64,000 nt of DNA, taken from contig NZ_KI632512.1 of NCBI RefSeq assembly GCF_000504305.1, positions 714,388 to 778,387 of the forward strand, given 5' to 3'. The notes beneath the pieces were generated by a model that ran no database searches, was not told the DNA's origin, and saw only the letters and a list, made by a program, of their open reading frames with translations. Shown here one piece after another: positions 1 to 64,000 of this stretch. The position numbers were made by a program, and so were the translations under genes. The stretch is from Nitratidesulfovibrio termitidis HI1 (GTDB lineage Bacteria; Desulfobacterota; Desulfovibrionia; Desulfovibrionales; Desulfovibrionaceae). Each line of letters begins with the position of its first letter. The first letter of the stretch is position 1.

Positions 1-35
1 AGCAATTTGTAATAGTCCTTGTATTCGACTGCCAT
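1..35 (-). CDS. J-domain (DnaJ/CbpA-like) protein, N-terminal fragment, runs off the window
   Basis: The minus strand from 35 to 1 reads MAVEYKDYYKLL, the usual opening of CbpA/DnaJ-type J-domain co-chaperones (helix I begins with a DYY[KE]xLG signature). An AAAGGAG Shine-Dalgarno lies at 47-53 with good spacing, and a promoter-like pair lies further upstream. Only about 12 codons are visible, so the rest of the protein and its exact class (CbpA, DnaJ or another J protein) cannot be judged. The role, inferred from the family, is stimulation of a DnaK-type Hsp70 ATPase. Confidence 0.7.
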   Translation of the reverse strand, partial: MAVEYKDYYKL

Positions 36-335
36 CTCGTATAGCTCTCCTTTAGCGTCGATGAGGCTGCAAACCTGCTGCCATTGTAGGATAATCCGAC
101 GCGCCCCGGTGTCAAGCGGCTTGCGTCAAAAGACCGACGGACAATGCGCCCAACCCGTTGCCGCGCGCCCTTCCGTACGCCCGACCGGGCCGCCCCGCAT
201 GCCGTCTGCCATGCCGCCGCATGGTCCCATCCCCCTCGACGACCGCAGCCCGCTGCGCTACAAACGCCAAACGGGACCGCGTTTCCACGGCCCCGCCCTT
301 TCATACCCCCAAACCGGCCCCGCCACCGTCACCGC
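36..335. other. Intergenic stretch between divergent genes
   Basis: This separates the J-domain gene (minus) from the polysaccharide deacetylase (plus). Apart from the minus-strand promoter and Shine-Dalgarno, nothing recognisable is present. Open frames run through it only because the DNA is GC-rich; their translations are Pro/Arg/Ala-rich and resemble no family. Confidence 0.5.
88..115 (-). promoter_or_regulatory. Sigma-70-like promoter for the J-domain gene
   Basis: On the minus strand a perfect TTGACA (-35, positions 110-115) is followed after 16 bp by TATCCT (-10, positions 88-93), about 50 bp upstream of the start codon at 35. No heat-shock (sigma-32 or CIRCE) signature was recognised. 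Confidence 0.5.
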
Positions 336-1469
336 ATGTCCGCATCCCGCCCCGCCGTATCCGCTGGCCTGAAGAGCCTGCCCGTGCTGATGTACCACTA
401 CGTCAGCCGCAGAAAGAATTCCATCGCCGTCCATCCCGACACCTTCGAGGCCCACTGCCAAGCCATGCGCCGCGCCGGGTGGACCGGCATCGGTCTGGCC
501 GAGGCCGAGGCCTATCTGCTGGGCGAAGCGCCCCTGCCGCCGCGCAGCGCGCTGATCACCTTTGACGACGGGTTTCTGGACAACTACGTCTACGCCTGGC
601 CCATTCTGAAAAAGTACGGGCACAAGGGCGTCATCTTTGCCGTGGCGGGCAAACTGGAACAGGGCACGCCCCGCCCCACCCTGGACGACGTGCGCGCGGG
701 CCGCATCCGCGAAGACGACCTGCCCCGCGTGGATGCCCCCTACGTACGGCATGAACTGGGCTTTGACGAGCGCAAGGACCTGTTCTGCAACTGGGACGAG
801 GCGCGGCTGATGGAGGCTGACGGCACCATGGCCGTGGCCGCCCATTCCCACTGGCACCACGCCGTGTTCGCCAAGCCGGAGTTCAAGGGCTTTCACGCCC
901 CCGGCCACCGCTCGCGCACCTTCGACCGGGTGGATTTTGCCGTGCCGTGGGGGCTGCCCGCCTTTCCCCAGCGCCCCGCCCTGCTGCGCCGCGCCTTCGT
1001 GCCCGACCCGCAACTGGTGGAGGCCATCCGTGTCCTGGTTCCCCAGGACAAGGCCGGGGCCTACGCCTTTTTCCAGGATTCCGGCAAGGTGCGTGAACTT
1101 GAAGTATTGGTTGAAGCCTGCGCTGCCACGCCACCCGGCCTTGGCGCGTATGAATCCGACGCCGACCGCACCGCCCGCATGACGCGCGAACTGTCTGCCT
1201 GCGCCGCCACCCTTGCCGATGAACTGGGCCACCCCGTGCGCTCGCTGTGCTGGCCGTGGGGTGCGTACTGCGACGAAGCCCGCGACATCGCACGGACCCT
1301 TGGCTTTTCCGTGTTCTTCGCCACCACCATGGGGCCCAACCCGCCCGGCTGCGCCGCCCACGTCCACCGCTTCAAGGCCAAGGACAAACCCGCGTCGTGG
1401 TTGCTGCTGCGCCTGTTCCTGTACTCGCGCCCCTGGCTGGCCGGGCTGTACGCGAAGATGCGGTTGTAG
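336..1469 (+). CDS. Polysaccharide deacetylase (NodB-homology, CE4 family)
   Basis: A 377-residue protein with a NodB-type deacetylase fold, expected to remove N- or O-acyl groups from a cell-envelope polysaccharide or glycan. The metal/catalytic TFDDG motif is at residues 75-79 (Asp77-Asp78). The zinc motif H-S-x-x-H is at about 170-174 (HSHWH). A WPWGAY motif near 330-340 matches the late conserved strand of the fold. The spacing between the first two motifs (about 90 residues) is longer than in most NodB proteins, implying an insertion. The ATG at 336 was chosen because the domain begins soon after with LPVLMYHYVS; the longer frame from 144 adds only low-complexity residues. No clear signal peptide is seen. 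It stands alone on this strand and is followed 10 bp later by a strong hairpin. Confidence 0.85.
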   Translation: MSASRPAVSAGLKSLPVLMYHYVSRRKNSIAVHPDTFEAHCQAMRRAGWTGIGLAEAEAYLLGEAPLPPRSALITFDDGFLDNYVYAWPILKKYGHKGVIFAVAGKLEQGTPRPTLDDVRAGRIREDDLPRVDAPYVRHELGFDERKDLFCNWDEARLMEADGTMAVAAHSHWHHAVFAKPEFKGFHAPGHRSRTFDRVDFAVPWGLPAFPQRPALLRRAFVPDPQLVEAIRVLVPQDKAGAYAFFQDSGKVRELEVLVEACAATPPGLGAYESDADRTARMTRELSACAATLADELGHPVRSLCWPWGAYCDEARDIARTLGFSVFFATTMGPNPPGCAAHVHRFKAKDKPASWLLLRLFLYSRPWLAGLYAKMRL

Positions 1470-1479
1470 AAAAATCAAT

Positions 1480-1519
1480 GCGGGGGAAGAAACCTTTTGG
1501 AAAAGGTTTCTTCCCCCGC
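1480..1519 (+). terminator. Perfect 19-bp hairpin directly after the deacetylase
   Basis: The inverted repeat GCGGGGGAAGAAACCTTTT / AAAAGGTTTCTTCCCCCGC has a 2-nt spacer and begins 11 nt after the stop codon. There is no T-run after it, so it is not a textbook intrinsic terminator. It is the first module of a longer repeated element (1480-1630). Confidence 0.5.
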
Positions 1520-1630
1520 ACCCCCAACTTCCCAAACTTTTCAAATGGTGGGATTCCAGATCGCCAAGCGTTGCCCCACAAATGGGGGGTACAGGGGGCA
1601 TGGCCCCCTGTCCGCCGGAGGCATATAAAA
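1480..1630 (+). repeat. Composite intergenic repeat, copy A
   Basis: Modules in order: the 19-bp hairpin; a conserved spacer reading ACCCCCAACTTCCCAAAC; a variable part; a second hairpin with stem ACAGGGGGC/GCCCCCTGT at 1591-1611; and an end block GCCGGAGGCATATAAAA. The same module order occurs reversed at 11393-11549 (copy B) and, with insertions, at 20826-21126 (copy C). It fills the space between two convergent genes. Confidence 0.75.
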
Positions 1631-1662
1631 CCCCTCCAGTTGTAGGATTCCTTGGACTTTAC

Positions 1663-2688
1663 CTACCCCAGCGCCTTCACGGCGTCGGTGAATTCCCGCA
1701 CGTCTTCCTCGGTGGTGTCGAAGCTGGTCATCCAGCGCACCTCGTGCAGCACCGGGTCCCATTCGTAGAAATAGAAATCCTGCTGCAACTTCGCGATGTG
1801 TTCGGGCGAAAGGCGCGCGAACACCGCGTTGGCCTCCACGGGCCGGGTGATGGTGACGTGCGGCAGGCCGCGCAGGCTGTCGGCCATCAGGCGGGCCATG
1901 TCGTTGGCGTTGCGGGCGTTTTCCAGCCACAGGCCGTCGTGCAGCATTTCGATGAACTGCGCGGCGATGAAGCGCATCTTGGAAATGAGCTGCATGCCCT
2001 GCTTGCGGATGAAGTTGAATTCGCGCGACAGTTCCGGATTGAAGAAGATCACCGCCTCGCCGAACATCATGCCGTTCTTGGTGCCGCCAAAGGACAGCAC
2101 GTCCACGCCCGCGTCGCGGGTAAGGGCAGCCAGGCTCACGTCCAGCGCCGCCGCCGCATTGGCCAGCCGTGCGCCGTCCATGTGCAGCAGCATGCCGTTG
2201 GCATGGGCAAAGTCGGCCAGGGCGCGGACTTGCGCCGGGGAATACACGGTGCCCAGTTCCGTGGACTGGGTGATGGAAATGACCCGCGGCTGGCTGTGGT
2301 GGAAGTTGCCGATCATGTGCAGCAGCGGCACCACGTCCATGACCCGGATGCGCCCGTCGTGCGAGGGGATGACCTGGAGCTTCGACCCGGTCACCGATTC
2401 CGGCGCGCCGCATTCGTCCACATTGATGTGGGCCACGTCCGCGCAGACCACGGAATGCCACGGACGGGTCACGGCACGCAGCCCCAGCACGTTGGCCGCC
2501 GTGCCCAGAAACACGAAGTACATGTCGATGTCCGGCCCGAAGTGTTGGGCGAACACCTCTTTCGCCTGCTCGGTGTACGGGTCCTGCCCGTAGGGGCGGG
2601 CCTGCCCGGCGTTGGCGCGCTCCATGGCGGCGAGAATGCGCGGGTGCACGCCCGAGGTGTTGTCGCTGGCGAAACTCTTGAGGCTCAC
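1663..2688 (-). CDS. ltaE: Low-specificity threonine aldolase / beta-eliminating lyase, PLP-dependent
   Basis: A 341-residue fold-type I PLP enzyme expected to cleave L-threonine or L-allo-threonine to glycine and acetaldehyde in the cytoplasm. The start MSLKSFASDNTSGVHP with its SDN motif is typical of the family. MDGARLANA (about 170-178) holds the Asp/Arg cofactor contacts, and SFGGTKNG (about 199-206) holds the PLP lysine, Lys204. The length matches family members. It is a single gene, convergent with the deacetylase and separated from it by the composite repeat. The exact amino-acid substrate cannot be read from sequence. Confidence 0.88.
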   Translation of the reverse strand: MSLKSFASDNTSGVHPRILAAMERANAGQARPYGQDPYTEQAKEVFAQHFGPDIDMYFVFLGTAANVLGLRAVTRPWHSVVCADVAHINVDECGAPESVTGSKLQVIPSHDGRIRVMDVVPLLHMIGNFHHSQPRVISITQSTELGTVYSPAQVRALADFAHANGMLLHMDGARLANAAAALDVSLAALTRDAGVDVLSFGGTKNGMMFGEAVIFFNPELSREFNFIRKQGMQLISKMRFIAAQFIEMLHDGLWLENARNANDMARLMADSLRGLPHVTITRPVEANAVFARLSPEHIAKLQQDFYFYEWDPVLHEVRWMTSFDTTEEDVREFTDAVKALG

Positions 2689-2811
2689 TGGTGTGTCTCC
2701 TGCTGTGGATAGTGCGCTGCGGGCCGATTGGTGTGGCCCGTTCGTTGTGCGTGGTCCGGCGCGGGTACGCCGCCGGAGTGAAGGAAATGTTGGGCAGAAA
2801 TGCGCGGACTG

Positions 2812-4068
2812 TCAGCCCCTGCCCGTGCCGCCGGAGGTGTCCGGCTCATTCAGGTGGCAACTGCCCTGCCATACATTGCGGCACACGGCCTTGTAGACAT
2901 CAAGGGTGCGATTCAGGAAATCGGCCCGGTGCAGGCCTTCGATGCGCAGCCCGCAGGCATCGCGCAGTATTTCCAGCCAAGGCGGGCTGTCCATGGCATG
3001 GGCGATGGCCCCGGCCATGGTGGCGATGTCGCCCGGCGCAACCAGCGCCCCGTGGGGCAGCAGATCGGGCATGACGCCCACGGTAGTGGACACCAGCGGC
3101 CTGTTGCAGGCCATGATCTCCAGCGCGGCGCGGGCGATGGTTTCGGACCACAGAGAGGCCACCACGCCAAGGTCCATGGCCGAAATGCACGCGGCCACGT
3201 CCGGCCGTTTGCCGGTGATGACCGAAATGTCCTCGATGCCCGCCTCGCGCAGCCAGCCGCGCACCGTGGCCTCGGGCGTGGCCGAATCGAACCCGGCCAG
3301 CATCAGCCGCAGGCGCGGGCGCGGCGAACCGTCCCAGCGACCCGCGCGCAGGCCCGCCACGGTTTCGATCAGTTCGCGCTGGCCCTTCACCGCGTCGAAC
3401 CGGCCCAGCAGCCCCACCACGAAGTCGTCATCCGTCCAGCCGTATTCGGCACGCACGCGGGCACGGCCCGCCGCGTCAAAGCGGAACACGGATTCGTCCA
3501 CCCCGCCGAGTATGGTATGTACCCGGTCGGCGGGCACGCCCATTTCATTGACGAAGTGCTCGGCCATTACCGAATTGGTGGCAATGACCGCATCGGCCAC
3601 ACTGGTGTGCAGGAACAGGTTGGGCCAGTTGCCCTTGGGCAGGCGCTGGTCGCCGCGCGTGCGCACCAGCCCGAAGCGGTGCGGCCCGCGCGCGTGCAGC
3701 GCCTTCAACAGGCCCCACAGCACGAACGATTCGCCCCGGTGGCAGTTGACCACATGGGGGCGGAAATCGCGCACCATGCGGTGCAGCGCACCGTACAGGC
3801 CCGCAAGGGTGAAGGGATTGGCGGCGTTCAGGGGCAGGGGGATGGGGTCCAGACCCCAGGCGCGGGCGCGCTCGAAGGATTCGGTGCCCGCAAGCCCCAG
3901 CACCAGGGTTTCGTGCCCGGCCTCGCGCAGCAGACGGGCCAGCATCATGCCGTACCATGCCGTGGCGTTGAACCAGCGCACGTTGACCACCTGGATGGTG
4001 CGCAGCGGCGTGCCGTCCGCAGTCGTGGAAGACGGCGGCGACGGGGTCGTCTGGACCATCTGGGGCAT
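2812..4068 (-). CDS. Glycosyltransferase, GT4 (group 1) type
   Basis: A GT-B glycosyltransferase of about 418 residues, probably acting on a cell-surface glycan or lipopolysaccharide from the cytoplasmic side. An N-terminal Rossmann half begins IQVVNVRWFNATAWYGMML. The C-terminal donor-binding half contains VVGLLGRFDAVKGQRELIE and the E-x7-E element SETIARAALEIM. The frame is open upstream to 4422, but the upstream residues are low-complexity and overlap the neighbouring gene. The ATG at 4068 is preferred; an ATG at 4059 or GTG codons near 4122-4128 are alternatives, and no strong Shine-Dalgarno decides. The acceptor is unknown. Confidence 0.8.
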   Translation of the reverse strand: MPQMVQTTPSPPSSTTADGTPLRTIQVVNVRWFNATAWYGMMLARLLREAGHETLVLGLAGTESFERARAWGLDPIPLPLNAANPFTLAGLYGALHRMVRDFRPHVVNCHRGESFVLWGLLKALHARGPHRFGLVRTRGDQRLPKGNWPNLFLHTSVADAVIATNSVMAEHFVNEMGVPADRVHTILGGVDESVFRFDAAGRARVRAEYGWTDDDFVVGLLGRFDAVKGQRELIETVAGLRAGRWDGSPRPRLRLMLAGFDSATPEATVRGWLREAGIEDISVITGKRPDVAACISAMDLGVVASLWSETIARAALEIMACNRPLVSTTVGVMPDLLPHGALVAPGDIATMAGAIAHAMDSPPWLEILRDACGLRIEGLHRADFLNRTLDVYKAVCRNVWQGSCHLNEPDTSGGTGRG

Positions 4069-4334
4069 GCCGCTGCTGGCGACGGACAGGGCGGAAGTGG
4101 TGTCGGGATCGGGCGCGTTCACGGGCACGTCATGCCGCAATCGCCCGGCAATGACAACCCCCGGCAATACCGCGCCCCGTCTGGCCCGTTGCGGGGTGCG
4201 CCGGTTGCGGAGTGCGCCGGTTGCGGGGCGTGCCGGGGAGCCAGCGTGGAATGGTCGGGGATTTTCCGTATCGGACGGAGGCAAGGCCGCCGATGGCAGC
4301 CCCGCCAAGGCGCGACAGCCACAGCCCCCGTTAG

Positions 4335-4952
4335 CTATACCCGGGCACGCAACCCGGTAAGAAAGGTGGCCTGATCGGCGGTGTAGTCCATGATCTGCGA
4401 CGAGGCGCCGTCCTCGCTCCACCAGGCGCTCATGGCTTCCATCTGCAGGCGGGTCTTGATGTCCTGCGCGGAATACCCTTCCGCCTTGCGGGCCTTCTCG
4501 AGGTTGGACAGGGTCTGGATCTTCTGGAACTGCTTGACCATGTCCGGGTTGTCCTTGAAGTACTTCTCGATCTTGGCCTTGTCGGGGCTGTCGGTAATCA
4601 CCGAAACGCCACCGGTCTTCTCGTCGGTCACCACGCGGAACTCCACGTCCTTGTCCACGCCCAGCTTGGTCAGGTCCTCGCGCACCTTGGCGGAAAATTC
4701 CTCCTCCAGCTGCTTGCGATACTCTTCCACCGCGCTGAAGGTCAGCTTGCCGCTGGCGTTGGGTGAAATTTCCTGAAGCACGCTGGAAAGCTGGGACAGA
4801 TAATCCAGCGAAAGTCCGGTCACCGTGTTTCCGGACGAGGAAGACGAACTGCCCGACGTCGAAGAGGACGACGAACTGGTGCTGCTGTCGGTATACGAGG
4901 AAAGGTCGATGCCGTAGGTTCCGTAGCTGCCGTAGATGGACGAGATGGACAT
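4335..4952 (-). CDS. Conserved hypothetical protein with Ser-rich N-terminal region
   Basis: A 205-residue protein not recognised as a named family. The start at 4952 follows a good GGAGG site; the longer frame from 5030 is not needed. Residues 1-20 read MSISSIYGSYGTYGIDLSSY and are followed by a run of about 25 Ser/Thr/Gly residues, then a charged helical region (VEEYRKQLEEEFSAKVREDL) and a C-terminal helical part. There is no signal peptide or membrane segment. The Gly/Ser/Tyr-rich head and helical body vaguely recall secreted or flagellar accessory proteins, but nothing specific supports that. It lies 266 bp upstream of the preferred GT4 start on the same strand. Confidence 0.7.
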   Translation of the reverse strand: MSISSIYGSYGTYGIDLSSYTDSSTSSSSSSTSGSSSSSSGNTVTGLSLDYLSQLSSVLQEISPNASGKLTFSAVEEYRKQLEEEFSAKVREDLTKLGVDKDVEFRVVTDEKTGGVSVITDSPDKAKIEKYFKDNPDMVKQFQKIQTLSNLEKARKAEGYSAQDIKTRLQMEAMSAWWSEDGASSQIMDYTADQATFLTGLRARV

Positions 4953-5530
4953 GCTGCCTCCGGGCGGACGATTTTGCCGGGTTCCGCCTTTACATTGCTT
5001 AATGCATCGCCCATGCCAGCGCGGGCTCACTCGCCTTGCGGAGCCCTCCCATAAGTGCCCCCCCCCTGACGTGCCCCCCCCTGACGTGCCCCCCCCGACG
5101 TGCCTCCCCTGACGTGCCCCACTTCACACTCTCCCCAAAGTATACTGCTGACGGGTTCTCTCCTTGTCGGTCCACCTGTCCGGGCACCTGCGGGCGGCCT
5201 CGCATGCCGCCGCCGACGCGGCGCGCAGTCCGCCACCGTGCATACATGCACCACCACATACCGATGCCCCTGTGCGGGGCAAAACCATTGGACGCCACGG
5301 CGGAAACGGGCTATCGGGGCGGTAACGGACATTCGCGCGGCCAGTCTCTGCCCCCTCGCCATTCGGGCTTTCTGCCGCGCTTCCGCACGCCGGGCACGTT
5401 TCCATCACGCCCGGACGGAGCCACGGCCGCTCCCGTGCCGCGCGTTGCATGCGCCCGGCAACCGGATCGGCCCGCAGCGCGTTTGCCGCACCGCCGCAAC
5501 GCGCTCCGCCCACCGCAACCCACGAGACAC
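4953..5530. other. 578-bp intergenic region upstream of phoH
   Basis: This divergent spacer between the Ser-rich protein and phoH holds a C-rich tandem repeat (5055-5114) and a TATACT hexamer at 5141-5146 that could be a -10 element for the phoH operon, though no convincing -35 accompanies it. The plus frame is open throughout, but its translation is Pro/Arg-rich and belongs to no family. Confidence 0.5.
5055..5114. repeat. Degenerate 14-16 bp tandem repeat, C-rich
   Basis: Four consecutive units of the form GTGCCCCCC(C)CTGAC differ mainly in the number of Cs (units start near 5055, 5071, 5086 and 5100), followed by a partial fifth. The variable C-runs suggest slippage. It lies about 420 bp upstream of phoH. 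Confidence 0.75.
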
Positions 5531-6526
5531 ATGTCGCAATCCACCACCGCCGCCACGCTGGAATTCGACGACGCCGTACTGGCCAACCAGCTGTTCGGCG
5601 CGCACAACGCCAACCTTTCCCTGATCGCGGAAAAGTCGGGCGCACGCCTGGACACGCGCGGAACAACCGTCACCGTGGACGCGGAAGACCCCCGCGTGCG
5701 CGAAACGGTGCTGAACCTGCTGGCACAGTTGTATGGCCTGCTGAAGTCGGGCCACCCCGTGTACCCGCGCGACATGGCCTATGCCTACGGCATGCTCGAC
5801 CGCGATCCCTCCGCCGACCTGCGGCGCATCTTCCGCGATGCGGTGTTCGTGGTTTCTCCCCGCAAGACCATCACCCCGAAAACCCTCAGCCAGCGCGACT
5901 ACGTGGCCGCCCTGCGCGAAAACGACATGGTCTTCGCCGTGGGTCCGGCGGGCACGGGCAAGACCTATCTTGCCGTGGCCGTGGCCCTTTCCATGCTGCT
6001 GGCCAAGAAGGTGAAGCGCATCATCCTTACCCGGCCCGCCGTGGAGGCGGGAGAAAAGCTGGGCTTCCTGCCCGGCGACCTGGTGGAAAAGGTGAATCCC
6101 TACCTGCGCCCGCTGTACGATGCCCTGCACGACATGCAGGACTTCCAGAAGGTGGCCGACATGCTGGAAACGGGCATCATCGAGATTGCGCCGCTGGCCT
6201 TCATGCGGGGCCGCACCCTGAACGATGCCTTCATCATCCTGGACGAGGCGCAGAACACCACCCAGGAACAGATGAAGATGTTCCTCACCCGCCTGGGCTT
6301 CGGCTCGCGCGCGGTGATCACCGGCGACATCACCCAGATAGACCTGCCCGCATCGGGCAAGGCCGACGCGCTGTCGCGTTCCGGCCTGGTGCACGCCCTG
6401 CGCGTGCTTGAAGGCGTCAAGGGAATCCGCTCCATCCGCTTTCACGAAGACGACGTGATCCGCCACCCCCTGGTGGGCAGGATCGTGCAGGCCTATGAAC
6501 GCCACGAAACAGCAGACTCCCGCTAG
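5531..6526 (+). CDS. phoH: PhoH-like ATPase (PhoL/YbeZ type)
   Basis: A 331-residue cytoplasmic P-loop NTPase of the PhoH/YbeZ family, which acts with the endoribonuclease YbeY in RNA metabolism. The Walker A motif GPAGTGKT is at about 138-145 and the Walker B motif FIILDEAQN at about 233-241. The Thr-rich ITGDITQIDLP segment near 265-275 is typical of the family. The start MSQSTTAATLEFDD at 5531 marks where family-like sequence begins. It overlaps the next gene by 32 bp and lies two genes upstream of ybeY, a widely conserved arrangement. Confidence 0.92.
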   Translation: MSQSTTAATLEFDDAVLANQLFGAHNANLSLIAEKSGARLDTRGTTVTVDAEDPRVRETVLNLLAQLYGLLKSGHPVYPRDMAYAYGMLDRDPSADLRRIFRDAVFVVSPRKTITPKTLSQRDYVAALRENDMVFAVGPAGTGKTYLAVAVALSMLLAKKVKRIILTRPAVEAGEKLGFLPGDLVEKVNPYLRPLYDALHDMQDFQKVADMLETGIIEIAPLAFMRGRTLNDAFIILDEAQNTTQEQMKMFLTRLGFGSRAVITGDITQIDLPASGKADALSRSGLVHALRVLEGVKGIRSIRFHEDDVIRHPLVGRIVQAYERHETADSR

Positions 6527-9113
6527 ACACAAGGCCCTCAGCGCCGCATCGGTGGTCGCGCCCTTCCGCTGGCTGGCGCGCCACCAGGCCGGACCGGGGC
6601 TGTTCTTCTTCTGCCTGACCATGATCGCCCTGGCCGTGCTGGCGGGCGCCAATCTTTCGCCCTCCGTGCGGCTGTACGTGGCCGGTGAAATCGCCTCGCA
6701 AGAGGTCACCGCCGACCGCGATCTGCTGGTGGAGGACGTGCAGGGCACCCGCGCCCGGCGCGAGCAGGTGGCCCAACTGCAACCTGCCGTGTTCGACCTG
6801 AGCCGCGACCCCATAACCACCCTGCGCCAGCGGGTGCACGACATCTTCCTGGCCGTGAACCACGCCGACCCGGCGGAACAGGAACAGCTGCGCTGGCAGC
6901 TGGCCGAGGCTCTGGGCACGGAAATCACCGAGCGTACCATCGGCATTCTGGCCAGCGAGGAATTGCAGACCCTCGTGACCACCCGCGCCCTGCCGTGGGT
7001 GGAATCGCGCCTGACGGAAGGCGTTTCCGCCGATGCGCGCATCGTGCTCCAGTTCAAGGGCGGCGTGCTGCTGCGCGACCTTGCCACCGGCAGCGAAACC
7101 CTGCGCACCGACCTGCAGAACCTGCACGACCTGCGGTCCGTTGTTTCCGAACTGAGCCAGAACCTGAAGAACGAGACCAAGGCCTCGCTGGCCGTGCGCC
7201 GCACCACCGTGCTGCTGCTGTCGCCGCTGCTCTCGCCCACCCTGACCCTGAACCGCGAGGCCACCGACGCCCGCGTGGCGGAAATGACCGCCGCCGTGGA
7301 ACCGGTGTTCTACCGCATCCAGAAGGGCGAGGTGGTGGTGCGCCAGGGCGAGCGGGTAAGCCGCGAGCACCAGCTGAAATTGCAGGCCCTGTGGGCGCGC
7401 AAGGGCGAAAAGGTGCACCTGGCCACGGTGGCCGGGGTGCTGCTTACCTCGCTGCTGCTGGGCGCGGGCATGCTGTTTTCGCCCAGCGGGCGCATGGGTT
7501 CCGCCGTGCGCCAGAAGGACCTGTTCTTCGTGGCGCTGCTGCTGCTGGTGTTCGCGCTGATGTCCAAGGGGCTGACCCTGCTGGGCCAGCGGGTGCTGGA
7601 ACAGGGCGCGTCGCTGACGCCGGAAGTGCTGGCCTTCGCCTTTCCCGTGGCCGGGGCGGCGGGCCTTGCCGCGCTGATCTTTTCTGCCCGGCGCTATTGC
7701 GTCACCGGGTTGTTGCTGGCCTTCTTCTGCACCGTGCTGGCGGGCGGCGGGCTGCCCCTGTTCATGTTCTATTTCCTGGGCGCCATGTGGAACACCTGGC
7801 TGGTCACCCGCGCGCAAACCCGCCAGGACGTGGTCTGGAGCATGCTGCCGTTGTGCGCGGGCCAGTTGCTGATCTGGCTGGGCGCCACGGCCCTGGGCGG
7901 CCACGTGGACCCGGCGTCCATGGCGTGGGGAGTGCTGGCGGTTGCGGTCAACGCCATGCTCTCGCTGCTGCTGCTGTTCGCGCTGTCGCCCATCATCGAG
8001 CTGTGCCTGGGCTACACCACGCGCTTCCGGCTGATGGAGCTGATGAATCTGGAACAGCCGCTATTGCAGGACCTGATGGTGGCCGTGCCCGGCACCTACC
8101 ACCATTCGCTCATCGTTTCGAACATGGTGGAGGCCGGGGCCAAGGCCATCGGGGCCAACAGCCTGCTGTGCAAGGTGGCCGCGCTGTACCACGACATCGG
8201 CAAGCTGAGCCGCCCGGAATACTTCATTGAAAACCAGTTCGGCGGGCGCAACAAGCACGACAAGCTGGCCCCGTCCATGAGCGCGCTGATTCTCACCTCG
8301 CACGTCAAGAAGGGCGCGGAACTGGCCCAGCAGCATCGCCTGGGGCAAGAGATCGTGGACATCATCGGCCAGCACCACGGCACGCGGGTGATCCGCTACT
8401 TCTACCAGAAGGCCGTGAACCAGGGCGAAAACCCGCGCGAGCAGGACTACCAGTACCCCGGCCCGCGCCCCCAGACGCGCGAGGCGGCCATCGTCATGCT
8501 GGCCGACGCCGTGGAGGCATCCAGCCGGACCCTGGTGGAACCCACCCCGGCGCGCATCAAGGGGCACATCGACACCATCGTCAAGGGCATCTTTGCCGAA
8601 GGGCAGCTTGACGAATCGGAACTGACCTTCAAGGACCTGCACAAGCTGGGCGAGAACTTTCACCGCATCCTCACCGGGCTGTTCCACCAGCGCATCGGCT
8701 ACCCGGACGCTACCAGGCCCGGCCAGCCGGACCGCAGCCCGGACCGCGATGCGGCGAAGTGCGGCGAAAAGGGCGCGGAAAAGTGCCCGGAAAAAAACGG
8801 GGACAAGGGCGGCAAGGCCGTTGAGCAGGCCGACGGGAATGGCGACGCACCGTGCCAGGCATGTCCGCCCCCCTGCCCCGACACCTCGGCCACTGCGCCT
8901 TGCCCGGCCTGCCCGACCTGTGCCGAACCGCAGCCCCCCATGCCCTGCTGCTACGGCACGCTGGACGGCGGCAACGGCGACGGCCCGCAGGTCCCGGGGG
9001 CGTCGATGCCCGCCACTGAACAGCAAGACACTCCGGCGGTTGGCCCGGCAGCGGCAACACCCGCGTCACCGGCGGCATCCCCTGCCGCCACCAAGACCGG
9101 CAAGCCCGTCTAG
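6495..9113 (+). CDS. pgpH: Membrane HD-domain phosphodiesterase, PgpH type (7TM-HD)
   Basis: An 872-residue protein with a 7TMR-HDED architecture. It has an N-terminal membrane segment (about 35-55), a large extracytoplasmic domain (about 60-305), a cluster of membrane helices (about 310-505), and a cytoplasmic HD phosphohydrolase domain (about 520-740) with VPGTYHHSL and YHDIGK as metal-binding motifs. Known members hydrolyse cyclic-di-AMP; here that is inferred. Residues from about 750 onward form a long Pro/Ala/Cys-rich tail with about ten cysteines, mostly in CxxC or CPxC spacing, not expected in this family. The gene sits between phoH and ybeY, the usual place for this protein. Confidence 0.88.
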   Translation: MNATKQQTPARHKALSAASVVAPFRWLARHQAGPGLFFFCLTMIALAVLAGANLSPSVRLYVAGEIASQEVTADRDLLVEDVQGTRARREQVAQLQPAVFDLSRDPITTLRQRVHDIFLAVNHADPAEQEQLRWQLAEALGTEITERTIGILASEELQTLVTTRALPWVESRLTEGVSADARIVLQFKGGVLLRDLATGSETLRTDLQNLHDLRSVVSELSQNLKNETKASLAVRRTTVLLLSPLLSPTLTLNREATDARVAEMTAAVEPVFYRIQKGEVVVRQGERVSREHQLKLQALWARKGEKVHLATVAGVLLTSLLLGAGMLFSPSGRMGSAVRQKDLFFVALLLLVFALMSKGLTLLGQRVLEQGASLTPEVLAFAFPVAGAAGLAALIFSARRYCVTGLLLAFFCTVLAGGGLPLFMFYFLGAMWNTWLVTRAQTRQDVVWSMLPLCAGQLLIWLGATALGGHVDPASMAWGVLAVAVNAMLSLLLLFALSPIIELCLGYTTRFRLMELMNLEQPLLQDLMVAVPGTYHHSLIVSNMVEAGAKAIGANSLLCKVAALYHDIGKLSRPEYFIENQFGGRNKHDKLAPSMSALILTSHVKKGAELAQQHRLGQEIVDIIGQHHGTRVIRYFYQKAVNQGENPREQDYQYPGPRPQTREAAIVMLADAVEASSRTLVEPTPARIKGHIDTIVKGIFAEGQLDESELTFKDLHKLGENFHRILTGLFHQRIGYPDATRPGQPDRSPDRDAAKCGEKGAEKCPEKNGDKGGKAVEQADGNGDAPCQACPPPCPDTSATAPCPACPTCAEPQPPMPCCYGTLDGGNGDGPQVPGASMPATEQQDTPAVGPAAATPASPAASPAATKTGKPV

Positions 9114-9119
9114 GCAACC

Positions 9120-9686
9120 ATGCTGGTGTTGCGCCGCGCCCCCGGCATGGGATGGATGCTGCCCCTGGCCCCCGGCGAATTGCGTGCGGTATTCGCGGTC
9201 ATGCAGGAGGCCACGGGCCTTGCCGGATGCACCGTGGAACTGGACCTAGTGGGCGACGAGGAAATCGCCCGCCTGAATGCCGCGCACCTTGGCTGCACCG
9301 GCCCCACCAACATCCTGTCCTTTCCCGCCGAGGACGGCGCGCCAGTGCCGTCCGTTCTGCCGGAAAACGGCGCGCCAGTGCCGTCCGTTCTGCCGGAAAA
9401 CGGTGGGCCCGAAGACCGGGATGACGCCGCTGAGGCATGGCCCGACGCCCGTCCGGGCGATGGACCGGACGAAGGCGGCCCCTGCCACCTTGGCTGGCTG
9501 GTGCTGTCGCTGGATACCTGGCGGCGCGAATGCCAGCTGTACGGGCAGGAGCCGGTGGAACACGCCCTGCGCCTGCTGGCGCACGGCCTTGGTCACCTTG
9601 CCGGATACGACCATGGCCCGGAAATGGACGCGTTCACCGACGCCGCGCAGGACGCCGGGCTGGCCGTAGCGGCCGCACGGGACTAG
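9120..9686 (+). CDS. ybeY: Endoribonuclease YbeY (rRNA maturation factor)
   Basis: A 188-residue metal-dependent RNase for 16S rRNA 3'-end maturation and ribosome quality control. The zinc motif HGLGHLAGYDH is at about 153-163. The upstream block CTGPTNILSFP corresponds to the conserved TDVLSFP strand. Between that strand and the next (LGWLVLSLD) lies an insertion of about 50 residues, normally only a few residues long. It includes two perfect copies of GAPVPSVLPEN, encoded by a 33-bp direct repeat. The frame is intact. The gene starts 6 bp after pgpH, so the three genes are probably one operon. Confidence 0.9.
   Translation: MLVLRRAPGMGWMLPLAPGELRAVFAVMQEATGLAGCTVELDLVGDEEIARLNAAHLGCTGPTNILSFPAEDGAPVPSVLPENGAPVPSVLPENGGPEDRDDAAEAWPDARPGDGPDEGGPCHLGWLVLSLDTWRRECQLYGQEPVEHALRLLAHGLGHLAGYDHGPEMDAFTDAAQDAGLAVAAARD
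9334..9403. repeat. 33-bp direct tandem repeat inside ybeY
   Basis: Positions 9334-9366 are repeated without change at 9367-9399, with a few bases of a third unit. The period is a multiple of three, so the reading frame is kept and 11 residues are duplicated. Confidence 0.92.
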
Positions 9687-9790
9687 CCGCTTCCTTCCGC
9701 CTTCCTCCCCTCTGTCCCCTCTGCCCCTTCCGCCCGTCCGCTTGCCCGCTTTCCGCCCATCCGCGTTCGGTCTGTCCGCCTGTCTCGAAA

Positions 9791-9840
9791 AATGAAAATG
9801 AAGCGGGGCGGAGGAACTCTGTCGGTTCTTCCGCCCCCGC
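9791..9840 (-). terminator. Intrinsic terminator downstream of gatB
   Basis: A GC-rich hairpin (arms near 9803-9817 and 9825-9840, one bulge and one mismatch) is followed on the minus strand by the T-rich tract TTCATTTTCATTTTTC. It lies about 60 bp beyond the gatB stop and is oriented to end gatB transcripts. Confidence 0.65.
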
Positions 9841-9899
9841 GTTGCGTTCGGCGTCTGCATCCCATCTTCATGCCGGACCGTGCCCGGCATGGCCCCGAG

Positions 9900-11330
9900 C
9901 TACCCCAGTTTCTTCTGCAGCAACTCCGTGACCAGGGCCGGGTTGGCCTTGCCCTTGGTCTTGCGCATGATCTGCCCCATGAAGAAGCTGATCAGCTTGG
10001 TCTTGCCGCCCTTGTAGGCTTCCACTTCCGCCGGGTTTTCGGCAATGGCCTCGTCCACGGCGGTCTCGATGGCAGAGGTGTCGGAAATCTGCACCAGACC
10101 GCGTTCCTTCACGAAGGTTTCGGGCATGGCGCCGGTTTCCACCAGTTCGCCGAAGATGTCGTTGGCTATCTTGGCGCTGATCAGCCCGGCCTCGACAATG
10201 TGCACCAGTTCGCCCAGCGCTTCGGGCCGCATGGCGATGGCGTCCACGGTCACGGCGCGCTGGTTCAGTTCGCGCAGCAGCGCGCCCTGCATCAGGTTGG
10301 CCACCTTCTTGGGCTGGCCGCAGGCCGCCGTGGCCGCCTCGAAGAAGTCGGCCAGCGCCCTGTCTGCGGTCAGCACGTCCGCGTCCTGATCGGACAGGCC
10401 GTGCTGCTCCATGAGCCGGGCACGGCGGGCCTGCGGCAGTTCCGGCAGGTCGGCACGCCAGCGGGCCAGATCGTCTTCCGCGATGCGCACGGGCATCAGG
10501 TCCGGGTCGGGGAAATAGCGGTAGTCGTGGGCTTCTTCCTTGCCGCGCATGGACACGGTGACGTTCTTCACCGCGTCGTACAGGCGGGTTTCCTGCACCA
10601 CTGCGTCGCCATCCTCCAGCACGTCCTGCTGGCGGGCGATTTCGTACTCGATGGCCCGCTGCACGTTGCGGAACGAGTTCAGGTTCTTCAGTTCAGCGCG
10701 GGTGCCGAATTCCTGCTGCCCCCTGGGCCGGATGGACACGTTGGCGTCACAGCGGAAGCTGCCTTCCTCCATGTTGCCGTCGCAGATGCCCAGGTACACC
10801 ACGATGGCGTGCAGGGCCTTCAGGTAGGCCACAGCCTCCTCGGCGCTGCGCATGTCCGGCTCGCTGACGATCTCGATGAGCGGCACGCCCGAGCGGTTCA
10901 GGTCCACGTAGCTGGCGTTGTCGCCCGCCGAGTGGATGTTCTTGCCCGCGTCGTCTTCCATGTGGATGCGCGTGATGCCGATGCGGCGCGTCTGGCCGTT
11001 CACCGTGATGTACAGGTGGCCATGCTCGCAGATGGGCGTTTCGAACTGCGAAATCTGGTAGCCCTTGGGCAGGTCCGGATAGAAGTAGTTCTTGCGCGCG
11101 AACACCGAGACGGGGTTCACCGTGCAGTTCACGGCCATGCCCATGCGCGCGGCGTATTCCACGGCGCGGGCGTTGGGCACCGGCAGCACGCCGGGCATGC
11201 CGGAGCACACCTCGCACACGTTGGTGTTGGGGGCCGCACCGAACGCGGTGGAGCAGGAACAGAACAGCTTGGACCGCGTGCGCAACTGGGCGTGCACTTC
11301 CAGCCCGATGACGGCTTCATACAAGGCCAT
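9900..11330 (-). CDS. gatB: Asp-tRNA(Asn)/Glu-tRNA(Gln) amidotransferase subunit B
   Basis: A 476-residue full-length GatB, the subunit of GatCAB that activates the mischarged aminoacyl-tRNA by phosphorylation before amidation. The start [16 protein letters not shown] is diagnostic. The zinc-site region CSCSTAFG ... CEVCSGMPG (about 24-48) is intact. The GatB catalytic core and the C-terminal tail domain (about 330-476, ending [19 protein letters not shown]) are present. gatA and gatC are not adjacent. Transcription would end at the hairpin near 9800. Confidence 0.96.
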
Positions 11331-11392
11331 GACGAATCTCCTGAACTACTTGTCTGCTACGGCGTTCGTACCGGAGGGCTGGGTTGGTACGA

Positions 11393-11549
11393 TTTTTACG
11401 CCTCCGGCGGGCAGGGGACTACGCCCCCTGCACCCCCATATTGTCCCATTCCCCTTGCACCCAGCCAAGTTCGGAACTTACCCAAATAAAAAGTTTGGGA
11501 GGTTGGGGGTCCGGGGGAAGGAACCTTTTCCAAAAGGTTCCTTCCCCCG
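11393..11549 (-). repeat. Composite intergenic repeat, copy B
   Basis: Read on the minus strand it has the same modules as copy A: an 18-bp perfect hairpin (11512-11549) with a 2-nt loop; ACCCCCAACCTCCCAAAC; a variable part; a second hairpin (stem GCAGGGG.C/GCCCCCTGC, 11411-11431); and GCCGGAGGCGTAAAAA. In the first hairpin the A-T pair of copy A is replaced by a G-C pair in both arms, a compensatory change. It begins 26 bp after the DUF4254 gene and ends upstream of gatB. Confidence 0.78.
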
Positions 11550-11575
11550 ATTATTCTCTCTTCAACTCCACCTGC

Positions 11576-12256
11576 CTACCCCTTCACGTTCTTGTACAAC
11601 TCGGGGTTGAGACTGGGATCGTTGTACATCTTGAACTGGTAATAGGCCTTGGGCTGCTTGCGGCCATCCAGGAACTCCGCGGTCAGGTCCAGCACGGCCT
11701 GGGCCAGGTCGGCGCGTTGCTCGCGCAGCACGGCCAGCCTGGCGGCGCAGCGTTCGCGATGGTCGGGCGCGGCGTCGGCGCGTTCAGCCTGCTCTTCCAT
11801 ATGGAAGATCTTCAGGCTGAGAATGGACAGCCGGTCCACGGCCATGCCCAGCGACTCGGTGTTATGGCGCGAGCGCTGGCCGGGGGCAGGCGCGGGCAGA
11901 TGCGGGCGCAGCAGCGCCACCACACAGGCGTCCACCTTTTCCATGTAGTCGTTGCGGCGCTGGTTCAGGCCGTCGATGGTGCGCTTGCAGTCCGCAATGA
12001 CATCCGTGCCCACGTCGGTGCGGCGGGCGGTGTCTTCCACGTGCCACAGACGGAAGTTCATCAGGTGCTGGGCCAGCACCAGCCGGTGCAGCAACGCGGC
12101 GTCGGCCACCACGTCTGCGGCTTCCGTGGCGTCCGTTGCAACGGGCGCGGGTTCGTGCGCCGGGGGCTCGGCCACGTGCCACTCGGCGGTGGCGCGGTGC
12201 TGGGCGTCGAAACAATCCGTGAGCAGCGTCGCCACGGCATGAAGGGTCTGCATCAT
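11576..12256 (-). CDS. DUF4254 family protein
   Basis: A 226-residue protein that resembles the uncharacterised DUF4254 family. It is mainly helical, with a conserved-looking N-terminal block (LAQHLMNFRLWHVEDTARR), a centre around IDGLNQRRNDYMEKVD, and a later block SLGMAVDRLSILSLKIFHM. The start at 12256 has an AAGGA site at good distance; an ATG 3 bp later is an alternative. There is no signal peptide. It follows the DUF89-like gene by 17 bp and is probably co-transcribed with it and nadK. Its biochemical role is unknown; family assignment is from memory of its pattern. Confidence 0.65.
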   Translation of the reverse strand: MMQTLHAVATLLTDCFDAQHRATAEWHVAEPPAHEPAPVATDATEAADVVADAALLHRLVLAQHLMNFRLWHVEDTARRTDVGTDVIADCKRTIDGLNQRRNDYMEKVDACVVALLRPHLPAPAPGQRSRHNTESLGMAVDRLSILSLKIFHMEEQAERADAAPDHRERCAARLAVLREQRADLAQAVLDLTAEFLDGRKQPKAYYQFKMYNDPSLNPELYKNVKG

Positions 12257-12273
12257 GTATCCTTGAGGCTGGG

Positions 12274-14019
12274 TTATCCGCTGATGCCCACGTCGAAGTA
12301 CTTGCCCACGCCGTATTCGCGGCGGCGGAAGAAGTTGTCCGGCAGCGGGCCGATGATCTGGAGTTCGCGGTGCTTCTTCTGCATGTCGAGGGCGATCTGC
12401 ATTTCCTTGGTGCAGCCGGTGGAGTAGGTGGAATCCTTGCCCGACCACACCGAGGGCACCTTGCGTTCCTGCAACGCGAAGCTCGTCTCTATATCCTCAA
12501 CGGTCTGGAAACGCCAGACGTCGATGAGCCCGCTGCGCTGGACCCGCTCCCACATGAACATCAGGTCGTCGCCGTCCATGCCTTCCTCGAAGTGCTCGGC
12601 GGGGTTGATGATGAAGGTGGTGTCCAGTTTCTCGCGCAGGTGCCGGACAAAGGTATCCACGACATTGATGGCGGTCTTGGTCTGGCCGGGAATGGAGCCG
12701 ATGATGCAGCTGTAGAACATCACCGCCTTGCCCTGCTGGCGCGCCTCGCGCATGGCCTCGATGATCTCGTCGGCCTTGCCGGTCAGGTCCTTTTCGGTGA
12801 ACTTGCGCACCCCGGTCGCGCGGGGCTTGCAGGTGATGTGGCACTGCCCGTCGTCGTCGCACCAGAAGCACACGATGTCACGGGTGAACTGGTGGCTGGT
12901 GCGCAGAAAGGTATGGTCGGCGCGCCAGCCCTTGGCCATGACCACGTCGCATTCCTTCCAGGCGCGGGCAAAGGTGACGCTGGCGCGGTACAGGTTCAGC
13001 CGCTCGCGCGTGCCGTCCGAGATGACCACGAAGCGATGTTCGCGCAGGTGGCGCAGCAGTTCGTTCTTGGTCACCCTGTCGTCGTGCAGGACGAAGGCGG
13101 ATTCCATCTCCTCCTTCAGCACCGGGTCGGACTCCGCGTCCCAGATCATGGGGGCGTAGAAGAAAAAGCCTTCCTTCAGGGCCAGCACCACCTGGTGCCC
13201 CATGCGCAGCAGCACGCGGATGACGGCCAGGTCGAACATGACCCCGCCGTCACCGTCGCACAGGTACAGGATCTTCTTGCGCGGCTCGGTTTCCGGCCCG
13301 AATAGCAGGCGCAACTGGGCGGAAGGTTCACCCACCGACTCCAGGGCCTGTTCCACCTCCAGCGGCGAGGGCGGACATTCCAGCCAGCGGCGACCGCGCA
13401 TGGCCACATGCAGCAGCCGGACAAGTTCCGTAAGGTCCAGTTCCCAACGCATGTCCACGATGTCGCGGTTCGGGTCCAGCCGCGCGGGGGGGCGGCGCAG
13501 CAACCGCTGCAACGCCGGGTCCTGCAACAGGGTGCGGGCCTTGCGGTTGGCGGCCTGCTTGCGACCTGTCCACGGATCTTCCTGCCCGGACTGGGTAAGC
13601 ACGATGCTGGTCAGGCGCTTGACCACCCGGGAAGGAATGGCGGTGTGCTGGCTGATGTGCAGGCGGAAGCGGTGGCGGCAGTACTGCATGATGCGCCGCT
13701 TGACCTGCTTTTCGATGTGCGTGGCGCTGCGCACCAGGCGCATGATGATGCGCCACGCGCGGTTGTACTGCTCCTGCAACGCGCGGGGCGTGTCCTGCGC
13801 GGTGAGCAGGCGAAAGGTGTCGTCCGAACAGGGCACGTAGACCTGATCGTCGGCCAGGGCCACCATGAAGCGCAACTGCTCCGGCGTGGCGATGAGCGTG
13901 GGGTTCATGAGGTGTTCGAGATTGTTCTCGGTCATGAAGTTGTAGATCCACGCGTCGAAATAGGGGTCCTTGCGCAGGCGGATGTCCCTGACGGCGTCGA
14001 ACTCGGGCAGCTTTCGCAT
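12274..14019 (-). CDS. DUF89/ARMT1-like (metal-dependent damage-control phosphatase-like) protein with long flanking regions
   Basis: A 581-residue protein. The central part (about 245-420) resembles the DUF89 metal-dependent phosphatase fold: YLCDGDGGVMFDL corresponds to the D-N-x-G-E/x-F-D motif, followed by a MIWDAE block and CDVVMAKGWRADHTF, which matches the conserved V-x-x-K-G segment. The canonical Asn of the first motif is Gly here, so activity is uncertain. The N-terminal 240 residues are basic and helical; the C-terminal 160 residues (with CIIGSIPGQTKTAINVVDTF) are of unknown type. DUF89 proteins hydrolyse phosphate esters of damaged or excess metabolites, but the substrate cannot be inferred. 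It lies between nadK and the DUF4254 gene. Confidence 0.62.
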   Translation of the reverse strand: MRKLPEFDAVRDIRLRKDPYFDAWIYNFMTENNLEHLMNPTLIATPEQLRFMVALADDQVYVPCSDDTFRLLTAQDTPRALQEQYNRAWRIIMRLVRSATHIEKQVKRRIMQYCRHRFRLHISQHTAIPSRVVKRLTSIVLTQSGQEDPWTGRKQAANRKARTLLQDPALQRLLRRPPARLDPNRDIVDMRWELDLTELVRLLHVAMRGRRWLECPPSPLEVEQALESVGEPSAQLRLLFGPETEPRKKILYLCDGDGGVMFDLAVIRVLLRMGHQVVLALKEGFFFYAPMIWDAESDPVLKEEMESAFVLHDDRVTKNELLRHLREHRFVVISDGTRERLNLYRASVTFARAWKECDVVMAKGWRADHTFLRTSHQFTRDIVCFWCDDDGQCHITCKPRATGVRKFTEKDLTGKADEIIEAMREARQQGKAVMFYSCIIGSIPGQTKTAINVVDTFVRHLREKLDTTFIINPAEHFEEGMDGDDLMFMWERVQRSGLIDVWRFQTVEDIETSFALQERKVPSVWSGKDSTYSTGCTKEMQIALDMQKKHRELQIIGPLPDNFFRRREYGVGKYFDVGISG

Positions 14020-14166
14020 GGCGACCTCGTATCGGCGGGCCGGGTGGCACGGCGGGGCGGCCCCCCGGCAAAGGGCCGTCGCGGAGACGGAATGGACGGG
14101 CCAGCGGGGCGACCGGAATGCGCGGATGGTCTGCGCACGGGACGGACACGGCCCGTGGGACCGGAG

Positions 14167-15018
14167 CTAGGACTGGTCCTTGATGAACCCCTTGGCCTTC
14201 AGCTTGCGGTAGTACGAAAGTTCCTCGATGGTGGCGAACAGCATGCCGCCGGGCGCGCGCTCCACGTGCACCACGTCGCCCGCGTGCAGGGCGTAGCCTT
14301 CCTGCCCGTCCTGGGTCAGGTAGACGTCGGTGGTGCGCTCGCGCACCGCCACCGAAAGGCGGGCCTCGCCGGGCAGCACCAGCGGCAGCAGGTTGTTCAG
14401 GAACGGGCAGATGGGCGTCACGGTGTACACGTCCAGTTGCGGGTGCACCAGCGGCCCCCGCGCGGACACGGAATAGCCGGTGGCCCCGGTGGGGGTGGAG
14501 ACAATCAGCCCGTCGGCGCGCAGTTCACCCAGCCGCTCGGCCCCCACCCGCAGGTCCAGGTTGATGACCCGCGCGAGAATGCCGCGATTGATGACCACGT
14601 CGTTCACCGCACCGCCGGAATGCACCGTGGCCCCGTCGCGCTCCACGCGGAAGGACAGGGCCAGCCGTTCCTGCACGGTGACGCCGCCGGACAGCAGGCG
14701 CTCCAGGCTGGATTCCCAGCGGGTGGCGGCCACCTCTGCCAGAAAGCCCACCTTGCCCAGGTTCACGCCCAGCAGCGGCACCCCCGAGCCCAACAGTCGC
14801 CGGGCCACGCCAAGGATGGTGCCATCGCCGCCCAGCACCAGGGCCAGGCTGCATTCCTGCCCGGCCACGGCCAGCGACACGGCATCGCCCGTGTTCTCCA
14901 CCACGCGCGCCGAAAGACCGCGCGCGGCCAGCCAGGCGCGCATGCGTTCGCCAAGGGCCTCCGCCTCGCGGTGGCCCGACTTGGTGACGATGAGAATGGA
15001 ACGAAGCACGGTGTGCAT
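14167..15018 (-). CDS. nadK: NAD kinase
   Basis: A 283-residue ATP-NAD kinase that makes NADP from NAD. The hallmark LGGDGTILG (about 62-70) is present, as are the NDVVINRG block (about 139-146) and the glycine-rich TPTGATGYSVSARGP segment (about 175-190). The length is standard. The start MHTVLRSILIVTKSGHR follows directly upstream sequence without a strong Shine-Dalgarno. It is the first gene of a minus-strand set with the DUF89-like (147 bp downstream) and DUF4254 genes. Confidence 0.94.
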   Translation of the reverse strand: MHTVLRSILIVTKSGHREAEALGERMRAWLAARGLSARVVENTGDAVSLAVAGQECSLALVLGGDGTILGVARRLLGSGVPLLGVNLGKVGFLAEVAATRWESSLERLLSGGVTVQERLALSFRVERDGATVHSGGAVNDVVINRGILARVINLDLRVGAERLGELRADGLIVSTPTGATGYSVSARGPLVHPQLDVYTVTPICPFLNNLLPLVLPGEARLSVAVRERTTDVYLTQDGQEGYALHAGDVVHVERAPGGMLFATIEELSYYRKLKAKGFIKDQS

Positions 15019-15173
15019 GGAGTGTTCCTAGTGGAAAGCGCCCGCGCCTTCAAGAAATAACCGCAGGGGCGGCACCCGGGACGGAAGGCGGCACGCCGAC
15101 ACGACAGGCAGCGCCGTCGCCTGCCACATGCGCTGGGCGCCCGCACAGTCGCCGCCCCGGCCGCGCCCCACGG

Positions 15174-15200
15174 TTGTCACGCCCGGCCATTTGGTATACT
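15174..15200 (+). promoter_or_regulatory. Putative sigma-70 promoter for gmhA
   Basis: TTGTCA (15174-15179) and TATACT (15195-15200) are separated by 15 bp, a slightly short spacer, about 65 bp upstream of the gmhA start. Confidence 0.45.
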
Positions 15201-15264
15201 GCCGAGTGGTTCCGCAACATCCACGGGCTGGCCGCACGGCCGCCGCAGAGGTATCCACCGCTCC

Positions 15265-15891
15265 ATGACCGACAACGCCCGCCAGATCGTGCTCGAGCAC
15301 GCCGCCGAAGGCGCAAGGCTTCGTGAACGCTATTTCCAGCAGAACGCCGACCGCGTGGTGGAGCTGGCCCTCCAGATGGCCCTCACCCTGGCCCGTGGCC
15401 GCAAGATCATGTTCTGCGGCAACGGCGGCAGCGCCGCCGACGCCCAGCACCTGGCCGCCGAATTCGTCAACCGCTTCATGATGGAGCGCCCCCCCCTGCC
15501 CGCGCTGGCCTTGACCACCGACAGCTCGATACTTACCGCCATAGGCAACGACTACGGCTTCGAGCAGGTCTTCCAGAAGCAGGTGCAGGCGCTGGGCCAG
15601 CCCGGCGACATGCTGGTGGGCATTTCCACGTCCGGCAACAGCCCCAACGTGGTGCTGGCCCTGAAGGCCGCGCGCGAAAAAGGCGTTGTCACGGTAGGCA
15701 TGACCGGCAGAGGCGGCGGCGAAATGGCCGCGCTGTGCGATTACCTGCTGGACGTTTGCGACCGGCGCACCCCGCTGGTGCAGGAAATCCACATCACCGT
15801 GGGCCACCTGCTGTGCCAGTTGACCGACCATTTCCTGTTCGAGAACGTGCTGGCCCTGCAACCGTACCTGGAAGGCAAAACGCCGGAATAG
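15265..15891 (+). CDS. gmhA: Sedoheptulose-7-phosphate isomerase (phosphoheptose isomerase)
   Basis: A 208-residue SIS-domain protein catalysing the first step of ADP-heptose synthesis for the lipopolysaccharide core. The GmhA signature FCGNGGSAADAQHLAAEF is at about 50-67 and the phosphosugar-binding STSGNS at about 121-126. The C-terminal block EIHITVGHLLCQLTD carries the conserved His. The start MTDNARQIVLEHAAEG at 15265 gives the usual length. It is followed by the fmdB-like gene and hemC in the same direction. Confidence 0.93.
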   Translation: MTDNARQIVLEHAAEGARLRERYFQQNADRVVELALQMALTLARGRKIMFCGNGGSAADAQHLAAEFVNRFMMERPPLPALALTTDSSILTAIGNDYGFEQVFQKQVQALGQPGDMLVGISTSGNSPNVVLALKAAREKGVVTVGMTGRGGGEMAALCDYLLDVCDRRTPLVQEIHITVGHLLCQLTDHFLFENVLALQPYLEGKTPE

Positions 15892-16044
15892 GCGTCCTTC
15901 ACGGTCCGCGCCAGCACGCCGGATCATATTCCGCACCGCGCCGCACGCCCGCACGCCTGGCGACACGCCATGCGAAACATGGGGGCCATGTCACGAGACG
16001 CGGCGGGGCAGCCTTTCGCACCGCCTTTGGAGGAGACACGCATC

Positions 16045-16281
16045 ATGCCCATCTTTGAATACGAATGCACCGCCTGCGGCAAGAAGTTCGAGGAACTCGT
16101 CTTCGGCGACGACCTGCCCCCCTGCCCGGCCTGCGGTTCCGCCCGTACCGAAAAGCAGCTGTCCTGCGCCTGCTTCAAGATGCCCGCGCCCTCGCGCGTG
16201 GGGCAGACCGTGACCTTCCCCAAGTCCAGCCGTGGCGGCTGTTCCGGGTGTTCGGGCGGCAACTGCTCCACCTGCGGTTAA
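16045..16281 (+). CDS. FmdB-family zinc ribbon protein
   Basis: A 78-residue small protein of the FmdB/CxxC regulatory type. It starts [18 protein letters not shown] with the first CxxC, followed by CPACG as the second zinc half-site, and ends in a Gly/Ser/Cys-rich tail with several more cysteines ([15 protein letters not shown]). The ATG at 16045 is preferred over the longer frame at 15970 because a strong GGAGGAG lies just upstream and the family begins with MPxYEY/MPIFEY. It probably binds one zinc; the function is unknown. hemC begins 43 bp later. Confidence 0.88.
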
Positions 16282-16324
16282 TGCTGCACGCCTACGACAT
16301 CATCCTCTCACCGCGCGCAACTAC

Positions 16325-17278
16325 ATGAAGAAACTCGTTATCGCCACCCGTGGCAGCAAGCTGGCCCTGTGGCAGGCCGAACACGTCAAATCCTGCATCG
16401 AAGGTCGGCATCCCGGCGTTTCGGTGGATCTGCTGGTCCTGAAGACCCGGGGGGACATCATCCTCGACGTGCCGCTGGCCAAGGTGGGCGGCAAGGGCCT
16501 GTTCGTGAAGGAAATCGAGGAAGCCCTGCTGGATGGCCGGGCCGACCTGGCCGTGCACAGCATGAAGGACGTGCCCATGGAACTGCCGGAGGGGCTGGTG
16601 CTGGGCATCATTCCCGAACGCGAGGAACCGTCCGATTCCTTCCTGTCCGTGCATCACGATTCGCTGGCCGCCCTGCCCCACGGGGCCACCGTGGGCACCA
16701 GCAGCCTGCGCCGCCAGTCGCAGTTGCTGGCCCTGCGCCCGGACCTGAACGTGGTCTCCCTGCGCGGCAACGTGGATACCCGGTTGCGCAAGCTTTCCGA
16801 GGGCCAGTTCGACGCCATCATCATGGCCACCGCTGGCATGAAGCGCCTTGGCCTTTCCGCGCCCAAGAGCGAAGTGCTGGGGCCGCCCGCCTTCCTGCCC
16901 GCCGTGGGCCAGGGCGCGCTGGGCATCGAATTCCGGGGCGACCGGACCGACCTGCACGAGCTGATGGCCTTCATGGAACACACCCCCACCCGCATCCGCG
17001 TGGAAGCCGAACGCGGTTTTCTTGCCGGGTTGCAGGGCGGTTGTCAGGTACCCATCGCCGGGCACGCCGTGATGACCGGCAGCGACACCTTTGCCCTGGA
17101 AGGCCTGGTGGCCGACCTGACCGGCGCGCGGGTGATCCGCCGTACCATGAACGGCGCCAGCGCCCCCGACGGCGCGCAGGCCCGCCAGATCGGTCTGGAC
17201 CTTGCTGCCCGGATGGTGGCCGACGGCGCCGGGGAAATCCTGGCCGAGGTGTACGGCAGCGGAGCGGCGGCAAACTAG
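16325..17278 (+). CDS. hemC: Porphobilinogen deaminase (hydroxymethylbilane synthase)
   Basis: A 317-residue enzyme that polymerises four porphobilinogens to hydroxymethylbilane for haem, sirohaem and cobamide synthesis. The opening [18 protein letters not shown] is characteristic. The substrate-binding arginine cluster [10 protein letters not shown] (about 124-133) is intact, and the cofactor-attachment cysteine is in LQGGCQVP (Cys near 240). The start was set at 16325; the longer frame from 16232 only reads through the previous gene. A terminator follows. Confidence 0.96.
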
Positions 17279-17343
17279 CCCGTTCAGTCCCGGCACCCGG
17301 CCCTTGCACGCCGGTGCGATCCGGCTTTCGATTGCAACACATC

Positions 17344-17380
17344 GGGCCGCCCCTCCTGCACGGAAGGGCGGCCCGTTTTC
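17344..17380 (+). terminator. Intrinsic terminator after hemC
   Basis: The stem GGGCCGCCC/GGGCGGCCC (17344-17352 and 17366-17374) is followed by GTTTTC. It lies between hemC and the convergent chemoreceptor gene. Confidence 0.75.
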
Positions 17381-17403
17381 ATTCACTCCGCGCTTGCGCG
17401 AGG

Positions 17404-19182
17404 CTACGCCGCCTTCATCTCTTCCACCAGACGCTTCAGCACCTGGGCCTGCTCCGCCAGGGCGGACACGGCCCGCGCCGATTCACGCATGGCCTGCGCC
17501 GTCTCGCCGGAAATGGTGCTGACCTGCTCCACGGCGTGGTTGATTTCCTCGCTGGCCGACGACTGCTGCTCCGACGCCGTGGCGATGGAGCGCACCTGGT
17601 CGCTGGCCGTTTCCACCAACCGCACGATCTCGTCCAGCGCCTCGCCCGACTGGCGCACCAGTTGGGTGGATTCCTCGATGCCCTGCACCGAGCGGTCCAC
17701 GTTCTCCATGTTCTTGCGGGTGCCCTGCTGCACTCCCCGGATGGCGTCGCCCACCTGCACGGTGGCCTGCATGGTCTTTTCGGCCAGCTTGCGCACCTCG
17801 TCCGCCACCACGGCAAAGCCGCGCCCGGCATCACCGGCCCGGGCCGCCTCGATGGCTGCGTTCAGCGCCAGCAGGTTGGTCTGGTCGGCAATGTCGCTGA
17901 TCACGTTCATGATCGCCCCTATGGACTCGGCCTGACGGCCCAGGTCTTCCATGTCGGCCTTGAGGTCCAGCGACTGCCGCCGCACGCCATCGATGGTGCC
18001 CACCACCTTCTCCACCAGCGCGGCGCCGTGGGCCGCCTTGGCCCGGGCCGAATCGGAAACCTCCGCCGTGTCGCCGGCGTTACGGGCCACCTCCAGCACG
18101 CTGGCGTTCATTTCCTCCATGGCCGTGGCCGTCTCGGAAACACGCCTGGCCTGCTCCTCTGCGCCCCGGTCGGCCTGTTCGATCTGGGCGGACAATTCTT
18201 CGGATGCGGACGACACCACCTCCACCGCGCCCTCCACCTGTGCGGCGGCCTGCAACATGCCCTCGCGCTTGGCGTTTTCCGCCTGCTTGCGGGCCTCTTC
18301 CGCCTCGCGCATGGCGGCCAGGGCTTCCTGCTCCTTGCGGGCCGCCTGTTCGCTCTTGTCCTCGGCCTCGGCGATCTTGGCCTTCAGGGTGTCCACCATC
18401 ACCCGCAGGGCGTCGGCCAGCCTGCCTATCTCGTCGCGTCCTTGCACGGCAAGGTTCGCGTTCAGGTTGCCTCCTGCCACCAACTGCGCGAACGACACCG
18501 CCCCACCCAGCGGGCGGGTGATGGACCGCAAGATGAGAACGCCGAGCAGCAGTGACAGCAACGGCGCTCCCACGGCCAGGGCGATGGCGGTGTTGTGCGC
18601 CGTGCGCGCTTCCGCCGCGCTCAGGCTCCGCGCGGCGCGCGCCTCTGCCCGCACGGCCTCCTGCACCGCCGCGGCGGCCTCGGCCAGCCGCAGGTTGGCC
18701 TGCACGCCCTTGCTGGTGACAAGTTCCGCAGCCCGGTCCATGCGGGCCTTGTCCGCTATGTCCCGCTCCCATTCCTGAATGGCGGCCATTATTTCGTCGT
18801 TGGTGGCGCGCACGGAATCCAGCGTGGCGACGAAGGCCGACCACTTTTCCTGCACGGCGGGCGAATGGTGCAGCTTGTCCATCTCGCCGCGCGACCTGGC
18901 GATCACCTCGCGCGCGAGGCGGATGTCCTCCCGCTGGCGGTCACGGTCGGCCCGCGACAGCCGTTCCATCATCAGGGTGCGCTGGGCCACCACTATGCCG
19001 CGCATGGCCAGTTCTATGCTTCCGGTATGGGCCACGGCGGGCAGCATTTCCTCGTTGGAACGACGCAGGCTTTCACTGGCGTTTTCGATGGCCAGATACC
19101 CCGATCCGGCAGTGATCAACGTGAGCAGGGAAACAAAAATGAATCCTGCTATCAGCCTGATACCGACACTGAAATTGTTCAT
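17404..19182 (-). CDS. Methyl-accepting chemotaxis protein
   Basis: A 592-residue transmembrane chemoreceptor. Membrane helix 1 is at about 10-30. A helical periplasmic sensor domain follows (about 31-190, with [17 protein letters not shown], four-helix-bundle style). Membrane helix 2 is at about 190-212, with HAMP after it (about 213-265, [14 protein letters not shown]). The signalling tip contains [19 protein letters not shown] and [15 protein letters not shown]. It would relay an unknown ligand or redox signal to CheA/CheW. The start at 19182 has a GGGGG ribosome site and a normal signal-anchor start; the longer frame to 19626 is a shadow of the next gene. There is no C-terminal pentapeptide tether. 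Confidence 0.95.
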
Positions 19183-19300
19183 GAAACCCCCGGCTTGCTG
19201 ATTGTGATGGAACTGCGGAAGATCCGCTTCCGATCCGAATTCGACCCTGATTCGATCCAGTTCAGGACGTATTGGCACTGCACAAGGACAGGTATGAACA

Positions 19301-20296
19301 TCAATGCGATAGCACGATGATGTACGAAAACGCCTCCATTTCGTCCCACGGAAAGAACGCATGGGCCGACATGGCCAGCTTGCCAAGGATGCGCTCGTAC
19401 TGCAGGCGGTTTTCGTGCGTCCCCGCACTCCGCCGTGCCAGACGCTCGAAAACGATGCAGGGCGCGTGGCTGTCCGGCACGCCAGTCGTGCCGCCGCACC
19501 TGCGGGCGTGTCGAAAGCGGTCCGCGGTGCTGGCCCGTGCCTCCTTTCGCAACGGCTCCTGCTCGTGGCTGTCGAAGGCCACCATGTCGAAGCCGTCCAC
19601 CACCCGCACCCATGCGCCCATGGCATGGTGCATGCGGCACAGCATGGAAACCATGGTGCCCAGCTTGCCTGTCACCACGCGCCGTGAACGGTAGACACAG
19701 GCAACGCCATCTTCCGTCCCGCACCGCCCCAGGTACACCCGCAGGCTGCGCACCCCGGCTGTGGTGACGACACCGCTCCGCAGGTCGATGTCGCAAAACG
19801 GCAGTTCGCATGTGGACAGCTGTGTAGCCATGCGGTCCTGGGCCATCCGCGAAACGATCCACCCCTCGCCCGACATGGCGCCCACCAGGCCGCGCAGCAG
19901 GTCCGCCCCATCGACATAGGGAATGTTCCAGTGCGGATGCCCGGCCCCGGCACTGGCAAGTGCCGAGGCGCCATCGCCCTCCCCGTCCGGCTTGTCGCGC
20001 ATGACACAACGAATGAACATGGTGAACGCCTCGCGGTGATCGTAAATGGCTTCACGCAGCTTTTCGGGCACGATACCCGCCACCGCGAGCATGAAATACC
20101 TGTCCACCCCCAGCAGGTCGGCAAGCAGCATCAGCCGTTCCGGCTTCAGGCAGACATCGTCGCCGCGTTCAATGCGGCTGAGGTAGGAATGGTGTACCCC
20201 CAACCGGTCGGCCAATTGGCGGATGGACAGCGGCTTGCCGCCAACGGTTCGCTCCAGGCGTGCCTCTCTGACGAGTTTCCCTAATAACCTGCCCAT
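19301..20296 (-). CDS. XRE-family transcriptional regulator with large C-terminal domain
   Basis: A 331-residue protein. Residues 1-75 hold an XRE-type helix-turn-helix ([23 protein letters not shown], flanked by [14 protein letters not shown]). The remaining 250 residues are not recognised, contain about nine cysteines, and may form a sensing or multimerising domain. The start at 20296 ([15 protein letters not shown]) fits the first helix. The gene borders a sharply AT-rich gene-free stretch, so it may have arrived by transfer. Its targets are unknown; it could autoregulate from the upstream AT-rich region. Confidence 0.75.
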
Positions 20297-20774
20297 CTCG
20301 CCTACTTTTTTGTCTATAATATTGTAGCCAGTCCAAGGCGGGCAATCACTGTTATAAATCATGGTGTGACAAAAACGGCAGCCCGATGCGGGCCGGGCCA
20401 TACGGCGAAAAATGGAGGAGAAGATATTTTCGACTGACAAAACACAACACATGAAAAGCACATAGTAATAATTTCAGATGCCCTTCATAACCATCAAAAA
20501 ACGTTCGACCAACTACACCGATGCAACATATGTGTAAATGAACGCACTGCACTGAACAAAAGATCATCACATGAACATTAGTATCGACTGTTTTTATTAG
20601 ATATATTCATCGCTGCATAACACTTAAATATCTGCATACAATACTCTTTAATGAAAAAAATAACAGTATTGCACCATTAATATAACAGCATATCAACACA
20701 ATTAACATCTACACACATCCCACTACCACTTCGCATACAGTATTCACGCAGGGCAACGATCGCCAACAAAGAAA
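20297..20774. other. AT-rich gene-free region upstream of the XRE regulator
   Basis: Base composition changes abruptly here; the part from about 20440 to 20720 is clearly AT-rich in an otherwise GC-rich window. No convincing gene is present; a 72-codon minus-strand frame (20352-20570) has no start signal or family-like sequence. TACAATATTATAG-like sequence just upstream of the regulator could hold its promoter. Confidence 0.6.
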
Positions 20775-20800
20775 AGGGGCGTTCCCTGCGGAACGCCCCT
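20775..20800. terminator. GGGGCGTTCC hairpin, copy 1
   Basis: AGGGGCGTTCC / GGAACGCCCCT with a 4-nt loop. On the minus strand it is followed by TTTCTTTGTTGG, so it can act as a minus-strand terminator. An almost identical hairpin lies at 21147-21170. Confidence 0.6.
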
Positions 20801-20825
20801 CAGACTGCTGACAAACCCAAATTCT

Positions 20826-21126
20826 TGCGGGGGAGGGACCCTTTTGCGGCAGCCGCAGGCGAGTCCCGAGCCGTACGGATGGCGTCCGCAAAGCGTGAAA
20901 AGGATATCCTCCCCCGCACCCCCGCTTTGCTGTCTTTATCCGTAATGCTCGAAGGCTCGCATAACGGCTAAAGCTCCCCCCAAAACTTTCATTTGTGTTT
21001 CCTGGGCATTATGAAAGCACAAAACAGGGGGTTCCAAGGGGAGGCAGCCGCGTTGCGATCGCCATCCGTAAGGCTCGCAAGCTCGCCTGACGGCTGCCGT
21101 CCTTGGCCGCCGGAGGCGTACAAAAA
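20826..21126 (+). repeat. Composite intergenic repeat, copy C, with nested insertions
   Basis: This has the same start and end blocks as copies A and B: a GCGGGGGAGG arm ... CCTCCCCCGC with ACCCCCGCTTTG after it, and finally GGCCGCCGGAGGCGTACAAAAA. Both hairpins carry insertions at their tips. The insertion at 20848-20894 is homologous to the reverse complement of the one at 21043-21098 (shared GGCAGCCG, CAGGCGAG and TACGGATGGCG blocks). A partial third copy lies between them at 20938-20969. No plus-strand gene lies just upstream, unlike copies A and B, which follow a gene directly. Confidence 0.68.
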
Positions 21127-21146
21127 CATACTTTGTCAACAATCTT

Positions 21147-21170
21147 GGGGCGTTCCCTGAGGAACGCCCC
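21147..21170. terminator. GGGGCGTTCC hairpin, copy 2
   Basis: GGGGCGTTCC / GGAACGCCCC with loop CTGA, a near copy of the hairpin at 20775-20800. It lies 50 bp past the lpxR stop and probably ends the minus-strand operon. Confidence 0.65.
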
Positions 21171-21219
21171 TCTGTATGCCATGCTGCGGCGTGGCCCCGT
21201 TGCGATCCCCTGCCTGCGA

Positions 21220-22401
21220 CTAAAAGGAAACCCCCACGGTCAGCGAGCCGAAGTGCTGCCCGCGTTCCTGCCCCACGAATTCCTCGGTACGGTAAACGTG
21301 GGTATAGGTAATACGCACCCCTTCGATGATCACCGCCAGCCCACCGGACAGGTCGGCCACGAAGTACTTCTTTTCCACGTCGTGGCTGTCGCGAAAGGTG
21401 TTGCCGTCCAGAAAGATGTTGCGGCCCACGGCCCGTCCGTCGGCCCCGGCGAACAGGTACCAGCCCCAGCTCTCGCGCACGCGCGGGTCGGCGTCGTCTG
21501 TCGGGGCCTCGATGCCGCCCCCGGGCCGGATCAGCGAGGTCTCGAAGTCGCCCGGCAGGTTCCAGCCAAAGCGCACCTCACCCCCCATGTTGGCCTGGGT
21601 CAGCACGTTGCCCGCCGTGGCCCCCACGCGGGGCAGCACGTCCCAGCCGAAGCCGCGCCCGGTGGATGACGGGTTCAGCCGCCAGTTGCGCTGCCAGGTC
21701 AGCATCAGGCCCGGCTCGTCGTGCAACTGGTTGTCCCAGCCCTTGGCCGTGGGAATGTTGCGCATTTCATGCACTTCGTTCTGGGCCGTTTCTCCCCGCG
21801 CCGATGGCCCCACAATGCCCCCGGTGAACTGCAGGGTGTCCATGCGGTCGCCCTTCTTGGCGTGCAGGCCGATGGCCCCGTACAAAAAGCCCGCGTAGGG
21901 CCTGTCGCCGGGAATGTACTCCCTGACCTGGGTATCGGACGGCGTGTAGATGGCCTGCCCGAAGGCCACGCTGACGTTGTACTGGGCGTCGGGGTCGCCC
22001 GCGAAGGGCAGCCGCTCGATGAGGTTGTCCAGCATGTCGGGCAGCATTTCGTCGTCGGCAAGGGTCTTGAGGTCGGGCGAGACGAACCGGGCCTGCACCG
22101 CGTTGGTGTAGTACTGGTCGGTTCCTCCGAACAGGTCGTTTTCGAAGTAGATGACCAGCGTGCTGAAGGCCTTGGCCTTTTTCGGCTCTTCCGCCTCGGT
22201 GGCGGCAACGGTTTCCTGCGCCTCTTCCGCTGCTGCACCTTCGCCACCGGATGATGCGAACATATCCCCGTCGAATGGCGAGGAAGAAGGCGCAGCATCG
22301 GCGGCCAGCACGACTTGGGGAACGCACAGGGGGGCGCACGGCAGCAGGGCCAGCAGGGCCCCACACAATGCCGCGCGCATCAGGGGTGCAACAGGATTCA
22401 T
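21220..22401 (-). CDS. lpxR: Outer-membrane lipid A deacylase, LpxR family (DUF2219)
   Basis: A 393-residue predicted beta-barrel that would remove the 3'-acyloxyacyl chain of lipid A in the outer membrane. A signal peptide (about 1-34, ending VVLAADA) is followed by an acidic low-complexity linker (about 35-75), then the barrel. The LpxR catalytic strands are visible: YFENDLFGGTDQYYTNAVQ (Asn-Asp and Thr-Asp-x-x-Tyr-Thr), DRPYAGFLYG, and GWDNQLHDEP, which corresponds to the active-site His region. It ends in an aromatic residue (VGVSF), as expected for barrel insertion. The start overlaps the upstream stop by ATGA, so it is translationally coupled to the DUF2064 gene. A terminator hairpin follows. 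Confidence 0.85.
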   Translation of the reverse strand: MNPVAPLMRAALCGALLALLPCAPLCVPQVVLAADAAPSSSPFDGDMFASSGGEGAAAEEAQETVAATEAEEPKKAKAFSTLVIYFENDLFGGTDQYYTNAVQARFVSPDLKTLADDEMLPDMLDNLIERLPFAGDPDAQYNVSVAFGQAIYTPSDTQVREYIPGDRPYAGFLYGAIGLHAKKGDRMDTLQFTGGIVGPSARGETAQNEVHEMRNIPTAKGWDNQLHDEPGLMLTWQRNWRLNPSSTGRGFGWDVLPRVGATAGNVLTQANMGGEVRFGWNLPGDFETSLIRPGGGIEAPTDDADPRVRESWGWYLFAGADGRAVGRNIFLDGNTFRDSHDVEKKYFVADLSGGLAVIIEGVRITYTHVYRTEEFVGQERGQHFGSLTVGVSF

Positions 22402-23198
22402 TTTGCGGATTCCGTTTCCCGTGCCCAGACGGGCAGTTCCATGTCGTACTGGCGGATCAGCGCATCGTGCTCGCGCATGGCGGCGTAGGACGACGATCTG
22501 CGGAACGAGCTGTTGCGGTTGGTGCGGTACAGCACGTTGAGATCCCACATGGTGTCCACGTCGTTCCATTCCGGCAGGCGCACCACGTCCAGCCGGGCGG
22601 CCTCCAGTCGCTCCATGGTGGCGGCATACACCGACGTGCCGCTCCACTCCACGCCTTCGAACACGCCGGGCAGAAACCGGTCGCGCCGAAAGCCTATCAG
22701 GTAATACCCCCCATCGAAGGCCGGGCCGATGACCGCGTCATGCAGGTCCAGGTCATCCAGGGCCTTCTGCGCCAGTTCGTGCGGAAAGTCCGGAATGTCG
22801 CTGCCCAGCACCACCACCCGCTCGTACCCGGCGGCGTAGGCATCGGCAAGGGCCGTGCGCATGCGCGCGCCCAGGTCGTCGCCCCGCTGGGGCAGATAGG
22901 CATGCTGCGGCCCCAGCCAGGCCTTGTACGCTGCCAGCGCGGCCTGCGCATCTGGCGCGCCCTGCTCATCTGGCGTGACCTGCTCATCTGGCGTGACCGG
23001 CGCACTGCGGGGCACGGCGCCCGTGTCGCAACAGATACGCAGGTCGGCCTTTACCTGAACCAGTTCGGCCAGCATGTCCTGCACGAAATGGCGGTACATG
23101 GCGGCGGCGGCTTCCGCGCCCATGACGGAGGCAAGGCGCGTCTTCACCGCGCCCGGTTCCGGATACTTGACGAAAAAGAGTACGCAGGTGTCGCTCAT
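22398..23198 (-). CDS. DUF2064 / TIGR04282-type GT-A glycosyltransferase-like protein
   Basis: A 266-residue cytoplasmic protein. Its family opening FVKYPEPGAVKTRL resembles nucleotidyl- and glycosyltransferase GT-A folds. LGSDIPDFP (metal/nucleotide site) and FDGGYYLIGF are conserved family blocks. The ATG at 23198 follows AAAGGAG. Database names call the family arsenosugar biosynthesis glycosyltransferase, a context-based name that need not apply here. A short tandem duplication (VTPDEQVTPDEQ, 18 bp) lies in a surface loop. It overlaps both neighbours by ATGA. Confidence 0.8.
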   Translation of the reverse strand: MSDTCVLFFVKYPEPGAVKTRLASVMGAEAAAAMYRHFVQDMLAELVQVKADLRICCDTGAVPRSAPVTPDEQVTPDEQGAPDAQAALAAYKAWLGPQHAYLPQRGDDLGARMRTALADAYAAGYERVVVLGSDIPDFPHELAQKALDDLDLHDAVIGPAFDGGYYLIGFRRDRFLPGVFEGVEWSGTSVYAATMERLEAARLDVVRLPEWNDVDTMWDLNVLYRTNRNSSFRRSSSYAAMREHDALIRQYDMELPVWARETESAK

Positions 23199-24280
23199 GA
23201 TGCTCCTTTGCGGGCGCGGTACCAACGCGCCAGTATCTGCGCCGGAACCCCCAGCGCGTACAGCAGCCGAAGACAGACGTTGCGCAGGGTGCAGCGCACG
23301 GCCCCCTCGTCGCGCCAGCGCCGGGCCGACGTGACGGCCCGCAGGTCCAGCAGGGCCAGCGGCTGATCAGCGCGATGCCGACAATGCTGGCGATGCTGAC
23401 GGCGCAGGCGGCGCATGATTTCCACATCTTCCATCAGCGGCAGGTCGGGGTAACCGCCCAGGGAACGGAACACCCCGGCCCGGAAGAACTGGGCCTGGTC
23501 GCCGTAGGGAGTGCGGGTGAGCCGGTTGCGCAGGTTGCCCAGCGTCTCCACCACCCGGAACCACGCCCCCGGCGCGTCGATGGACAGGGTGAAGGCCCCG
23601 GCGCCGGGAACGCCGTCGGCAGCGCAGGAAGCGGCATCGTCGGCGTACCGCGCTTCGCCCCCACCAGCGCCGCCAGTTCCCCCAACACCCAACGCCCGCA
23701 GCACGGCGGGAAAGGCCCCGTCCGGCAAACGCGTATCCGCGTGCAGGAACAGCAGCACCTGCCCACGGGCCACGGCGGCCCCGGCATTCATCTGCCGGGC
23801 GCGGCCACGCGGTGCGGCCACGGCGCGCACGGGCAGCCCCGTGCCGGAAAATTCTTCGGCGGCCAAAGCGGTCACCAGATGGCTCGTCGGGGCCAAGTCT
23901 GCTGCAACCAGACCGGTTGCAGCCCGCCACGCATCCCTGCCCAGTGCCGTCTTCAGGGCCGCCAGCGTGTCGCCTTCCGGCGCGCCGTCGGCCACCACCA
24001 GTTCCACCGTCCCCGGCGGCAGTTCACCGGCCAATGCGCGCACATGCCCGACCAGCGCCGCGATGCGGGGGGCCTCGTGCAGCACCGGCACCACCACGGA
24101 CAGCAGCACGGGCAGCGGTTCTTCGGGCTCCGGGCCGTGCCCCCCAGTCTCCGGTCCGCCCCAATCCGGTCCGCCCTGGTCCGGTCGGCTCTGGCCCGGT
24201 TCGCAATATCCCGCCGTGCGCAACGTTGCGCCGTCCGGTTCGGCCCCGGCGTACGGTTCCGTGAGTTGGGCTGCACTCAT
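23195..24280 (-). CDS. Family 2 glycosyltransferase, TIGR04283-like
   Basis: A 361-residue GT-A glycosyltransferase. After a Gly/Pro/Glu-rich N-terminal extension (about 1-50, imperfect GGPxxGG repeats) the domain starts LSVVVPVLHEAPRIAAL. The metal/nucleotide motif LLFLHADTRLP (a D-x-D variant, HAD) and the later GYPDLPLMEDVEIMRRL acceptor-side block are typical. It ends in a hydrophobic/basic tail that could touch the membrane. It is first of three coupled genes (then DUF2064, then lpxR), suggesting envelope glycolipid work. The start at 24280 lacks a strong Shine-Dalgarno; the frame is open further up to 24559 without family sequence. Confidence 0.8.
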   Translation of the reverse strand: MSAAQLTEPYAGAEPDGATLRTAGYCEPGQSRPDQGGPDWGGPETGGHGPEPEEPLPVLLSVVVPVLHEAPRIAALVGHVRALAGELPPGTVELVVADGAPEGDTLAALKTALGRDAWRAATGLVAADLAPTSHLVTALAAEEFSGTGLPVRAVAAPRGRARQMNAGAAVARGQVLLFLHADTRLPDGAFPAVLRALGVGGTGGAGGGEARYADDAASCAADGVPGAGAFTLSIDAPGAWFRVVETLGNLRNRLTRTPYGDQAQFFRAGVFRSLGGYPDLPLMEDVEIMRRLRRQHRQHCRHRADQPLALLDLRAVTSARRWRDEGAVRCTLRNVCLRLLYALGVPAQILARWYRARKGAS

Positions 24281-24677
24281 GGTGTGGATGATAGCCGTTC
24301 CCGCCCCGGCTGACAAACCCCGAGCGGCTCCGGACGGCAGGCGGCACGCGGCATACGCATCCCGACCCGCCCCTCCCGACACCTTCTCATCACGCCCCGT
24401 TGCACGTCCCGCATCGCTGCGGCACACCATCGCCATACCACATGGCGTCTGATCTCGCCTATTGGCCGCCCGCCGGGCGCCTGACGCCTGTCCCGCACCC
24501 CGGGCCATGGTCTGCGCACTTGCCCCGCCCTGCGGGGCGTGACAAGCGCGGGGCAACACGCTAGGCTAAGAAACCCGGCCCCTCGCGCCGGTGCGGCCCC
24601 GGATTTTCCGCCGGAGCCGGGCAACCCGCCGGACCCTCGGCCCGGCCTTTTCACTCTGTCTGCCGCGCAGGAGCATC
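24281..24677. other. Divergent intergenic region, 397 bp
   Basis: This lies between the minus-strand glycosyltransferase operon and the plus-strand LonB-type protease gene. No gene, RNA or clear promoter was recognised. The AGGAG ribosome site for the protease is at its right end. Confidence 0.45.
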
Positions 24678-27113
24678 ATGACCAAGGTTTCCCCGCTGCC
24701 CGCCGCCCGTCTTCGCGCCACGCTCGACCCTGCCCGCATCCAGTGGGAGACCAGCGACGCCATTCCGCGCCCGCCGCGCAACGGCATGCGCCGCACCCCC
24801 CAGCCCCGCGTGTTGCAGGCGCTGGAACTGGCCCTGCACATCCGCGACGGCGGCTACAACGTCTACCTTTCGGGCGAGGCCAATCTTGGCCGCACCTACA
24901 TGCTGCGCGAATACCTTGCGCCGCGCGCCCGCAAGATGGATACCCCGCCGGACCTCGTCCACGTCTACAATTTCGAGGACCCGGACAAGCCGCGCCTCAT
25001 CGCGCTGCCCGCCGGGCAGGGGCGCAAGCTGCGCACCGCGCTCACCCAGGCCCTGACCAAGGCCCGCAAGGAAGCGCCCAGCCGCTTCGAGCATGACGCC
25101 TTCGTGCGCAAGCGCACCCTGCTGCTGGACAAATTCCAGACCCAGCGCAGCAAGCTGTTCAAGGAAATGGACACCGTGGCCGGGGGCGAAGGCTTCAACC
25201 TGGACATGGACGATTCCGGCAGCCTGACCCTGTACCCCATCGTGGAGGGCAAGCGGCTCAGCGAGGACGAGTACGAAAAGCTCGACGCCACGCTGCGCAA
25301 GAGCCTGAAGCTGAAGGGCGACCGGCTGCTGCAGGCCATGACCGGTCTGATGCGCAAGCTGACCCGCGCCGAGCAGGACTTCGTGGAGGACGAGCGCACC
25401 CTGGAAAAGGAAGTGGTGCGCGAGGTGCTGGACCAGTTCCTGACGCCGCTGGCGGAAAAGTTCGCCAAGACCTGCCCGTGCGACGAATTGAAGCGCTACT
25501 TCGCGGACATGCGCGAGGACATCCTGGACAACATCGAAGGCTTCGTGCAGCGCGACATGCCCACCCACATGCCGCAGCAGCAGCCGGATCTGGGCCCGCC
25601 GCCGGAAGACACGTCGTTCCGCTACGACATCAACGTGTTCGTGGACAACAGCGAAACCCACGGCGCACCCATCGTGGTGGACGATCACCCCACCCCGTCC
25701 AACCTGCTGGGGTGCATCGAGCGCGAATCGGAAATGGGCGCGCTGGTGACGGACTTCACCCTGGTCAAGGCCGGGTCTTTGCAAAAGGCCAACGGCGGCT
25801 TTCTGGTGCTGCACATGGAGGACATCCTGTCCTACCCCAACGCCTGGGAAGGCCTGCTGCGCGCCCTGCGTTCCGGCCTGGCCCGCATAGAGGACGCGGG
25901 CGACGGTCAGGAATCCACCAAGACCAAGGGCATAGAGCCGGAACCGCTGCGCCTTGACCTGAAGGTGGTGCTGGTGGGCACCGAGGAAATGTACGAGACG
26001 CTGCTGGTCAACGACGACCGCTTCCCCAAGCTGTTCAAGATCAAGGCGCACCTGACCGAAGCCGCCGAGCGCAACGCCGACGGCGTGAAGGTGTACCTGG
26101 CGCGCATTGCCCGGATCATCGACGAGGCCAAGCTGCTGCCCTTCGACCGCGACGCCATGGCGGGCCTGGTGGACTACGGCTCGCGCATCATAGAGGACCA
26201 GCGCAAGCTGTCGCTGAAGTTCCCGGTGCTGCGCGAACTGATGATCGAGGCATCCGCCCTGGCCTCCATGAAGGGCAGCGCGCTGGTGGACCGCACCACC
26301 CTGCACGACGCCATGGTGGCGCGCACCTACCGCGCCAACCTGGTCGAACAGCATTACATGGATGAATACGACCGCGAATTGATCAAGGTGCGCACCAGCG
26401 GCAGCGAAGTGGGCCGGGTGAACGGCCTGTCGGTGACCTGGTACGGCGACTTCGAGTTCGGCCTGCCGCACCAGATATCCTGTACCGTGGGTGTGGGGCA
26501 CGGCGGCATCATCGACCTTGAACGAGAGGCCGAGCTTGGCGGGCCCATCCACACCAAGGCCATGATGATCCTGAAAAGCTACCTGGTCAGCCAGTTTGCC
26601 CGCACCAAGCCGCTGGTGATGACCGGCAGTCTGTGCTTCGAACAGAGCTACGCGGGCATCGAGGGCGATTCCGCATCCGGTGCGGAACTGGCGGCGCTGC
26701 TTTCGGCCATTGCCGACGTGCCCATCCGGCTTTCGCTGGCGTTTACCGGCGCTGTCAGTCAGTCCGGCCAGATCATGGCCGTGGGCGGCGTGACCCGCAA
26801 GGTGGAAGGGTTCTTCGAGGTATGCAGCCGCCACGGGCTGACCGGCGAACAGGGCGTGATCCTGCCCAAGGACAACATAGCCCACCTGATGCTGAAGCAG
26901 GAAGTGGTAGCCGCCGTGAACGAAGGGCGCTTTTCGATCTGGCCGGTTGCACACATCACCGAAGCCATGGAACTGCTTACCGGCATGGCCGCCGGGCGCA
27001 TGCGCGCCGATTCCACCTTTACCCCCGGCACCCTGTACGACAAGGTGGACCGCCGCCTGGCTGAACTGGGACGCCTTGCCAAGGACGCCTTCAAGCACAA
27101 GCGCAAGCGCTAG
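24678..27113 (+). CDS. LonB-type ATP-dependent protease (AAA_32 plus Lon protease domain)
   Basis: An 811-residue cytoplasmic AAA+ protease. The N-terminal ATPase part has a modified P-loop, GEANLGRT (about 75-82), with Arg instead of Lys. A helical insertion follows (about 140-300), then DIxxYPxxWEGLLRALRSG (sensor-like region near 390-410). The C-terminal Lon domain carries the catalytic Ser665 in EGDSASG, the LonB-type motif, and the Lys in GGVTRKVEGFFE. It has no transmembrane segment, unlike archaeal LonB, and resembles the YcbZ/LonH-like group. The start at 24678 follows AGGAG; the frame upstream is open but unrelated. Confidence 0.88.
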   Translation: MTKVSPLPAARLRATLDPARIQWETSDAIPRPPRNGMRRTPQPRVLQALELALHIRDGGYNVYLSGEANLGRTYMLREYLAPRARKMDTPPDLVHVYNFEDPDKPRLIALPAGQGRKLRTALTQALTKARKEAPSRFEHDAFVRKRTLLLDKFQTQRSKLFKEMDTVAGGEGFNLDMDDSGSLTLYPIVEGKRLSEDEYEKLDATLRKSLKLKGDRLLQAMTGLMRKLTRAEQDFVEDERTLEKEVVREVLDQFLTPLAEKFAKTCPCDELKRYFADMREDILDNIEGFVQRDMPTHMPQQQPDLGPPPEDTSFRYDINVFVDNSETHGAPIVVDDHPTPSNLLGCIERESEMGALVTDFTLVKAGSLQKANGGFLVLHMEDILSYPNAWEGLLRALRSGLARIEDAGDGQESTKTKGIEPEPLRLDLKVVLVGTEEMYETLLVNDDRFPKLFKIKAHLTEAAERNADGVKVYLARIARIIDEAKLLPFDRDAMAGLVDYGSRIIEDQRKLSLKFPVLRELMIEASALASMKGSALVDRTTLHDAMVARTYRANLVEQHYMDEYDRELIKVRTSGSEVGRVNGLSVTWYGDFEFGLPHQISCTVGVGHGGIIDLEREAELGGPIHTKAMMILKSYLVSQFARTKPLVMTGSLCFEQSYAGIEGDSASGAELAALLSAIADVPIRLSLAFTGAVSQSGQIMAVGGVTRKVEGFFEVCSRHGLTGEQGVILPKDNIAHLMLKQEVVAAVNEGRFSIWPVAHITEAMELLTGMAAGRMRADSTFTPGTLYDKVDRRLAELGRLAKDAFKHKRKR

Positions 27114-27143
27114 GCCGCGTACCAACCAGAGTCTCCAACGCAC

Positions 27144-27175
27144 GAAGCCCCGGCATCAGCAGATGCCGGGGCTTC
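27144..27175 (+). terminator. Hairpin after the LonB-type gene
   Basis: The perfect 13-bp stem GAAGCCCCGGCAT/ATGCCGGGGCTTC has a 6-nt loop, 30 bp after the stop codon. There is no U-tract on the plus strand; it may act on either strand. Confidence 0.55.
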
Positions 27176-27322
27176 GCTACAAGCGGCCAACGCCGCAGGA
27201 GCAGGAAATATCGGACGAAAGTGCGCTGGCCGGGTATGCCAAGCGGCGCACCACAATCCGTGGAATGGCGGTGCGCCAGGCAACACGGCACGCCGGATCA
27301 GTGCCGTCCGGCTCCCACGGGC

Positions 27323-27511
27323 TTACTTCTTCTCGCCGCCCTTGCAGGCGCGCGCCAACATTTCGCCGGGCAGCAGAATGTCTTCACCGCAGTTCGGGCA
27401 CTTTACCCGAATGCGGGCCGCCTCTGAAGAGGGCAGCTTCTTGCGCATCATGAATACCTTATGACAGTAAGGGCAGCGAACCCTCAAGCCTTCCTGATCG
27501 TCCGGCGGCAT
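27323..27511 (-). CDS. Small zinc-ribbon protein
   Basis: A 62-residue protein with two CxxC half-sites (CPYC and CPNC), together a treble-clef or zinc-ribbon knuckle resembling the MJ0042-type N-terminal zinc ribbon. It starts MPPDDQEGLRVRCPYCHKVF after a GGGAG site; the frame is open to 27592 but adds no family sequence. It ends with a basic tail. The function is unknown; such domains often head larger receptor or regulator proteins, but this one stands alone. Confidence 0.78.
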   Translation of the reverse strand: MPPDDQEGLRVRCPYCHKVFMMRKKLPSSEAARIRVKCPNCGEDILLPGEMLARACKGGEKK

Positions 27512-27689
27512 CAACTTCTCCCTTGCGTATGCAGGACGCGGTTGGCCCCCCGCTGACCAGCACACGCCCCACGCCCAAAGCGGGGGCAACATGCCGACTC
27601 CCCCTACTTCCTATCCGGTAACCGGCATCGATGCAACAATAGCGGCAGGATGCAGAAAGGTTGCGCCTCTCGCTGCACGGCTGCGTGCC

Positions 27690-27719
27690 TTGACCTTGCC
27701 GGGTGGAGGGGCGTAGAAC
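27690..27719 (+). promoter_or_regulatory. Weak putative promoter for the MFS gene
   Basis: TTGACC and TAGAAC are separated by 18 bp, about 30 bp upstream of the MFS start at 27751. Confidence 0.3.
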
Positions 27720-27750
27720 CCGCCGACATTCTACCTCTCACGGAATCCCC

Positions 27751-28902
27751 ATGCACCCGCTGCTGCGCGACAGAAATCTGCACACCATCTTCGGCATCAC
27801 CCTCACGGTGATCATGGGCGTTTCCAGCGTCATGCCCGCACTGCCGCTGATGGCGCGCGAGCTGGGCATTCCGTTGGCCTCTGTGGGGCTGGTGCTGACG
27901 GCGTTCACCCTGCCGGGCATCGTGCTGGCCCCGGTGGCGGGCGTACTGGCAGACCGGCTGGGCCGCAAGCGCGTGCTGCTGCCCGCCATGGCCCTGTTCA
28001 TTCTGGGGGGCACGGCCTGCTTCTTCGCACGTGATCTTTCCACCCTGCTGGCCTGCCGCTTCGTGCAGGGGTTTGGCGCGGCCCCGCTGGGCGTGCTGTA
28101 CACCACCCTCATCGGGGACCTGTACGAGGACAACGACCGGGTGCGGGCCATGGGCTACAACGCCGGAGTACTCAGCCTGGGCACGGCCATCTTCCCGGCT
28201 CTGGGCGGCCTGCTGGCCGAATTCGGCTGGAACGTGCCCTTCCTGCTGCCGCTGGCCGTGCTGCCGCTGATGCTGGCCGCCGCCCGGCTGCGCCTGCCTG
28301 CCTCGCGCGCCACGCAGTCCCTGGGGGAATATTTCCGCTCCACCCTGCGCATTGCGCTATCGCCCCGTGCACTGGTGCTGTTCGGGCTTTCCCTGCTTAC
28401 CTTCGTTCTGCTGTACGGCCCCATGGTCACCTTCTTTCCGGTGCTGGCGGATACCCGTTTTCACGCCGGGCCTTCGCGCATCGGCGCCATCTTCGCCGTG
28501 TCCTCGCTGGGCACGGCCATGATCGCCTCGCAGTTGGGACGCCTGTCGGAAAGATTTCCCGCCCGGCGGCTGATAATGCTCAGCCATGTCTTCTACGCCG
28601 CCGCCATGCTGCTTCTGCCGCTGATGCCCGGCCTGTGGTGGCTGCTGGGACCGGTGCTGTGCTTCGGGATGGCCCAGGGGCTGAACCTGCCCAACCTGTC
28701 CACCATGATGACCTCGCTGGCCCCCACCCAGCAGCGCGCCGCCATCATGGCCGTCAACGGCACCCTGCTGCGCCTGGGTCAGACCCTGGCCCCGCTGCTG
28801 TTCGGCCTGCTGTATGCCGGGGGCGACCTGCCCGCCGTGTTCGTGGGCGGGGCCGCCGTCAGTTGCCTGATGCTGGCGCTGGCTGCGTGGCGGCTGCATT
28901 AG
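27751..28902 (+). CDS. MFS transporter, 12-TM, drug-efflux-like
   Basis: A 383-residue inner-membrane major facilitator with about 12 hydrophobic segments. The MFS loop 2-3 signature is GVLADRLGRKRVLLP (about 66-80). Motif LACRFVQGFGAAPLG (about 99-113) resembles motif C/D regions of DHA-type exporters. The start at 27751 was chosen because MHPLLRDRNLHTIFG begins just before TM1. The substrate is unknown; export of drugs or metabolites by proton antiport is the family default. It is a single gene followed by a strong hairpin. Confidence 0.85.
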   Translation: MHPLLRDRNLHTIFGITLTVIMGVSSVMPALPLMARELGIPLASVGLVLTAFTLPGIVLAPVAGVLADRLGRKRVLLPAMALFILGGTACFFARDLSTLLACRFVQGFGAAPLGVLYTTLIGDLYEDNDRVRAMGYNAGVLSLGTAIFPALGGLLAEFGWNVPFLLPLAVLPLMLAAARLRLPASRATQSLGEYFRSTLRIALSPRALVLFGLSLLTFVLLYGPMVTFFPVLADTRFHAGPSRIGAIFAVSSLGTAMIASQLGRLSERFPARRLIMLSHVFYAAAMLLLPLMPGLWWLLGPVLCFGMAQGLNLPNLSTMMTSLAPTQQRAAIMAVNGTLLRLGQTLAPLLFGLLYAGGDLPAVFVGGAAVSCLMLALAAWRLH

Positions 28903-28933
28903 GCCGTCATCCACCTGCCGAAGTCGCCAGACG

Positions 28934-28974
28934 GCACAAGGGCCTTGCGGACACCATCCGCAAGGCCCTTGTGC
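28934..28974 (+). terminator. Strong hairpin after the MFS gene
   Basis: A perfect 18-bp stem (28934-28951 and 28957-28974) with a 5-nt loop, 32 bp after the stop codon, followed by GTTCCCC. It is very stable, with a weak T-tract. Confidence 0.7.
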
Positions 28975-29243
28975 GTTCCCCCTGTCCCCCTTTTCGCGGG
29001 CATGCCGCGCCGGGCCGCAACGGCCCGCACCCCATGCAGGCGCGCATGAGAGGAATGAGCAAAAGAAAGGTGGAATCGTATCTTTCGCAGCCAGCCAGCA
29101 TGGGGTAATGAACAGGGGTGAAACGCTATGCCCCGACAGGACCCGAGCCTGCCGGACAGGGAACACCCCGTGCGGCATGTACTGCCTTACGGCAGCGGCA
29201 TGACAACTGCGGCATACCTTGCCAATCATGGAGGCACACGACG
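28975..29243. other. Spacer before the DUF362/ferredoxin gene
   Basis: With the preceding terminator this makes a 341-bp gap between genes. Nothing further is recognised except GGAGG just before the DUF362 start. Confidence 0.4.
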
Positions 29244-30569
29244 ATGAGCGAAACGGCAAAACCCAGAAAGGCGCACGCATCTCCGGCAGCGGGAAAGAAG
29301 GAACGGCCCGCGCGCGGGCAACGCGCCGCCTGCGACTGCGCGAAAGATACTGCAATGACGGAAACCGGCGCGGAGCCGTCAAAGGTCTACTTCACCGACA
29401 TGCGGTGCAGGATCGGCACCAGCCTGCTCGACAAGCTGGACAAGCTCATGCTGGCGGCAGGCGTGGAGCAGATCAATTTCCAGAACGCCTTCGTGGCCAT
29501 CAAGATCCACTTCGGCGAGCCGGGCAACCTTGCCTTTCTGCGCCCCAACTTCGCCAAGACCGTTGCGGACAGGGTGAAGAAGCTGGGCGGCATGCCCTTT
29601 CTCACCGACGCCAACACGCTGTACGTGGGCCGACGCAACAACGCCCTGCTGCATATGGAGGCCGCCTACGAAAATGGCTTCACCCCGCTTTCGACCGGCT
29701 GCCACGTGGTCATCGCGGATGGCCTGAAGGGCGCCGACGAGGTGGAAGTGCCCATCGAAGGCGGCGTGCACCTGAAAACCGCAAAAATCGGACGGGCCAT
29801 CATGGATGCCGACGTCTTCATTTCCCTGAACCACTTCAAGGGGCATGAACTGACCGGCTTCGGCGGGGCCATCAAGAACATCGGCATGGGCAGCGGCAGC
29901 CGGGCCGGCAAGATGATCATGCACAACAACGGCAAGCCGCGCGTTGCCCACGACAAGTGCGTGGGCTGCCGCACCTGCGCCCGGTACTGTAATCAGGAAG
30001 CCATCACCTTCAACGAGGAAAAGAAGGCGTCCATCAACCACGAACTGTGCGTGGGCTGCGGGCGGTGCATCGCCACCTGCAACTTCGACGCGATCGACAC
30101 GCCGTGGCAAGGCAGCAGCGACGACGTGAACATCCGGATGGTGGAATACGCCAAGGCCGTGCTGGACGGACGCCCCAACTTCCACATCAGCGTGGTCAAC
30201 CACGTCTCGCCCAACTGTGACTGCCACGGTGAAAACGACGCCGCCATCATTCCGGACATCGGCATCTTTGCCAGCTTCGACCCGGTGGCGCTGGACAAGG
30301 CCTGCATTGACGCGGTCAACGCCGCACCGGTCATTCCCGGGTCTGTGCTGGGCGACAGGGTCGGCAAGCCGCTGGCGGGCAAGCAAGAAGAGGGCTGCGA
30401 CTGTGCCGATCATGCAGGACATGCCGGACAGACAGGGCAGGCAGGGCATACTGGACGGCACGACCACTTCCACGTTGTCCACCCCAGTACCAACTGGCGG
30501 AGTCAGATCGAACATGCCGAGGCCCTGGGGCTTGGCAGCGGAACCTACGAACTGGTGACCATCAAGTAG
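29244..30569 (+). CDS. DUF362 domain protein with two [4Fe-4S] ferredoxin motifs
   Basis: A 441-residue iron-sulfur protein. The DUF362 part (about 50-240) includes FVAIKIHFGEPGN, SLNHFKGHELTGFGGAIKNIGMG and a family-typical KMIMH segment. Two ferredoxin clusters follow: CVGCRTCARYC (near 243) and CVGCGRCIATC (near 273). The C-terminal region has a His/Gly/Thr-rich stretch (HAGHAGQTGQAGHTG) between two conserved blocks, and a CDCxD segment. An N-terminal 38-residue basic extension is absent from many homologues, so MTETGAEPSK is an alternative start. DUF362 proteins are thought to be redox enzymes of unknown substrate. GGAGG precedes the chosen ATG. Confidence 0.85.
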   Translation: MSETAKPRKAHASPAAGKKERPARGQRAACDCAKDTAMTETGAEPSKVYFTDMRCRIGTSLLDKLDKLMLAAGVEQINFQNAFVAIKIHFGEPGNLAFLRPNFAKTVADRVKKLGGMPFLTDANTLYVGRRNNALLHMEAAYENGFTPLSTGCHVVIADGLKGADEVEVPIEGGVHLKTAKIGRAIMDADVFISLNHFKGHELTGFGGAIKNIGMGSGSRAGKMIMHNNGKPRVAHDKCVGCRTCARYCNQEAITFNEEKKASINHELCVGCGRCIATCNFDAIDTPWQGSSDDVNIRMVEYAKAVLDGRPNFHISVVNHVSPNCDCHGENDAAIIPDIGIFASFDPVALDKACIDAVNAAPVIPGSVLGDRVGKPLAGKQEEGCDCADHAGHAGQTGQAGHTGRHDHFHVVHPSTNWRSQIEHAEALGLGSGTYELVTIK

Positions 30570-30604
30570 GCACGGGCACGCGGCAGCATGCTGCCTGCAT
30601 GAAA

Positions 30605-30642
30605 AGATGGAGGGGAGGGACCAGCAGGTCCCTCCCCTTTTG
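30605..30642. terminator. Bidirectional terminator between the DUF362 and PfpI genes
   Basis: The stem AGGGGAGGGACC/GGTCCCTCCCCT has a 4-nt loop (30611-30638), TTTTG on the plus side and CCATCTTTTC on the minus side. It can end both convergent genes. Confidence 0.8.
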
Positions 30643-30714
30643 CGTCGCATTGGCACCGCATGGCTCGGAGCCGGTTTTTCGACCGGACAGTCCGGGGCTG
30701 GCCGTCCGCCACTG

Positions 30715-31239
30715 TTATCCGGCTGCCAGTTCGATGATGGCCTTGCAGAACGCGGGCAGGTCGTCGGGTTTGCGGCTGCTGACCTGGTTGCGGTCCACCA
30801 CCACCTCGGCGTTTTCCCAGATGGCCCCGGCGTTGATCAGGTCGTCCTTGATGCCGGGGGTGGAGGTGCAGCGGAAGCCGCGCATGATGCCCGCAGAAAT
30901 GGGAATCCACCCGGCGTGGCAGATGTGGGCCACCACCTTGCCCGCCTCGTGCATGCGGCGGGTCAGTTCCAGCACCTTGGGGTCGCGGCGCAGCTTGTCA
31001 GGGGCAAAACCGCCGCTGATGACCAGCAGGTCGAAGCTGATGTCCTCCATGTCGGCGATGGATGCATCGGCCTTGCAGGGGTAGCCGTTCTTGCCCGTAT
31101 AGGTACGGCCCTTCTCCGGCCCGGCCACCACCACCTCGGCGCCCTCTTCTATCAGGCGCAGCTTGGGGTACCACAGCTCCAGGTCTTCATACACGTCGTC
31201 CACGAACATGAGGACGCGCTTTCCCTTCAGACGTTGCAT
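30715..31239 (-). CDS. DJ-1/PfpI superfamily protein
   Basis: A 174-residue class I glutamine amidotransferase-like protein of the PfpI/DJ-1 type. The nucleophile elbow AHICHAGWIP carries the reactive Cys near 107, followed by His, as in PfpI-type peptidases and deglycases. VFVDDVYEDLELWYP-like opening (MFVDDVYEDLELWYP) holds the conserved acidic residue. A strong GGAGGAA ribosome site precedes the start. Members are described variously as proteases, glyoxalases or stress chaperones; the activity here is undetermined. It is a single gene between two terminators. Confidence 0.85.
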   Translation of the reverse strand: MQRLKGKRVLMFVDDVYEDLELWYPKLRLIEEGAEVVVAGPEKGRTYTGKNGYPCKADASIADMEDISFDLLVISGGFAPDKLRRDPKVLELTRRMHEAGKVVAHICHAGWIPISAGIMRGFRCTSTPGIKDDLINAGAIWENAEVVVDRNQVSSRKPDDLPAFCKAIIELAAG

Positions 31240-31281
31240 GGGGTTCCTCCCGCCCTGCTTTGGCAGGGCAATCGATGTGCC

Positions 31282-31311
31282 GTAAAAGAAAGGGGCGGCT
31301 TTCGCCGCCCC
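31282..31311 (-). terminator. Terminator of the phn transporter operon
   Basis: GGGGCGGC/GCCGCCCC with a TTTC-type loop (31292-31311) is followed on the minus strand by TTTCTTTTAC. It now lies about 170 bp beyond the phnE stop because a MITE-like element sits in between; without that element the distance would be about 22 bp. Confidence 0.72.
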
Positions 31312-31336
31312 GTGAACATCGCGCTGCGCCTCTTAA

Positions 31337-31481
31337 GGGGCTGTCTCCAAATTAGGGTTTTTGTTCGTTGGCAAGGAAAACGAGCTTGGCATGAGGGAGT
31401 ATACTCTTATCGTATTCGACCGACATGCCAAGCGTAGTTTGACGAAGCCAACGGGCAAAAGGACAATTTGGTGACAGTCCC
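31337..31481. mobile_element. MITE-like 145-bp palindromic element
   Basis: The 18-bp terminal inverted repeats (15 of 18 matching) read GGGGCTGTCTCCAAATTA on the left and GGGACTGTCACCAAATTG on the right (reverse complement). The interior is also imperfectly palindromic, with GTTGGC and CTTGGCATG blocks in both halves. TAA flanks both ends (31334-31336 and 31482-31484), fitting a 3-bp target duplication. There is no coding capacity. GGGGCTGTC-type ends with a TNA target resemble IS5-group transposons, an inference only. Confidence 0.7.
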
Positions 31482-32275
31482 TAAATGATGCGCTTGCGAA
31501 TATGAGTGACGAACACCTCCGCGATGACCACCACCGCGAAGATGCATGTCAGTATAAGCGCTACGCGGTCCCAATGGAACAGGTTGAGCGCTTCGTCGAG
31601 AGCCATGCCGATGCCCCCCGCGCCCACCAGCCCGATGACCGAGGATTCGCGCACGTTGATGTCCCAGCGAAACAGGGCAATGCCCCAGAACGCCGGAGAC
31701 ACCTGCGGCCAGTACCCTTTCAGGAACACGCTGATCCACGGCGCGCCGGCGGCGCGCAACGCCTCGATGGGGCCGGGGGCGGATTCTTCCAGCGCCTCGC
31801 CGAACAGCTTGCCCACAAAGCCGATGGACCGCACGGCGATGGTCACGGTGCCCGCCAGCGTGCCGGGGCCGAACACCGCCACGAACAGCAGCGCCCAGAC
31901 CAGCGTGTTGACCGAACGGGACGAAACCAGAATGAACGTGGCCAGCCAGTTCAGCGCGGGCACGCGGCACACGTTGCTGGCCGCCATGATGCCAACGGGT
32001 ATGGCGATACCCAGGGTAAGGATGGTGCCCACCGTGGCGATGTGCAGGGTTTCCACCAGCACGGCGTGCACGCCATGCTCGTAGTAAGCGAAGTCCACGG
32101 GCCACATGCGCTTGAACAGGTCGGCCACCTGCTCCGGTGCGTCCATGAGGAATTCGGGAATGATCTCGACAGTGCGGAACGACCATGCCAGCAGGATGCC
32201 CGCCACGAGAAAGACCACGAAACGCGCCATGCGCTCTGCCGGGGTAAAGCGTTCCCAGGTACGCGTAGCGCTCAT
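31481..32275 (-). CDS. phnE: Phosphonate-type ABC transporter permease, second copy
   Basis: A 264-residue inner-membrane permease with about six membrane helices. The permease-ATPase coupling (EAA) loop appears as EALEESAPGPIEALRAAGAP. It is a paralogue of the permease gene just upstream and should form a heterodimer with it. It starts within the upstream stop codon (ATGA overlap) after a GGGGG ribosome site. Its stop codon is now TAG, whose last base belongs to the adjoining mobile element; removing the element and one TAA copy would give TAA. Phosphonate, phosphite and phosphate-like oxyanions are possible substrates. Confidence 0.88.
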   Translation of the reverse strand: MSATRTWERFTPAERMARFVVFLVAGILLAWSFRTVEIIPEFLMDAPEQVADLFKRMWPVDFAYYEHGVHAVLVETLHIATVGTILTLGIAIPVGIMAASNVCRVPALNWLATFILVSSRSVNTLVWALLFVAVFGPGTLAGTVTIAVRSIGFVGKLFGEALEESAPGPIEALRAAGAPWISVFLKGYWPQVSPAFWGIALFRWDINVRESSVIGLVGAGGIGMALDEALNLFHWDRVALILTCIFAVVVIAEVFVTHIRKRII

Positions 32276-33060
32276 TGGAACACCCCCTTCACCCGCACCG
32301 CCACGTATTCCGACACCATGATCAGCGCGATGATGGCGATGAGGATGGCGCACACGAAGCCGTAGTCGAAACGCTGGAAGGCCGCGGCCAGCGTACCGCC
32401 GATGCCGCCCGCGCCCACGATGCCGACCATGGTGGAGTTACGCAGGTTGGCATCCACCTGGTAGGTGGAAAAGCCGATGAACCGGTTCAGCACCTGCGGC
32501 AGCACCGCAAAGGCCAGCAGCGACATGAACGGCGCACCCGCCGCGCGGGCAGCTTCCACCGGCTTCAGCGAGATTTCCTCGATGGCCTCGGCGAACAGCT
32601 TGGCCACAAAGCCGATGGACGCGAAGATCAGCGTCAGGATGCCCGCCAGCGGGCCGAAGCCCACCGCCTTCACGAACAGGATGGCGAATATCACCGGATG
32701 GAAGGACCGGCACACGGCGATGAAGGCGCGCGCGGGCCAGGTCAGCCAGTCGGGCATCAGGTTGCGCGAGGCGCACAGGCCCACCGGCAGCGACAGCAGC
32801 ACCCCGAAGAACGAGGCGATGAGCGCGATCTGCAACGACTCCATCAGGTTGTCGAGCAGCAACTTCCACCGCGCGAACTTGGGCGGAAACATGGCCCCCA
32901 GAAAGCGCGAGCCGTTGTCCAGGCCCGCCAGCAGGCGGTCCCAGGAAATGTCCAGGATGGACAGGGCATACAGACAGTAGAGCACGGCCAGCAGATAGCC
33001 GAACCGGGCCCACCAGTTGACCGCGAAGGGTGCGGGACGGGTGACGGTTGCAGCGCTCAT
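32272..33060 (-). CDS. phnE: Phosphonate-type ABC transporter permease, first copy
   Basis: A 262-residue inner-membrane permease of the PhnE family with about six hydrophobic segments. The EAA-like loop reads [20 protein letters not shown], followed by the [12 protein letters not shown] segment typical of PhnE. It overlaps phnC upstream and the second permease downstream by 4 bp each (ATGA), so translation of all three is coupled. Confidence 0.9.
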
Positions 33061-33869
33061 GCCAGCCAGTCCTCGCCGCCGTAGATGAGCTTGAGGTGCT
33101 CGTCGGTCAGGCCCTCGGGCGGTCCGTCAAAGACCACGTCGCCCTTGGACATGCCGATGATCCTGTCCGCAAAGCGGCGGCCCAGGGTCACGTCGTGAAT
33201 GTTCACCAGCACGGGGATGTCGTTGACGGCGGCAACCTCGCGCAAAAGTTCCATGATCTCGACGGACGTCTTGGGGTCCAGCGACGAGGTGGGTTCATCC
33301 GCCAGCAGGATGTGCGGCTGCTGCATCACCGCGCGGGCAATGCCCACGCGCTGGCGCTGGCCGCCGGAAAGTTCGTCGGCGCGGGCGCGGGCGAATTCGG
33401 TCAGCCCCACCATGTCCAGCAGGTCGTAGGCGCGCTCGATGTCCTGCTGCGGAAACTTGCGCAGCCAGGCGCGCCACGGCGCTATGTAGCCCAAGCGACC
33501 GCAGAGCACGTTTTCCATCACCGACAGGCGCTCCACCAGGTTGTATTCCTGGAACACCATGCCGATGCGGCGGCGCGCCGCGCGCAGGTCGGACCCGCGC
33601 AGCGTGCAGATGTCCTGCCCGCTGACCAGAATGCGGCCGGAGGTGGGTTCGATGAGCCGGTTGATGCAACGCAGCAGCGTGCTCTTGCCAGTACCGGACG
33701 GGCCGATGATGGCGGTGGTGCACTGCCCGGCCACGGTCAGGCTGATGTTCTTGAGCACGGGCTTGCCGCGCAGGTATTCCTTGCTCAGGTTCTCGACGAC
33801 GAGCGACTTGTCGCCCGCGCTGCACGCGGGACGACGGGAGGTGGAAGCAGAGTCTGTTGCCTTGTGCAC
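33057..33869 (-). CDS. phnC: Phosphonate-type ABC transporter ATP-binding protein
   Basis: An ATPase of about 270 residues that energises the transporter. Walker A is GPSGTGKST, the Q-loop is [13 protein letters not shown] as in PhnC, the ABC signature is LSGGQRQR, and Walker B is [13 protein letters not shown], followed by the H-loop in NIHDVTLG. The start is uncertain: a GTG at 33869 gives a normal length, while the only upstream ATG (33971) adds an Arg-rich stretch unlike the family. The first ABC-like residues are [12 protein letters not shown]. Confidence 0.9.
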
Positions 33870-34056
33870 TTGCTGATTCCCGGAGCTGCGGGTGAAGGAC
33901 GCGCCACGACGCCCGGGGGCGTCCGGCCTGCGGGCGTGGTGCGTCCTGCGGACGGCGTGCCGGGTCGGCATCCTGCGCCTGGCTGTCGGGCAGCCCGGCG
34001 GGGCGGAGAAGGCACGCGGTTTCGAAAGCCTGGCACGGGGCTACCGTGCCGCAAGC

Positions 34057-34093
34057 AAAAGCGGCGGGCGCCGGATATGCCGGTACCCGCCGC
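34057..34093 (-). terminator. Intrinsic terminator between phnD and phnC
   Basis: On the minus strand GCGGCGGGTACCGG/CCGGCGCCCGCCGC (one mismatch) is followed by TTTTGCTT. It begins 8 bp after the phnD stop. Partial readthrough would yield more binding protein than membrane components, a common arrangement for ABC importers. Confidence 0.75.
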
Positions 34094-34100
34094 CTGTATG

Positions 34101-35174
34101 TTACTGCTTCTTGGCTTCGGCTTCTTTCTTCTTGGCCTCGGCTTCCTTCTTCTTGGCGGCCTCGGCGGCTTCCTTCTCGGCGATCTGTTGCAGGCCGCCC
34201 TGATTGAAGGTTTCGCCGTTGGCTTCCGCGATCTCGCGGATGATCGCCCAGTCCTTCTGGTAGGTAACCGGGAAGAACCGGTCGGCCCCGCCGAAGGTCT
34301 TCTGCATTTCAGGCGTGAAGCGATATTCGTTGAAGGCATCGACGATCTTCTTCACCAGGTCGGGGTTCAGGTCATGGGCATACCCGAACGAAGAGGTGGG
34401 AAACACGTCGCTCTGCCAGATGATGCGGTAGTCGGCTTCATTGATGCGCCCGGCCTGGGCCATGCGCTTGAACACGTCGCCCGCCACGGGAGCGGCATCA
34501 TAGTCGCCGTAGCCCACGCCCAGGATGGACTGGTCATGCTTGCCCGAATAGACCACGGTGTAGTCCTTTTCGGGGGTGATGCCCAGCTTGGGGAAGATGG
34601 CGCGCGGGGCCAGGTTGCCCGAGTTGGAAGAGGCGGAGGTGTGGGCCACCTTCTTGCCCTTCAGGTCGGCCAGCTTCTGGATGGGGCTGTCCTTGCGCAC
34701 GATGAGCAGCAGGCGGTAGCCCTGAAAGCCTTCAGCATCGCCCTTGACGGCGATGGGCACGTAGCCCGCCAGGTTGACGGCGTAGCAGGTGGGGCCGGTG
34801 GAGAAGCCGGCGATGTGCAGGCGGCCGGAGCGCATGGCTTCCACTTCTGCGGCGTTGGACTGCACGGTGTAGTAGATGACCTTCTTGCCGGTCTTCTTTT
34901 CCAGGTAGGCCTGGAAGTCGGCAAAGGCGTCCTTGTAGACGGCGGGGTCCTCGACCGGAGTGTAGGTGAACACCAGCGTGCTCGGATCCTTCCACTTGCC
35001 CTTGTCCTTGGGGGTATCGGCCACCAGATCCTTGTTGTCGTCGCAGAACATGGCGTCCAGGGCGCCCCTGTTGGTGCACTCGTCGGCGGCTTTGGCAAGG
35101 GTTGCGGACATGGCGCACAGCCCCAGGGCCAGCACCATCGGGGTGAGCAGCAGATGCATCCACTTCTTGGTCAT
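34101..35174 (-). CDS. phnD: Phosphonate-type ABC transporter substrate-binding protein
   Basis: A 357-residue periplasmic binding protein. The signal peptide is MTKKWMHLLLTPMVLALGL... to about residue 29 (TLAKA). PhnD family blocks include FTYTPVEDPAVYKDAFADF, GFSTGPTCYAVN, VAHTSASSNSGNLAPRA and VVYSGKHDQSILGVGYGDYDAAPV. A short N-terminal region with two cysteines (ECTNRGALDAMFCDD) precedes the domain and may form a disulfide. The C-terminus carries a Lys/Glu/Ala repeat (KKKEAEAKKKEAEAKK), unusual for PhnD. No C-P lyase or phosphonatase gene is nearby, so the ligand (phosphonate, phosphite or other) is open. Confidence 0.9.
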   Translation of the reverse strand: MTKKWMHLLLTPMVLALGLCAMSATLAKAADECTNRGALDAMFCDDNKDLVADTPKDKGKWKDPSTLVFTYTPVEDPAVYKDAFADFQAYLEKKTGKKVIYYTVQSNAAEVEAMRSGRLHIAGFSTGPTCYAVNLAGYVPIAVKGDAEGFQGYRLLLIVRKDSPIQKLADLKGKKVAHTSASSNSGNLAPRAIFPKLGITPEKDYTVVYSGKHDQSILGVGYGDYDAAPVAGDVFKRMAQAGRINEADYRIIWQSDVFPTSSFGYAHDLNPDLVKKIVDAFNEYRFTPEMQKTFGGADRFFPVTYQKDWAIIREIAEANGETFNQGGLQQIAEKEAAEAAKKKEAEAKKKEAEAKKQ

Positions 35175-35257
35175 TGCCTTCTCCTCGGTTTGCGTTGGGA
35201 TAATCAGCCCGGCTGCGACGCCTCACCCTTGTTGCCGAAACGTCGCAAAATCACCAC

Positions 35258-35285
35258 ATTATACACCATGGCGGCATATTCGCAA
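35258..35285 (-). promoter_or_regulatory. Sigma-70 promoter of the phn operon
   Basis: On the minus strand TTGCGA (35280-35285) and a perfect TATAAT (35258-35263) are 16 bp apart, about 85 bp upstream of phnD. No clear Pho box was recognised. Confidence 0.6.
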
Positions 35286-35427
35286 AGCATTTCCCCGCAG
35301 CGAAAACGCCTGCGGGAAAAAAGCCTGAGCATCGGCAAATTGCCAGAACAGAACGCGGCGCGGCAAGTGACGTTCCTGTTACAGGGCGCATCGCCAGGCA
35401 TACGCAGAGGACGGAGACACCCCCGGA

Positions 35428-36195
35428 TCAGCACCCGCCAAGGTCATCCACTACAAGGGCAGGCTGACGCGCAAGTCCTGCAAGATCCTCGCGCCGGGTT
35501 TCTCCGCTGAGCACGAGTATGAAGTCCATCCCGGCGTTTTCCGCCAGCAGCTTGTCGGTATAGATGCGGTCGCCCACCATGGCCATTTCGTGGGGCTGGT
35601 AGCGCTGGAGCAATGAGCGCAGCAGGATGGTGTTGGGCTTGCCGAACACGATGTCGGGGGTGCGCCCGGTAGCCGCCTCGTACAGGGCCATGAAGCTGCC
35701 CGCATCGGGCAGCGGGCCTTGCGGCGAAGGGCACACCTTGTCGGCATGGGTTGCCAGAAAGGCCACCTCGGGCCGTTGCAGCAGCAGGCACGACTCCGTG
35801 AGCTTGCGATAGGTGAGTTCCGTATCGTAGCCCAGCAGCACGGCCTGGCAGTCGTCCCCGGCGGTAAACGTGATGTCGGGCATGCGTTCGCGCAGGAAGG
35901 CGATGAAGTTGGCGTTGCCCACCGGGTAGACCCGGGTGATGGACTGCTCGCGCAGGTGGTCCACCAGCGGCAGCAGCGGCGAAAGCATGCGGTCGAGCCC
36001 GATGTGGATGCCCATGCCCGCCAGCTTTGCCGTGTAGTCGGCCAGGTTCTTCGACGTGTTGTTGGTCAGGAACTGGATGTCGCGCACCCCGAGGTTGCGG
36101 CGGATGAAGTCCACCGTGCCGGGAATGGGCCGGTCGCCCAGGTACACCGTGCCGTCCAGATCGAAGATGATGCAGCGCTTCTGGTCGAGATTCAT
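35428..36195 (-). CDS. HAD-IIA (NagD-like) phosphatase
   Basis: A 255-residue cytoplasmic HAD hydrolase. Motif I FDLDGTVYLGDRPIPG (catalytic Asp pair near 11-13) and the LTNNTSKN motif II block place it with NagD/phosphoglycolate phosphatase-like proteins. FGKPN (motif III Lys) and MVGDRIYTD (motif IV) follow. Of the two candidate starts, 36195 is preferred because GGGAAA lies at the right distance; 36207 would add MGNF. The substrate is unknown, typically a small phosphate ester such as a nucleotide or sugar phosphate. Confidence 0.88.
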   Translation of the reverse strand: MNLDQKRCIIFDLDGTVYLGDRPIPGTVDFIRRNLGVRDIQFLTNNTSKNLADYTAKLAGMGIHIGLDRMLSPLLPLVDHLREQSITRVYPVGNANFIAFLRERMPDITFTAGDDCQAVLLGYDTELTYRKLTESCLLLQRPEVAFLATHADKVCPSPQGPLPDAGSFMALYEAATGRTPDIVFGKPNTILLRSLLQRYQPHEMAMVGDRIYTDKLLAENAGMDFILVLSGETRREDLAGLARQPALVVDDLGGC

Positions 36196-36497
36196 GAAAT
36201 TTCCCATGTGGTATGGAGACGCGATGCGTTGATGAAGAATGTTGGCCGCTGACGGGGTGCCCCTCCCCACACGCGGACGGATCGAAGCCGCGCACGACTG
36301 AACGCAATGGAACGAACCGGCCGGAATCCACAAACGGACAAGGCCGCCGGGCGGCAGCACGAAAGCACCGCACGTTCCCGGCAGCATGTCGCATGGCAGG
36401 CCTGTCGCGTCAACGCCGAGGGACAGGTTCCGTGCTTCCCTGGCCCCGCAAATCTGGCGCAGGCCAGAAAGAATGGCTGCGTTTCCATTTTATTGCG

Positions 36498-36513
36498 CAT
36501 TGTTACAACAATG
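36498..36513. promoter_or_regulatory. Palindromic operator candidate
   Basis: CATTGTTACAACAATG is a 7-bp inverted repeat with a 2-bp centre that abuts the -35 hexamer of the downstream promoter. The binding protein is unknown. It could serve either of the two divergent genes. Confidence 0.45.
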
Positions 36514-36542
36514 TTGCAGTGGCACGGCAAGTCCATTATAGC
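36514..36542 (+). promoter_or_regulatory. Putative promoter for the FakA-FakB fusion gene
   Basis: TTGCAG (36514-36519) and TATAGC (36537-36542) are 17 bp apart. The start codon at 36717 implies a long leader. Confidence 0.45.
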
Positions 36543-36716
36543 TAACGCGCCGCTGGGAGCTGGCATGCCGCAAGGCCGCTGCCCGGCCGCATGCTCCGCG
36601 CCTTTGCGGCGTGGTTTTGCCACCGCCCGGCCTTGCTTCATTCCATATATTTGCCCCGTCAGGAGCGACCCCACTTGCAGGAAAGGCAGACTCCGTCCCC
36701 GGCCCCGTCCCGGACC

Positions 36717-38714
36717 ATGACCCCGACTTCGGTCCAGACATCGGCCCAGCCCCCGGCACAACCTCAGGCCGGTTCCGCCCCCGAAGGCCAGGCCCAGCCC
36801 TCGCGCATCCGCTATCTCGACGGCATCCGCTTCCGCCGGGTGGTGCGCGCCGCCGCGCGCCGTCTCATCGAAAAGCACGGCCATCTCAATGCCATCAACG
36901 TGTTCCCCGTGCCGGACGGCGACACGGGCAGCAACATGGCGGGCACCATGAAATCCATCGTGGCCTCCACCTCGGCCACGCCGGAAAGTTCCATCGGCCG
37001 CATGAGTTCCATCGTGGCCGAATCGGCGCTGATGGGCGCGCGGGGCAATTCCGGGGTCATCCTGGCCCAGTTTCTGGCCGGGTTTTCCGAAGGGGTGAAG
37101 GATCTTTCGCGCGTCAGCCCGCGCGACTTCGCCGAGGCCGCATCGCTGGCCGCGCGCCGCGCCGTGGAGGCCATCGCCCACCCCAAGGAAGGCACCATCC
37201 TCACGGTCATCCGCGACTGGGCCGAGCACCTGCGAGAAAACTGCCATTCCTACAAGGATTTTCACCACCTGCTTCACGATTCGCTGGACCGTGCCCGCCA
37301 GTCCGTGCAGGAAACGCGCGAAAAGCTGGCCGCGCTCAAGGCCGCCGACGTTGTCGACGCCGGGGGCCTTGGCTTCGTGTATCTGCTTGAAGGCATTGCC
37401 GAATTCACCGAACGCGGCACCATCAACCGGCGGAGCCACGCCGGGGATACGGACGCGCCCGGCGAGGGCGGGGCGCATGACGGCGCGGAAAGGGCGGGCG
37501 GTGACGACGCCTGCGGCGCCGACAACGCCACCTTGGGCGAGGCCCAGGAGCGGGTTGCCGTGGAGGAGCTGACCTACGGCTATTGCACCGAATGCCTGAT
37601 CCGCAGTAAAATGGCCAGCCCCATCGACCGCGACGAATTGCGCGTGCGGCTGGAAGAGTTGGGCGACTCCATCGTGGTGGCGGGCGCCGGGGCGGTAACC
37701 CGCGTCCACGTGCATACCGACACGCCGGACACGGTGTTCGCCATCGCCGCGGAGTACGGCGAAGTTTCGCACCACAAGGCGGAAGACATGCTGCGCCAGC
37801 ACCGCGACCTGCTGGCTGCCGTGGCGGGGGGGCAACCCCAGGCCGCGCCCGCTCCGACGGGCACCGCCGTGGTCACCGATTCCACCTGCGACCTGCCGCG
37901 CGAACTGCTGGACCAGTACGCCATCCGCACCGTGCCCCTGCGCCTGTTTCTGGACGATGAGGAGTACGTGGACAAGGTCAGCATCTCGGCGGACGAGTTC
38001 AACCGTCGCCTGCCCTCGTCCCGCTCCGCGCGCACCTCGCAGCCCGCGCCCGCCGATTTCCGCACTGTGTACGAAGAGGTGCTACGCACCCATGCGCAAG
38101 TGGCCTCTCTGCACGTGACGGCCATGTACAGCGGCACCCACCAGTCCGCCGCCACCGTGGCGCGCATGGTTTCGCCCCACATCGCCGCCGTGGACTGCCG
38201 CACCCTGACCGTGGGCCTTGGCCTGGTGGTGCTGGAGGCGGCCCGCCGCGCACAGGCGGGCATGGACGCCGCGGAGGTGGCCCGACTGGCCGCGCGCGAC
38301 GCCGACAACCTGCACGTGTACGTTTCCATGGACACCCTGGACTTTGCCGTGCGTGGTGGCCGCATGAGCCGGGGCACCGGCATGGTGGCCAAGCTGCTGC
38401 ACATCAAGCCGGTGCTGTGCTTCGACCCGCGCAAGGGCGGCAAGGTGGACGTGGCGGCCAAGGGCATCGGCCCGCGCCGGGCCGGGGAAAAGCTGTTCGC
38501 CCTGCTCGGGCAGGCGCTGGCCGCCCTCGACAACCCGCGCTTTGCCATTGCCCATGTGGGCGCGCCGGACACCGCCGCCCGCTACGCCAGGGAACTGGAA
38601 GCCCGCTTCGGCGTGGCTCCGCTGTACGTGGTGCCCGCATCGCCGGTGCTGGGCTGCCACAGCGGCCCCGGGGCCTGCGCCGTGACCCTGCTGGGCGATC
38701 CCAAAGACGGATAA
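36717..38714 (+). CDS. FakA-FakB fusion: DAK2 (fatty acid kinase) domain joined to DegV domain
   Basis: A protein of about 665 residues. The N-terminal DhaL-like domain (about 35-245) has the metal/ATP site INVFPVPDGDTGSNM, as in FakA. After a charged Gly/Ala/Asp-rich linker comes the FakA middle domain (about 280-370), with YGYCTECLIRSK, LGDSIVVAGAG and RVHVHTDTP. The C-terminal half (about 385-660) is a DegV/FakB fatty-acid-binding domain starting AVVTDSTCDLP. In Firmicutes FakA and FakB are separate and phosphorylate exogenous fatty acids; here the DegV part occupies the place of FakA's C-terminal domain. Start choice is uncertain: the ATG at 36717 lacks a close Shine-Dalgarno. Confidence 0.85.
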   Translation: MTPTSVQTSAQPPAQPQAGSAPEGQAQPSRIRYLDGIRFRRVVRAAARRLIEKHGHLNAINVFPVPDGDTGSNMAGTMKSIVASTSATPESSIGRMSSIVAESALMGARGNSGVILAQFLAGFSEGVKDLSRVSPRDFAEAASLAARRAVEAIAHPKEGTILTVIRDWAEHLRENCHSYKDFHHLLHDSLDRARQSVQETREKLAALKAADVVDAGGLGFVYLLEGIAEFTERGTINRRSHAGDTDAPGEGGAHDGAERAGGDDACGADNATLGEAQERVAVEELTYGYCTECLIRSKMASPIDRDELRVRLEELGDSIVVAGAGAVTRVHVHTDTPDTVFAIAAEYGEVSHHKAEDMLRQHRDLLAAVAGGQPQAAPAPTGTAVVTDSTCDLPRELLDQYAIRTVPLRLFLDDEEYVDKVSISADEFNRRLPSSRSARTSQPAPADFRTVYEEVLRTHAQVASLHVTAMYSGTHQSAATVARMVSPHIAAVDCRTLTVGLGLVVLEAARRAQAGMDAAEVARLAARDADNLHVYVSMDTLDFAVRGGRMSRGTGMVAKLLHIKPVLCFDPRKGGKVDVAAKGIGPRRAGEKLFALLGQALAALDNPRFAIAHVGAPDTAARYARELEARFGVAPLYVVPASPVLGCHSGPGACAVTLLGDPKDG

Positions 38715-39092
38715 CGACGCCAGACGCGCCCGATGCATCGGCGCGCGCCAGGTCACGTCGTCACTTCGTCACTTCATCACGACGTCATTACGGCATTACC
38801 GCCAGGCGGGGGCAATCAGGCTCCACGCCCCTGCCGCACGCATGTCCGTCGGATAATCATCCCCCCGGCACGGCTTTTCACGGTCGTGCCCTTGCCAGAC
38901 GCCCGCCTTGCGGCTATCTGTCAGGGTATGGAAGGCAGCGGATGGGCACACCCGGCCCGCCGTCAGCCTGCATCACAGGCAGCCACGGACCGGCAGCCCC
39001 GAACAGGCGACATGACGCCGTCCCCACCCGCATTCCGGATGATAGCGGGGGACGCTCATGCGCCACGGCCTTCGTGCCAGAGGGGGTGCGCC
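38715..39092. other. Intergenic region, 378 bp
   Basis: No gene or RNA is recognised. A short degenerate GTCACTTC-type duplication (about 38755-38780) and a GGGGGTG ribosome site at its right end are the only features noted. Confidence 0.4.
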
Positions 39093-39326
39093 ATGGCGTA
39101 CATCTATTCCGACATTTCCACCTTTTCCGGTCGCAAGATGCTGGAAATGGTGCTTGGGCAGCAGGAGCGTGCGGGCATGCGCCTTCAGGTGACGGACGAA
39201 ATCATCGCCCTGTACATGCGTTCGTTGCAGGTGGCGGAGCAGTACCCCACCAAGATCATGACCGCATCGCAACGCGGCGTTGCCCCGGAAGTGATCCGGG
39301 GGCTGATAGCAAGCTGGTCCATCTGA
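39093..39326 (+). CDS. Small hypothetical protein, 77 residues
   Basis: Opens MAYIYSDISTFSGRKMLEMV after an AGGGGGTG ribosome site; the frame continues upstream to 38733 but the added sequence is low-complexity. The protein is helical and mixed-charge with no signal peptide, membrane segment or cysteine. No family is recognised. A good terminator follows, supporting a genuine monocistronic gene. Confidence 0.65.
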   Translation: MAYIYSDISTFSGRKMLEMVLGQQERAGMRLQVTDEIIALYMRSLQVAEQYPTKIMTASQRGVAPEVIRGLIASWSI

Positions 39327-39380
39327 CGGCGCGCGGGCAATATGTATCCTGCGGCTTCCTTCGGCTGATTCATGACCTAC

Positions 39381-39410
39381 ACGGCGGCTCCTGCGGGAGC
39401 CGCCGTTTCT
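39381..39410 (+). terminator. Intrinsic terminator after the 77-residue protein
   Basis: The perfect 11-bp stem ACGGCGGCTCC/GGAGCCGCCGT with loop TGCG is followed by TTCTTG. Confidence 0.78.
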
Positions 39411-39823
39411 TGTGCCGTCGCCCATATCCGTCGTACCTGCGGGAACTACGCCAGCACGGCGCTGCCTCCCCCTGCGCCGTATTTCGCGCCGGTTGCGTTG
39501 CCCGGCCCCCGTCCCGTTTCCGTCCGTTCACGGCTGGGCATGTCGGCCCTGATCGGGACGAATCTGACGGTACACGGCGCCTCTGCGGCATCACCGCCGC
39601 ATTGACAGCTTGCGCACGCCAAGCCCCCGGCATCTTCCATTGTTTGCACAACCGTGCGACTTGTCGAATTTTCCTTGCCGTGACCCGTGGTTGCGTTTAT
39701 TGATGGCCCAAACGCGCGCAGGGGCGGCACTCTTGCCGCTCGCATCATCCCGGCCCACGCGGCCCGGCCACCACGGAACGGACGCCCTGCTCCGTTGCAC
39801 CCAAAGCCACCACTGGTGTGCCC
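39411..39823. other. 413-bp region upstream of korD
   Basis: No gene is recognised; open frames here are Pro/Ala-rich shadows. A TTGACA at about 39603 has no matching -10. The promoter for the kor operon presumably lies in this stretch but could not be pinpointed. Confidence 0.4.
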
Positions 39824-40150
39824 ATGTCAAAGAAGCAAAAAGGTCAGACCCGCGTCTGCGTCTACCCCGACTGGTGCAAGGGCTGCGGCCTGTGCGTGGC
39901 CTTCTGCCCCGCCAAGGTGCTTGTGCTGAACACCTTCGGCAAGGCCGAGGTTGCCCACGAGGACGAGTGCATCAATTGCGGGTTCTGCGAACTGCACTGT
40001 CCGGACTTCGCCATCGCCATCAAGCCGCGCACCCGCAACGGTGCAGGCCAGCCGGACCCCCGCAGCGGATGGAGCGACCCCGAATCCGAGCATGGCCGCG
40101 CCTCGCCCCCGGTGCGCACGGCCGAACCGAACCCCAACCCCGAAGAGTGA
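39824..40150 (+). CDS. korD: 2-oxoacid:ferredoxin oxidoreductase, ferredoxin (delta) subunit
   Basis: A 108-residue electron-transfer subunit. Two [4Fe-4S] motifs, CKGCGLCVAFCP and CINCGFCELHCP, sit between about 19 and 66. The C-terminal 40 residues are Pro/Glu/Arg-rich and probably disordered. It starts MSKKQKG at 39824 (an in-frame ATG 6 bp earlier is possible). The order ferredoxin, alpha, beta, gamma with korA 4 bp downstream marks this as a four-subunit 2-oxoglutarate-type enzyme. Confidence 0.82.
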   Translation: MSKKQKGQTRVCVYPDWCKGCGLCVAFCPAKVLVLNTFGKAEVAHEDECINCGFCELHCPDFAIAIKPRTRNGAGQPDPRSGWSDPESEHGRASPPVRTAEPNPNPEE

Positions 40151-40154
40151 CGCC

Positions 40155-41303
40155 ATGTCGGTGCAACGCAAGAAACGCAAGAGACGCGAACTGTTCGCGC
40201 TCGGCAACGAAGCGGTGGCCGAGGGCGCACTGCTGGCCGGGTGCTCGTTCTATGCAGGCTACCCCATCACCCCGTCCACAGAGATCATGGAGGTCATGGC
40301 CAACCGCCTGCCCCTGATCGAAGACGGCGTGTTCATCCAGATGGAAGACGAAATCGCCAGCATGGGCGCCGCCATCGGCGCATCGCTGGCGGGCCGCAAG
40401 GCCATGACGGCCACCTCCGGCCCCGGCTTTGCCCTGATGCAGGAGCACATCGGCTACGCCTGCATGGTCGAGGCCCCGCTGGTGGTGGTCAACGTCATGC
40501 GCGGCGGCCCCAGCACCGGCCTGCCCACCAGCCCGGCCCAGGCCGACGTGCAGATGGCCCGCTGGGGCACCCACGGCGACCACCCCATCATCGTGCTGTC
40601 CGCATCCAACGTGCAGGAATGCCTGGAGATGACCGTGACGGCCTTCAACTTTGCCGAAAAATACCGCACCCCGGTCATCCTGCTGCTGGACGAGGTGACG
40701 GCCCACACCCGCGAAAAGATCACCGTGCCCGACCCGGACGAGGTGGAAATCCTTTCCCGCGTGGAGCCCACGGTGCCGCCGGAATGGTTCAAGCCCTATG
40801 CCGACACGGCGCGCGGCGTGCCCGCCATGGCGCCCATCGGCTCCGGCTACCGCACCCATGTCACCGGGCTGACCCACGATGTCATGGGCTACCCCACCCA
40901 GCGCCCCGATGAAGTGAAGGACGCCATGCTGCGCCTGTTCCGCAAGATCGACCAGTATTACGGCGACATCCAGATGGCCGACGAATACATGATGGACGAC
41001 GCGGAAGTGGCCGTGGTGGCCTACGGCAGCGTGGCGCGTTCCGCCCACCTGGCCGTGGAACAGGCCCGCGAACGCGGGGCCAAGGCCGGGCTGCTCACCC
41101 TGAAGACGCTGTTCCCCTTCCCCCGCCCGGCGGTGGAAAAGCTGACCCACCGCTGCCATACCGTGGTGGTGCCCGAAATGAACATGGGGCAGATGTCGCG
41201 CGAGGTGAAGCGCGTCAACAATGGCCGCACCAAGGTGCGCACCATCAACCGGGTGGACGGGCAGATCATCACGCCCTCCGAAATCCTGAAAGCCATACTG
41301 TAG
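40155..41303 (+). CDS. korA: 2-oxoglutarate:ferredoxin oxidoreductase, alpha subunit
   Basis: A 382-residue subunit. The opening LFALGNEAVAEGALLAGC and AGYPITPSTEIMEVMA are diagnostic of the alpha (pyrimidine-binding) subunit of the KorA group. It includes the domain VVAYGSVARSAHLAVEQARERG near 290-312. Together with KorB it oxidises 2-oxoglutarate (or a related 2-oxoacid) with CoA to the acyl-CoA, CO2 and reduced ferredoxin; substrate preference is inferred from subunit pattern. The start at 40155 follows the korD stop. Confidence 0.84.
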   Translation: MSVQRKKRKRRELFALGNEAVAEGALLAGCSFYAGYPITPSTEIMEVMANRLPLIEDGVFIQMEDEIASMGAAIGASLAGRKAMTATSGPGFALMQEHIGYACMVEAPLVVVNVMRGGPSTGLPTSPAQADVQMARWGTHGDHPIIVLSASNVQECLEMTVTAFNFAEKYRTPVILLLDEVTAHTREKITVPDPDEVEILSRVEPTVPPEWFKPYADTARGVPAMAPIGSGYRTHVTGLTHDVMGYPTQRPDEVKDAMLRLFRKIDQYYGDIQMADEYMMDDAEVAVVAYGSVARSAHLAVEQARERGAKAGLLTLKTLFPFPRPAVEKLTHRCHTVVVPEMNMGQMSREVKRVNNGRTKVRTINRVDGQIITPSEILKAIL

Positions 41304-41310
41304 GTGGGCC

Positions 41311-42144
41311 ATGGCGGACGTTACCCAACTCATCCACGACTACCTGCGCCATAACAAGAAGTTCCCCCACGTGTTCTGCGCGGGCTGCGGCCACGGCATC
41401 GTGCTCGGTTCGCTGATCCGCAGCGTGCACGCACTGGGCCTGCCCAAGGACGACGTGGTGCTGGTGGCGGGCATCGGCTGTTCCGGCCGCATGGCCGTGT
41501 ACGTCGATTTCAACACCGTACACACCACCCATGGCCGGGCGCTTACCTTCGCCACCGGCATCAAGATGGCCAACCCCAAGCTGAAGGTCATCTGCGTCAT
41601 GGGCGATGGCGACGCCATGTCCATCGGCGGTAACCACCTCATCCACGCCGCGCGGCGCAACATCGGCGTTACCGCGCTGATCCTGAACAACCAGATCTAC
41701 GGCATGACCGGCGGCCAGTGTTCATCCGCCACGCCGCAGGGCGACATTTCCATGACCACGCCCTTCGGATCGCTGGAAAAATCCTTCGACATCGTGGACA
41801 TGTGCAAGTCTGCGGGCGCCAGCTACGTGGCGCGGGGCACCTCGTTCCATGCCATCCAGCTGGACCGGCTGATCAGCTCGGCCATCATGCATCCCGGCTT
41901 TGCGATGGTGGAAGTGTTCAGCCCCTGCCCCACCCAGTACGGGCGCAAGAACAAGTTCCGCAATGCCGTGGACATGTACAAGTGGCTGAAGTCCAACACG
42001 GTGAAGGTGGAAACCCTGAAGGAGCCGGATCGCAAACCCGCTGACGGGCGCATCCCCATCGGGGTGTTCCGCGACGTGGAAGAACCAGGCCTTGAGGAAC
42101 GCTACTTCGAGCTGCAACGCAAACTCATGGGGCAGAACCGATGA
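41311..42144 (+). CDS. korB: 2-oxoglutarate:ferredoxin oxidoreductase, beta subunit
   Basis: A 277-residue TPP-binding subunit. The TPP/Mg motif GDGDAMSIGGNHLIHA ends in ILNNQIYGMTGGQ, both standard. The cysteine in FCAGCGHG (about 24-29) and the later IGCSGR belong to the conserved cluster-binding set, though the subunit's own cluster is completed by only a few cysteines. ATGA overlap joins it to korC. Confidence 0.86.
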   Translation: MADVTQLIHDYLRHNKKFPHVFCAGCGHGIVLGSLIRSVHALGLPKDDVVLVAGIGCSGRMAVYVDFNTVHTTHGRALTFATGIKMANPKLKVICVMGDGDAMSIGGNHLIHAARRNIGVTALILNNQIYGMTGGQCSSATPQGDISMTTPFGSLEKSFDIVDMCKSAGASYVARGTSFHAIQLDRLISSAIMHPGFAMVEVFSPCPTQYGRKNKFRNAVDMYKWLKSNTVKVETLKEPDRKPADGRIPIGVFRDVEEPGLEERYFELQRKLMGQNR

Positions 42145-42764
42145 AGGCGCCGCAACCCATAGACCGTTTCGAAATCCGTCTTTCGGGCCTTGGCGGGCAG
42201 GGGCTGATAACCCTGGGCCGCCTGCTGGGCTCGGCGCTGGCGCTGGGCCACGGCTACTACGTCACCCAGACCCAGAGCTATGGCCCCGAGGCGCGCGGCG
42301 GCTCCAGCCGTGCCGACGTGGTTGTCAGTTCGCGCCCCATCAGTTACCCCAAGACCGAAAACTTGGACCTGCTGGTTGCGCTCAGCCCCGAGGCGTGCAA
42401 CAGCTACTACCGCCTGCTCAAGAAGACCGGCATCCTGCTGGTGGACACCACCCTGGTCAAGCACGCGCCCACCAACGTGTACCTGGGCCTGCCGTTCACC
42501 CAGATGGCCAAGGAGCAGATCGGCAACCCCATGACCATCAACACCATGGTCATGGGCGCGGTGACGCACCTTCTGCCCTATGCCGACCCGAGGGTGATGC
42601 GCAAGAGCATGGAAGCCAACCTGCCCGCCAAGATCCGCGAGGTGAACGTCAAGGCCTTTGCCCTGGGGCTGAAGCAGGCCCAGCGCCACTTTGGCGATGC
42701 GGGCGGCATCTGGGCGGCGGCGGAGGAGAATGGGGCGCACGCCGAGGACGACATCATAGTCTAG
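42141..42764 (+). CDS. korC: 2-oxoglutarate:ferredoxin oxidoreductase, gamma subunit
   Basis: A 207-residue gamma subunit. It opens with the family signature LSGLGGQGLITLGRLLG and contains QTQSYGPEARGGSSRADVV, both typical of the KorC/PorG domain. It overlaps korB by 4 bp. A weak GGGGGC/GCCCCC hairpin follows directly but has no T-run. Confidence 0.86.
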   Translation: MKAPQPIDRFEIRLSGLGGQGLITLGRLLGSALALGHGYYVTQTQSYGPEARGGSSRADVVVSSRPISYPKTENLDLLVALSPEACNSYYRLLKKTGILLVDTTLVKHAPTNVYLGLPFTQMAKEQIGNPMTINTMVMGAVTHLLPYADPRVMRKSMEANLPAKIREVNVKAFALGLKQAQRHFGDAGGIWAAAEENGAHAEDDIIV

Positions 42765-43032
42765 GGGGCGCGCCCGTCCTTTTGCCCCCTGTCGGTGTCA
42801 GGCTTCGTTCGCCGCTCCGGTCACGCACCAAAGAGTGCGCTCCCATCGCGGTGAACTCGCCTTCCTTGACAGGGAACAAAAATCCTGGGCGCGCCAAAAA
42901 TGTGAGCGCTTTGCCTTCGTTGCCGGAGAATGAAATTCGCGCCTCGCGAATGAACACAAAGGGCGTTAATACAGAAAGCCCGGATATGAACAACGCATTT
43001 CCGCCCCTCGCCGGGCGCAGACGGACCAGACC

Positions 43033-43329
43033 ATGAGCACGACCATTGAAGAATTGACGGTGAATTACGAGGAAGACGGCCAGCTTGTAGTCAAGGAACT
43101 GGACAAGTCCGTGCTTTCCAAGGGAGCATGGACCACCATCCTGTTCCGTTACCAGCAGTGGGACGCGAAAACCGAAGACTACGGCGCGGACAAGTACGTG
43201 GTGAAACGCTACAAGAAGATGAACGGCGAATACCGCGCCCAGTCCAAGTTCAACATTTCCAGCGCCGACCAGGCCCGCAAGATCATCGAAACCTTGCAGG
43301 GCTGGCTGGGCGAAGACCCCACGGCGTAA
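43033..43329 (+). CDS. Small hypothetical protein, 98 residues
   Basis: Starts MSTTIEELTVNYEEDG and has a compact alpha/beta pattern with conserved-looking aromatic residues (WTTILFRYQQWDAKTEDYGA). It has no membrane segment, signal peptide or cysteine. No family is recognised. It sits 268 bp downstream of korC and is followed by a terminator, so it is probably a separate unit. The composition and start context look genuine. Confidence 0.72.
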   Translation: MSTTIEELTVNYEEDGQLVVKELDKSVLSKGAWTTILFRYQQWDAKTEDYGADKYVVKRYKKMNGEYRAQSKFNISSADQARKIIETLQGWLGEDPTA

Positions 43330-43366
43330 CGCCACGGACGGGAATACTCGAACGCATCCGGGCACA

Positions 43367-43409
43367 ACGGGCGGGACCGCGCGATACATCGCACGGCCCC
43401 GCCCGTTTT
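43367..43409 (+). terminator. Intrinsic terminator after the 98-residue protein
   Basis: ACGGGCGGG(A).../...CCCCGCCCGT (43367-43406) with a long loop is followed by TTTCC. Confidence 0.65.
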
Positions 43410-43535
43410 CCTTGTGGCGCAGGTCGCTCCCGAAGGCTGCTTGCCCCGCCGCGCGCCCTGCCCCAAAAGCAAACGACCGGCCCCCGTTGCCGGAAGCCGG
43501 TCGCATCAATGCGTGCGTCAGCCGGGCGGCGTCGC

Positions 43536-45119
43536 CTACTTCATGCCGCGTGCCTTGGCCACGGCAAACTTCTTGGCGTCTATGCCGTACTTCTTCACCT
43601 TGTAGTTGACGATGCGGTAGCTCACGCGCAGGTCGCGCGCGGCCTGCAACATGTTGCCGCGCGCCTTCTTCAGCGCGTCCACCAGCAGTTCCTGTTCGAA
43701 CTTGGCCACCGCCTCGCAGAACGAGAGGTTGGTGTCCGTGGCGGTGGATTCCGCCGTCTGCAACGAGGGCGGCAGGTGGTAGGTGCGGATGACCTGCTCG
43801 TCGCACACCAGCACCGCGCGTTCGATGCAGTTCTTCAGTTCGCGGATGTTGCCGGGCCAATGGTACTGCGTCAGCAGGTCGATGGCCGGGGTGGAGATGC
43901 GCTTGATGCTGCGCGAATACTCCTCGGAGTAGATGCGCAGAAAGTGTTCCGCCAGCGGCAGGATGTCCTCACGCCGCTCGCGCAGCGGGGGAATGAAGAT
44001 GGGGAACACGTTGATGCGGTAGTACAGGTCCTCGCGGAACAGCCCCCGCTCCACAAGCTCTTCCAGCGGCTGGTGGGTGGCGCAGATCAGGCGCACATCC
44101 ACGGTGATGGTCTGTTCGCTGCCCAGGCGCTGGATTTCCTGTTCCTGGATGGCGCGCAGCACCTTGGCCTGGGCGTTGGGCGACAGTTCGCCCACTTCGT
44201 CCAGGAACAGGGTGCCCTTGTTGGCCAGTTCGAACAGACCCTTCTTGGTGTGCACCGCCCCGGTGAACGCGCCCTTCTGGTAGCCGAACAGTTCGCTTTC
44301 CACCAGTTCGGAGGGCAGCGCCGCGCAGTTCAGCTTGATCAGGGGCATTTCGCGTCGGGGACTTGCCTGATGGATGGCTTCCGCCAGCAGTTCCTTGCCG
44401 GTGCCCGATTCGCCGCGCAGCAGCGCCGTGGCGCGGCTGGGGCCAACCTGGGCGGCCTGGTTCAGCACCAGACGCATGGCCTTGGAGGCGGCAACCACGT
44501 TGGACGGGGTGAACCCGATGTCGTTGCTGTCGCCCACGATGAGGCCCTGGGTCATCAGGTGCTTCTGGCGGGCCATTTCCTCCTGCAGGTACGAGGCGTG
44601 GTTGGCGATCATGCCCGCCACCACCTCCAGGAACCGGCAGTGCGATTCCAGCTGCGGCATGGGCACCGAGGGGGTGTCCACGCTGAGGGTGCCGATGACC
44701 TCGCGGCCCTGCCGGGGTTCGTCCGCGGGGCCAAGCACCGGCACGCAGATGAAGGCCAGGTTTTCCTGCTCCTCGTCCGAGCGCCCAAAGGCCTTGTTCA
44801 GGAACGCCGGGTGGTCCTTGATGCGCGGCACGATGACCGGCTGGCCCGTGGAGAACACCTGACCCGTCACGCCCACGCCCGGCTCGTATTCCACATGGTC
44901 CGCCTTGGTGGGCGTCTGCGACAGGCTGAGCTTGAGGGTGCGGGTCTCCGGATCGAAGATGACGATGTGCGGCCGCTGGAAGTCATGGTTTTCAGCCAGC
45001 GTGCGGAGCAGCGACTTCAGGGTGGACTGAAACGGTCGCTGCGGCCCCATGTCGGACACGATCTTCTGGAGCGTGCCGAGATAGGGTTGAAGGCGCTTGT
45101 CGTCGGTGATGGTGGTCAT
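43536..45119 (-). CDS. Sigma-54-dependent activator with GAF sensor domain
   Basis: A 527-residue NtrC/NifA-type enhancer-binding protein. An N-terminal GAF domain (about 30-170) contains PGVGVTGQVFSTGQPV. The central AAA+ domain has Walker A GESGTGKE, the sigma-54 contact loop GAFTGA, Walker B LFLDEVGEL and arginine-finger FREDLYYRINVFPI. The C-terminal Fis-type HTH (about 475-527) reads ARGNMLQAARDLRVSYRIV. It is the last gene of the YfgM-iorA-iorB set, starting 4 bp after iorB, so it may regulate aromatic amino-acid 2-oxoacid metabolism. The ligand is unknown. Confidence 0.93.
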   Translation of the reverse strand: MTTITDDKRLQPYLGTLQKIVSDMGPQRPFQSTLKSLLRTLAENHDFQRPHIVIFDPETRTLKLSLSQTPTKADHVEYEPGVGVTGQVFSTGQPVIVPRIKDHPAFLNKAFGRSDEEQENLAFICVPVLGPADEPRQGREVIGTLSVDTPSVPMPQLESHCRFLEVVAGMIANHASYLQEEMARQKHLMTQGLIVGDSNDIGFTPSNVVAASKAMRLVLNQAAQVGPSRATALLRGESGTGKELLAEAIHQASPRREMPLIKLNCAALPSELVESELFGYQKGAFTGAVHTKKGLFELANKGTLFLDEVGELSPNAQAKVLRAIQEQEIQRLGSEQTITVDVRLICATHQPLEELVERGLFREDLYYRINVFPIFIPPLRERREDILPLAEHFLRIYSEEYSRSIKRISTPAIDLLTQYHWPGNIRELKNCIERAVLVCDEQVIRTYHLPPSLQTAESTATDTNLSFCEAVAKFEQELLVDALKKARGNMLQAARDLRVSYRIVNYKVKKYGIDAKKFAVAKARGMK

Positions 45120-45123
45120 GCGG

Positions 45124-45729
45124 TCAGCTCGCGGAGGCTACGGCCCGAACACCCAGTTCGACCGCCCTCAGGTTCATGTCCATGAGTTTGGGGGCAAGAT
45201 GAGTGCGGATGGCGGCTTCCAGCGCATCCGGGCCAAAGGGCAGCAGCCCCGAGGCGCAGGCCGCGCCCAGCAGCACGCTGTTGCCCGCCTGCACCGACCC
45301 GGCCTGAAGGCCCAGGGTGCGGCACGGCAGGAACCACGACTTCGCGGCGCAGCCTTCCACCTTGGCGCGAATGCGCTCCATCTCCGGATAGGCTTCGCGT
45401 CCGGTGGAAACACCCACCGGCGGCAGCGGCTCGGTGTTGGACAGCACGCTGCCCCCGGCGGCCAGATGGGTCATGCCGCGCAGGGTTTCCAGCGGTTCGA
45501 AGCCAAGGATCAGGTCCGCCTCGCCATGGCCGATCTTGGGGCTTTTCCAGCCGCCGAGCAGAATGGTGGATTCCACCACCCCGCCGCGCTGGGCCATGCC
45601 GTGGATTTCGCCGGAGGTCACCTCCAGCCCCTGGTCCAGGGCGGTGCGGGCCAGCAGCGTGGTGGCGGTCAGGGTGCCCTGCCCGCCCACGCCGGTAAGG
45701 TAGATGCGGATGCGTGCGGGGGTGCTCAT
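45124..45729 (-). CDS. iorB: Indolepyruvate:ferredoxin oxidoreductase, beta subunit
   Basis: A 201-residue gamma-type domain protein. It opens IRIYLTGVGGQGTLTATTLLA and contains GEIHGMAQRGGVVESTILLG, both IorB hallmarks. With IorA it converts aryl-pyruvates (from Trp, Phe and Tyr transamination) to aryl-acetyl-CoA with reduction of ferredoxin. The start at 45729 follows AGAGGAG and overlaps the iorA stop by ATGA. Confidence 0.9.
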   Translation of the reverse strand: MSTPARIRIYLTGVGGQGTLTATTLLARTALDQGLEVTSGEIHGMAQRGGVVESTILLGGWKSPKIGHGEADLILGFEPLETLRGMTHLAAGGSVLSNTEPLPPVGVSTGREAYPEMERIRAKVEGCAAKSWFLPCRTLGLQAGSVQAGNSVLLGAACASGLLPFGPDALEAAIRTHLAPKLMDMNLRAVELGVRAVASAS

Positions 45730-47603
45730 GCGTCGCTCCTCTTGCGGGCCTTGATGGTGTCCGCAACCTGCAGACAGACCATACAGCCGCCGCAGAGGTT
45801 CTCGTCCACGTGGATGCCGGTGTCGTCGCGGAAGAAGGCGGGGCAGGCCAGGTGTTCCAGGCAGTCGGCCACGGAAGGGCTCTGTTCGGCCACGTAGGCC
45901 ACCTGGTTGCGCGGCTTCTTCAGGGTGCGCCGGGCGTAGAGCACGCACGGTTCCTCGGCGATGATCACGCGCACGCCGGAGCGTTCCTTCATTTCCGCCA
46001 GGGCCTTCATGGTGGACTTGACGTTGAAGGGCCGCACCCTGGCCACGTCGGCCACGCCGCAGCCGCGCACCACGGCCTCTATGTCCAGGTGCACGCAGGC
46101 GTTGCCCAGCACGTCCTGGAGCACACCGGGGTTGGGCTGGTGGCCGGTCATGGCCGTGGTGCCGTTGTCCAGCACCACCACGATCAGGTCATGCTTGTTG
46201 AACACCGCATTGACCAGCCCGGTGATGCCGGAATGAAAGAAGGTGGAATCGCCGATGAAGGCCAGCGTGGGCTTGCCCGAGGCCGTGGCAAAGCCGGACC
46301 CCGCGGATACCGACGAGCCCATGCAGAACAGGAAGTCGGCCATGCGCAGGGGCGGCAGCAGCCCCAGCGTGTAGCAGCCGATGTCGCTGGAGTACACGGC
46401 GTCATCGCCGAACACCTTGCGCACGGCATAGTACAGCGCGCGGTGCGAGCAGCCGGGGCACAGGTTCGGCGGGCGCACGGGCAGGGCCGTTTCCGGATCG
46501 CAGGCAATCGGCAGCCGGGCGGTTTCGCCCAGCAGGTCGGCCAGGGCCTGGGTGACGGTCTGGGTGGAGTATTCGCCGTAGATGGTCAGCGCGCCGCCCT
46601 TGCCGCTGACGGCAACGGGCAGGCCCTTGCGCTGCACCAGGGCGCGCACGTCGTTTTCCAGCAGGGGTTCCAGTTCCTCCAGCACCAGCACGGCGTCGCA
46701 CTGGGACAGGAAGTCGGCCAGCAGGTCTTCCGGCAGGGGCCAGGTCATGCCCAGGTCCAGCACCTTCACCCGGTCGGACCAGCCCGTCTCGTGCAGGGCG
46801 TCGGACAGGTAGGCGCGGCTGATGCCGCTGGCGATGACGCCAAAGCGCCCATCGCCGCGCACGGTGTTCCAGGGCGAATGTTCGGCCTTTTCCCGTGCCA
46901 TGCCCAGATGCTTGACCAGTTCGGCGTGGCGCACCCGGGCCACGGCGGGCACGGGCACGAAGCGCCGGGGGTTGCGCTCGAAGGGCACCACGGGCGCGGG
47001 CTGGCCCAGCGGGCCGAATTCCACGGCGCCGCGCAGGTGGTTGACGCGGGTGGTGGTGCGCAGCAGCACGGGCTGTTCAAGCTCGCGCGCCAGCAGCAGC
47101 GCGTCGCGCGTCATGTCCTTGGCTTCCTGCGCGGTGGCGGGCTCGAAGCACGGCATGCCCGCAAAACGGGCATAGGTGCGGTTGTCTTGCTCGTTCTGGC
47201 TGGCGTGGCAGCCGGGGTCGTCGGCGGAAAGCAGCACCAGGCCGCCGGGCAGGCCGGTATAGGTCATGGTCAGCAGCGGGTCGGCGGCCACGTTGACGCC
47301 GACATGCTTCATGGTGACCAGGGTCATGGCCCCGGCCAGGGCGGCACCCGCCCCCACTTCCATGGCCACCTTCTCGTTCACCGAATATTCCACACGGTAG
47401 CGGCCACCGCCGCCGATGCGGCGAAAGGTGTCGGGCACTTCGGAAGACGGGGTGCCCGGATAGCAGGCCACCAGGTTGACGCCCGCCTCCAGCGCGCCGC
47501 GCACGATGGCCTCGTTGCCCAGCAGCAGACGCCGCGCGCCCGGCTCGTCGGCCAACAGGGGATTCACCGGGCGGGCGCCCGGGGTCGCAGTGGGTTCGCT
47601 CAT
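45726..47603 (-). CDS. iorA: Indolepyruvate:ferredoxin oxidoreductase, alpha subunit
   Basis: A 625-residue catalytic subunit combining the KorA-like and TPP-binding halves. N-terminal LLLGNEAIVRGALEAGV and ACYPGTPSSEV, the centre with LCPGCSHRALYYAVRK, and GDSTFFHSGITGLVNAVF are diagnostic. The C-terminal ferredoxin-like part has CLEHLACPAF and CGGCMVC, only five cysteines, while two full [4Fe-4S] motifs would need eight. One cluster is therefore missing or uses unusual ligands. It follows the YfgM-like gene by 4 bp. Confidence 0.92.
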   Translation of the reverse strand: MSEPTATPGARPVNPLLADEPGARRLLLGNEAIVRGALEAGVNLVACYPGTPSSEVPDTFRRIGGGGRYRVEYSVNEKVAMEVGAGAALAGAMTLVTMKHVGVNVAADPLLTMTYTGLPGGLVLLSADDPGCHASQNEQDNRTYARFAGMPCFEPATAQEAKDMTRDALLLARELEQPVLLRTTTRVNHLRGAVEFGPLGQPAPVVPFERNPRRFVPVPAVARVRHAELVKHLGMAREKAEHSPWNTVRGDGRFGVIASGISRAYLSDALHETGWSDRVKVLDLGMTWPLPEDLLADFLSQCDAVLVLEELEPLLENDVRALVQRKGLPVAVSGKGGALTIYGEYSTQTVTQALADLLGETARLPIACDPETALPVRPPNLCPGCSHRALYYAVRKVFGDDAVYSSDIGCYTLGLLPPLRMADFLFCMGSSVSAGSGFATASGKPTLAFIGDSTFFHSGITGLVNAVFNKHDLIVVVLDNGTTAMTGHQPNPGVLQDVLGNACVHLDIEAVVRGCGVADVARVRPFNVKSTMKALAEMKERSGVRVIIAEEPCVLYARRTLKKPRNQVAYVAEQSPSVADCLEHLACPAFFRDDTGIHVDENLCGGCMVCLQVADTIKARKRSDA

Positions 47604-47607
47604 GGGC

Positions 47608-48303
47608 TTACGCGCCCCCCTTCTGCATGCGGGCCTTCAGCGCTTCGGCGCGGTTCTTGAAATAGTCCTTGTTGCCTGCGGACTCGGAGGCCATCAGCTG
47701 CTCGTAGGCGGCCACGGCACGGTCCAGCTTGCCCGCACGTTCCGCCACGACGGCCAGTTGACCGCGCACGGCATTGCGCGAAATCTCGCTGACCGAATTT
47801 TCCAGCCCTTCCAGCACGGCCAGGGCCTCGGCGTCCTTGCCCGCCTGCGACAGGGCCTGCGCGCGCCCGATGCGGGCCACCACGCCGGTGGCGCCATCGA
47901 CCGCGGCCAGACGTTCCCAGGCCGAGGCGGCCTTGTCGTAGTCCTTCATTTCCATGGCGGCGGCGGCAAGGTCCAGCAGCGCGGCGTAGCGCACGTCCGA
48001 CGGCGCCTTGGCCAGGAATGCTTCCAGAGCCTGCACGCGATCCGCGCCAGCCTTGGTCACGGAGATCACGCCCAGTTCGGCCTGTGCCTCACGCGCCTTT
48101 TCAGCGGCCCACCAGCGGTAGCCAGAGCCAGCACCGGCGGCCAGCACCAGCACGCCGAGACCGGCGGCGATGTAGCGGACATTGTCCAGCACGAAGCGCA
48201 GCAGCGGCGCGGCTTCGCCAGACACCTCGCCTTGCAGCGGCTGGGGAATTTCGGGTTGCTGCTGGGCGCGCGGCAGACCTTTGCGGATTGTCTTCTCCGA
48301 CAT
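47608..48303 (-). CDS. YfgM-like TPR membrane protein
   Basis: A 231-residue inner-membrane protein with one N-terminal membrane helix (about 42-64, YIAAGLGVLVLAAGAGSGY) and a periplasmic-side TPR-like region (about 70-225, ASAWERLAAVDGATGVVAR and AVAAYEQLMASES). The layout matches the YfgM/TPR_21 family, an ancillary subunit of SecYEG, but similarity is moderate. The start at 48303 follows AAGGAG. It begins the operon with iorA, iorB and the sigma-54 activator, an association without an obvious functional reason. Confidence 0.72.
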   Translation of the reverse strand: MSEKTIRKGLPRAQQQPEIPQPLQGEVSGEAAPLLRFVLDNVRYIAAGLGVLVLAAGAGSGYRWWAAEKAREAQAELGVISVTKAGADRVQALEAFLAKAPSDVRYAALLDLAAAAMEMKDYDKAASAWERLAAVDGATGVVARIGRAQALSQAGKDAEALAVLEGLENSVSEISRNAVRGQLAVVAERAGKLDRAVAAYEQLMASESAGNKDYFKNRAEALKARMQKGGA

Positions 48304-48367
48304 GCGAATTGCTCCTTGGAATGCGGCGCAAGGGCCGCTTTGTGGCTGGAAATCGCAAAGCCCGATT

Positions 48368-48396
48368 CTTTTACGTGCCCATTACAGAAATGTCAA
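48368..48396 (-). promoter_or_regulatory. Sigma-70-like promoter of the YfgM-iorAB operon
   Basis: On the minus strand TTGACA (48391-48396) and TAAAAG (48368-48373) are 17 bp apart, about 65 bp upstream of the first gene. No sigma-54 (-24/-12) promoter was found here, although the operon encodes a sigma-54 activator. Confidence 0.5.
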
Positions 48397-48715
48397 AAGG
48401 ATTCGGGGCGAAAGCCGTTTTCTCGCAGCCCGTCTGGGCTTGCAGGTTTTGACAAGGCTATTTGCCGGGCCGCCCGCATGCTGGCGACATTGGCCGACGC
48501 CCGGTGCAAATCATGCAAACCTGTTTGCGCGATGTGGCTGGTTTCGCGATTCGGCGCGCGTCCGCGCCCCCTTCGCGCAGCCACGCGACACGCTGGCTTC
48601 TCCTCCGGACCCGAAGGCATTCAGTTGCCTTGCCGGGGGGCTGCGGCTATAGCAATGTTTCGCAACCTTCACGCCGTTCCGCCACCACACGGAACGCCAG
48701 AGCGCCGGAGCCGCC
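48397..48715. other. Divergent intergenic region before proA
   Basis: The remaining 319 bp between the YfgM and proA genes holds no gene and no clear plus-strand promoter; a TTGACA near 48450 lacks a matching -10. The proA start has no striking ribosome site. Confidence 0.4.
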
Positions 48716-50017
48716 ATGAGCACGCAGAACACCATCACCGCCCCGGATGCCACCAGGGACGACATCGTCCAGTTGGTCGAATCCATGGGAAAGCGCGCCA
48801 AGGCCGCCGCCCGCAAGCTGGCCGCCGCGGCCCCCGCCACCAAGATCGACGCCCTGCTGCGCCTGGCCGGGCTGCTGGAATCGCGCGAGTCCGACATCCT
48901 GGCCGCCAACGCGCGCGACCTGGCCGCCGCCCAGGCGGCGGGCATGGACGCCCCGCGCATGGACCGCCTGCGCCTTACCCCGCGCATCATGGCCGAAATG
49001 GCCGCCGCCTGCCGCCACGTGGCGGGCCTGCCCGACCCGGTGGGCGCGGTGGAAACCCAGTGGCAGCGCCCCAACGGCCTGCTGGTGGGGCGCATGCGCA
49101 TTCCGCTCGGCGTCATTGCCATCATCTACGAATCGCGCCCCAACGTGACCATCGACTCCGCCATCCTGTGCCTGAAGGCAGGCAACGCGGTGATCCTGCG
49201 CGGCGGGTCCGAGGCTATTCATTCCAACCTGGCCCTGGCCGGGCTCATCGCCGAGGCCATGGCCGCCTCGGGACTGCCCGCCGATGCGGTGCAGGTGGTC
49301 TCGCGCACCGACCGTGCCGCCGTGGGCGCGCTGTGCGCACTGGAGCAGTACATCGACGTGATCATTCCGCGCGGGGGCGAAACGCTTATCCGCGCCGTGG
49401 TGCAGCAGGCCACCATGCCCGTGCTGAAGCACTACAAGGGCGTGTGTCACGCCTACGTGGATGCGGGCGCGGACCTGGACCAGGCCGTGGAGATCGTCTT
49501 CAACGGCAAGGTGCAGCGCCCCGGCGTGTGCAACGCGCTGGAATGCCTGCTGGTGCACAAGGACGAGGCCGCCGCCCTGCTGCCCGCCGTGGCCGCCCGT
49601 CTGGCGCCTGCCGGGGTGACCTTCCGCGCGTGCCCGGCTTCGCTGCCGCTGCTGGGCGATGCCGCAACCGCCGCCGCGCCGGAAGACTACGGCATGGAAT
49701 TCCACGACCTGATTCTGGCCGTGCGCGTGGTGGACGACATGGACGAGGCACTGGCCCACATTGCCGCGCACGGGTCCAACCACACCGAAATCATCTGCAC
49801 CCGCGACCACGGACGGGCCATGCGCTTCCTGCGCGAGGCCGACGCCTCCATGGTGGCGGTGAACGCCTCCACCCGCTTCAACGACGGCGGGCAACTGGGC
49901 CTTGGCGCCGAGATCGGCATCAGCACGTCCAAGCTGCATTCCTACGGCCCCATGGGCGTGCAGGAACTGACCACCACCAAGTTCGTGGTGTTCGGCGCGG
50001 GCCAGGTACGGGAGTAG
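48716..50017 (+). CDS. proA: Glutamate-5-semialdehyde dehydrogenase (gamma-glutamyl phosphate reductase)
   Basis: A 433-residue NADPH-dependent enzyme of proline biosynthesis, slightly longer than usual. Family blocks include IPLGVIAIIYESRPNVTID, CLKAGNAVILRGGSEA, and the catalytic cysteine in VQRPGVCNALE (about Cys271). Later ASTRFNDGGQLGLGAEIGIS and KLHSYGPMGVQELTTTKF are intact. nadD follows 156 bp downstream, an often-seen neighbourhood. Confidence 0.95.
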   Translation: MSTQNTITAPDATRDDIVQLVESMGKRAKAAARKLAAAAPATKIDALLRLAGLLESRESDILAANARDLAAAQAAGMDAPRMDRLRLTPRIMAEMAAACRHVAGLPDPVGAVETQWQRPNGLLVGRMRIPLGVIAIIYESRPNVTIDSAILCLKAGNAVILRGGSEAIHSNLALAGLIAEAMAASGLPADAVQVVSRTDRAAVGALCALEQYIDVIIPRGGETLIRAVVQQATMPVLKHYKGVCHAYVDAGADLDQAVEIVFNGKVQRPGVCNALECLLVHKDEAAALLPAVAARLAPAGVTFRACPASLPLLGDAATAAAPEDYGMEFHDLILAVRVVDDMDEALAHIAAHGSNHTEIICTRDHGRAMRFLREADASMVAVNASTRFNDGGQLGLGAEIGISTSKLHSYGPMGVQELTTTKFVVFGAGQVRE

Positions 50018-50173
50018 CGGGAACAGCGGGAAGGCGGACGTAGCGGAAACACGGAGCTGGCGCGGCTACCCGCCGCGCCGGTATCGCCTGCGTGGTCCGT
50101 AAGCGATTGCTGCACGAACGGCCACGGGAAGCATCACGGGACCGGAAGGAACCAAGGGGACGGCGAAAGGTTC

Positions 50174-51046
50174 ATGCAGCGCATCGGCATACTCGGCGGC
50201 AGTTTCAACCCGGTGCATGCGGGGCATCTGCGTCTGGCCATCGAAGTGGCCGAGGCGCTGCGGCCCGAGCGCATCGACCTTGTCCCGTGCGCAGTGCCCC
50301 CCCACAAGGAAGCCCACGACCTGCTTCCCTTCGGCCTGCGCCTGTCCCTGCTGCACGCCGCCGTGCGGCCCTTTGCCGCCCTGTCCGTGAACGCGCTGGA
50401 AGGCGGGCGCAGCGGCCCCTCGTACACCTGGGATACCCTGCACGCCTACCGCGCCGCCGAACCGGACGCCACGCCGTTCTTCATCCTGGGCGGCGAGGAC
50501 TTCGAAATGCTGCCCCACTGGCGCCGGGGGGTGGAATTGCCGCGCATCGCCGACTTCGTGGTGGTGCCCCGCGCGGGCAGCGGTCCGGAAGCCTTCCGCG
50601 CTGCCCTGGCCGCCCACTGGCCGGATGCCGTTCCGCTGCCGCCCTGCCCTCCGGATCCGGCACGTCCGGAGCACCTGGCGCATCCGGCGCACCTGACACA
50701 TCCGGCACACGTGGCGCATCCGGCCCCTCTGCCCCTGCAGGACACGCCGGGCATGGAACGCCACCTGCTGCCCGGCGGACCCTACGGAGATACTACCCTC
50801 ACCTTCCTGCCCCTGCCCCGGCTGGACATCAGCGCATCCCTGCTGCGCGACAAATGGCTGCGCGGCGCGGACATCCGCCTGCTGGTTCCCGACGACGTGG
50901 ACACCCTGCTGCGCGCCCACGTTGACGAGGTGCGCCGATGCTGGGCGCACGCCGCCCCGGATACCCTTGCCACGCCCGCGCCGCACGGCTCCGGATCGCA
51001 CGGTTCCGGCTCCCACTGTTCCGACAAGGACACCCCATGCGAATGA
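50174..51046 (+). CDS. nadD: Nicotinate-nucleotide adenylyltransferase
   Basis: A 290-residue enzyme converting nicotinate mononucleotide to its dinucleotide. The nucleotidyltransferase signature GGSFNPVHAGHL (about 8-19) and GPSYTWDTL are present. The ISASLLRD element replaces the usual ISxSxxR. At about 155-185 there is an insertion of HPA-type repeats (HLAHPAHLTHPAHVAHPA), and the C-terminus is a His/Ser/Gly tail. Family members are normally about 210 residues; the extra length is mostly this insertion and tail. It overlaps the next gene by 10 bp. Confidence 0.92.
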   Translation: MQRIGILGGSFNPVHAGHLRLAIEVAEALRPERIDLVPCAVPPHKEAHDLLPFGLRLSLLHAAVRPFAALSVNALEGGRSGPSYTWDTLHAYRAAEPDATPFFILGGEDFEMLPHWRRGVELPRIADFVVVPRAGSGPEAFRAALAAHWPDAVPLPPCPPDPARPEHLAHPAHLTHPAHVAHPAPLPLQDTPGMERHLLPGGPYGDTTLTFLPLPRLDISASLLRDKWLRGADIRLLVPDDVDTLLRAHVDEVRRCWAHAAPDTLATPAPHGSGSHGSGSHCSDKDTPCE

Positions 51047-51852
51047 CCGCCCCCAAGGCCGTGCGCGACAACATCGCGCGGTCCCGCGCCTACCTGGCGC
51101 GCGGCTACCTGACGCGCGCCCTGGAGGCCATGGAAAAGGCCTTGCACGCGTACGAAGGCACCCTGCTCATCGGGCAGGCGCGCTTTGAAACGGAAGTGCA
51201 CATCCATGAATTCGTCAACGATCTCAACAGAAATCACGTCATCCACAAGTTTTTCGAAAAGCGCAAGGTGCTTTCCGGCCCGTATGTGGCCTACGCGCCC
51301 GGCGACGAACTGCCCCTGGCCGAGCGCCTGGAATCCATCCGGCACGCCATGCTGGAGGATGAACGCGCCCGCGCCGCCGAGCAGGCTCAGAAAATACTGA
51401 TGCGCAAGATGGAACTGACCGGCAATGGTCAGGCCCGACTGGACTCGGGCGACCTGCCGCGCGGGCGGGCCCTGTTGCGCCGGGTGGCCGACGAATGGGG
51501 GCACGAGCCGGGGGTGCTCAGCGATATCGGACAGCGATTCCTGCGGGCCCGGCTGTTCTACGAAGCGGCGGAACTGTTCGAAACGGCGCTGGAACGCTTT
51601 GCCGGCGAGGCGCAGGCGTACTCCGGCGCGGTGGCCGCGTATCTGGAATTGCGCGAATACCCCAAGGCGGAAATCGTGTATCTGCGCGCGTTGCGCCAGT
51701 TCGGCTCGCACCCGCGCACCATGCTGAACCTGGCCAAACTGTACATGGAGTGGCGCAAGCGCGACAAGGCCTACGAATACGCCAACCGCGCGTGGCAGGC
51801 CGATCCTTCGCTGACCGAAGCGCGGGAACTGCTGTCCCGCCTTTCGCGCTGA
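51037..51852 (+). CDS. TPR-repeat protein
   Basis: A 271-residue helical protein. N-terminal residues SRAYLARGYLTRALEAMEKAL and C-terminal AAELFETALERFAGEAQAYSG and LNLAKLYMEWRKRDKAYEYANRAW show tetratricopeptide patterns; the centre is charged coiled helix (LEDERARAAEQAQKILM). The start at 51037 follows AAGGA. There is no signal peptide. It is co-transcribed with nadD by overlap; partner and role unknown. Confidence 0.75.
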   Translation: MRMTAPKAVRDNIARSRAYLARGYLTRALEAMEKALHAYEGTLLIGQARFETEVHIHEFVNDLNRNHVIHKFFEKRKVLSGPYVAYAPGDELPLAERLESIRHAMLEDERARAAEQAQKILMRKMELTGNGQARLDSGDLPRGRALLRRVADEWGHEPGVLSDIGQRFLRARLFYEAAELFETALERFAGEAQAYSGAVAAYLELREYPKAEIVYLRALRQFGSHPRTMLNLAKLYMEWRKRDKAYEYANRAWQADPSLTEARELLSRLSR

Positions 51853-51896
51853 CCGAAACGCGTCCTTTCCCGGTTCTCCCCCCTGTCGCGCCGATG

Positions 51897-51930
51897 AAAA
51901 AAGGCGGGCGGCGCAGCACGCCATCCCGCC
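51897..51930 (-). terminator. Intrinsic terminator of the GT9 gene
   Basis: On the minus strand GGCGGG(at)GGCG.../...CGCC(g)CCCGCC (51903-51930) is followed by TTTTTTC, about 115 bp past the GT9 stop. Confidence 0.72.
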
Positions 51931-52047
51931 AACTCTCCATCCGCTACATGCCGCAGACGTCCGGCCACTCCAGCCCGCCGCCTGCTCCTTCACGAACGCC
52001 GCTGCCGGACCCGGCACCAACCGAATCCGATATCAAAGGGCCTTCGA

Positions 52048-53226
52048 TCAGCGGTGCTTCGCTTCCTTGCCCCCCGCAGCCATGGCGTCCCCCGCCACCT
52101 GCCGCACCGCCGCAAACACCGCCTCGGGCGTAATGCCCGTCATGCAGCGCCCGGAATGGGCACAGCGCCTGCTGCCATGCAGCGAACAGGGGCGGCAGGC
52201 ATCGCCGGTTTCCAATACCACGTCGCTCGGGCCTTGCGGGTAGAAGCCCCATTCGCGGGTGGTGGGGCCGAACAGCGCCACCACCGGGGTGCCCACCCCG
52301 GCGGCCAGATGCATGGGCCCGGAATCGCCTGTCACCAGCACATCGGCGGCAGCCAGCAGCGCGCAGGTTTCGCGCAGGTCCGTGCGGTCGGTAAAGTCCG
52401 CCGCCAGCCCGCCTGCACGCCGGGTCTGCTCGGCAAGACCGGACATGGGGCCGGATATGGGGCCCGATATGAGGCCGGACGCGCCCTGTCCACCGGACCG
52501 ACCAACAACAAACCACCCATACCCGGCGGCGGAAAGTCGTCCGGCCAGTTCCCGCCAGGCTTCGGGCAACCAGGCCTTGTCCGGGTGCGTGGAATAGGGA
52601 TGCAGGGCCACCAGCGGACGGGCCGGGGCGGAGGCTTCGCCCAATGCGCCATCCGGCGCACCCGCGTGCATTCCGCCCGCCTCCCCGCCGGGGGCCAGTC
52701 CCGCCTCGCGCAGCAGGGTCAGCCCGCGGCCGCGCTCCGCGTCGTCCAGCAAAATGCGGGGCAACAGGTCGGCGCGGGGCGGCGGCGCGTCCTCCACGGC
52801 CAGGGCATAGCGCTGCGTCACGTTGCAGGCGCGCAACCGCTCGCGGAACACCCGCCCGCCGGAGCGCAAAAACACACGCCGTTCCAGCGAAAACTTGGGG
52901 TAACGGCGCACCGGGCCGGGCCACAGCAGGCCCAGCAGCCGTGAACGCAGGGTGCCATGCAGATCCAGCAGGCCTGCTCCGGGCAGTGATGCCGCCAGCC
53001 TGCGCACGAAACCGGGCAACGCGGCAGGACGCAGGTCGCGCGGGTCCACCGTGACCACCCGGTCCACGGCGGGGTGGTTGCGGAATACCGGAGCCCACTG
53101 CAGCCGTGTCAGCACCACGAAGCGCCAGCCACGGACACGGTGCAGCCACAGCAGCACGCCCGTGGTCAGCACCACGTCGCCCAGCGCGCTCAGGCGCACC
53201 ACCAGCCATGTCTTGGGCAGGGCCAT
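52048..53226 (-). CDS. GT9 glycosyltransferase (heptosyltransferase-like)
   Basis: A 392-residue GT-B enzyme of the ADP-heptose:LPS heptosyltransferase family. It opens TWLVVRLSALGDVVLTTG, the family's loop, and carries the C-terminal donor site VTGDSGPMHLAAGVGTPVVALFGPT. Residues ALHPYSTHPDKAWLP form the mid-domain switch. A Gly/Ser/Pro duplication (GLISGPISGPMSG) lies in a loop. The presence of gmhA in the window supports a heptose-containing core. GGAGAA precedes the start. Confidence 0.87.
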   Translation of the reverse strand: MALPKTWLVVRLSALGDVVLTTGVLLWLHRVRGWRFVVLTRLQWAPVFRNHPAVDRVVTVDPRDLRPAALPGFVRRLAASLPGAGLLDLHGTLRSRLLGLLWPGPVRRYPKFSLERRVFLRSGGRVFRERLRACNVTQRYALAVEDAPPPRADLLPRILLDDAERGRGLTLLREAGLAPGGEAGGMHAGAPDGALGEASAPARPLVALHPYSTHPDKAWLPEAWRELAGRLSAAGYGWFVVGRSGGQGASGLISGPISGPMSGLAEQTRRAGGLAADFTDRTDLRETCALLAAADVLVTGDSGPMHLAAGVGTPVVALFGPTTREWGFYPQGPSDVVLETGDACRPCSLHGSRRCAHSGRCMTGITPEAVFAAVRQVAGDAMAAGGKEAKHR

Positions 53227-53565
53227 CCGTTCTCCGCCGTGTCTCGGCGTGGTTGCAGGTTTGCTGAATTGCGGATAGAGCGCTCACCGCAGGACACGGG
53301 AGTGTTGTCGCCGTTTCCTTCGTGCCGCATTTCAGGTAGGCATAAAGATTGTGTCACCCCTTTGGCAAAACCGGGGGGCGATGCGGCACAGCACTACCAG
53401 CAGCGGCACGGAAAGAAAAGCGCCGCGTTCCGACGCCTGCCGCACTCCGGGCACTCCTTGCGGCAGAAGCATGCCATGGCGCCTTTATCACGGCACACTG
53501 CATTGCGCGGTGCTAGATTGATGGCCCACGCCGCCACACGGCCAGACCCATCCCCCAGGCACTCC
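53227..53565. other. Divergent intergenic region, 339 bp
   Basis: Between the GT9 gene and the sensor kinase. No gene, RNA or convincing promoter is seen; the plus frame is open by composition only. Confidence 0.4.
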
Positions 53566-56292
53566 ATGAACGCCATCCACCCCCACGCCCTTTCCTCGCT
53601 GCTGCGCAGCCCGGCCGCACGGCGCCTGTGGTTGCTGCTGATACTGGCGTGCGGGGTGTTCACCCTGTTCCTGCTGCACGCGGTGCACACCTTCTGGGAA
53701 ACGGCGGAAACGTACCGCCGCAACCACCTGCGTGAAATGGTGCTGCTGGCCCGCAACCAGGTGCAACCGGTGCTGGACGAACTGGCCGCAGGCGCCTACG
53801 GCCGCGACCATGCCCTGGTGCTGGTGCGCGAGCGGGTGCGCACCATGATCTTCAACGATACCCGCGGCCCCAACTACATCTTCATGAGCGGCTACGACGG
53901 CACCGTGCTGGTCCAGCCCTACGAACGCCAGATGGAAGGCAGCAGCGGCCTTGGCCTGCGCGACGCAAACGGCGTGCCCATCATCGCCGAACTCATCAGG
54001 ACCGCGCAGGCAAACCCCAACGGCGGGTATTTCTCGTACGACTACACGCCGCCCGGCGGCAGCGCGCCGGAAGAAAAACTGTCGTTCGTGCTGCCCATCC
54101 CGGAACTGGCCTGCTACATCGGCACCGGCTCGTACCTTGGCGACGTGCACGCGGGGGAACGTCGCTACATCCTGGCCACGGCGGCCCTGGCCGTGACCGT
54201 ATTCGCGCTGCTGGGGCTTACCTTCGTCACCGCGCTGGGTGCCCTTGCCCGGCGTGGCGCGGAACTGGAACGCGAGGTGGAAGAACGCACGGCCACCGAA
54301 CAGCGGCTGGCGGCGGCGGAACTGAAGTACCGGTCCATCTTCCACAACGCGCAGGAAGGCATCGCGGTCATCCAGGACGGGCTGCTGCACTTCGTCAACC
54401 CGCGCATCGGCGAAATACTGCGCCGCCCCACGCAGGAACTGGTGGGCACCCCGTTCGTCGACCACCTGCACCCCGCCGACCGTCCCGTGGCCACGGACAG
54501 GTACATGCGCCGCCTGAACGGCGAATCGCTGGGCACCTACCCGCCGGTGCGCATCTGCGTGCCCGATGGCGAACGCTGGGTGTTCGGCACCGGTGTGCTG
54601 CTGGAATGGGACGGCCGCCCGGCGGTGCTGGTGATGCTGACCGACATCACCGACCTGAAGGAGGCCGAACAGGCCCTGCACGCGCGCGAACAGCAGTTCC
54701 GCGCGGTGCTCACCCAGGCCCCCTTCGCCATGGCCCTGCTGCACCCGGACGGCACCCTGCGCGAAGCCAATGCCGAATGGCTGGCCCTGCACGGCCTTGC
54801 GGAGACCACGGGCAATCCCTCCGTGTACACCCTGGACCAGGACCGCTACGTGCTGCACGCCCGGCTGCACGGGCTGGCCAAGGCGGCCCTTGCGGGTGAA
54901 CCCATCGTCACCGAGCCGCTGGAATTTTCGTCCGCCGTCACACCAGACGGCCAGACCCGCTGGATGGCCCTGCGCCTGTACCCCGTGGCTGGTGCTCCGG
55001 GCACGCCCGATGCCGTGGCCTTCATCCTGCACGACCTGACGGTGCTCATGGAGTCGGAACGCGAGCGCCAGGCGCTGCTGGCCGACCTTTCGCGCGCCAA
55101 CCGTGCCCTGTCCCGCGCCCAGCGCCATCTGAAGGGAGTGCTGGACGCCATGCCCTCGGCCATCGTGGTGGCCGACGCCGCCGACCGGGTGGTGCTGTGG
55201 AATCCGGCGGCGGAACGGCGCTTCGGCGTTGCGGCCCCGTCCGCCCATGGTCGCCCGCTGACGGAAATCGCCCCGGAGCTGGCCCGCCATCTGCCCCGGC
55301 TGCACGCCGCGCGGCGTAGCGGCATGGCCACGCCGCCGGAACGGGTGGTCACCCCCATGGAGCTTCCGGCGGGCGCCCTGCCCGGCACCCCGCCCGCAGA
55401 ATCCCGCCGGGTGGAGGACGTCACCGCCATTCCGTTGGAAACCGGCGAGGAAATGTGGGGCATCCTGCGCCTGGACGACGTGAGCGAGCGCGCCGCCATG
55501 GAAGACCTGATGGTGCAGGCCGAAAAGATGGCCTCCGTGGGCGGCCTTGCCGCGGGCATGGCCCACGAGATCAACAACCCCCTGGGGGGCATCCTGCAGG
55601 GGGTGCAGAACCTGCGCCGCCGTCTGCTGGACGATCTGCCCGCCAACCGAGCCGCGGCTGAGCGACAGGGCGTGGACTTCAGCCGCATCGCCGACTACGT
55701 CGAAGCCCGCCGCATCGGCGGGCTGCTGGACGGCATCCGCGAATCGGGCGAGCGTGCGGCGCGCATCGTGGCCAACATGCTCACCTTCAGCCGCCGCAGC
55801 GATCCTTCGCGGGTGCCGGTACAGATCAACGACCTGCTGGAACGCACCCTTGAGCTGGCCGTCACCGATTACAGCCTGGCCCGCAACTACGATTTCAAGC
55901 GCATTGCCGTGGTGCGCCGCTACGACCCGCAACTGCCGCGGGTGCGCTGTTCCGCCAGCGAGATGGAGCAGGTGTTCCTGAACCTGTTCAAGAACGCGGC
56001 CCAGGCCCTTTCGCTGCGCGACGACGGGCCGCCGCCGGTGCTGACGGTGACCACGGCGGTGGAGGCGGCGCACCTGCGCATCGAGGTGGCCGACAACGGC
56101 CCCGGCATGTCTCCAGAGTTGCGCCGCCGGGCCTTCGAGCCGTTCTTCACCACGCGCGAGGCAGGCGCGGGCACGGGACTGGGCCTGTCCGTGGCCTACT
56201 TCATCGTGGTCACCAACCACAAGGGCACCATCACCATCGAAGAAGCGCCCGAAGGTGGCGCCGTGTTCGTGGTGCGCCTGCCCCTGGCCTGA
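53566..56292 (+). CDS. Sensor histidine kinase with Cache and multiple PAS domains
   Basis: A 908-residue membrane sensor kinase. A first membrane segment (about 19-42) is followed by an extracytoplasmic Cache-like domain (about 45-200, with NYIFMSGYDGTVLVQPYE and YFSYDYTPPGG), a second helix (about 205-228), then three PAS-like domains (about 255-365, 375-500, 520-620). The kinase core has the H-box GMAHEINNPLGG, the N-box LFKNAAQAL, and ATP-lid DNGPGMSPELR plus FFTTREAGAGTGLGL. The start at 53566 lacks a strong ribosome site; ATG at 53521 is an alternative. No response regulator is adjacent, so it is an orphan kinase. Confidence 0.88.
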   Translation: MNAIHPHALSSLLRSPAARRLWLLLILACGVFTLFLLHAVHTFWETAETYRRNHLREMVLLARNQVQPVLDELAAGAYGRDHALVLVRERVRTMIFNDTRGPNYIFMSGYDGTVLVQPYERQMEGSSGLGLRDANGVPIIAELIRTAQANPNGGYFSYDYTPPGGSAPEEKLSFVLPIPELACYIGTGSYLGDVHAGERRYILATAALAVTVFALLGLTFVTALGALARRGAELEREVEERTATEQRLAAAELKYRSIFHNAQEGIAVIQDGLLHFVNPRIGEILRRPTQELVGTPFVDHLHPADRPVATDRYMRRLNGESLGTYPPVRICVPDGERWVFGTGVLLEWDGRPAVLVMLTDITDLKEAEQALHAREQQFRAVLTQAPFAMALLHPDGTLREANAEWLALHGLAETTGNPSVYTLDQDRYVLHARLHGLAKAALAGEPIVTEPLEFSSAVTPDGQTRWMALRLYPVAGAPGTPDAVAFILHDLTVLMESERERQALLADLSRANRALSRAQRHLKGVLDAMPSAIVVADAADRVVLWNPAAERRFGVAAPSAHGRPLTEIAPELARHLPRLHAARRSGMATPPERVVTPMELPAGALPGTPPAESRRVEDVTAIPLETGEEMWGILRLDDVSERAAMEDLMVQAEKMASVGGLAAGMAHEINNPLGGILQGVQNLRRRLLDDLPANRAAAERQGVDFSRIADYVEARRIGGLLDGIRESGERAARIVANMLTFSRRSDPSRVPVQINDLLERTLELAVTDYSLARNYDFKRIAVVRRYDPQLPRVRCSASEMEQVFLNLFKNAAQALSLRDDGPPPVLTVTTAVEAAHLRIEVADNGPGMSPELRRRAFEPFFTTREAGAGTGLGLSVAYFIVVTNHKGTITIEEAPEGGAVFVVRLPLA

Positions 56293-56747
56293 TGCCACCC
56301 CGATGCGAGCATGACGCGGGCATGATGCGGGCATGATGCGGGCATGATGCGGGCATGACGCGGGCATGATGCCGCAGTGATGCCGCCCTGATACCCCAGT
56401 GCTGGCGAACCGGACCAGCCCCTTCCGCCAGCACGCCGCGCCATTCCTGCCCAACGGCCGGTCCGCGCGATGCCCCAGAACCCTTCGGACCCCTTCCTTT
56501 CCCCATTCCCCCCGGTCTTCCTTCATGCAGCCCCGGCCCGCGCCGGGGCTTCTGCAAATCGTCACCTGTCCGTCACCGCCGTCACCGGCCTCTTCATGCT
56601 AACTACCCGCCGAGAGAAGTACCGACGCCGCGCGGCGTCACGCAAGCGTCACCGCGCCTTCAAGGGCAAACGACCAGCGGACGACACACTCACCGTTCCG
56701 CGTCGGATTGTGCCCGGCAACGTGTCCGACAGTATCCGGGGGGATAC
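56293..56747. other. Intergenic region with tandem repeat, 455 bp
   Basis: Between the sensor kinase and the EAL-CBS-GGDEF gene. It contains a six-copy 11-bp tandem repeat (56309-56373) near its left end. Nothing else is recognised. Confidence 0.5.
56309..56373. repeat. 11-bp tandem repeat, six copies
   Basis: Unit GCATGAYGCGG repeats with an 11-bp period (about one helical turn) from 56309 to 56373; the last unit is degenerate. It begins 17 bp after the sensor kinase stop. Confidence 0.88.
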
Positions 56748-59258
56748 ATGCACCATACCTGGCTGGAGCCATTTCTGGAAATGCTGGGCCGCAGACGAGA
56801 CGACCCCGCCCATTCACTGCACCCGGCGCACCCCGACGGCCTTTCACCGGACGCCCTTTCACCGGGCGGGCAGAACGCAGCGAGCACGTCGCCGGCCTTC
56901 ACGCGGCTCGACGTTCCCACCCCTCTCTCCAACGCCGCCCAAAATGTCACGCCTGCTTCCGCATCCGGCGCGCCGACAGCCCTTCCCGCCGCCTCCGAAA
57001 CCACGCACCACGCGCATTCCGCCCATGCCACGGACGCCTCGGTGCGCGACATGGTGGCCCGGCACGAGGCCCTGCACATGCTGCTGGTGCGCATGGTGGA
57101 CCATGTGCTGGTGCGCGACCTGTACGGAGAGGAGATCACGGCGGGCATCGAATCCCTGCTGGTGGAAGGGCTGTGGGATGCAGTTCCCGGCCTGAGCGGC
57201 CAGCCCGCCTCGGCGCATCACCTGCTGCCGCTGGAATCCGGCGAATTCCTGGTGTTCTGGCCGGAACCGGCCACCCGCCCCCAGCGCCTGGCCGACGCCG
57301 CCTTCACCATGAAGCTGAAATTGCAGCACCACCTGAAGGATTCGGTGCTGCGCTGGACCGGGCGCGAGGTGAACATCGGCGTGGGCTGCGCCACCTACCG
57401 CCGCCGCCCCGGCGCGGAGCCGCGCCAGGAATTCTTTCAGGCCGTGCGCGAGGCGCGTACCATGGCCCGCAAGGAACTGGACCTGTCCGACCTGCGCCTT
57501 GCGCGCGACTTCAAGGCCGTATTGCAGGACAATGCCATCCGCACACTGTACCAGCCCATCGTGCGCTTTCCCACCGGGCGGATCATGGCCTGGGAAGCCC
57601 TGAGCCGTGGCCCGGTGGACACGCCCTTCCACTCGCCCATGATGCTGTTCGACATCGCGGAGGAGTTGGGCATGCTCTTTGCGCTGGAACGCATCTGCCG
57701 CGAGCGGGCCATCGCCTGCGCGGGCACCCTGGCCCCGGACCAGAAGCTGTTCCTGAACATCCACCCGCGCACCCTCACCGACCCCGGCTTCACCCCCGGC
57801 AGCACGCTGGAGGCGGTGCGGGCCATGGGCCTGACGTCTGAAAACATCGTCTTCGAGATCACCGAGCGGCATTCCATCCGCGATTTCGGCGTGTTCTACA
57901 AGACGCTGTCGCACTACCGGGGGCAGGGGTTCAAGGTGGCCATCGACGACGCGGGCACCGGCTATTCCGGCCTGGCCACCATCGCCGAGCTGAAGCCCGA
58001 CTTCATCAAGATCGACATGTCGCTCATCCGCAACATCAACCGCGACCCGGTGCGCCGCGCGCTGATGGAAACCCTGGTCAGCTTTGCCGAAAAGATCGGC
58101 TCGCGGGTCATCGCGGAGGGCATCGAAACCCGCGAGGAAGCCGCCACCCTGATGGCCATCGGCGCGCACTACGGCCAGGGTTACTATCTGGGCAGGCCCG
58201 ACTACCCCAAGCAGGAAACCCACGTGGACATCGGCGAACTGCGCCCCACGGCGCAATTGCCCAGCGTGGGCAGCCTTGCCTGCTCCATGCCGGTGGGCGA
58301 ACTCGCCGAACCGGCCCACACCGTGCCCCCCACCACTCTGGCGGGCGAGGTCCGCAAGCTGTTCGAGACGTCCGATCCGTTGACCAGCATCGCCGTGACG
58401 GATGAACGCGGCAAGCCGCTGGGGCTGATCATGGATTACCATCTCAACCGGCAGCTTTCGGCACAGTACGGGGTGGCGCTGTACTTCAAGCGACCGGTGT
58501 CCGCCGTCATGGACACCAAGCCGCTGGTGATGGAAGAAACCACCCCCGTGGAAGACGCCGCCCGCCTTGCCATGTCGCGCAGCCGGTTGCAGGCGTACGA
58601 CGACATCATGATCACCCGCGCCGGGCTGCTGACGGGCATCGTCTCGGTGCAGCGGCTGCTGCACAAGCTGGCCCAGGTGCAGGTGGAACTGGCCAAGGGC
58701 ACCAACCCGCTCACCGGCCTGCCGGGCAACGTGGCGCTGGAAAAGGAACTGGAAACCCGCTTGGCCGGGGGGCAGCCCTTTTCACTGCTGTACGCGGACC
58801 TGGACAACTTCAAGAGCTACAACGACACCTACGGCTTCAAGAACGGCGACCGGATCATCCTGCTGCTGGCCAAGGTGCTGTCGTGGGCGGTGCAGCGGCA
58901 CGGGGCCAAGGGCGACTACGTGGCGCACATCGGCGGCGACGACTTCGTGTGCATCACCTCGCCCCGGCATGCCGAGCGGGTGTGCCGGGCGGCCACGCGC
59001 TGCTTCGGGCGGCTGGTGCGCGGCTGCTACTGCGGGGAAGACGTCGTGCGCGGCTGGATTACCGCGCGCGGGCGCGACGGCATGGAGCGGCGCTTTCCGT
59101 TCGTGTCCGTATCGCTGGCGGTGCTGGACTGCCACGAACGCAGCAACCTGCACGAGATCGGCGAGCGGGCCGCCCACGTGAAGCATCTGGCCAAGGCCAT
59201 TCCCGGCAACGCCTATGTGCTGGAATGCGGCGTGTGCCAGATGCGCGCCCTGCACTGA
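56748..59258 (+). CDS. Cyclic-di-GMP protein with EAL, CBS pair and GGDEF domains
   Basis: An 836-residue cytoplasmic protein. A Ser/Thr/Ala-rich N-terminus (1-95) leads to an undefined region (about 96-250). The EAL domain (about 255-490) has EAL in AWEALSRGP, NIHPRTLTDP, EITERHS, AIDDAGTGYSGL, IKIDMSLIRNI and AEGIETREEA, all motifs needed for phosphodiesterase activity. A CBS-like pair (about 515-640) may sense adenylates. The C-terminal GGDEF domain (about 655-830) reads LTGLPGN and IGGDDF: the D-for-E change leaves cyclase activity uncertain. A strong GGGGGGA precedes the ATG. Confidence 0.9.
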   Translation: MHHTWLEPFLEMLGRRRDDPAHSLHPAHPDGLSPDALSPGGQNAASTSPAFTRLDVPTPLSNAAQNVTPASASGAPTALPAASETTHHAHSAHATDASVRDMVARHEALHMLLVRMVDHVLVRDLYGEEITAGIESLLVEGLWDAVPGLSGQPASAHHLLPLESGEFLVFWPEPATRPQRLADAAFTMKLKLQHHLKDSVLRWTGREVNIGVGCATYRRRPGAEPRQEFFQAVREARTMARKELDLSDLRLARDFKAVLQDNAIRTLYQPIVRFPTGRIMAWEALSRGPVDTPFHSPMMLFDIAEELGMLFALERICRERAIACAGTLAPDQKLFLNIHPRTLTDPGFTPGSTLEAVRAMGLTSENIVFEITERHSIRDFGVFYKTLSHYRGQGFKVAIDDAGTGYSGLATIAELKPDFIKIDMSLIRNINRDPVRRALMETLVSFAEKIGSRVIAEGIETREEAATLMAIGAHYGQGYYLGRPDYPKQETHVDIGELRPTAQLPSVGSLACSMPVGELAEPAHTVPPTTLAGEVRKLFETSDPLTSIAVTDERGKPLGLIMDYHLNRQLSAQYGVALYFKRPVSAVMDTKPLVMEETTPVEDAARLAMSRSRLQAYDDIMITRAGLLTGIVSVQRLLHKLAQVQVELAKGTNPLTGLPGNVALEKELETRLAGGQPFSLLYADLDNFKSYNDTYGFKNGDRIILLLAKVLSWAVQRHGAKGDYVAHIGGDDFVCITSPRHAERVCRAATRCFGRLVRGCYCGEDVVRGWITARGRDGMERRFPFVSVSLAVLDCHERSNLHEIGERAAHVKHLAKAIPGNAYVLECGVCQMRALH

Positions 59259-59304
59259 GTTCACGCGGCAGCCATGCTCCGCATACGACGGCCCACATAC
59301 GACG

Positions 59305-59332
59305 GCCCCCCCACGGTGCAACGCGGGGGGGC
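59305..59332 (+). terminator. GC-rich hairpin after the EAL/GGDEF gene
   Basis: GCCCCCCC/GGGGGGGC with a 12-nt loop is followed by TTGTCC. Confidence 0.5.
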
Positions 59333-59357
59333 TTGTCCGTCCGGCGGGTGCACGCGG

Positions 59358-59393
59358 GCACGGAGCCCACAGGAGGAGCGCACGGCTCCGTGC
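59358..59393. terminator. Second hairpin in the same spacer
   Basis: GCACGGAGCC/GGCTCCGTGC (59358-59367 and 59384-59393) is followed by TTTCGG on the plus strand. It may act with the neighbouring hairpins as a bidirectional terminator. Confidence 0.5.
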
Positions 59394-59414
59394 TTTCGGA
59401 CGTATGTGGCGCCG

Positions 59415-59444
59415 CCGTCATGCCGGGCGCACCCGGCATGACGG
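59415..59444. terminator. Third hairpin, 13-bp perfect stem
   Basis: CCGTCATGCCGGG/CCCGGCATGACGG with a 4-nt loop, 45 bp past the lctP stop on the minus strand. There is no T-run, so it may limit readthrough or stabilise mRNA ends. Confidence 0.5.
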
Positions 59445-59489
59445 ACGGTGGATATGTTTTCTGTGCCCTTTCGGGGGCTGTTTCCCGAA

Positions 59490-61133
59490 TTAAGGCAACA
59501 TCCATCCGATGACGTACGCCTGCAGGGTCACCAGCACGCAGATCACCAGGGTCATGGCGATGCTGTGCCCAAGGGCGAAGCGGAACAGCGCCCCTTCCTG
59601 GCCCACGGTGTGGGTGGAGGCCGTGGCCACCGAGATGGACTGCGGCGAGATCATCTTGCCGGTCACCCCGCCGGTGGCGTTGGCGGCCACGGTCAGGTAC
59701 GGATCCACGCCCACGGCGCGGGCCGTGGCCTGCTGCATGCTGCCGAACAGCGCGTTGGACGACGTGTTGGAACCGGTCAGGAATACGCCCAGCCAGCCCA
59801 TGATGGGCGCAAAGAACGGGAACAGCGCGCCGGTGTGGGTAAAGGCGATGCCCAGGGTCGAGCTCATGCCAGAGTAGTTCATGAGTTGCGCAAGCCCGAG
59901 GATGAGCATGATGGTCAGCACCGGGAAGCGCAGCTGGTAGCAGGTGCGCCAGAAGCAGCCGATGGCCCGCTTCATGCCGTAGCCGGTGCCGGACCGGGAC
60001 ATGACGGGCACGGACAGCAGGCCCGCCAGCAGGATGGCGGTGCCCCCGGCCGACAGCAGGTTCAAGGTGTACTTGGCCGCATAGGGGGCATCCTTGGCCA
60101 CGATGGGCGCGGTCTTGGCGATGGCGCCATGCAGGCCCGGCCATTCAATGGCCTGCAAGTACACCTTGTTCAGCCCTGCCTTCACGCCGTCCAGCCCCCA
60201 GAAGAACACGAACACCGCCAGGATGGCATACGGCGCCCAGGCGCGCAGTATCTCGCCGGTGGTGTGGTGGGCGCTGGCCGCCGCGCTTTCGGGCTGTTCG
60301 TCGGCAAAGTGCCAGGTGCTGGCGGGCTTCCAGAAACGCAGCAGCACCAGCAGGCCGATGATGGTCACGATGGCCGCCATGACGTCGGGCAGCGTGGGGC
60401 CGTGCAGTTCGGCGAACAGGAACTGCGTGCCGCTGAAGCACACGCTGGCCACCACGATGGCGGGCAGCACCTCCATGGAGCGGCGGAAACCGCACATGAC
60501 CACGGTCATCCACAGCGGCACCACCAGCGCGAACACCGGCAGCTGCCGCCCCACGTACTGGCTGAGCGTGGCGACATCCAGGCCGCTGACCTGGCTGGCC
60601 ACGATGACCGGGATGCCCAGCGCCCCGAAGGCCACGGGCGCGGTGTTGGCCACAAGGCAGATGCCCCCGGCGTACACCGGGCTGAAGCCCAGCCCCATCA
60701 GCATGGCCGCCGTGATGGCCACCGGCGTGCCGAAGCCCGCCGTGCCTTCCAGAAACGCGCCGAAGGCAAAGGCGATGAACAGCGCCTGCAACCGGCGGTC
60801 GTCGGTAAGCCGGGCCAGCGACCCCTTGATGATTTCGAACTCGCCCGATTCCACGGTCATGTTGTACAGCCACACGGCCGTCAGCACGATCCAGATGATC
60901 GGGAACAGCCCCATGGCCATGCCGTACAGCGTGGCGTTGACCGCGAGACCCACGGGCATGCCCCACACGGCCACGGCGGCGCACAGCGCACCGGCCAGCC
61001 CCAGCGCGGCGGCCATGTGGCCCTTGGCCCGCCGCACGGCCAGCATGTAGAAAAGTATCGCCAGCGGCAGCATGGCCACGCAGGCCGAGGCGGCGATGTT
61101 GGAAAACGGATCGTACTGCTGCACCCAGTTCAT
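59490..61133 (-). CDS. lctP: L-lactate permease family transporter
   Basis: A 547-residue inner-membrane protein with about 13 hydrophobic segments. LctP/GlcA signatures are visible: FGAFLEGTAGFGTPVAITAAML and GSNTSSNALFGSMQQ, plus ANATGGVTGKMISPQSI near the end. It would import lactate (or glycolate) with protons. AGGGGG precedes the start at 61133; the longer frame to 61298 is not needed. It diverges from a LysR regulator, the likely control. Lactate is a main substrate of Desulfovibrio-type organisms. Confidence 0.92.
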   Translation of the reverse strand: MNWVQQYDPFSNIAASACVAMLPLAILFYMLAVRRAKGHMAAALGLAGALCAAVAVWGMPVGLAVNATLYGMAMGLFPIIWIVLTAVWLYNMTVESGEFEIIKGSLARLTDDRRLQALFIAFAFGAFLEGTAGFGTPVAITAAMLMGLGFSPVYAGGICLVANTAPVAFGALGIPVIVASQVSGLDVATLSQYVGRQLPVFALVVPLWMTVVMCGFRRSMEVLPAIVVASVCFSGTQFLFAELHGPTLPDVMAAIVTIIGLLVLLRFWKPASTWHFADEQPESAAASAHHTTGEILRAWAPYAILAVFVFFWGLDGVKAGLNKVYLQAIEWPGLHGAIAKTAPIVAKDAPYAAKYTLNLLSAGGTAILLAGLLSVPVMSRSGTGYGMKRAIGCFWRTCYQLRFPVLTIMLILGLAQLMNYSGMSSTLGIAFTHTGALFPFFAPIMGWLGVFLTGSNTSSNALFGSMQQATARAVGVDPYLTVAANATGGVTGKMISPQSISVATASTHTVGQEGALFRFALGHSIAMTLVICVLVTLQAYVIGWMLP

Positions 61134-61310
61134 GAATGCCCCCTGTGGTTTGATGTGCGCGAACGGCCCCGCGCGCACCCTGCGTGCGTCGCGCCGTATG
61201 CTGCGTGGCGCGGCCACATTCCCACCCGCCCGCACGATGCCGGGCGGCGGAAACGGCACCGTGACCGCTTGAACCTCGCTGCTTCTGCTGTTAGCCAAGG
61301 GGGCAGGCAG

Positions 61311-61335
61311 TTGTGAAATGAATTGTCTTCATCAA
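61311..61335. promoter_or_regulatory. LysR-type operator candidate
   Basis: TTGTGAA(N10)TTCATCAA-type imperfect palindrome (TGAA-N10-TTCA) in the lctP-lysR divergent spacer, 24 bp before the lysR start. LysR regulators commonly bind such partly symmetrical T-N11-A sites near their own promoter. Confidence 0.35.
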
Positions 61336-61358
61336 CCACATTCGAAAATGGAATAGCC

Positions 61359-62465
61359 ATGCACCTCAGGGTATTGCGCTGCTTTGTCGAGGTGGTCCGC
61401 GCGGGCGGGTTTTCCGCCGCCGCACAGGCCGTGTGCGCCACCCAGTCCACGGTCAGCAAGGCCGTGCGCGGGTTGGAAGAGGACTGTGGAGCCATCTTGC
61501 TGGAACGCACCCCGGCGGGCGTGACCCTGACGGCGGCGGGAGAGGTGGCCTACCGTCGTGCGCTGGCCATGCTGGCTGAAAAGGAAGCCATGGATGCCGA
61601 GATGGACGACCTGCGCAACGTGCGCCGGGGCACGCTGCGCTTCGGCGTGCCCCCGGTGGGCAGCACCCTGCTGTTCGCCCGGCAGTTTGCCGAATATCGC
61701 CGCCGCTATCCGGGCGTGCGCATAGAGCTGCGCGAAAAGGGCTGCTATGCGCTGGAAGAGGACGTGCTGCGCGGCGAGCTGGAAATGGCTCTGGCCCTGT
61801 TGCCCGTATCCGGTCAGTTCGACGTGTCGCCCCTGTGCGACGAGCCGCTCATGGCCCTGCTGCCGCAGGGGCACCCCATGCAAGACTGCAAGGCCCTGCG
61901 TCTGTCCGACCTGAACGGCAGCGCGTTCATCCAGTTCGAGCAGAGTTTTGCGCTCAACGCGCGCATTCGCGAGCGTTGCCTGAAACAGGGGGTGCGCCTG
62001 GATGAAACCCTGTGCAGCGGCCAGATACCCTTCATCATCAGTCTGGTGGCCGCCGGGCTTGGCGTGGCGCTGGTGCCGCGCCTGATGCTGACGGAACCGC
62101 TGCCCCGGGGCGTCCACCGTGCCCTGCTGGACGACGACGACCTGCGCTGGCGCGCGGTGCTGGCCTGGAGGCAGGGGTACAGCCTGTCCCCGGCGGCGGC
62201 GGCATGGCTGGAACTGATGCACGAGATGCCGCCGCACATTGCCTGCGGCATGGACGGCGGCCAGGCGTGGCCAGACAGGCCAGACGGGCCAGACGGGCCA
62301 GACGGGCCGGATACGCCAGACAAGCCGTGTGCAGGGCCCGCCACGGCAGCAAGGGGAAAGATTACAAATGAAAACGCCCCGCCGGTCGGGGCGGAGCGGT
62401 GTCATGCTGCGGGCGGGATTGGCAGGACTGGCGGGAAGGGCGGGAAGGGCGGGCGCAGACGCTGA
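61359..62465 (+). CDS. LysR-family transcriptional regulator with extended C-terminus
   Basis: A 368-residue regulator. The N-terminal HTH (about 1-60) includes RAGGFSAAAQAVCATQSTVSKAV. The substrate-binding domain (about 90-290) reads TLRFGVPPVGSTLLFA and LVAAGLGVALVPRLM. Typical members stop near 300 residues; here a Pro/Asp/Gly-rich tail with DGPDGPDGPD repeats (9-bp units) and a basic end (GGKGGKGGRRR) extends it by about 70 residues. The tail contains the sequence of a minus-strand terminator hairpin, and its stop abuts the cheA stop (TGATCA). It probably controls the divergent lctP. Confidence 0.87.
   Translation: MHLRVLRCFVEVVRAGGFSAAAQAVCATQSTVSKAVRGLEEDCGAILLERTPAGVTLTAAGEVAYRRALAMLAEKEAMDAEMDDLRNVRRGTLRFGVPPVGSTLLFARQFAEYRRRYPGVRIELREKGCYALEEDVLRGELEMALALLPVSGQFDVSPLCDEPLMALLPQGHPMQDCKALRLSDLNGSAFIQFEQSFALNARIRERCLKQGVRLDETLCSGQIPFIISLVAAGLGVALVPRLMLTEPLPRGVHRALLDDDDLRWRAVLAWRQGYSLSPAAAAWLELMHEMPPHIACGMDGGQAWPDRPDGPDGPDGPDTPDKPCAGPATAARGKITNENAPPVGAERCHAAGGIGRTGGKGGKGGRRR
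62370..62393 (-). terminator. Intrinsic terminator of cheA inside the lysR tail
   Basis: On the minus strand CGCCCCG/CGGGGCG with loop ACCGG (62375-62393) is followed by TTTTCATTTG, about 75 bp past the cheA stop. It lies within the coding sequence of the LysR C-terminal tail. Confidence 0.75.
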
Positions 62466-64000
62466 TCAGCGTTCCTGCATGCCCTGCGCCACGCGCACCA
62501 GTTGGGCGGCGTCGAGAATCAGCGATATGCCGCCCTCCGCGTCCACGCTGGACCCGGCAATCCAGGCGGCACGGCGGCAGGGGCCGCCCAGACGCTTGAT
62601 GACCGCCTGCTCCAGCCCGGCCACGCCATCAACGGCAAAGCCCACCGGCAGGCCATCCACGTTGGCGATGATCACCCGTTCGTAGGCGGGCTGTTCGCCC
62701 GGCACGTCCAGGAAGCGGCGCAGGCTGAGGCACGGCACCAGTCGTTCGCGGTACTCGATGAGGCCCAGCGTGGCGGCCTCGCCGTCCACGAAGCGCTCCA
62801 GGCACGCCTGCACCTGGGTAAGGGGCAGGATGAACGTCTCGTCGCCCACGCGCACGCGCAGGCCGTCGATGATGGCCAGGGTAAGGGGGATGCGCAGCCG
62901 CCAGGCCGTGCCCTCGCCCCGCCGGGTGACCACGTCCACGCTGCCGCGCAGGGAACCCAGGGCCGTGCTGACCACGTCCAGCCCCACCCCGCGCCCGGAC
63001 AGGTCGGATACGCCGCTGGCCGTGCTGAAGCCGGGCAGAAACAGCAGTTGCAACAGTTCCGCCTCGCCGGGGTCCGCGTCCGGGGCCAGCAGGCCCCGTG
63101 CCACGCCCACGGCGCGCAGTTTGTCCAGGTCGATGCCCGCGCCGTCGTCGGACACGGTGATCAGCACCTCGCCCCCGGCATGGGCGGCGGACAGGCGCAG
63201 CACGGCCTCGGCGGGCTTGCCCGCCGCCAGCCGAGCCTCTGCCGATTCCACGCCATGATCCATGGCGTTGCGCACCAGATGCAGCAAGGGGTCGCGCAGG
63301 TGGTCGATGACGGTCTTGTCCAGTTCCGTCTCGCCGCCCTCGGCCACGAAGCGCACGTCCTTGCCCAGCCGCGCCGCCAGATCGCGCACCAGCCGCCGGA
63401 AGGCATGGAAGGTGGCGTCCAGAGGCACCATGCGCACCGACATGGTGCTGTCGCGCAGGGATTCGGTAAGCCGCTCCAGCCCTTCGGCCAGTTCGCGCAG
63501 GCGCGGGTCGTCGTGGTCGGTGGCGATGCGCGAAAGGCGCGCCTGCAGGATGACCAGTTCGCCCACGTTGTCCAGCAGGCGATCCACCTTGGCGCTGTCC
63601 ACGCGCAGGCTGGTGGTGGCGCCTTCGTCGCCGCCGGGGCGCAGGGGGCCCGCCGGGGCGGCATCGTCACCCGCCGGGGGGGAACATTCCGGCACGGACC
63701 ATGGCGTGGGGGCAACGGCAGACACGGACGATGCGGCCTGCGGCATTGCGGCGGCAGGCATGCCCTCGGGTACCCCCGGAACATCGCCATCGGCCCCACT
63801 GATTCCATCGCCCCCGCCCTGCACGCGCACCGCCCGCAGGGCCTCGTCACCCGCACCGGCTGCGGCCAGCAGGCCGACCGCATCGGCAACGCCTCCCTGC
63901 GCCGCGATGCGGCACAAAAGTTCCGGCGAAGGCAGCAGCCGCTCCTCGCCCAGGGCCACCACGTCCAGCCCGGCCTCGTCCATCAGCGTGGCGAACGGCT
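62466..64000 (-). CDS. cheA: Chemotaxis histidine kinase CheA, N-terminal part beyond the window
   Basis: The visible part is about 510 residues. Residues DSAKVDRLLDNVGELVILQ start the dimerisation domain. The HATPase has N-box HLVRNAMDHGVE, G1 SDDGAGIDLDKLR, and G2 GRGVGLDVVSTAL. A CheW-like regulatory domain ends the protein, with ILPLTQVQACLERFV. The first in-frame ATG in the window (63983) is internal: sense codons continue to the edge. The P1 phosphotransfer domain lies outside. Ala/Pro-rich linkers precede P3. Confidence 0.93.
   Translation of the reverse strand, partial: PFATLMDEAGLDVVALGEERLLPSPELLCRIAAQGGVADAVGLLAAAGAGDEALRAVRVQGGGDGISGADGDVPGVPEGMPAAAMPQAASSVSAVAPTPWSVPECSPPAGDDAAPAGPLRPGGDEGATTSLRVDSAKVDRLLDNVGELVILQARLSRIATDHDDPRLRELAEGLERLTESLRDSTMSVRMVPLDATFHAFRRLVRDLAARLGKDVRFVAEGGETELDKTVIDHLRDPLLHLVRNAMDHGVESAEARLAAGKPAEAVLRLSAAHAGGEVLITVSDDGAGIDLDKLRAVGVARGLLAPDADPGEAELLQLLFLPGFSTASGVSDLSGRGVGLDVVSTALGSLRGSVDVVTRRGEGTAWRLRIPLTLAIIDGLRVRVGDETFILPLTQVQACLERFVDGEAATLGLIEYRERLVPCLSLRRFLDVPGEQPAYERVIIANVDGLPVGFAVDGVAGLEQAVIKRLGGPCRRAAWIAGSSVDAEGGISLILDAAQLVRVAQGMQER

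Follow-up and report, generated by a model that had tools for sequence, protein, structure and literature searches.

A dispersed gene-end element with a putative third strand in Nitratidesulfovibrio termitidis: a candidate transcription boundary

Three intergenic regions within a 64-kb stretch of the Nitratidesulfovibrio termitidis HI1 genome (the whole stretch analysed, called the window here; the genome holding it is 4.26 Mb in a single contig) carry the same hairpin modules, and they raise the question of what kind of element this is and what its sequence is kept for. A preliminary description had treated them as copies of one composite, with a first hairpin, a C-rich "spacer", a second hairpin and a final block in fixed order. 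We observed that the composite is real at the three sites (A, B and C, on the +, - and + strands), with the modules where they had been placed. The fixed order, however, did not hold across the genome: among 59 copies of the first hairpin, 16 had the motif of the second hairpin (GCCGGAGGC or GCCGAAGGC) within 400 nt downstream, always in the same relative orientation. A fixed composite unit was ruled out, as 43/59 copies had no such motif nearby. The composite consists of three separable dispersed families, M1 (the first hairpin with its C-rich "spacer"), M2 (the second hairpin) and E2 (a third palindrome).

In copy A, the M1 hairpin lies at 1480..1519 (+), with Watson-Crick arms seen in sequence and fold and the purine arm, GGGGGAAGAAA, on the 5' side; the covariance-model match is at genome 715867-715946. 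It is followed by a 3-nt linker, GCA (1518..1520, +), of which the first two bases take part in the pairing at the hairpin foot as well, and then by the putative third strand (1521..1537, +). In this strand CCCCCAACTTC matches the purine arm in parallel register at 8/11, CC forms the junction, and AAAC matches the T-run at the arm top. A T-run (1538..1541, +) comes directly after, within the conserved block CCAAACTTTTCAA. The M2 of copy A (1584..1629, +) reads GGGGGGTACAGGGGGC-loop-GCCCCCTGT plus CCGCCGGAGGCATATAAA. In copy B, on the - strand, sequence, fold and covariance-model match place the M1 hairpin at 11512..11549; the third strand is at 11493..11509 (G-rich on +: GTTTGGGAGGTTGGGGG), the T-run after it at 11488..11492 (AAAAA on +), and M2 with GCCGGAGGC at 11396..11437.

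Copy C is interrupted twice by an inserted E2 palindrome, in the hairpin loop and again in the tail, as judged by comparison with uninterrupted copies of its subtype at genome 3665873 and 2746155. Its M1 hairpin, GCGGGGGAGGGACCCTTTTG / GAAAAGGATATCCTCCCCCGC, spans 20827..20917 (+), with E2 in the loop at about 20847-20896. The split third strand (20919..20986, +) consists of CCCCC at 20919-20923 and CTCCCCCCAAAAC at 20974-20986, its uninterrupted form being ACCCCCTCCCCCCAAAACTTTC at genome 2746155, and the T-run follows at 20987-20989 (+). M2 of copy C (21028..21125, +) likewise carries E2 in the loop (pattern match at genome 735450), with GCCGGAGGCGTACAAAAA at its end. An ordinary GGGGCGTTCC hairpin stands first, ahead of M1. 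We also noted that copy C is flanked by near-identical ordinary terminator-like hairpins, GGGGCGTTCCCTG[CA]GGAACGCCCC, at window 20776-20808 and 21147-21179.

Copies A and B are joined by a 68-nt inverted match (90%). Both fold far better than shuffled sequences, with z of -4.8 and -5.2 and 0/200 shuffles as good; the two copy C stretches gave z of -2.7 and -2.0. With 1 mismatch allowed, CCTTTTNNAAAAGG occurs 2 times in the window vs 0.01 expected; GCCGGAGGC alone was not significant (3 found vs 2.66 expected), and Rfam gave 0 matches within the window at gathering score. The compensatory pair that had been described between copies A and B is real, GGGGGAAGAAACC in copy A being GGGGGAAGGAACC in copy B with the opposite arm altered to match. 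The variable x in the "spacer" ACCCCCAACxTCCC is the third-strand partner of this same pair, T in A and C in B.

The preliminary description had called for a covariance search of the genome. With a model built from 25 own-genome copies, and the best 150 of 1081 first-look candidates scored, this search gave at least 135 matches at no fewer than 85 separate places; these M1 counts are lower bounds, because 150/1081 candidates were scored. For the 85 places 107 of the 135 match rows were used, and the other 28 were seen by eye to overlap stronger rows, being mostly one hairpin re-read on the opposite strand. There were 66 places at 25 bits or more, from which we left out 3 without a usable hairpin and 4 with short arms, leaving the 59 that were tested. 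Four of these have an interrupted or missing tail (2671249, 2563576, 3219200 and 1268499) and were kept in the swap and gene-context counts and excluded from the letter and T-run counts; three (1268499, 2859461 and 2876181) overlap an ORF call. The M1 stems vary in length and sequence from copy to copy. Two of the loci draw attention: at L107 (genome 3219200-3220408) and L119 (genome 4182052-4183271) M1 is split by a seemingly identical IS-like insertion of about 1.1 kb, which sits in the tail in one of them and in the hairpin loop in the other.

M2 is a repeat family of its own, its motif CCCTGCCCGCCGGAGGC having 107 genome matches at up to 2 mismatches vs 8 for the reversed control. Read in its own sense it consists of a G5 arm, a C5 arm, a TGCA linker and C4-5, and M2 (1584-1629, 11396-11437; L019) may be a short, oppositely facing version of the M1 architecture; the L019 copy stands soon after an apparent (putative) stop codon. 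E2, of about 50 nt, had 93 own-genome pattern matches vs 0 for its control. In the window it occupies hairpin loops of M1 and M2, or else the tail of M1 (about 20847-20896, 20924-20973 and 21040-21100), and further M1 copies with E2 insertions are the own-genome loci L011, L026 and L113, and L175 in the relative G005. Insertion specific to loops would suggest extruded hairpin DNA as the target. Elsewhere in the window (56275-56384), tandem 11-nt units of the GGCATGATGCG type, with seven overlapping 44-nt copies, sit at the end of a long ORF (53074-56292).

The main finding concerns the "spacer". Past a linker of 3 nt, its sequence complements the purine arm in parallel, in other words mirrors the 3' arm. 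When all copies are printed in one orientation, the tail follows the stem in parallel, as in the own-genome pairs GGGGAGAGGGGAGAAAAC + CCCCTCTCCCCTCTTTCA, GGGGGAGGGAAAGGAAAC + CCCCCTCCCTATCCTTCA and GGGGGAGAGGAAGGAAAC + CCCCCTCTCCATCCTTCA. Judged by its sequence, a tail mirroring the 3' arm is the signature of an intrastrand triple helix, and M1 has the general motif of such triplexes (classes I-IV), namely three consecutive matching purine/pyrimidine strands with short loops. Copying and template switching yield direct or inverted repeats, not mirrors; the tail is a near mirror of the 3' arm, unlike such products, and thus points to a three-stranded fold.

We estimated the fit between arm and tail by swapping tails among copies. 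At the 59 places, own tails fitted at 0.827 and swapped tails at 0.713, with 0/20000 permutations reaching the observed mean. The difference was also seen with the 32 distinct arms (0.820 own vs 0.671 swapped) and with the 21 arms of at least 12 purines (0.828 vs 0.674). Fits were the best of linkers 1-5, identically for own and swapped cases, and the search model treats arm and tail independently, so the fit was not created by the search. Counting against the match, the own tail was best or tied-best for its arm at 30/59 places and for 19/32 distinct arms; this is because many copies have similar tails. The register is sharp, with a parallel peak of 0.74 at linker 3 and neighbours at or below 0.56 (77 distinct arms), and the linker measures 3 nt in 50/55 intact copies. 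Antiparallel pairing of tail and arm, as in a switch hairpin, was rejected: its complement fit of 0.627 lies below the swapped level of 0.671, and no register peak appeared (0.29-0.49 over the whole arm and 0.22-0.55 past the first G-run, vs a parallel peak of 0.65). A second hairpin after the tail (CCCAA..TTGGG), which was built into the search model, was not counted as part of the element, since it was seen by eye mainly in the genus and hardly in other genera.

The letters facing each other were tabulated for loci with a fit of at least 0.6 (31/31 own, 66/76 in the union). For the 31 distinct arms of the own genome, 270/273 G's have C opposite them in the tail; opposite the 108 A's short of the final one stand T (73 cases), A (29), C (4) or G (2). 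For the final A of the purine arm the tail has C in 25/26 cases, a mismatch in either triplex motif that was counted against the fold. Above this A the arm turns pyrimidine, and in nearly all copies the tail has C for the junction C's and A for the T-run; some copies have AGAA in the tail for TCTT in the arm. All intact copies (55/55) have at least 3 consecutive T's in the 16 nt that come after the purine-matched third strand.

We then asked how far this rule extends. At E 0.01, with up to 120 candidates scored per genome, the M1 model matched 8/8 genomes of the genus (own included), 14/15 other genomes of the family and 0/16 genomes of other families in the order. Exact matches to the M1 core occur in Nitratidesulfovibrio liaohensis, N. 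oxamicus, Desulfovibrio sp. A2 and two Desulfovibrio MAGs (20 stretches). The family set comprised 134 analysed loci, 8 of them without a hairpin and 112 with arms of at least 7; each locus was first oriented by its best fit, and those for which the more C-rich flank led to the same choice were retained (111/112), and the few loci fetched twice were removed in the 'distinct arms' tests only. Own tails again exceeded swapped tails in G005 (45 loci, 0.816 vs 0.732, 0/5000), G022 (25 loci, 0.718 vs 0.624, 0/5000), G012 (21 loci, 0.771 vs 0.734, 4/5000, the weakest case) and the other genera (40 distinct arms, 0.742 vs 0.633, 0/5000). The rule holds with unrelated stems in other genera, such as GAGGGGGAAACCTCTT + CTCCCCCTTCCAGAA (L134) and GGGGGGAAGGAAACTTTTTT + CCCCCCATCCTTCAAAAAA (L131). 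A fit of at least 0.7 was found for 62/77 distinct arms overall, with an uneven distribution outside the genus (7/14 in G022, 7/10 in G012 and 0/2 in G020), which was counted against the rule; some of the low-fit arms are wrongly picked hairpins that were left in the counts.

Orthologous sites allowed a direct comparison. Through their flanking genes, 18/59 own M1 copies pair with one of 44 G005 copies (2426999/L194, a locus common to another pair, was set aside). Leaving out the interrupted 2563576, 17 pairs remained, in which the arm is kept in 10 and changed in 7. Where it changed, the own tail fitted at 0.815 vs 0.711 for the orthologue's tail, and in the 14 comparisons the own tail was better in 10, equal in 4 and worse in 0. 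In the cleanest case, 5072, one stem pair differs (GGGGGAGGG -> GGGGGAAGG) and the tail changes to match (CCCCCACCC -> CCCCCATCC); at copy A, own genome and G005 differ by changes in all three strands. Some changed pairs could also stem from one whole copy having replaced another, with the three strands still matched. Among the 10 unchanged pairs, one G005 tail is truncated (2752119; fit 0.67). With this pair also left out, identity over 16 pairs was 0.91 in the hairpin, 0.89 in linker plus third strand and 0.87 in the next 16 nt, the block with the T-run. The flanks next to the element on either side had 0.58-0.59, and the stretch 21-60 nt upstream, in which coding sequence starts, had 0.74. 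At the level of sequence, three-way covariation, its register and its conservation are established by these comparisons. The selection for structure that had been proposed is supported by covariation and conservation, although the structure would be three-stranded and not a hairpin alone. Altogether M1 is, with high probability, a selected three-stranded structure.

Gene context was assessed with a home-made caller based on codon usage. Neighbours could be called on both sides for 57/59 copies: 27 lie between two genes running with the element, 16 between convergent genes and 14 where both genes run against it, and 0/57 lie between divergent genes. Divergent gaps make up 8/32 window gaps of at least 100 nt, which gives p 1e-7, or 1e-4 at a 15% background. 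For family loci with a fit of at least 0.7, M1 stood between divergent genes at 0/36 loci in G005 (not independent of the own genome), 0/14 in G022 and 1/18 in G012. The distance from stop codon to hairpin has a median of 27 nt, and 37/43 same-strand stops lie 7-46 nt away; the six exceptions (100 nt or more) are the copy C subtype. The link to gene 3' ends that the preliminary description had proposed is supported, and its distances of 11-27 agree with our hairpin foot at 10 nt (A) and about 26 nt (B). The 14 against-running copies do not fit simply. Apart from two outliers at 13 and 1051, their stop codon and tail are 68-324 nt apart, and their hairpin sits ahead of the next gene's start codon, an odd location for a terminator of the first gene that was counted against a boundary role.

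The co-evolving three-strand element at gene ends would, on our best explanation of the whole (probability roughly 0.5), act as a transcription boundary. The boundary role taken by itself we hold tentatively, at slightly under an even chance; termination or 3'-end processing is what we infer first. The geometry of hairpin, third strand and T-run, together with gene-end placement, agrees with such a role. In the element the purine arm would pair with the pyrimidine arm by Watson-Crick rules, and the third strand, beyond the 3-nt linker, would fold back onto the hairpin. In the lower stem G lies opposite C and A opposite T or A; at the stem top the purines shift to the other arm, and the third strand is mostly C and A. 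M1 would stop transcription at gene borders as follows. The passage of RNA polymerase may free the strand behind it, and hairpin and third strand could then zip up at the moment when the polymerase occupies the weak T-run that comes next. This zipping would extract the template (or the RNA) from the complex and block read-through. A bolder proposal, that a natural triple helix switching strand half-way, its third strand lying along one arm in the lower half and along the other in the upper, serves as terminator or insulator in the cell at gene borders across a bacterial family, with selection on all strands, is conceivable, and we consider it closer to one chance in three than to an even one; if true, it would be the three-stranded counterpart of the terminator hairpin.

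On which strand would the triplex form? Under the scheme of classes I-IV of Holder 2015 (PMC4666352, drawn on here in part), the C-rich strand read 5'-3' has purine arm, loop, pyrimidine arm, linker, third strand and T-run (class III), and the G-rich strand has third strand, linker, purine arm, loop and pyrimidine arm (class I). On the G-rich strand the lower stem has G opposite G-C and A or T opposite A-T, which the purine motif permits, and the upper stem has T opposite T-A pairs, which the pyrimidine motif permits; in the C-rich reading the inner A's would count as mismatches. Stem wobbles among 1789 pairs of 108 distinct hairpins were G.T in 7 (three in one doubtful hairpin) and A.C in 6. 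Selection through RNA should favour G.U. With G.T about as frequent as A.C there is therefore no sign of selection through RNA. Letters and wobbles together lean, tentatively and on small numbers, towards DNA and the G-rich strand.

The strongest rival holds that M1 is a passive repeat like BoxC/PIT, with a real triplex that shapes DNA replication, recombination or element copying and has no transcription role, gene ends being where such repeats are tolerated. We give this perhaps half the weight of the boundary reading. The many copies, the E2 palindromes and IS-like insert in loops and tails, and the wobble counts above all suit it. So does the clustering of M1: genome 2.4-3.0 Mb, the region around the origin that skew places at about 2.7 Mb, holds 21/59 copies (p 3e-5 vs an even spread, to which the candidate-limited search may add bias); in E. 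coli K-12, BoxC is described as nearer the origin (PMC4666352, in the portions consulted). The bias between replication strands is not clear, however (24 vs 35, p 0.19). Several relatives are without M1 at the copy A site: in G003, G004, G006 and G007 this site holds other DNA, with no M1 before gene 1663-2688 and a plain hairpin-plus-T terminator before the counterpart of that gene. The plain terminator at this site was counted for the boundary role. In G003, G006 and G007 the gene carrying copy A is without M1, and inspection by eye of the 260 nt past its stop showed no comparable hairpin; M1 is thus dispensable at this site, which was counted against the boundary role. BoxC, in published data (PMC4666352), goes with genome instability and showed no terminator activity. 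Against a passive repeat stand the absence of M1 between divergent genes, the tight distance from stop codon to hairpin, and orthologous sites conserved while their flanks decay. Gene-end placement, like the covariation, is established from the genome sequence.

A second rival places the triple helix in RNA. In viral and lncRNA 3' elements, a triple helix guards the transcript from 3' exonucleases. By analogy, the C/U-rich third strand of the sense transcript would enter the major groove of the hairpin, and the transcript would end at the U-run, guarded in the same way. The order of purine arm, pyrimidine arm, third strand and T-run suits a transcript 3' end, and RNA can form pyrimidine-motif triplexes (not purine-motif ones; PMC4666352, in part). 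The letters, however, oppose it, since a lower-stem A faces A in 42/203 cases (66 loci), and in the own genome in about a quarter (29/108, as given above), and this is disallowed in the pyrimidine motif; the own-genome share was also counted against the main reading. The stems moreover have no preference for G.T over A.C, and C-rich class III triplexes are said to require acid conditions (PMC4666352, in part). We regard the RNA version as unlikely, more so than the passive repeat.

M1 copies might also be ordinary bidirectional intrinsic terminators, the tail being a Rho-loading C-rich stretch or a G-quadruplex of the opposite strand and its fit to the arm incidental. Strong GC hairpins soon after most stop codons would be expected of these. 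The 5' flank of M1 is A-rich (0.41-0.46 A), so that the other strand is T-rich past the hairpin, and the 14 against-running copies, read from that side, show hairpin and then T-rich flank; a scan for terminators (16 sites vs 13.7 expected) called copies A and B, each on the strand that M1 does not read along. Rho loading or a G-quadruplex has no need of a base-by-base parallel match of tail to arm, and the swap, register and orthologue tests oppose an incidental fit, which makes this explanation improbable. A G-quadruplex on the G-rich strand was considered separately and set aside: it is possible, but does not predict the base-by-base match. Lastly, the REP-like mobile reading of the preliminary description, a REP/RAYT element with a hairpin that a Y1 transposase would recognise, is suggested by dispersed palindromes, many copies and partial linkage to a second hairpin module, and we rejected it as very improbable, since a search of the genome for PF01797 (Y1/TnpA-REP) was empty (the control matched in 5/14 known genomes), 18 copies have an orthologue in place in G005, stems differ between copies in length and sequence, and most M1 copies have no M2 motif near, the composite not being one unit.

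The formation and importance of intramolecular triplexes in bacterial cells is an open question. M1 bears on it because the match between stem and third strand is retained in dozens of stems that vary in length and sequence, and likewise in other genera and at orthologous sites. Such covariation is of the kind used to establish RNA structures, here extended to three strands. The M1 copies are a ready-made mutant series for testing fold and function, and through them a function of such triple helices in living bacteria becomes testable. Among the hits listed from the open-access literature, we found no paper tying triplexes to Desulfovibrio (the ITxF database, outside this search, may list such motifs), and a term search of PMC4666352 gave no mention of Desulfovibrio.

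M1 shares features with several known systems. Like Rho-independent terminators it has a stable GC-rich hairpin soon downstream of the stop codon and then a T-run; unlike them, it has a stem-matched third strand of 12-20 nt between the two, and in the sense direction no T-run stands directly after the hairpin. With REP/BIME elements and RAYT it has in common the many intergenic palindromes near gene ends, whereas its genome has no RAYT match, its stems vary and a third strand is present. As in H-DNA and mirror repeats, the third strand mirrors one arm in a mostly homopurine-homopyrimidine tract; H-DNA needs the mirror only, and M1 keeps the inverted arm too, which puts all three strands on one strand.

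BoxC/PIT elements were reportedly described by Hoyne and Maher in 2000 and 2002, work that we know through Holder et al. 2015. The article of Holder et al. itself (PMC4666352), from which the following is taken in part, deals with intrastrand triplex repeats in bacteria, BoxC/PIT/TM_ECO, the known kind to which M1 comes closest. Both these and M1 are dispersed intergenic repeats capable of intrastrand triplexes, with about 9 or more G-rich triads, a 3-nt loop ahead of the third strand and a purine-motif reading on the G-rich strand. BoxC/TM_ECO folds in vitro, and in vivo footprinting did not support stable formation. The E. coli PIT/BoxC elements are reported to have shown no terminator activity, which was counted against a boundary role of M1. 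By the published triplex finder, M1 has more mismatches (the last A and some inner A's) than the one allowed, and the exact TM_ECO pattern, CCCTCNCCC-N3-6-GGGNGAGGG-N3-GGGNGAGGG, has 0 matches in the whole own genome. The strand order of TM_ECO is C-rich, G-rich, G-rich (class II), whereas the G-rich strand of M1 is class I and its C-rich strand class III. In E. coli the TM_ECO copies are nearly identical, so that covariation is not visible there, whereas M1 stems vary together with a matching third strand. TM_ECO is more often found upstream of ORFs at no set distance, and M1 at gene ends. What is new in M1 relative to BoxC/PIT is therefore its triplex class, i.e. the strand order, its place at gene ends and its covariation.
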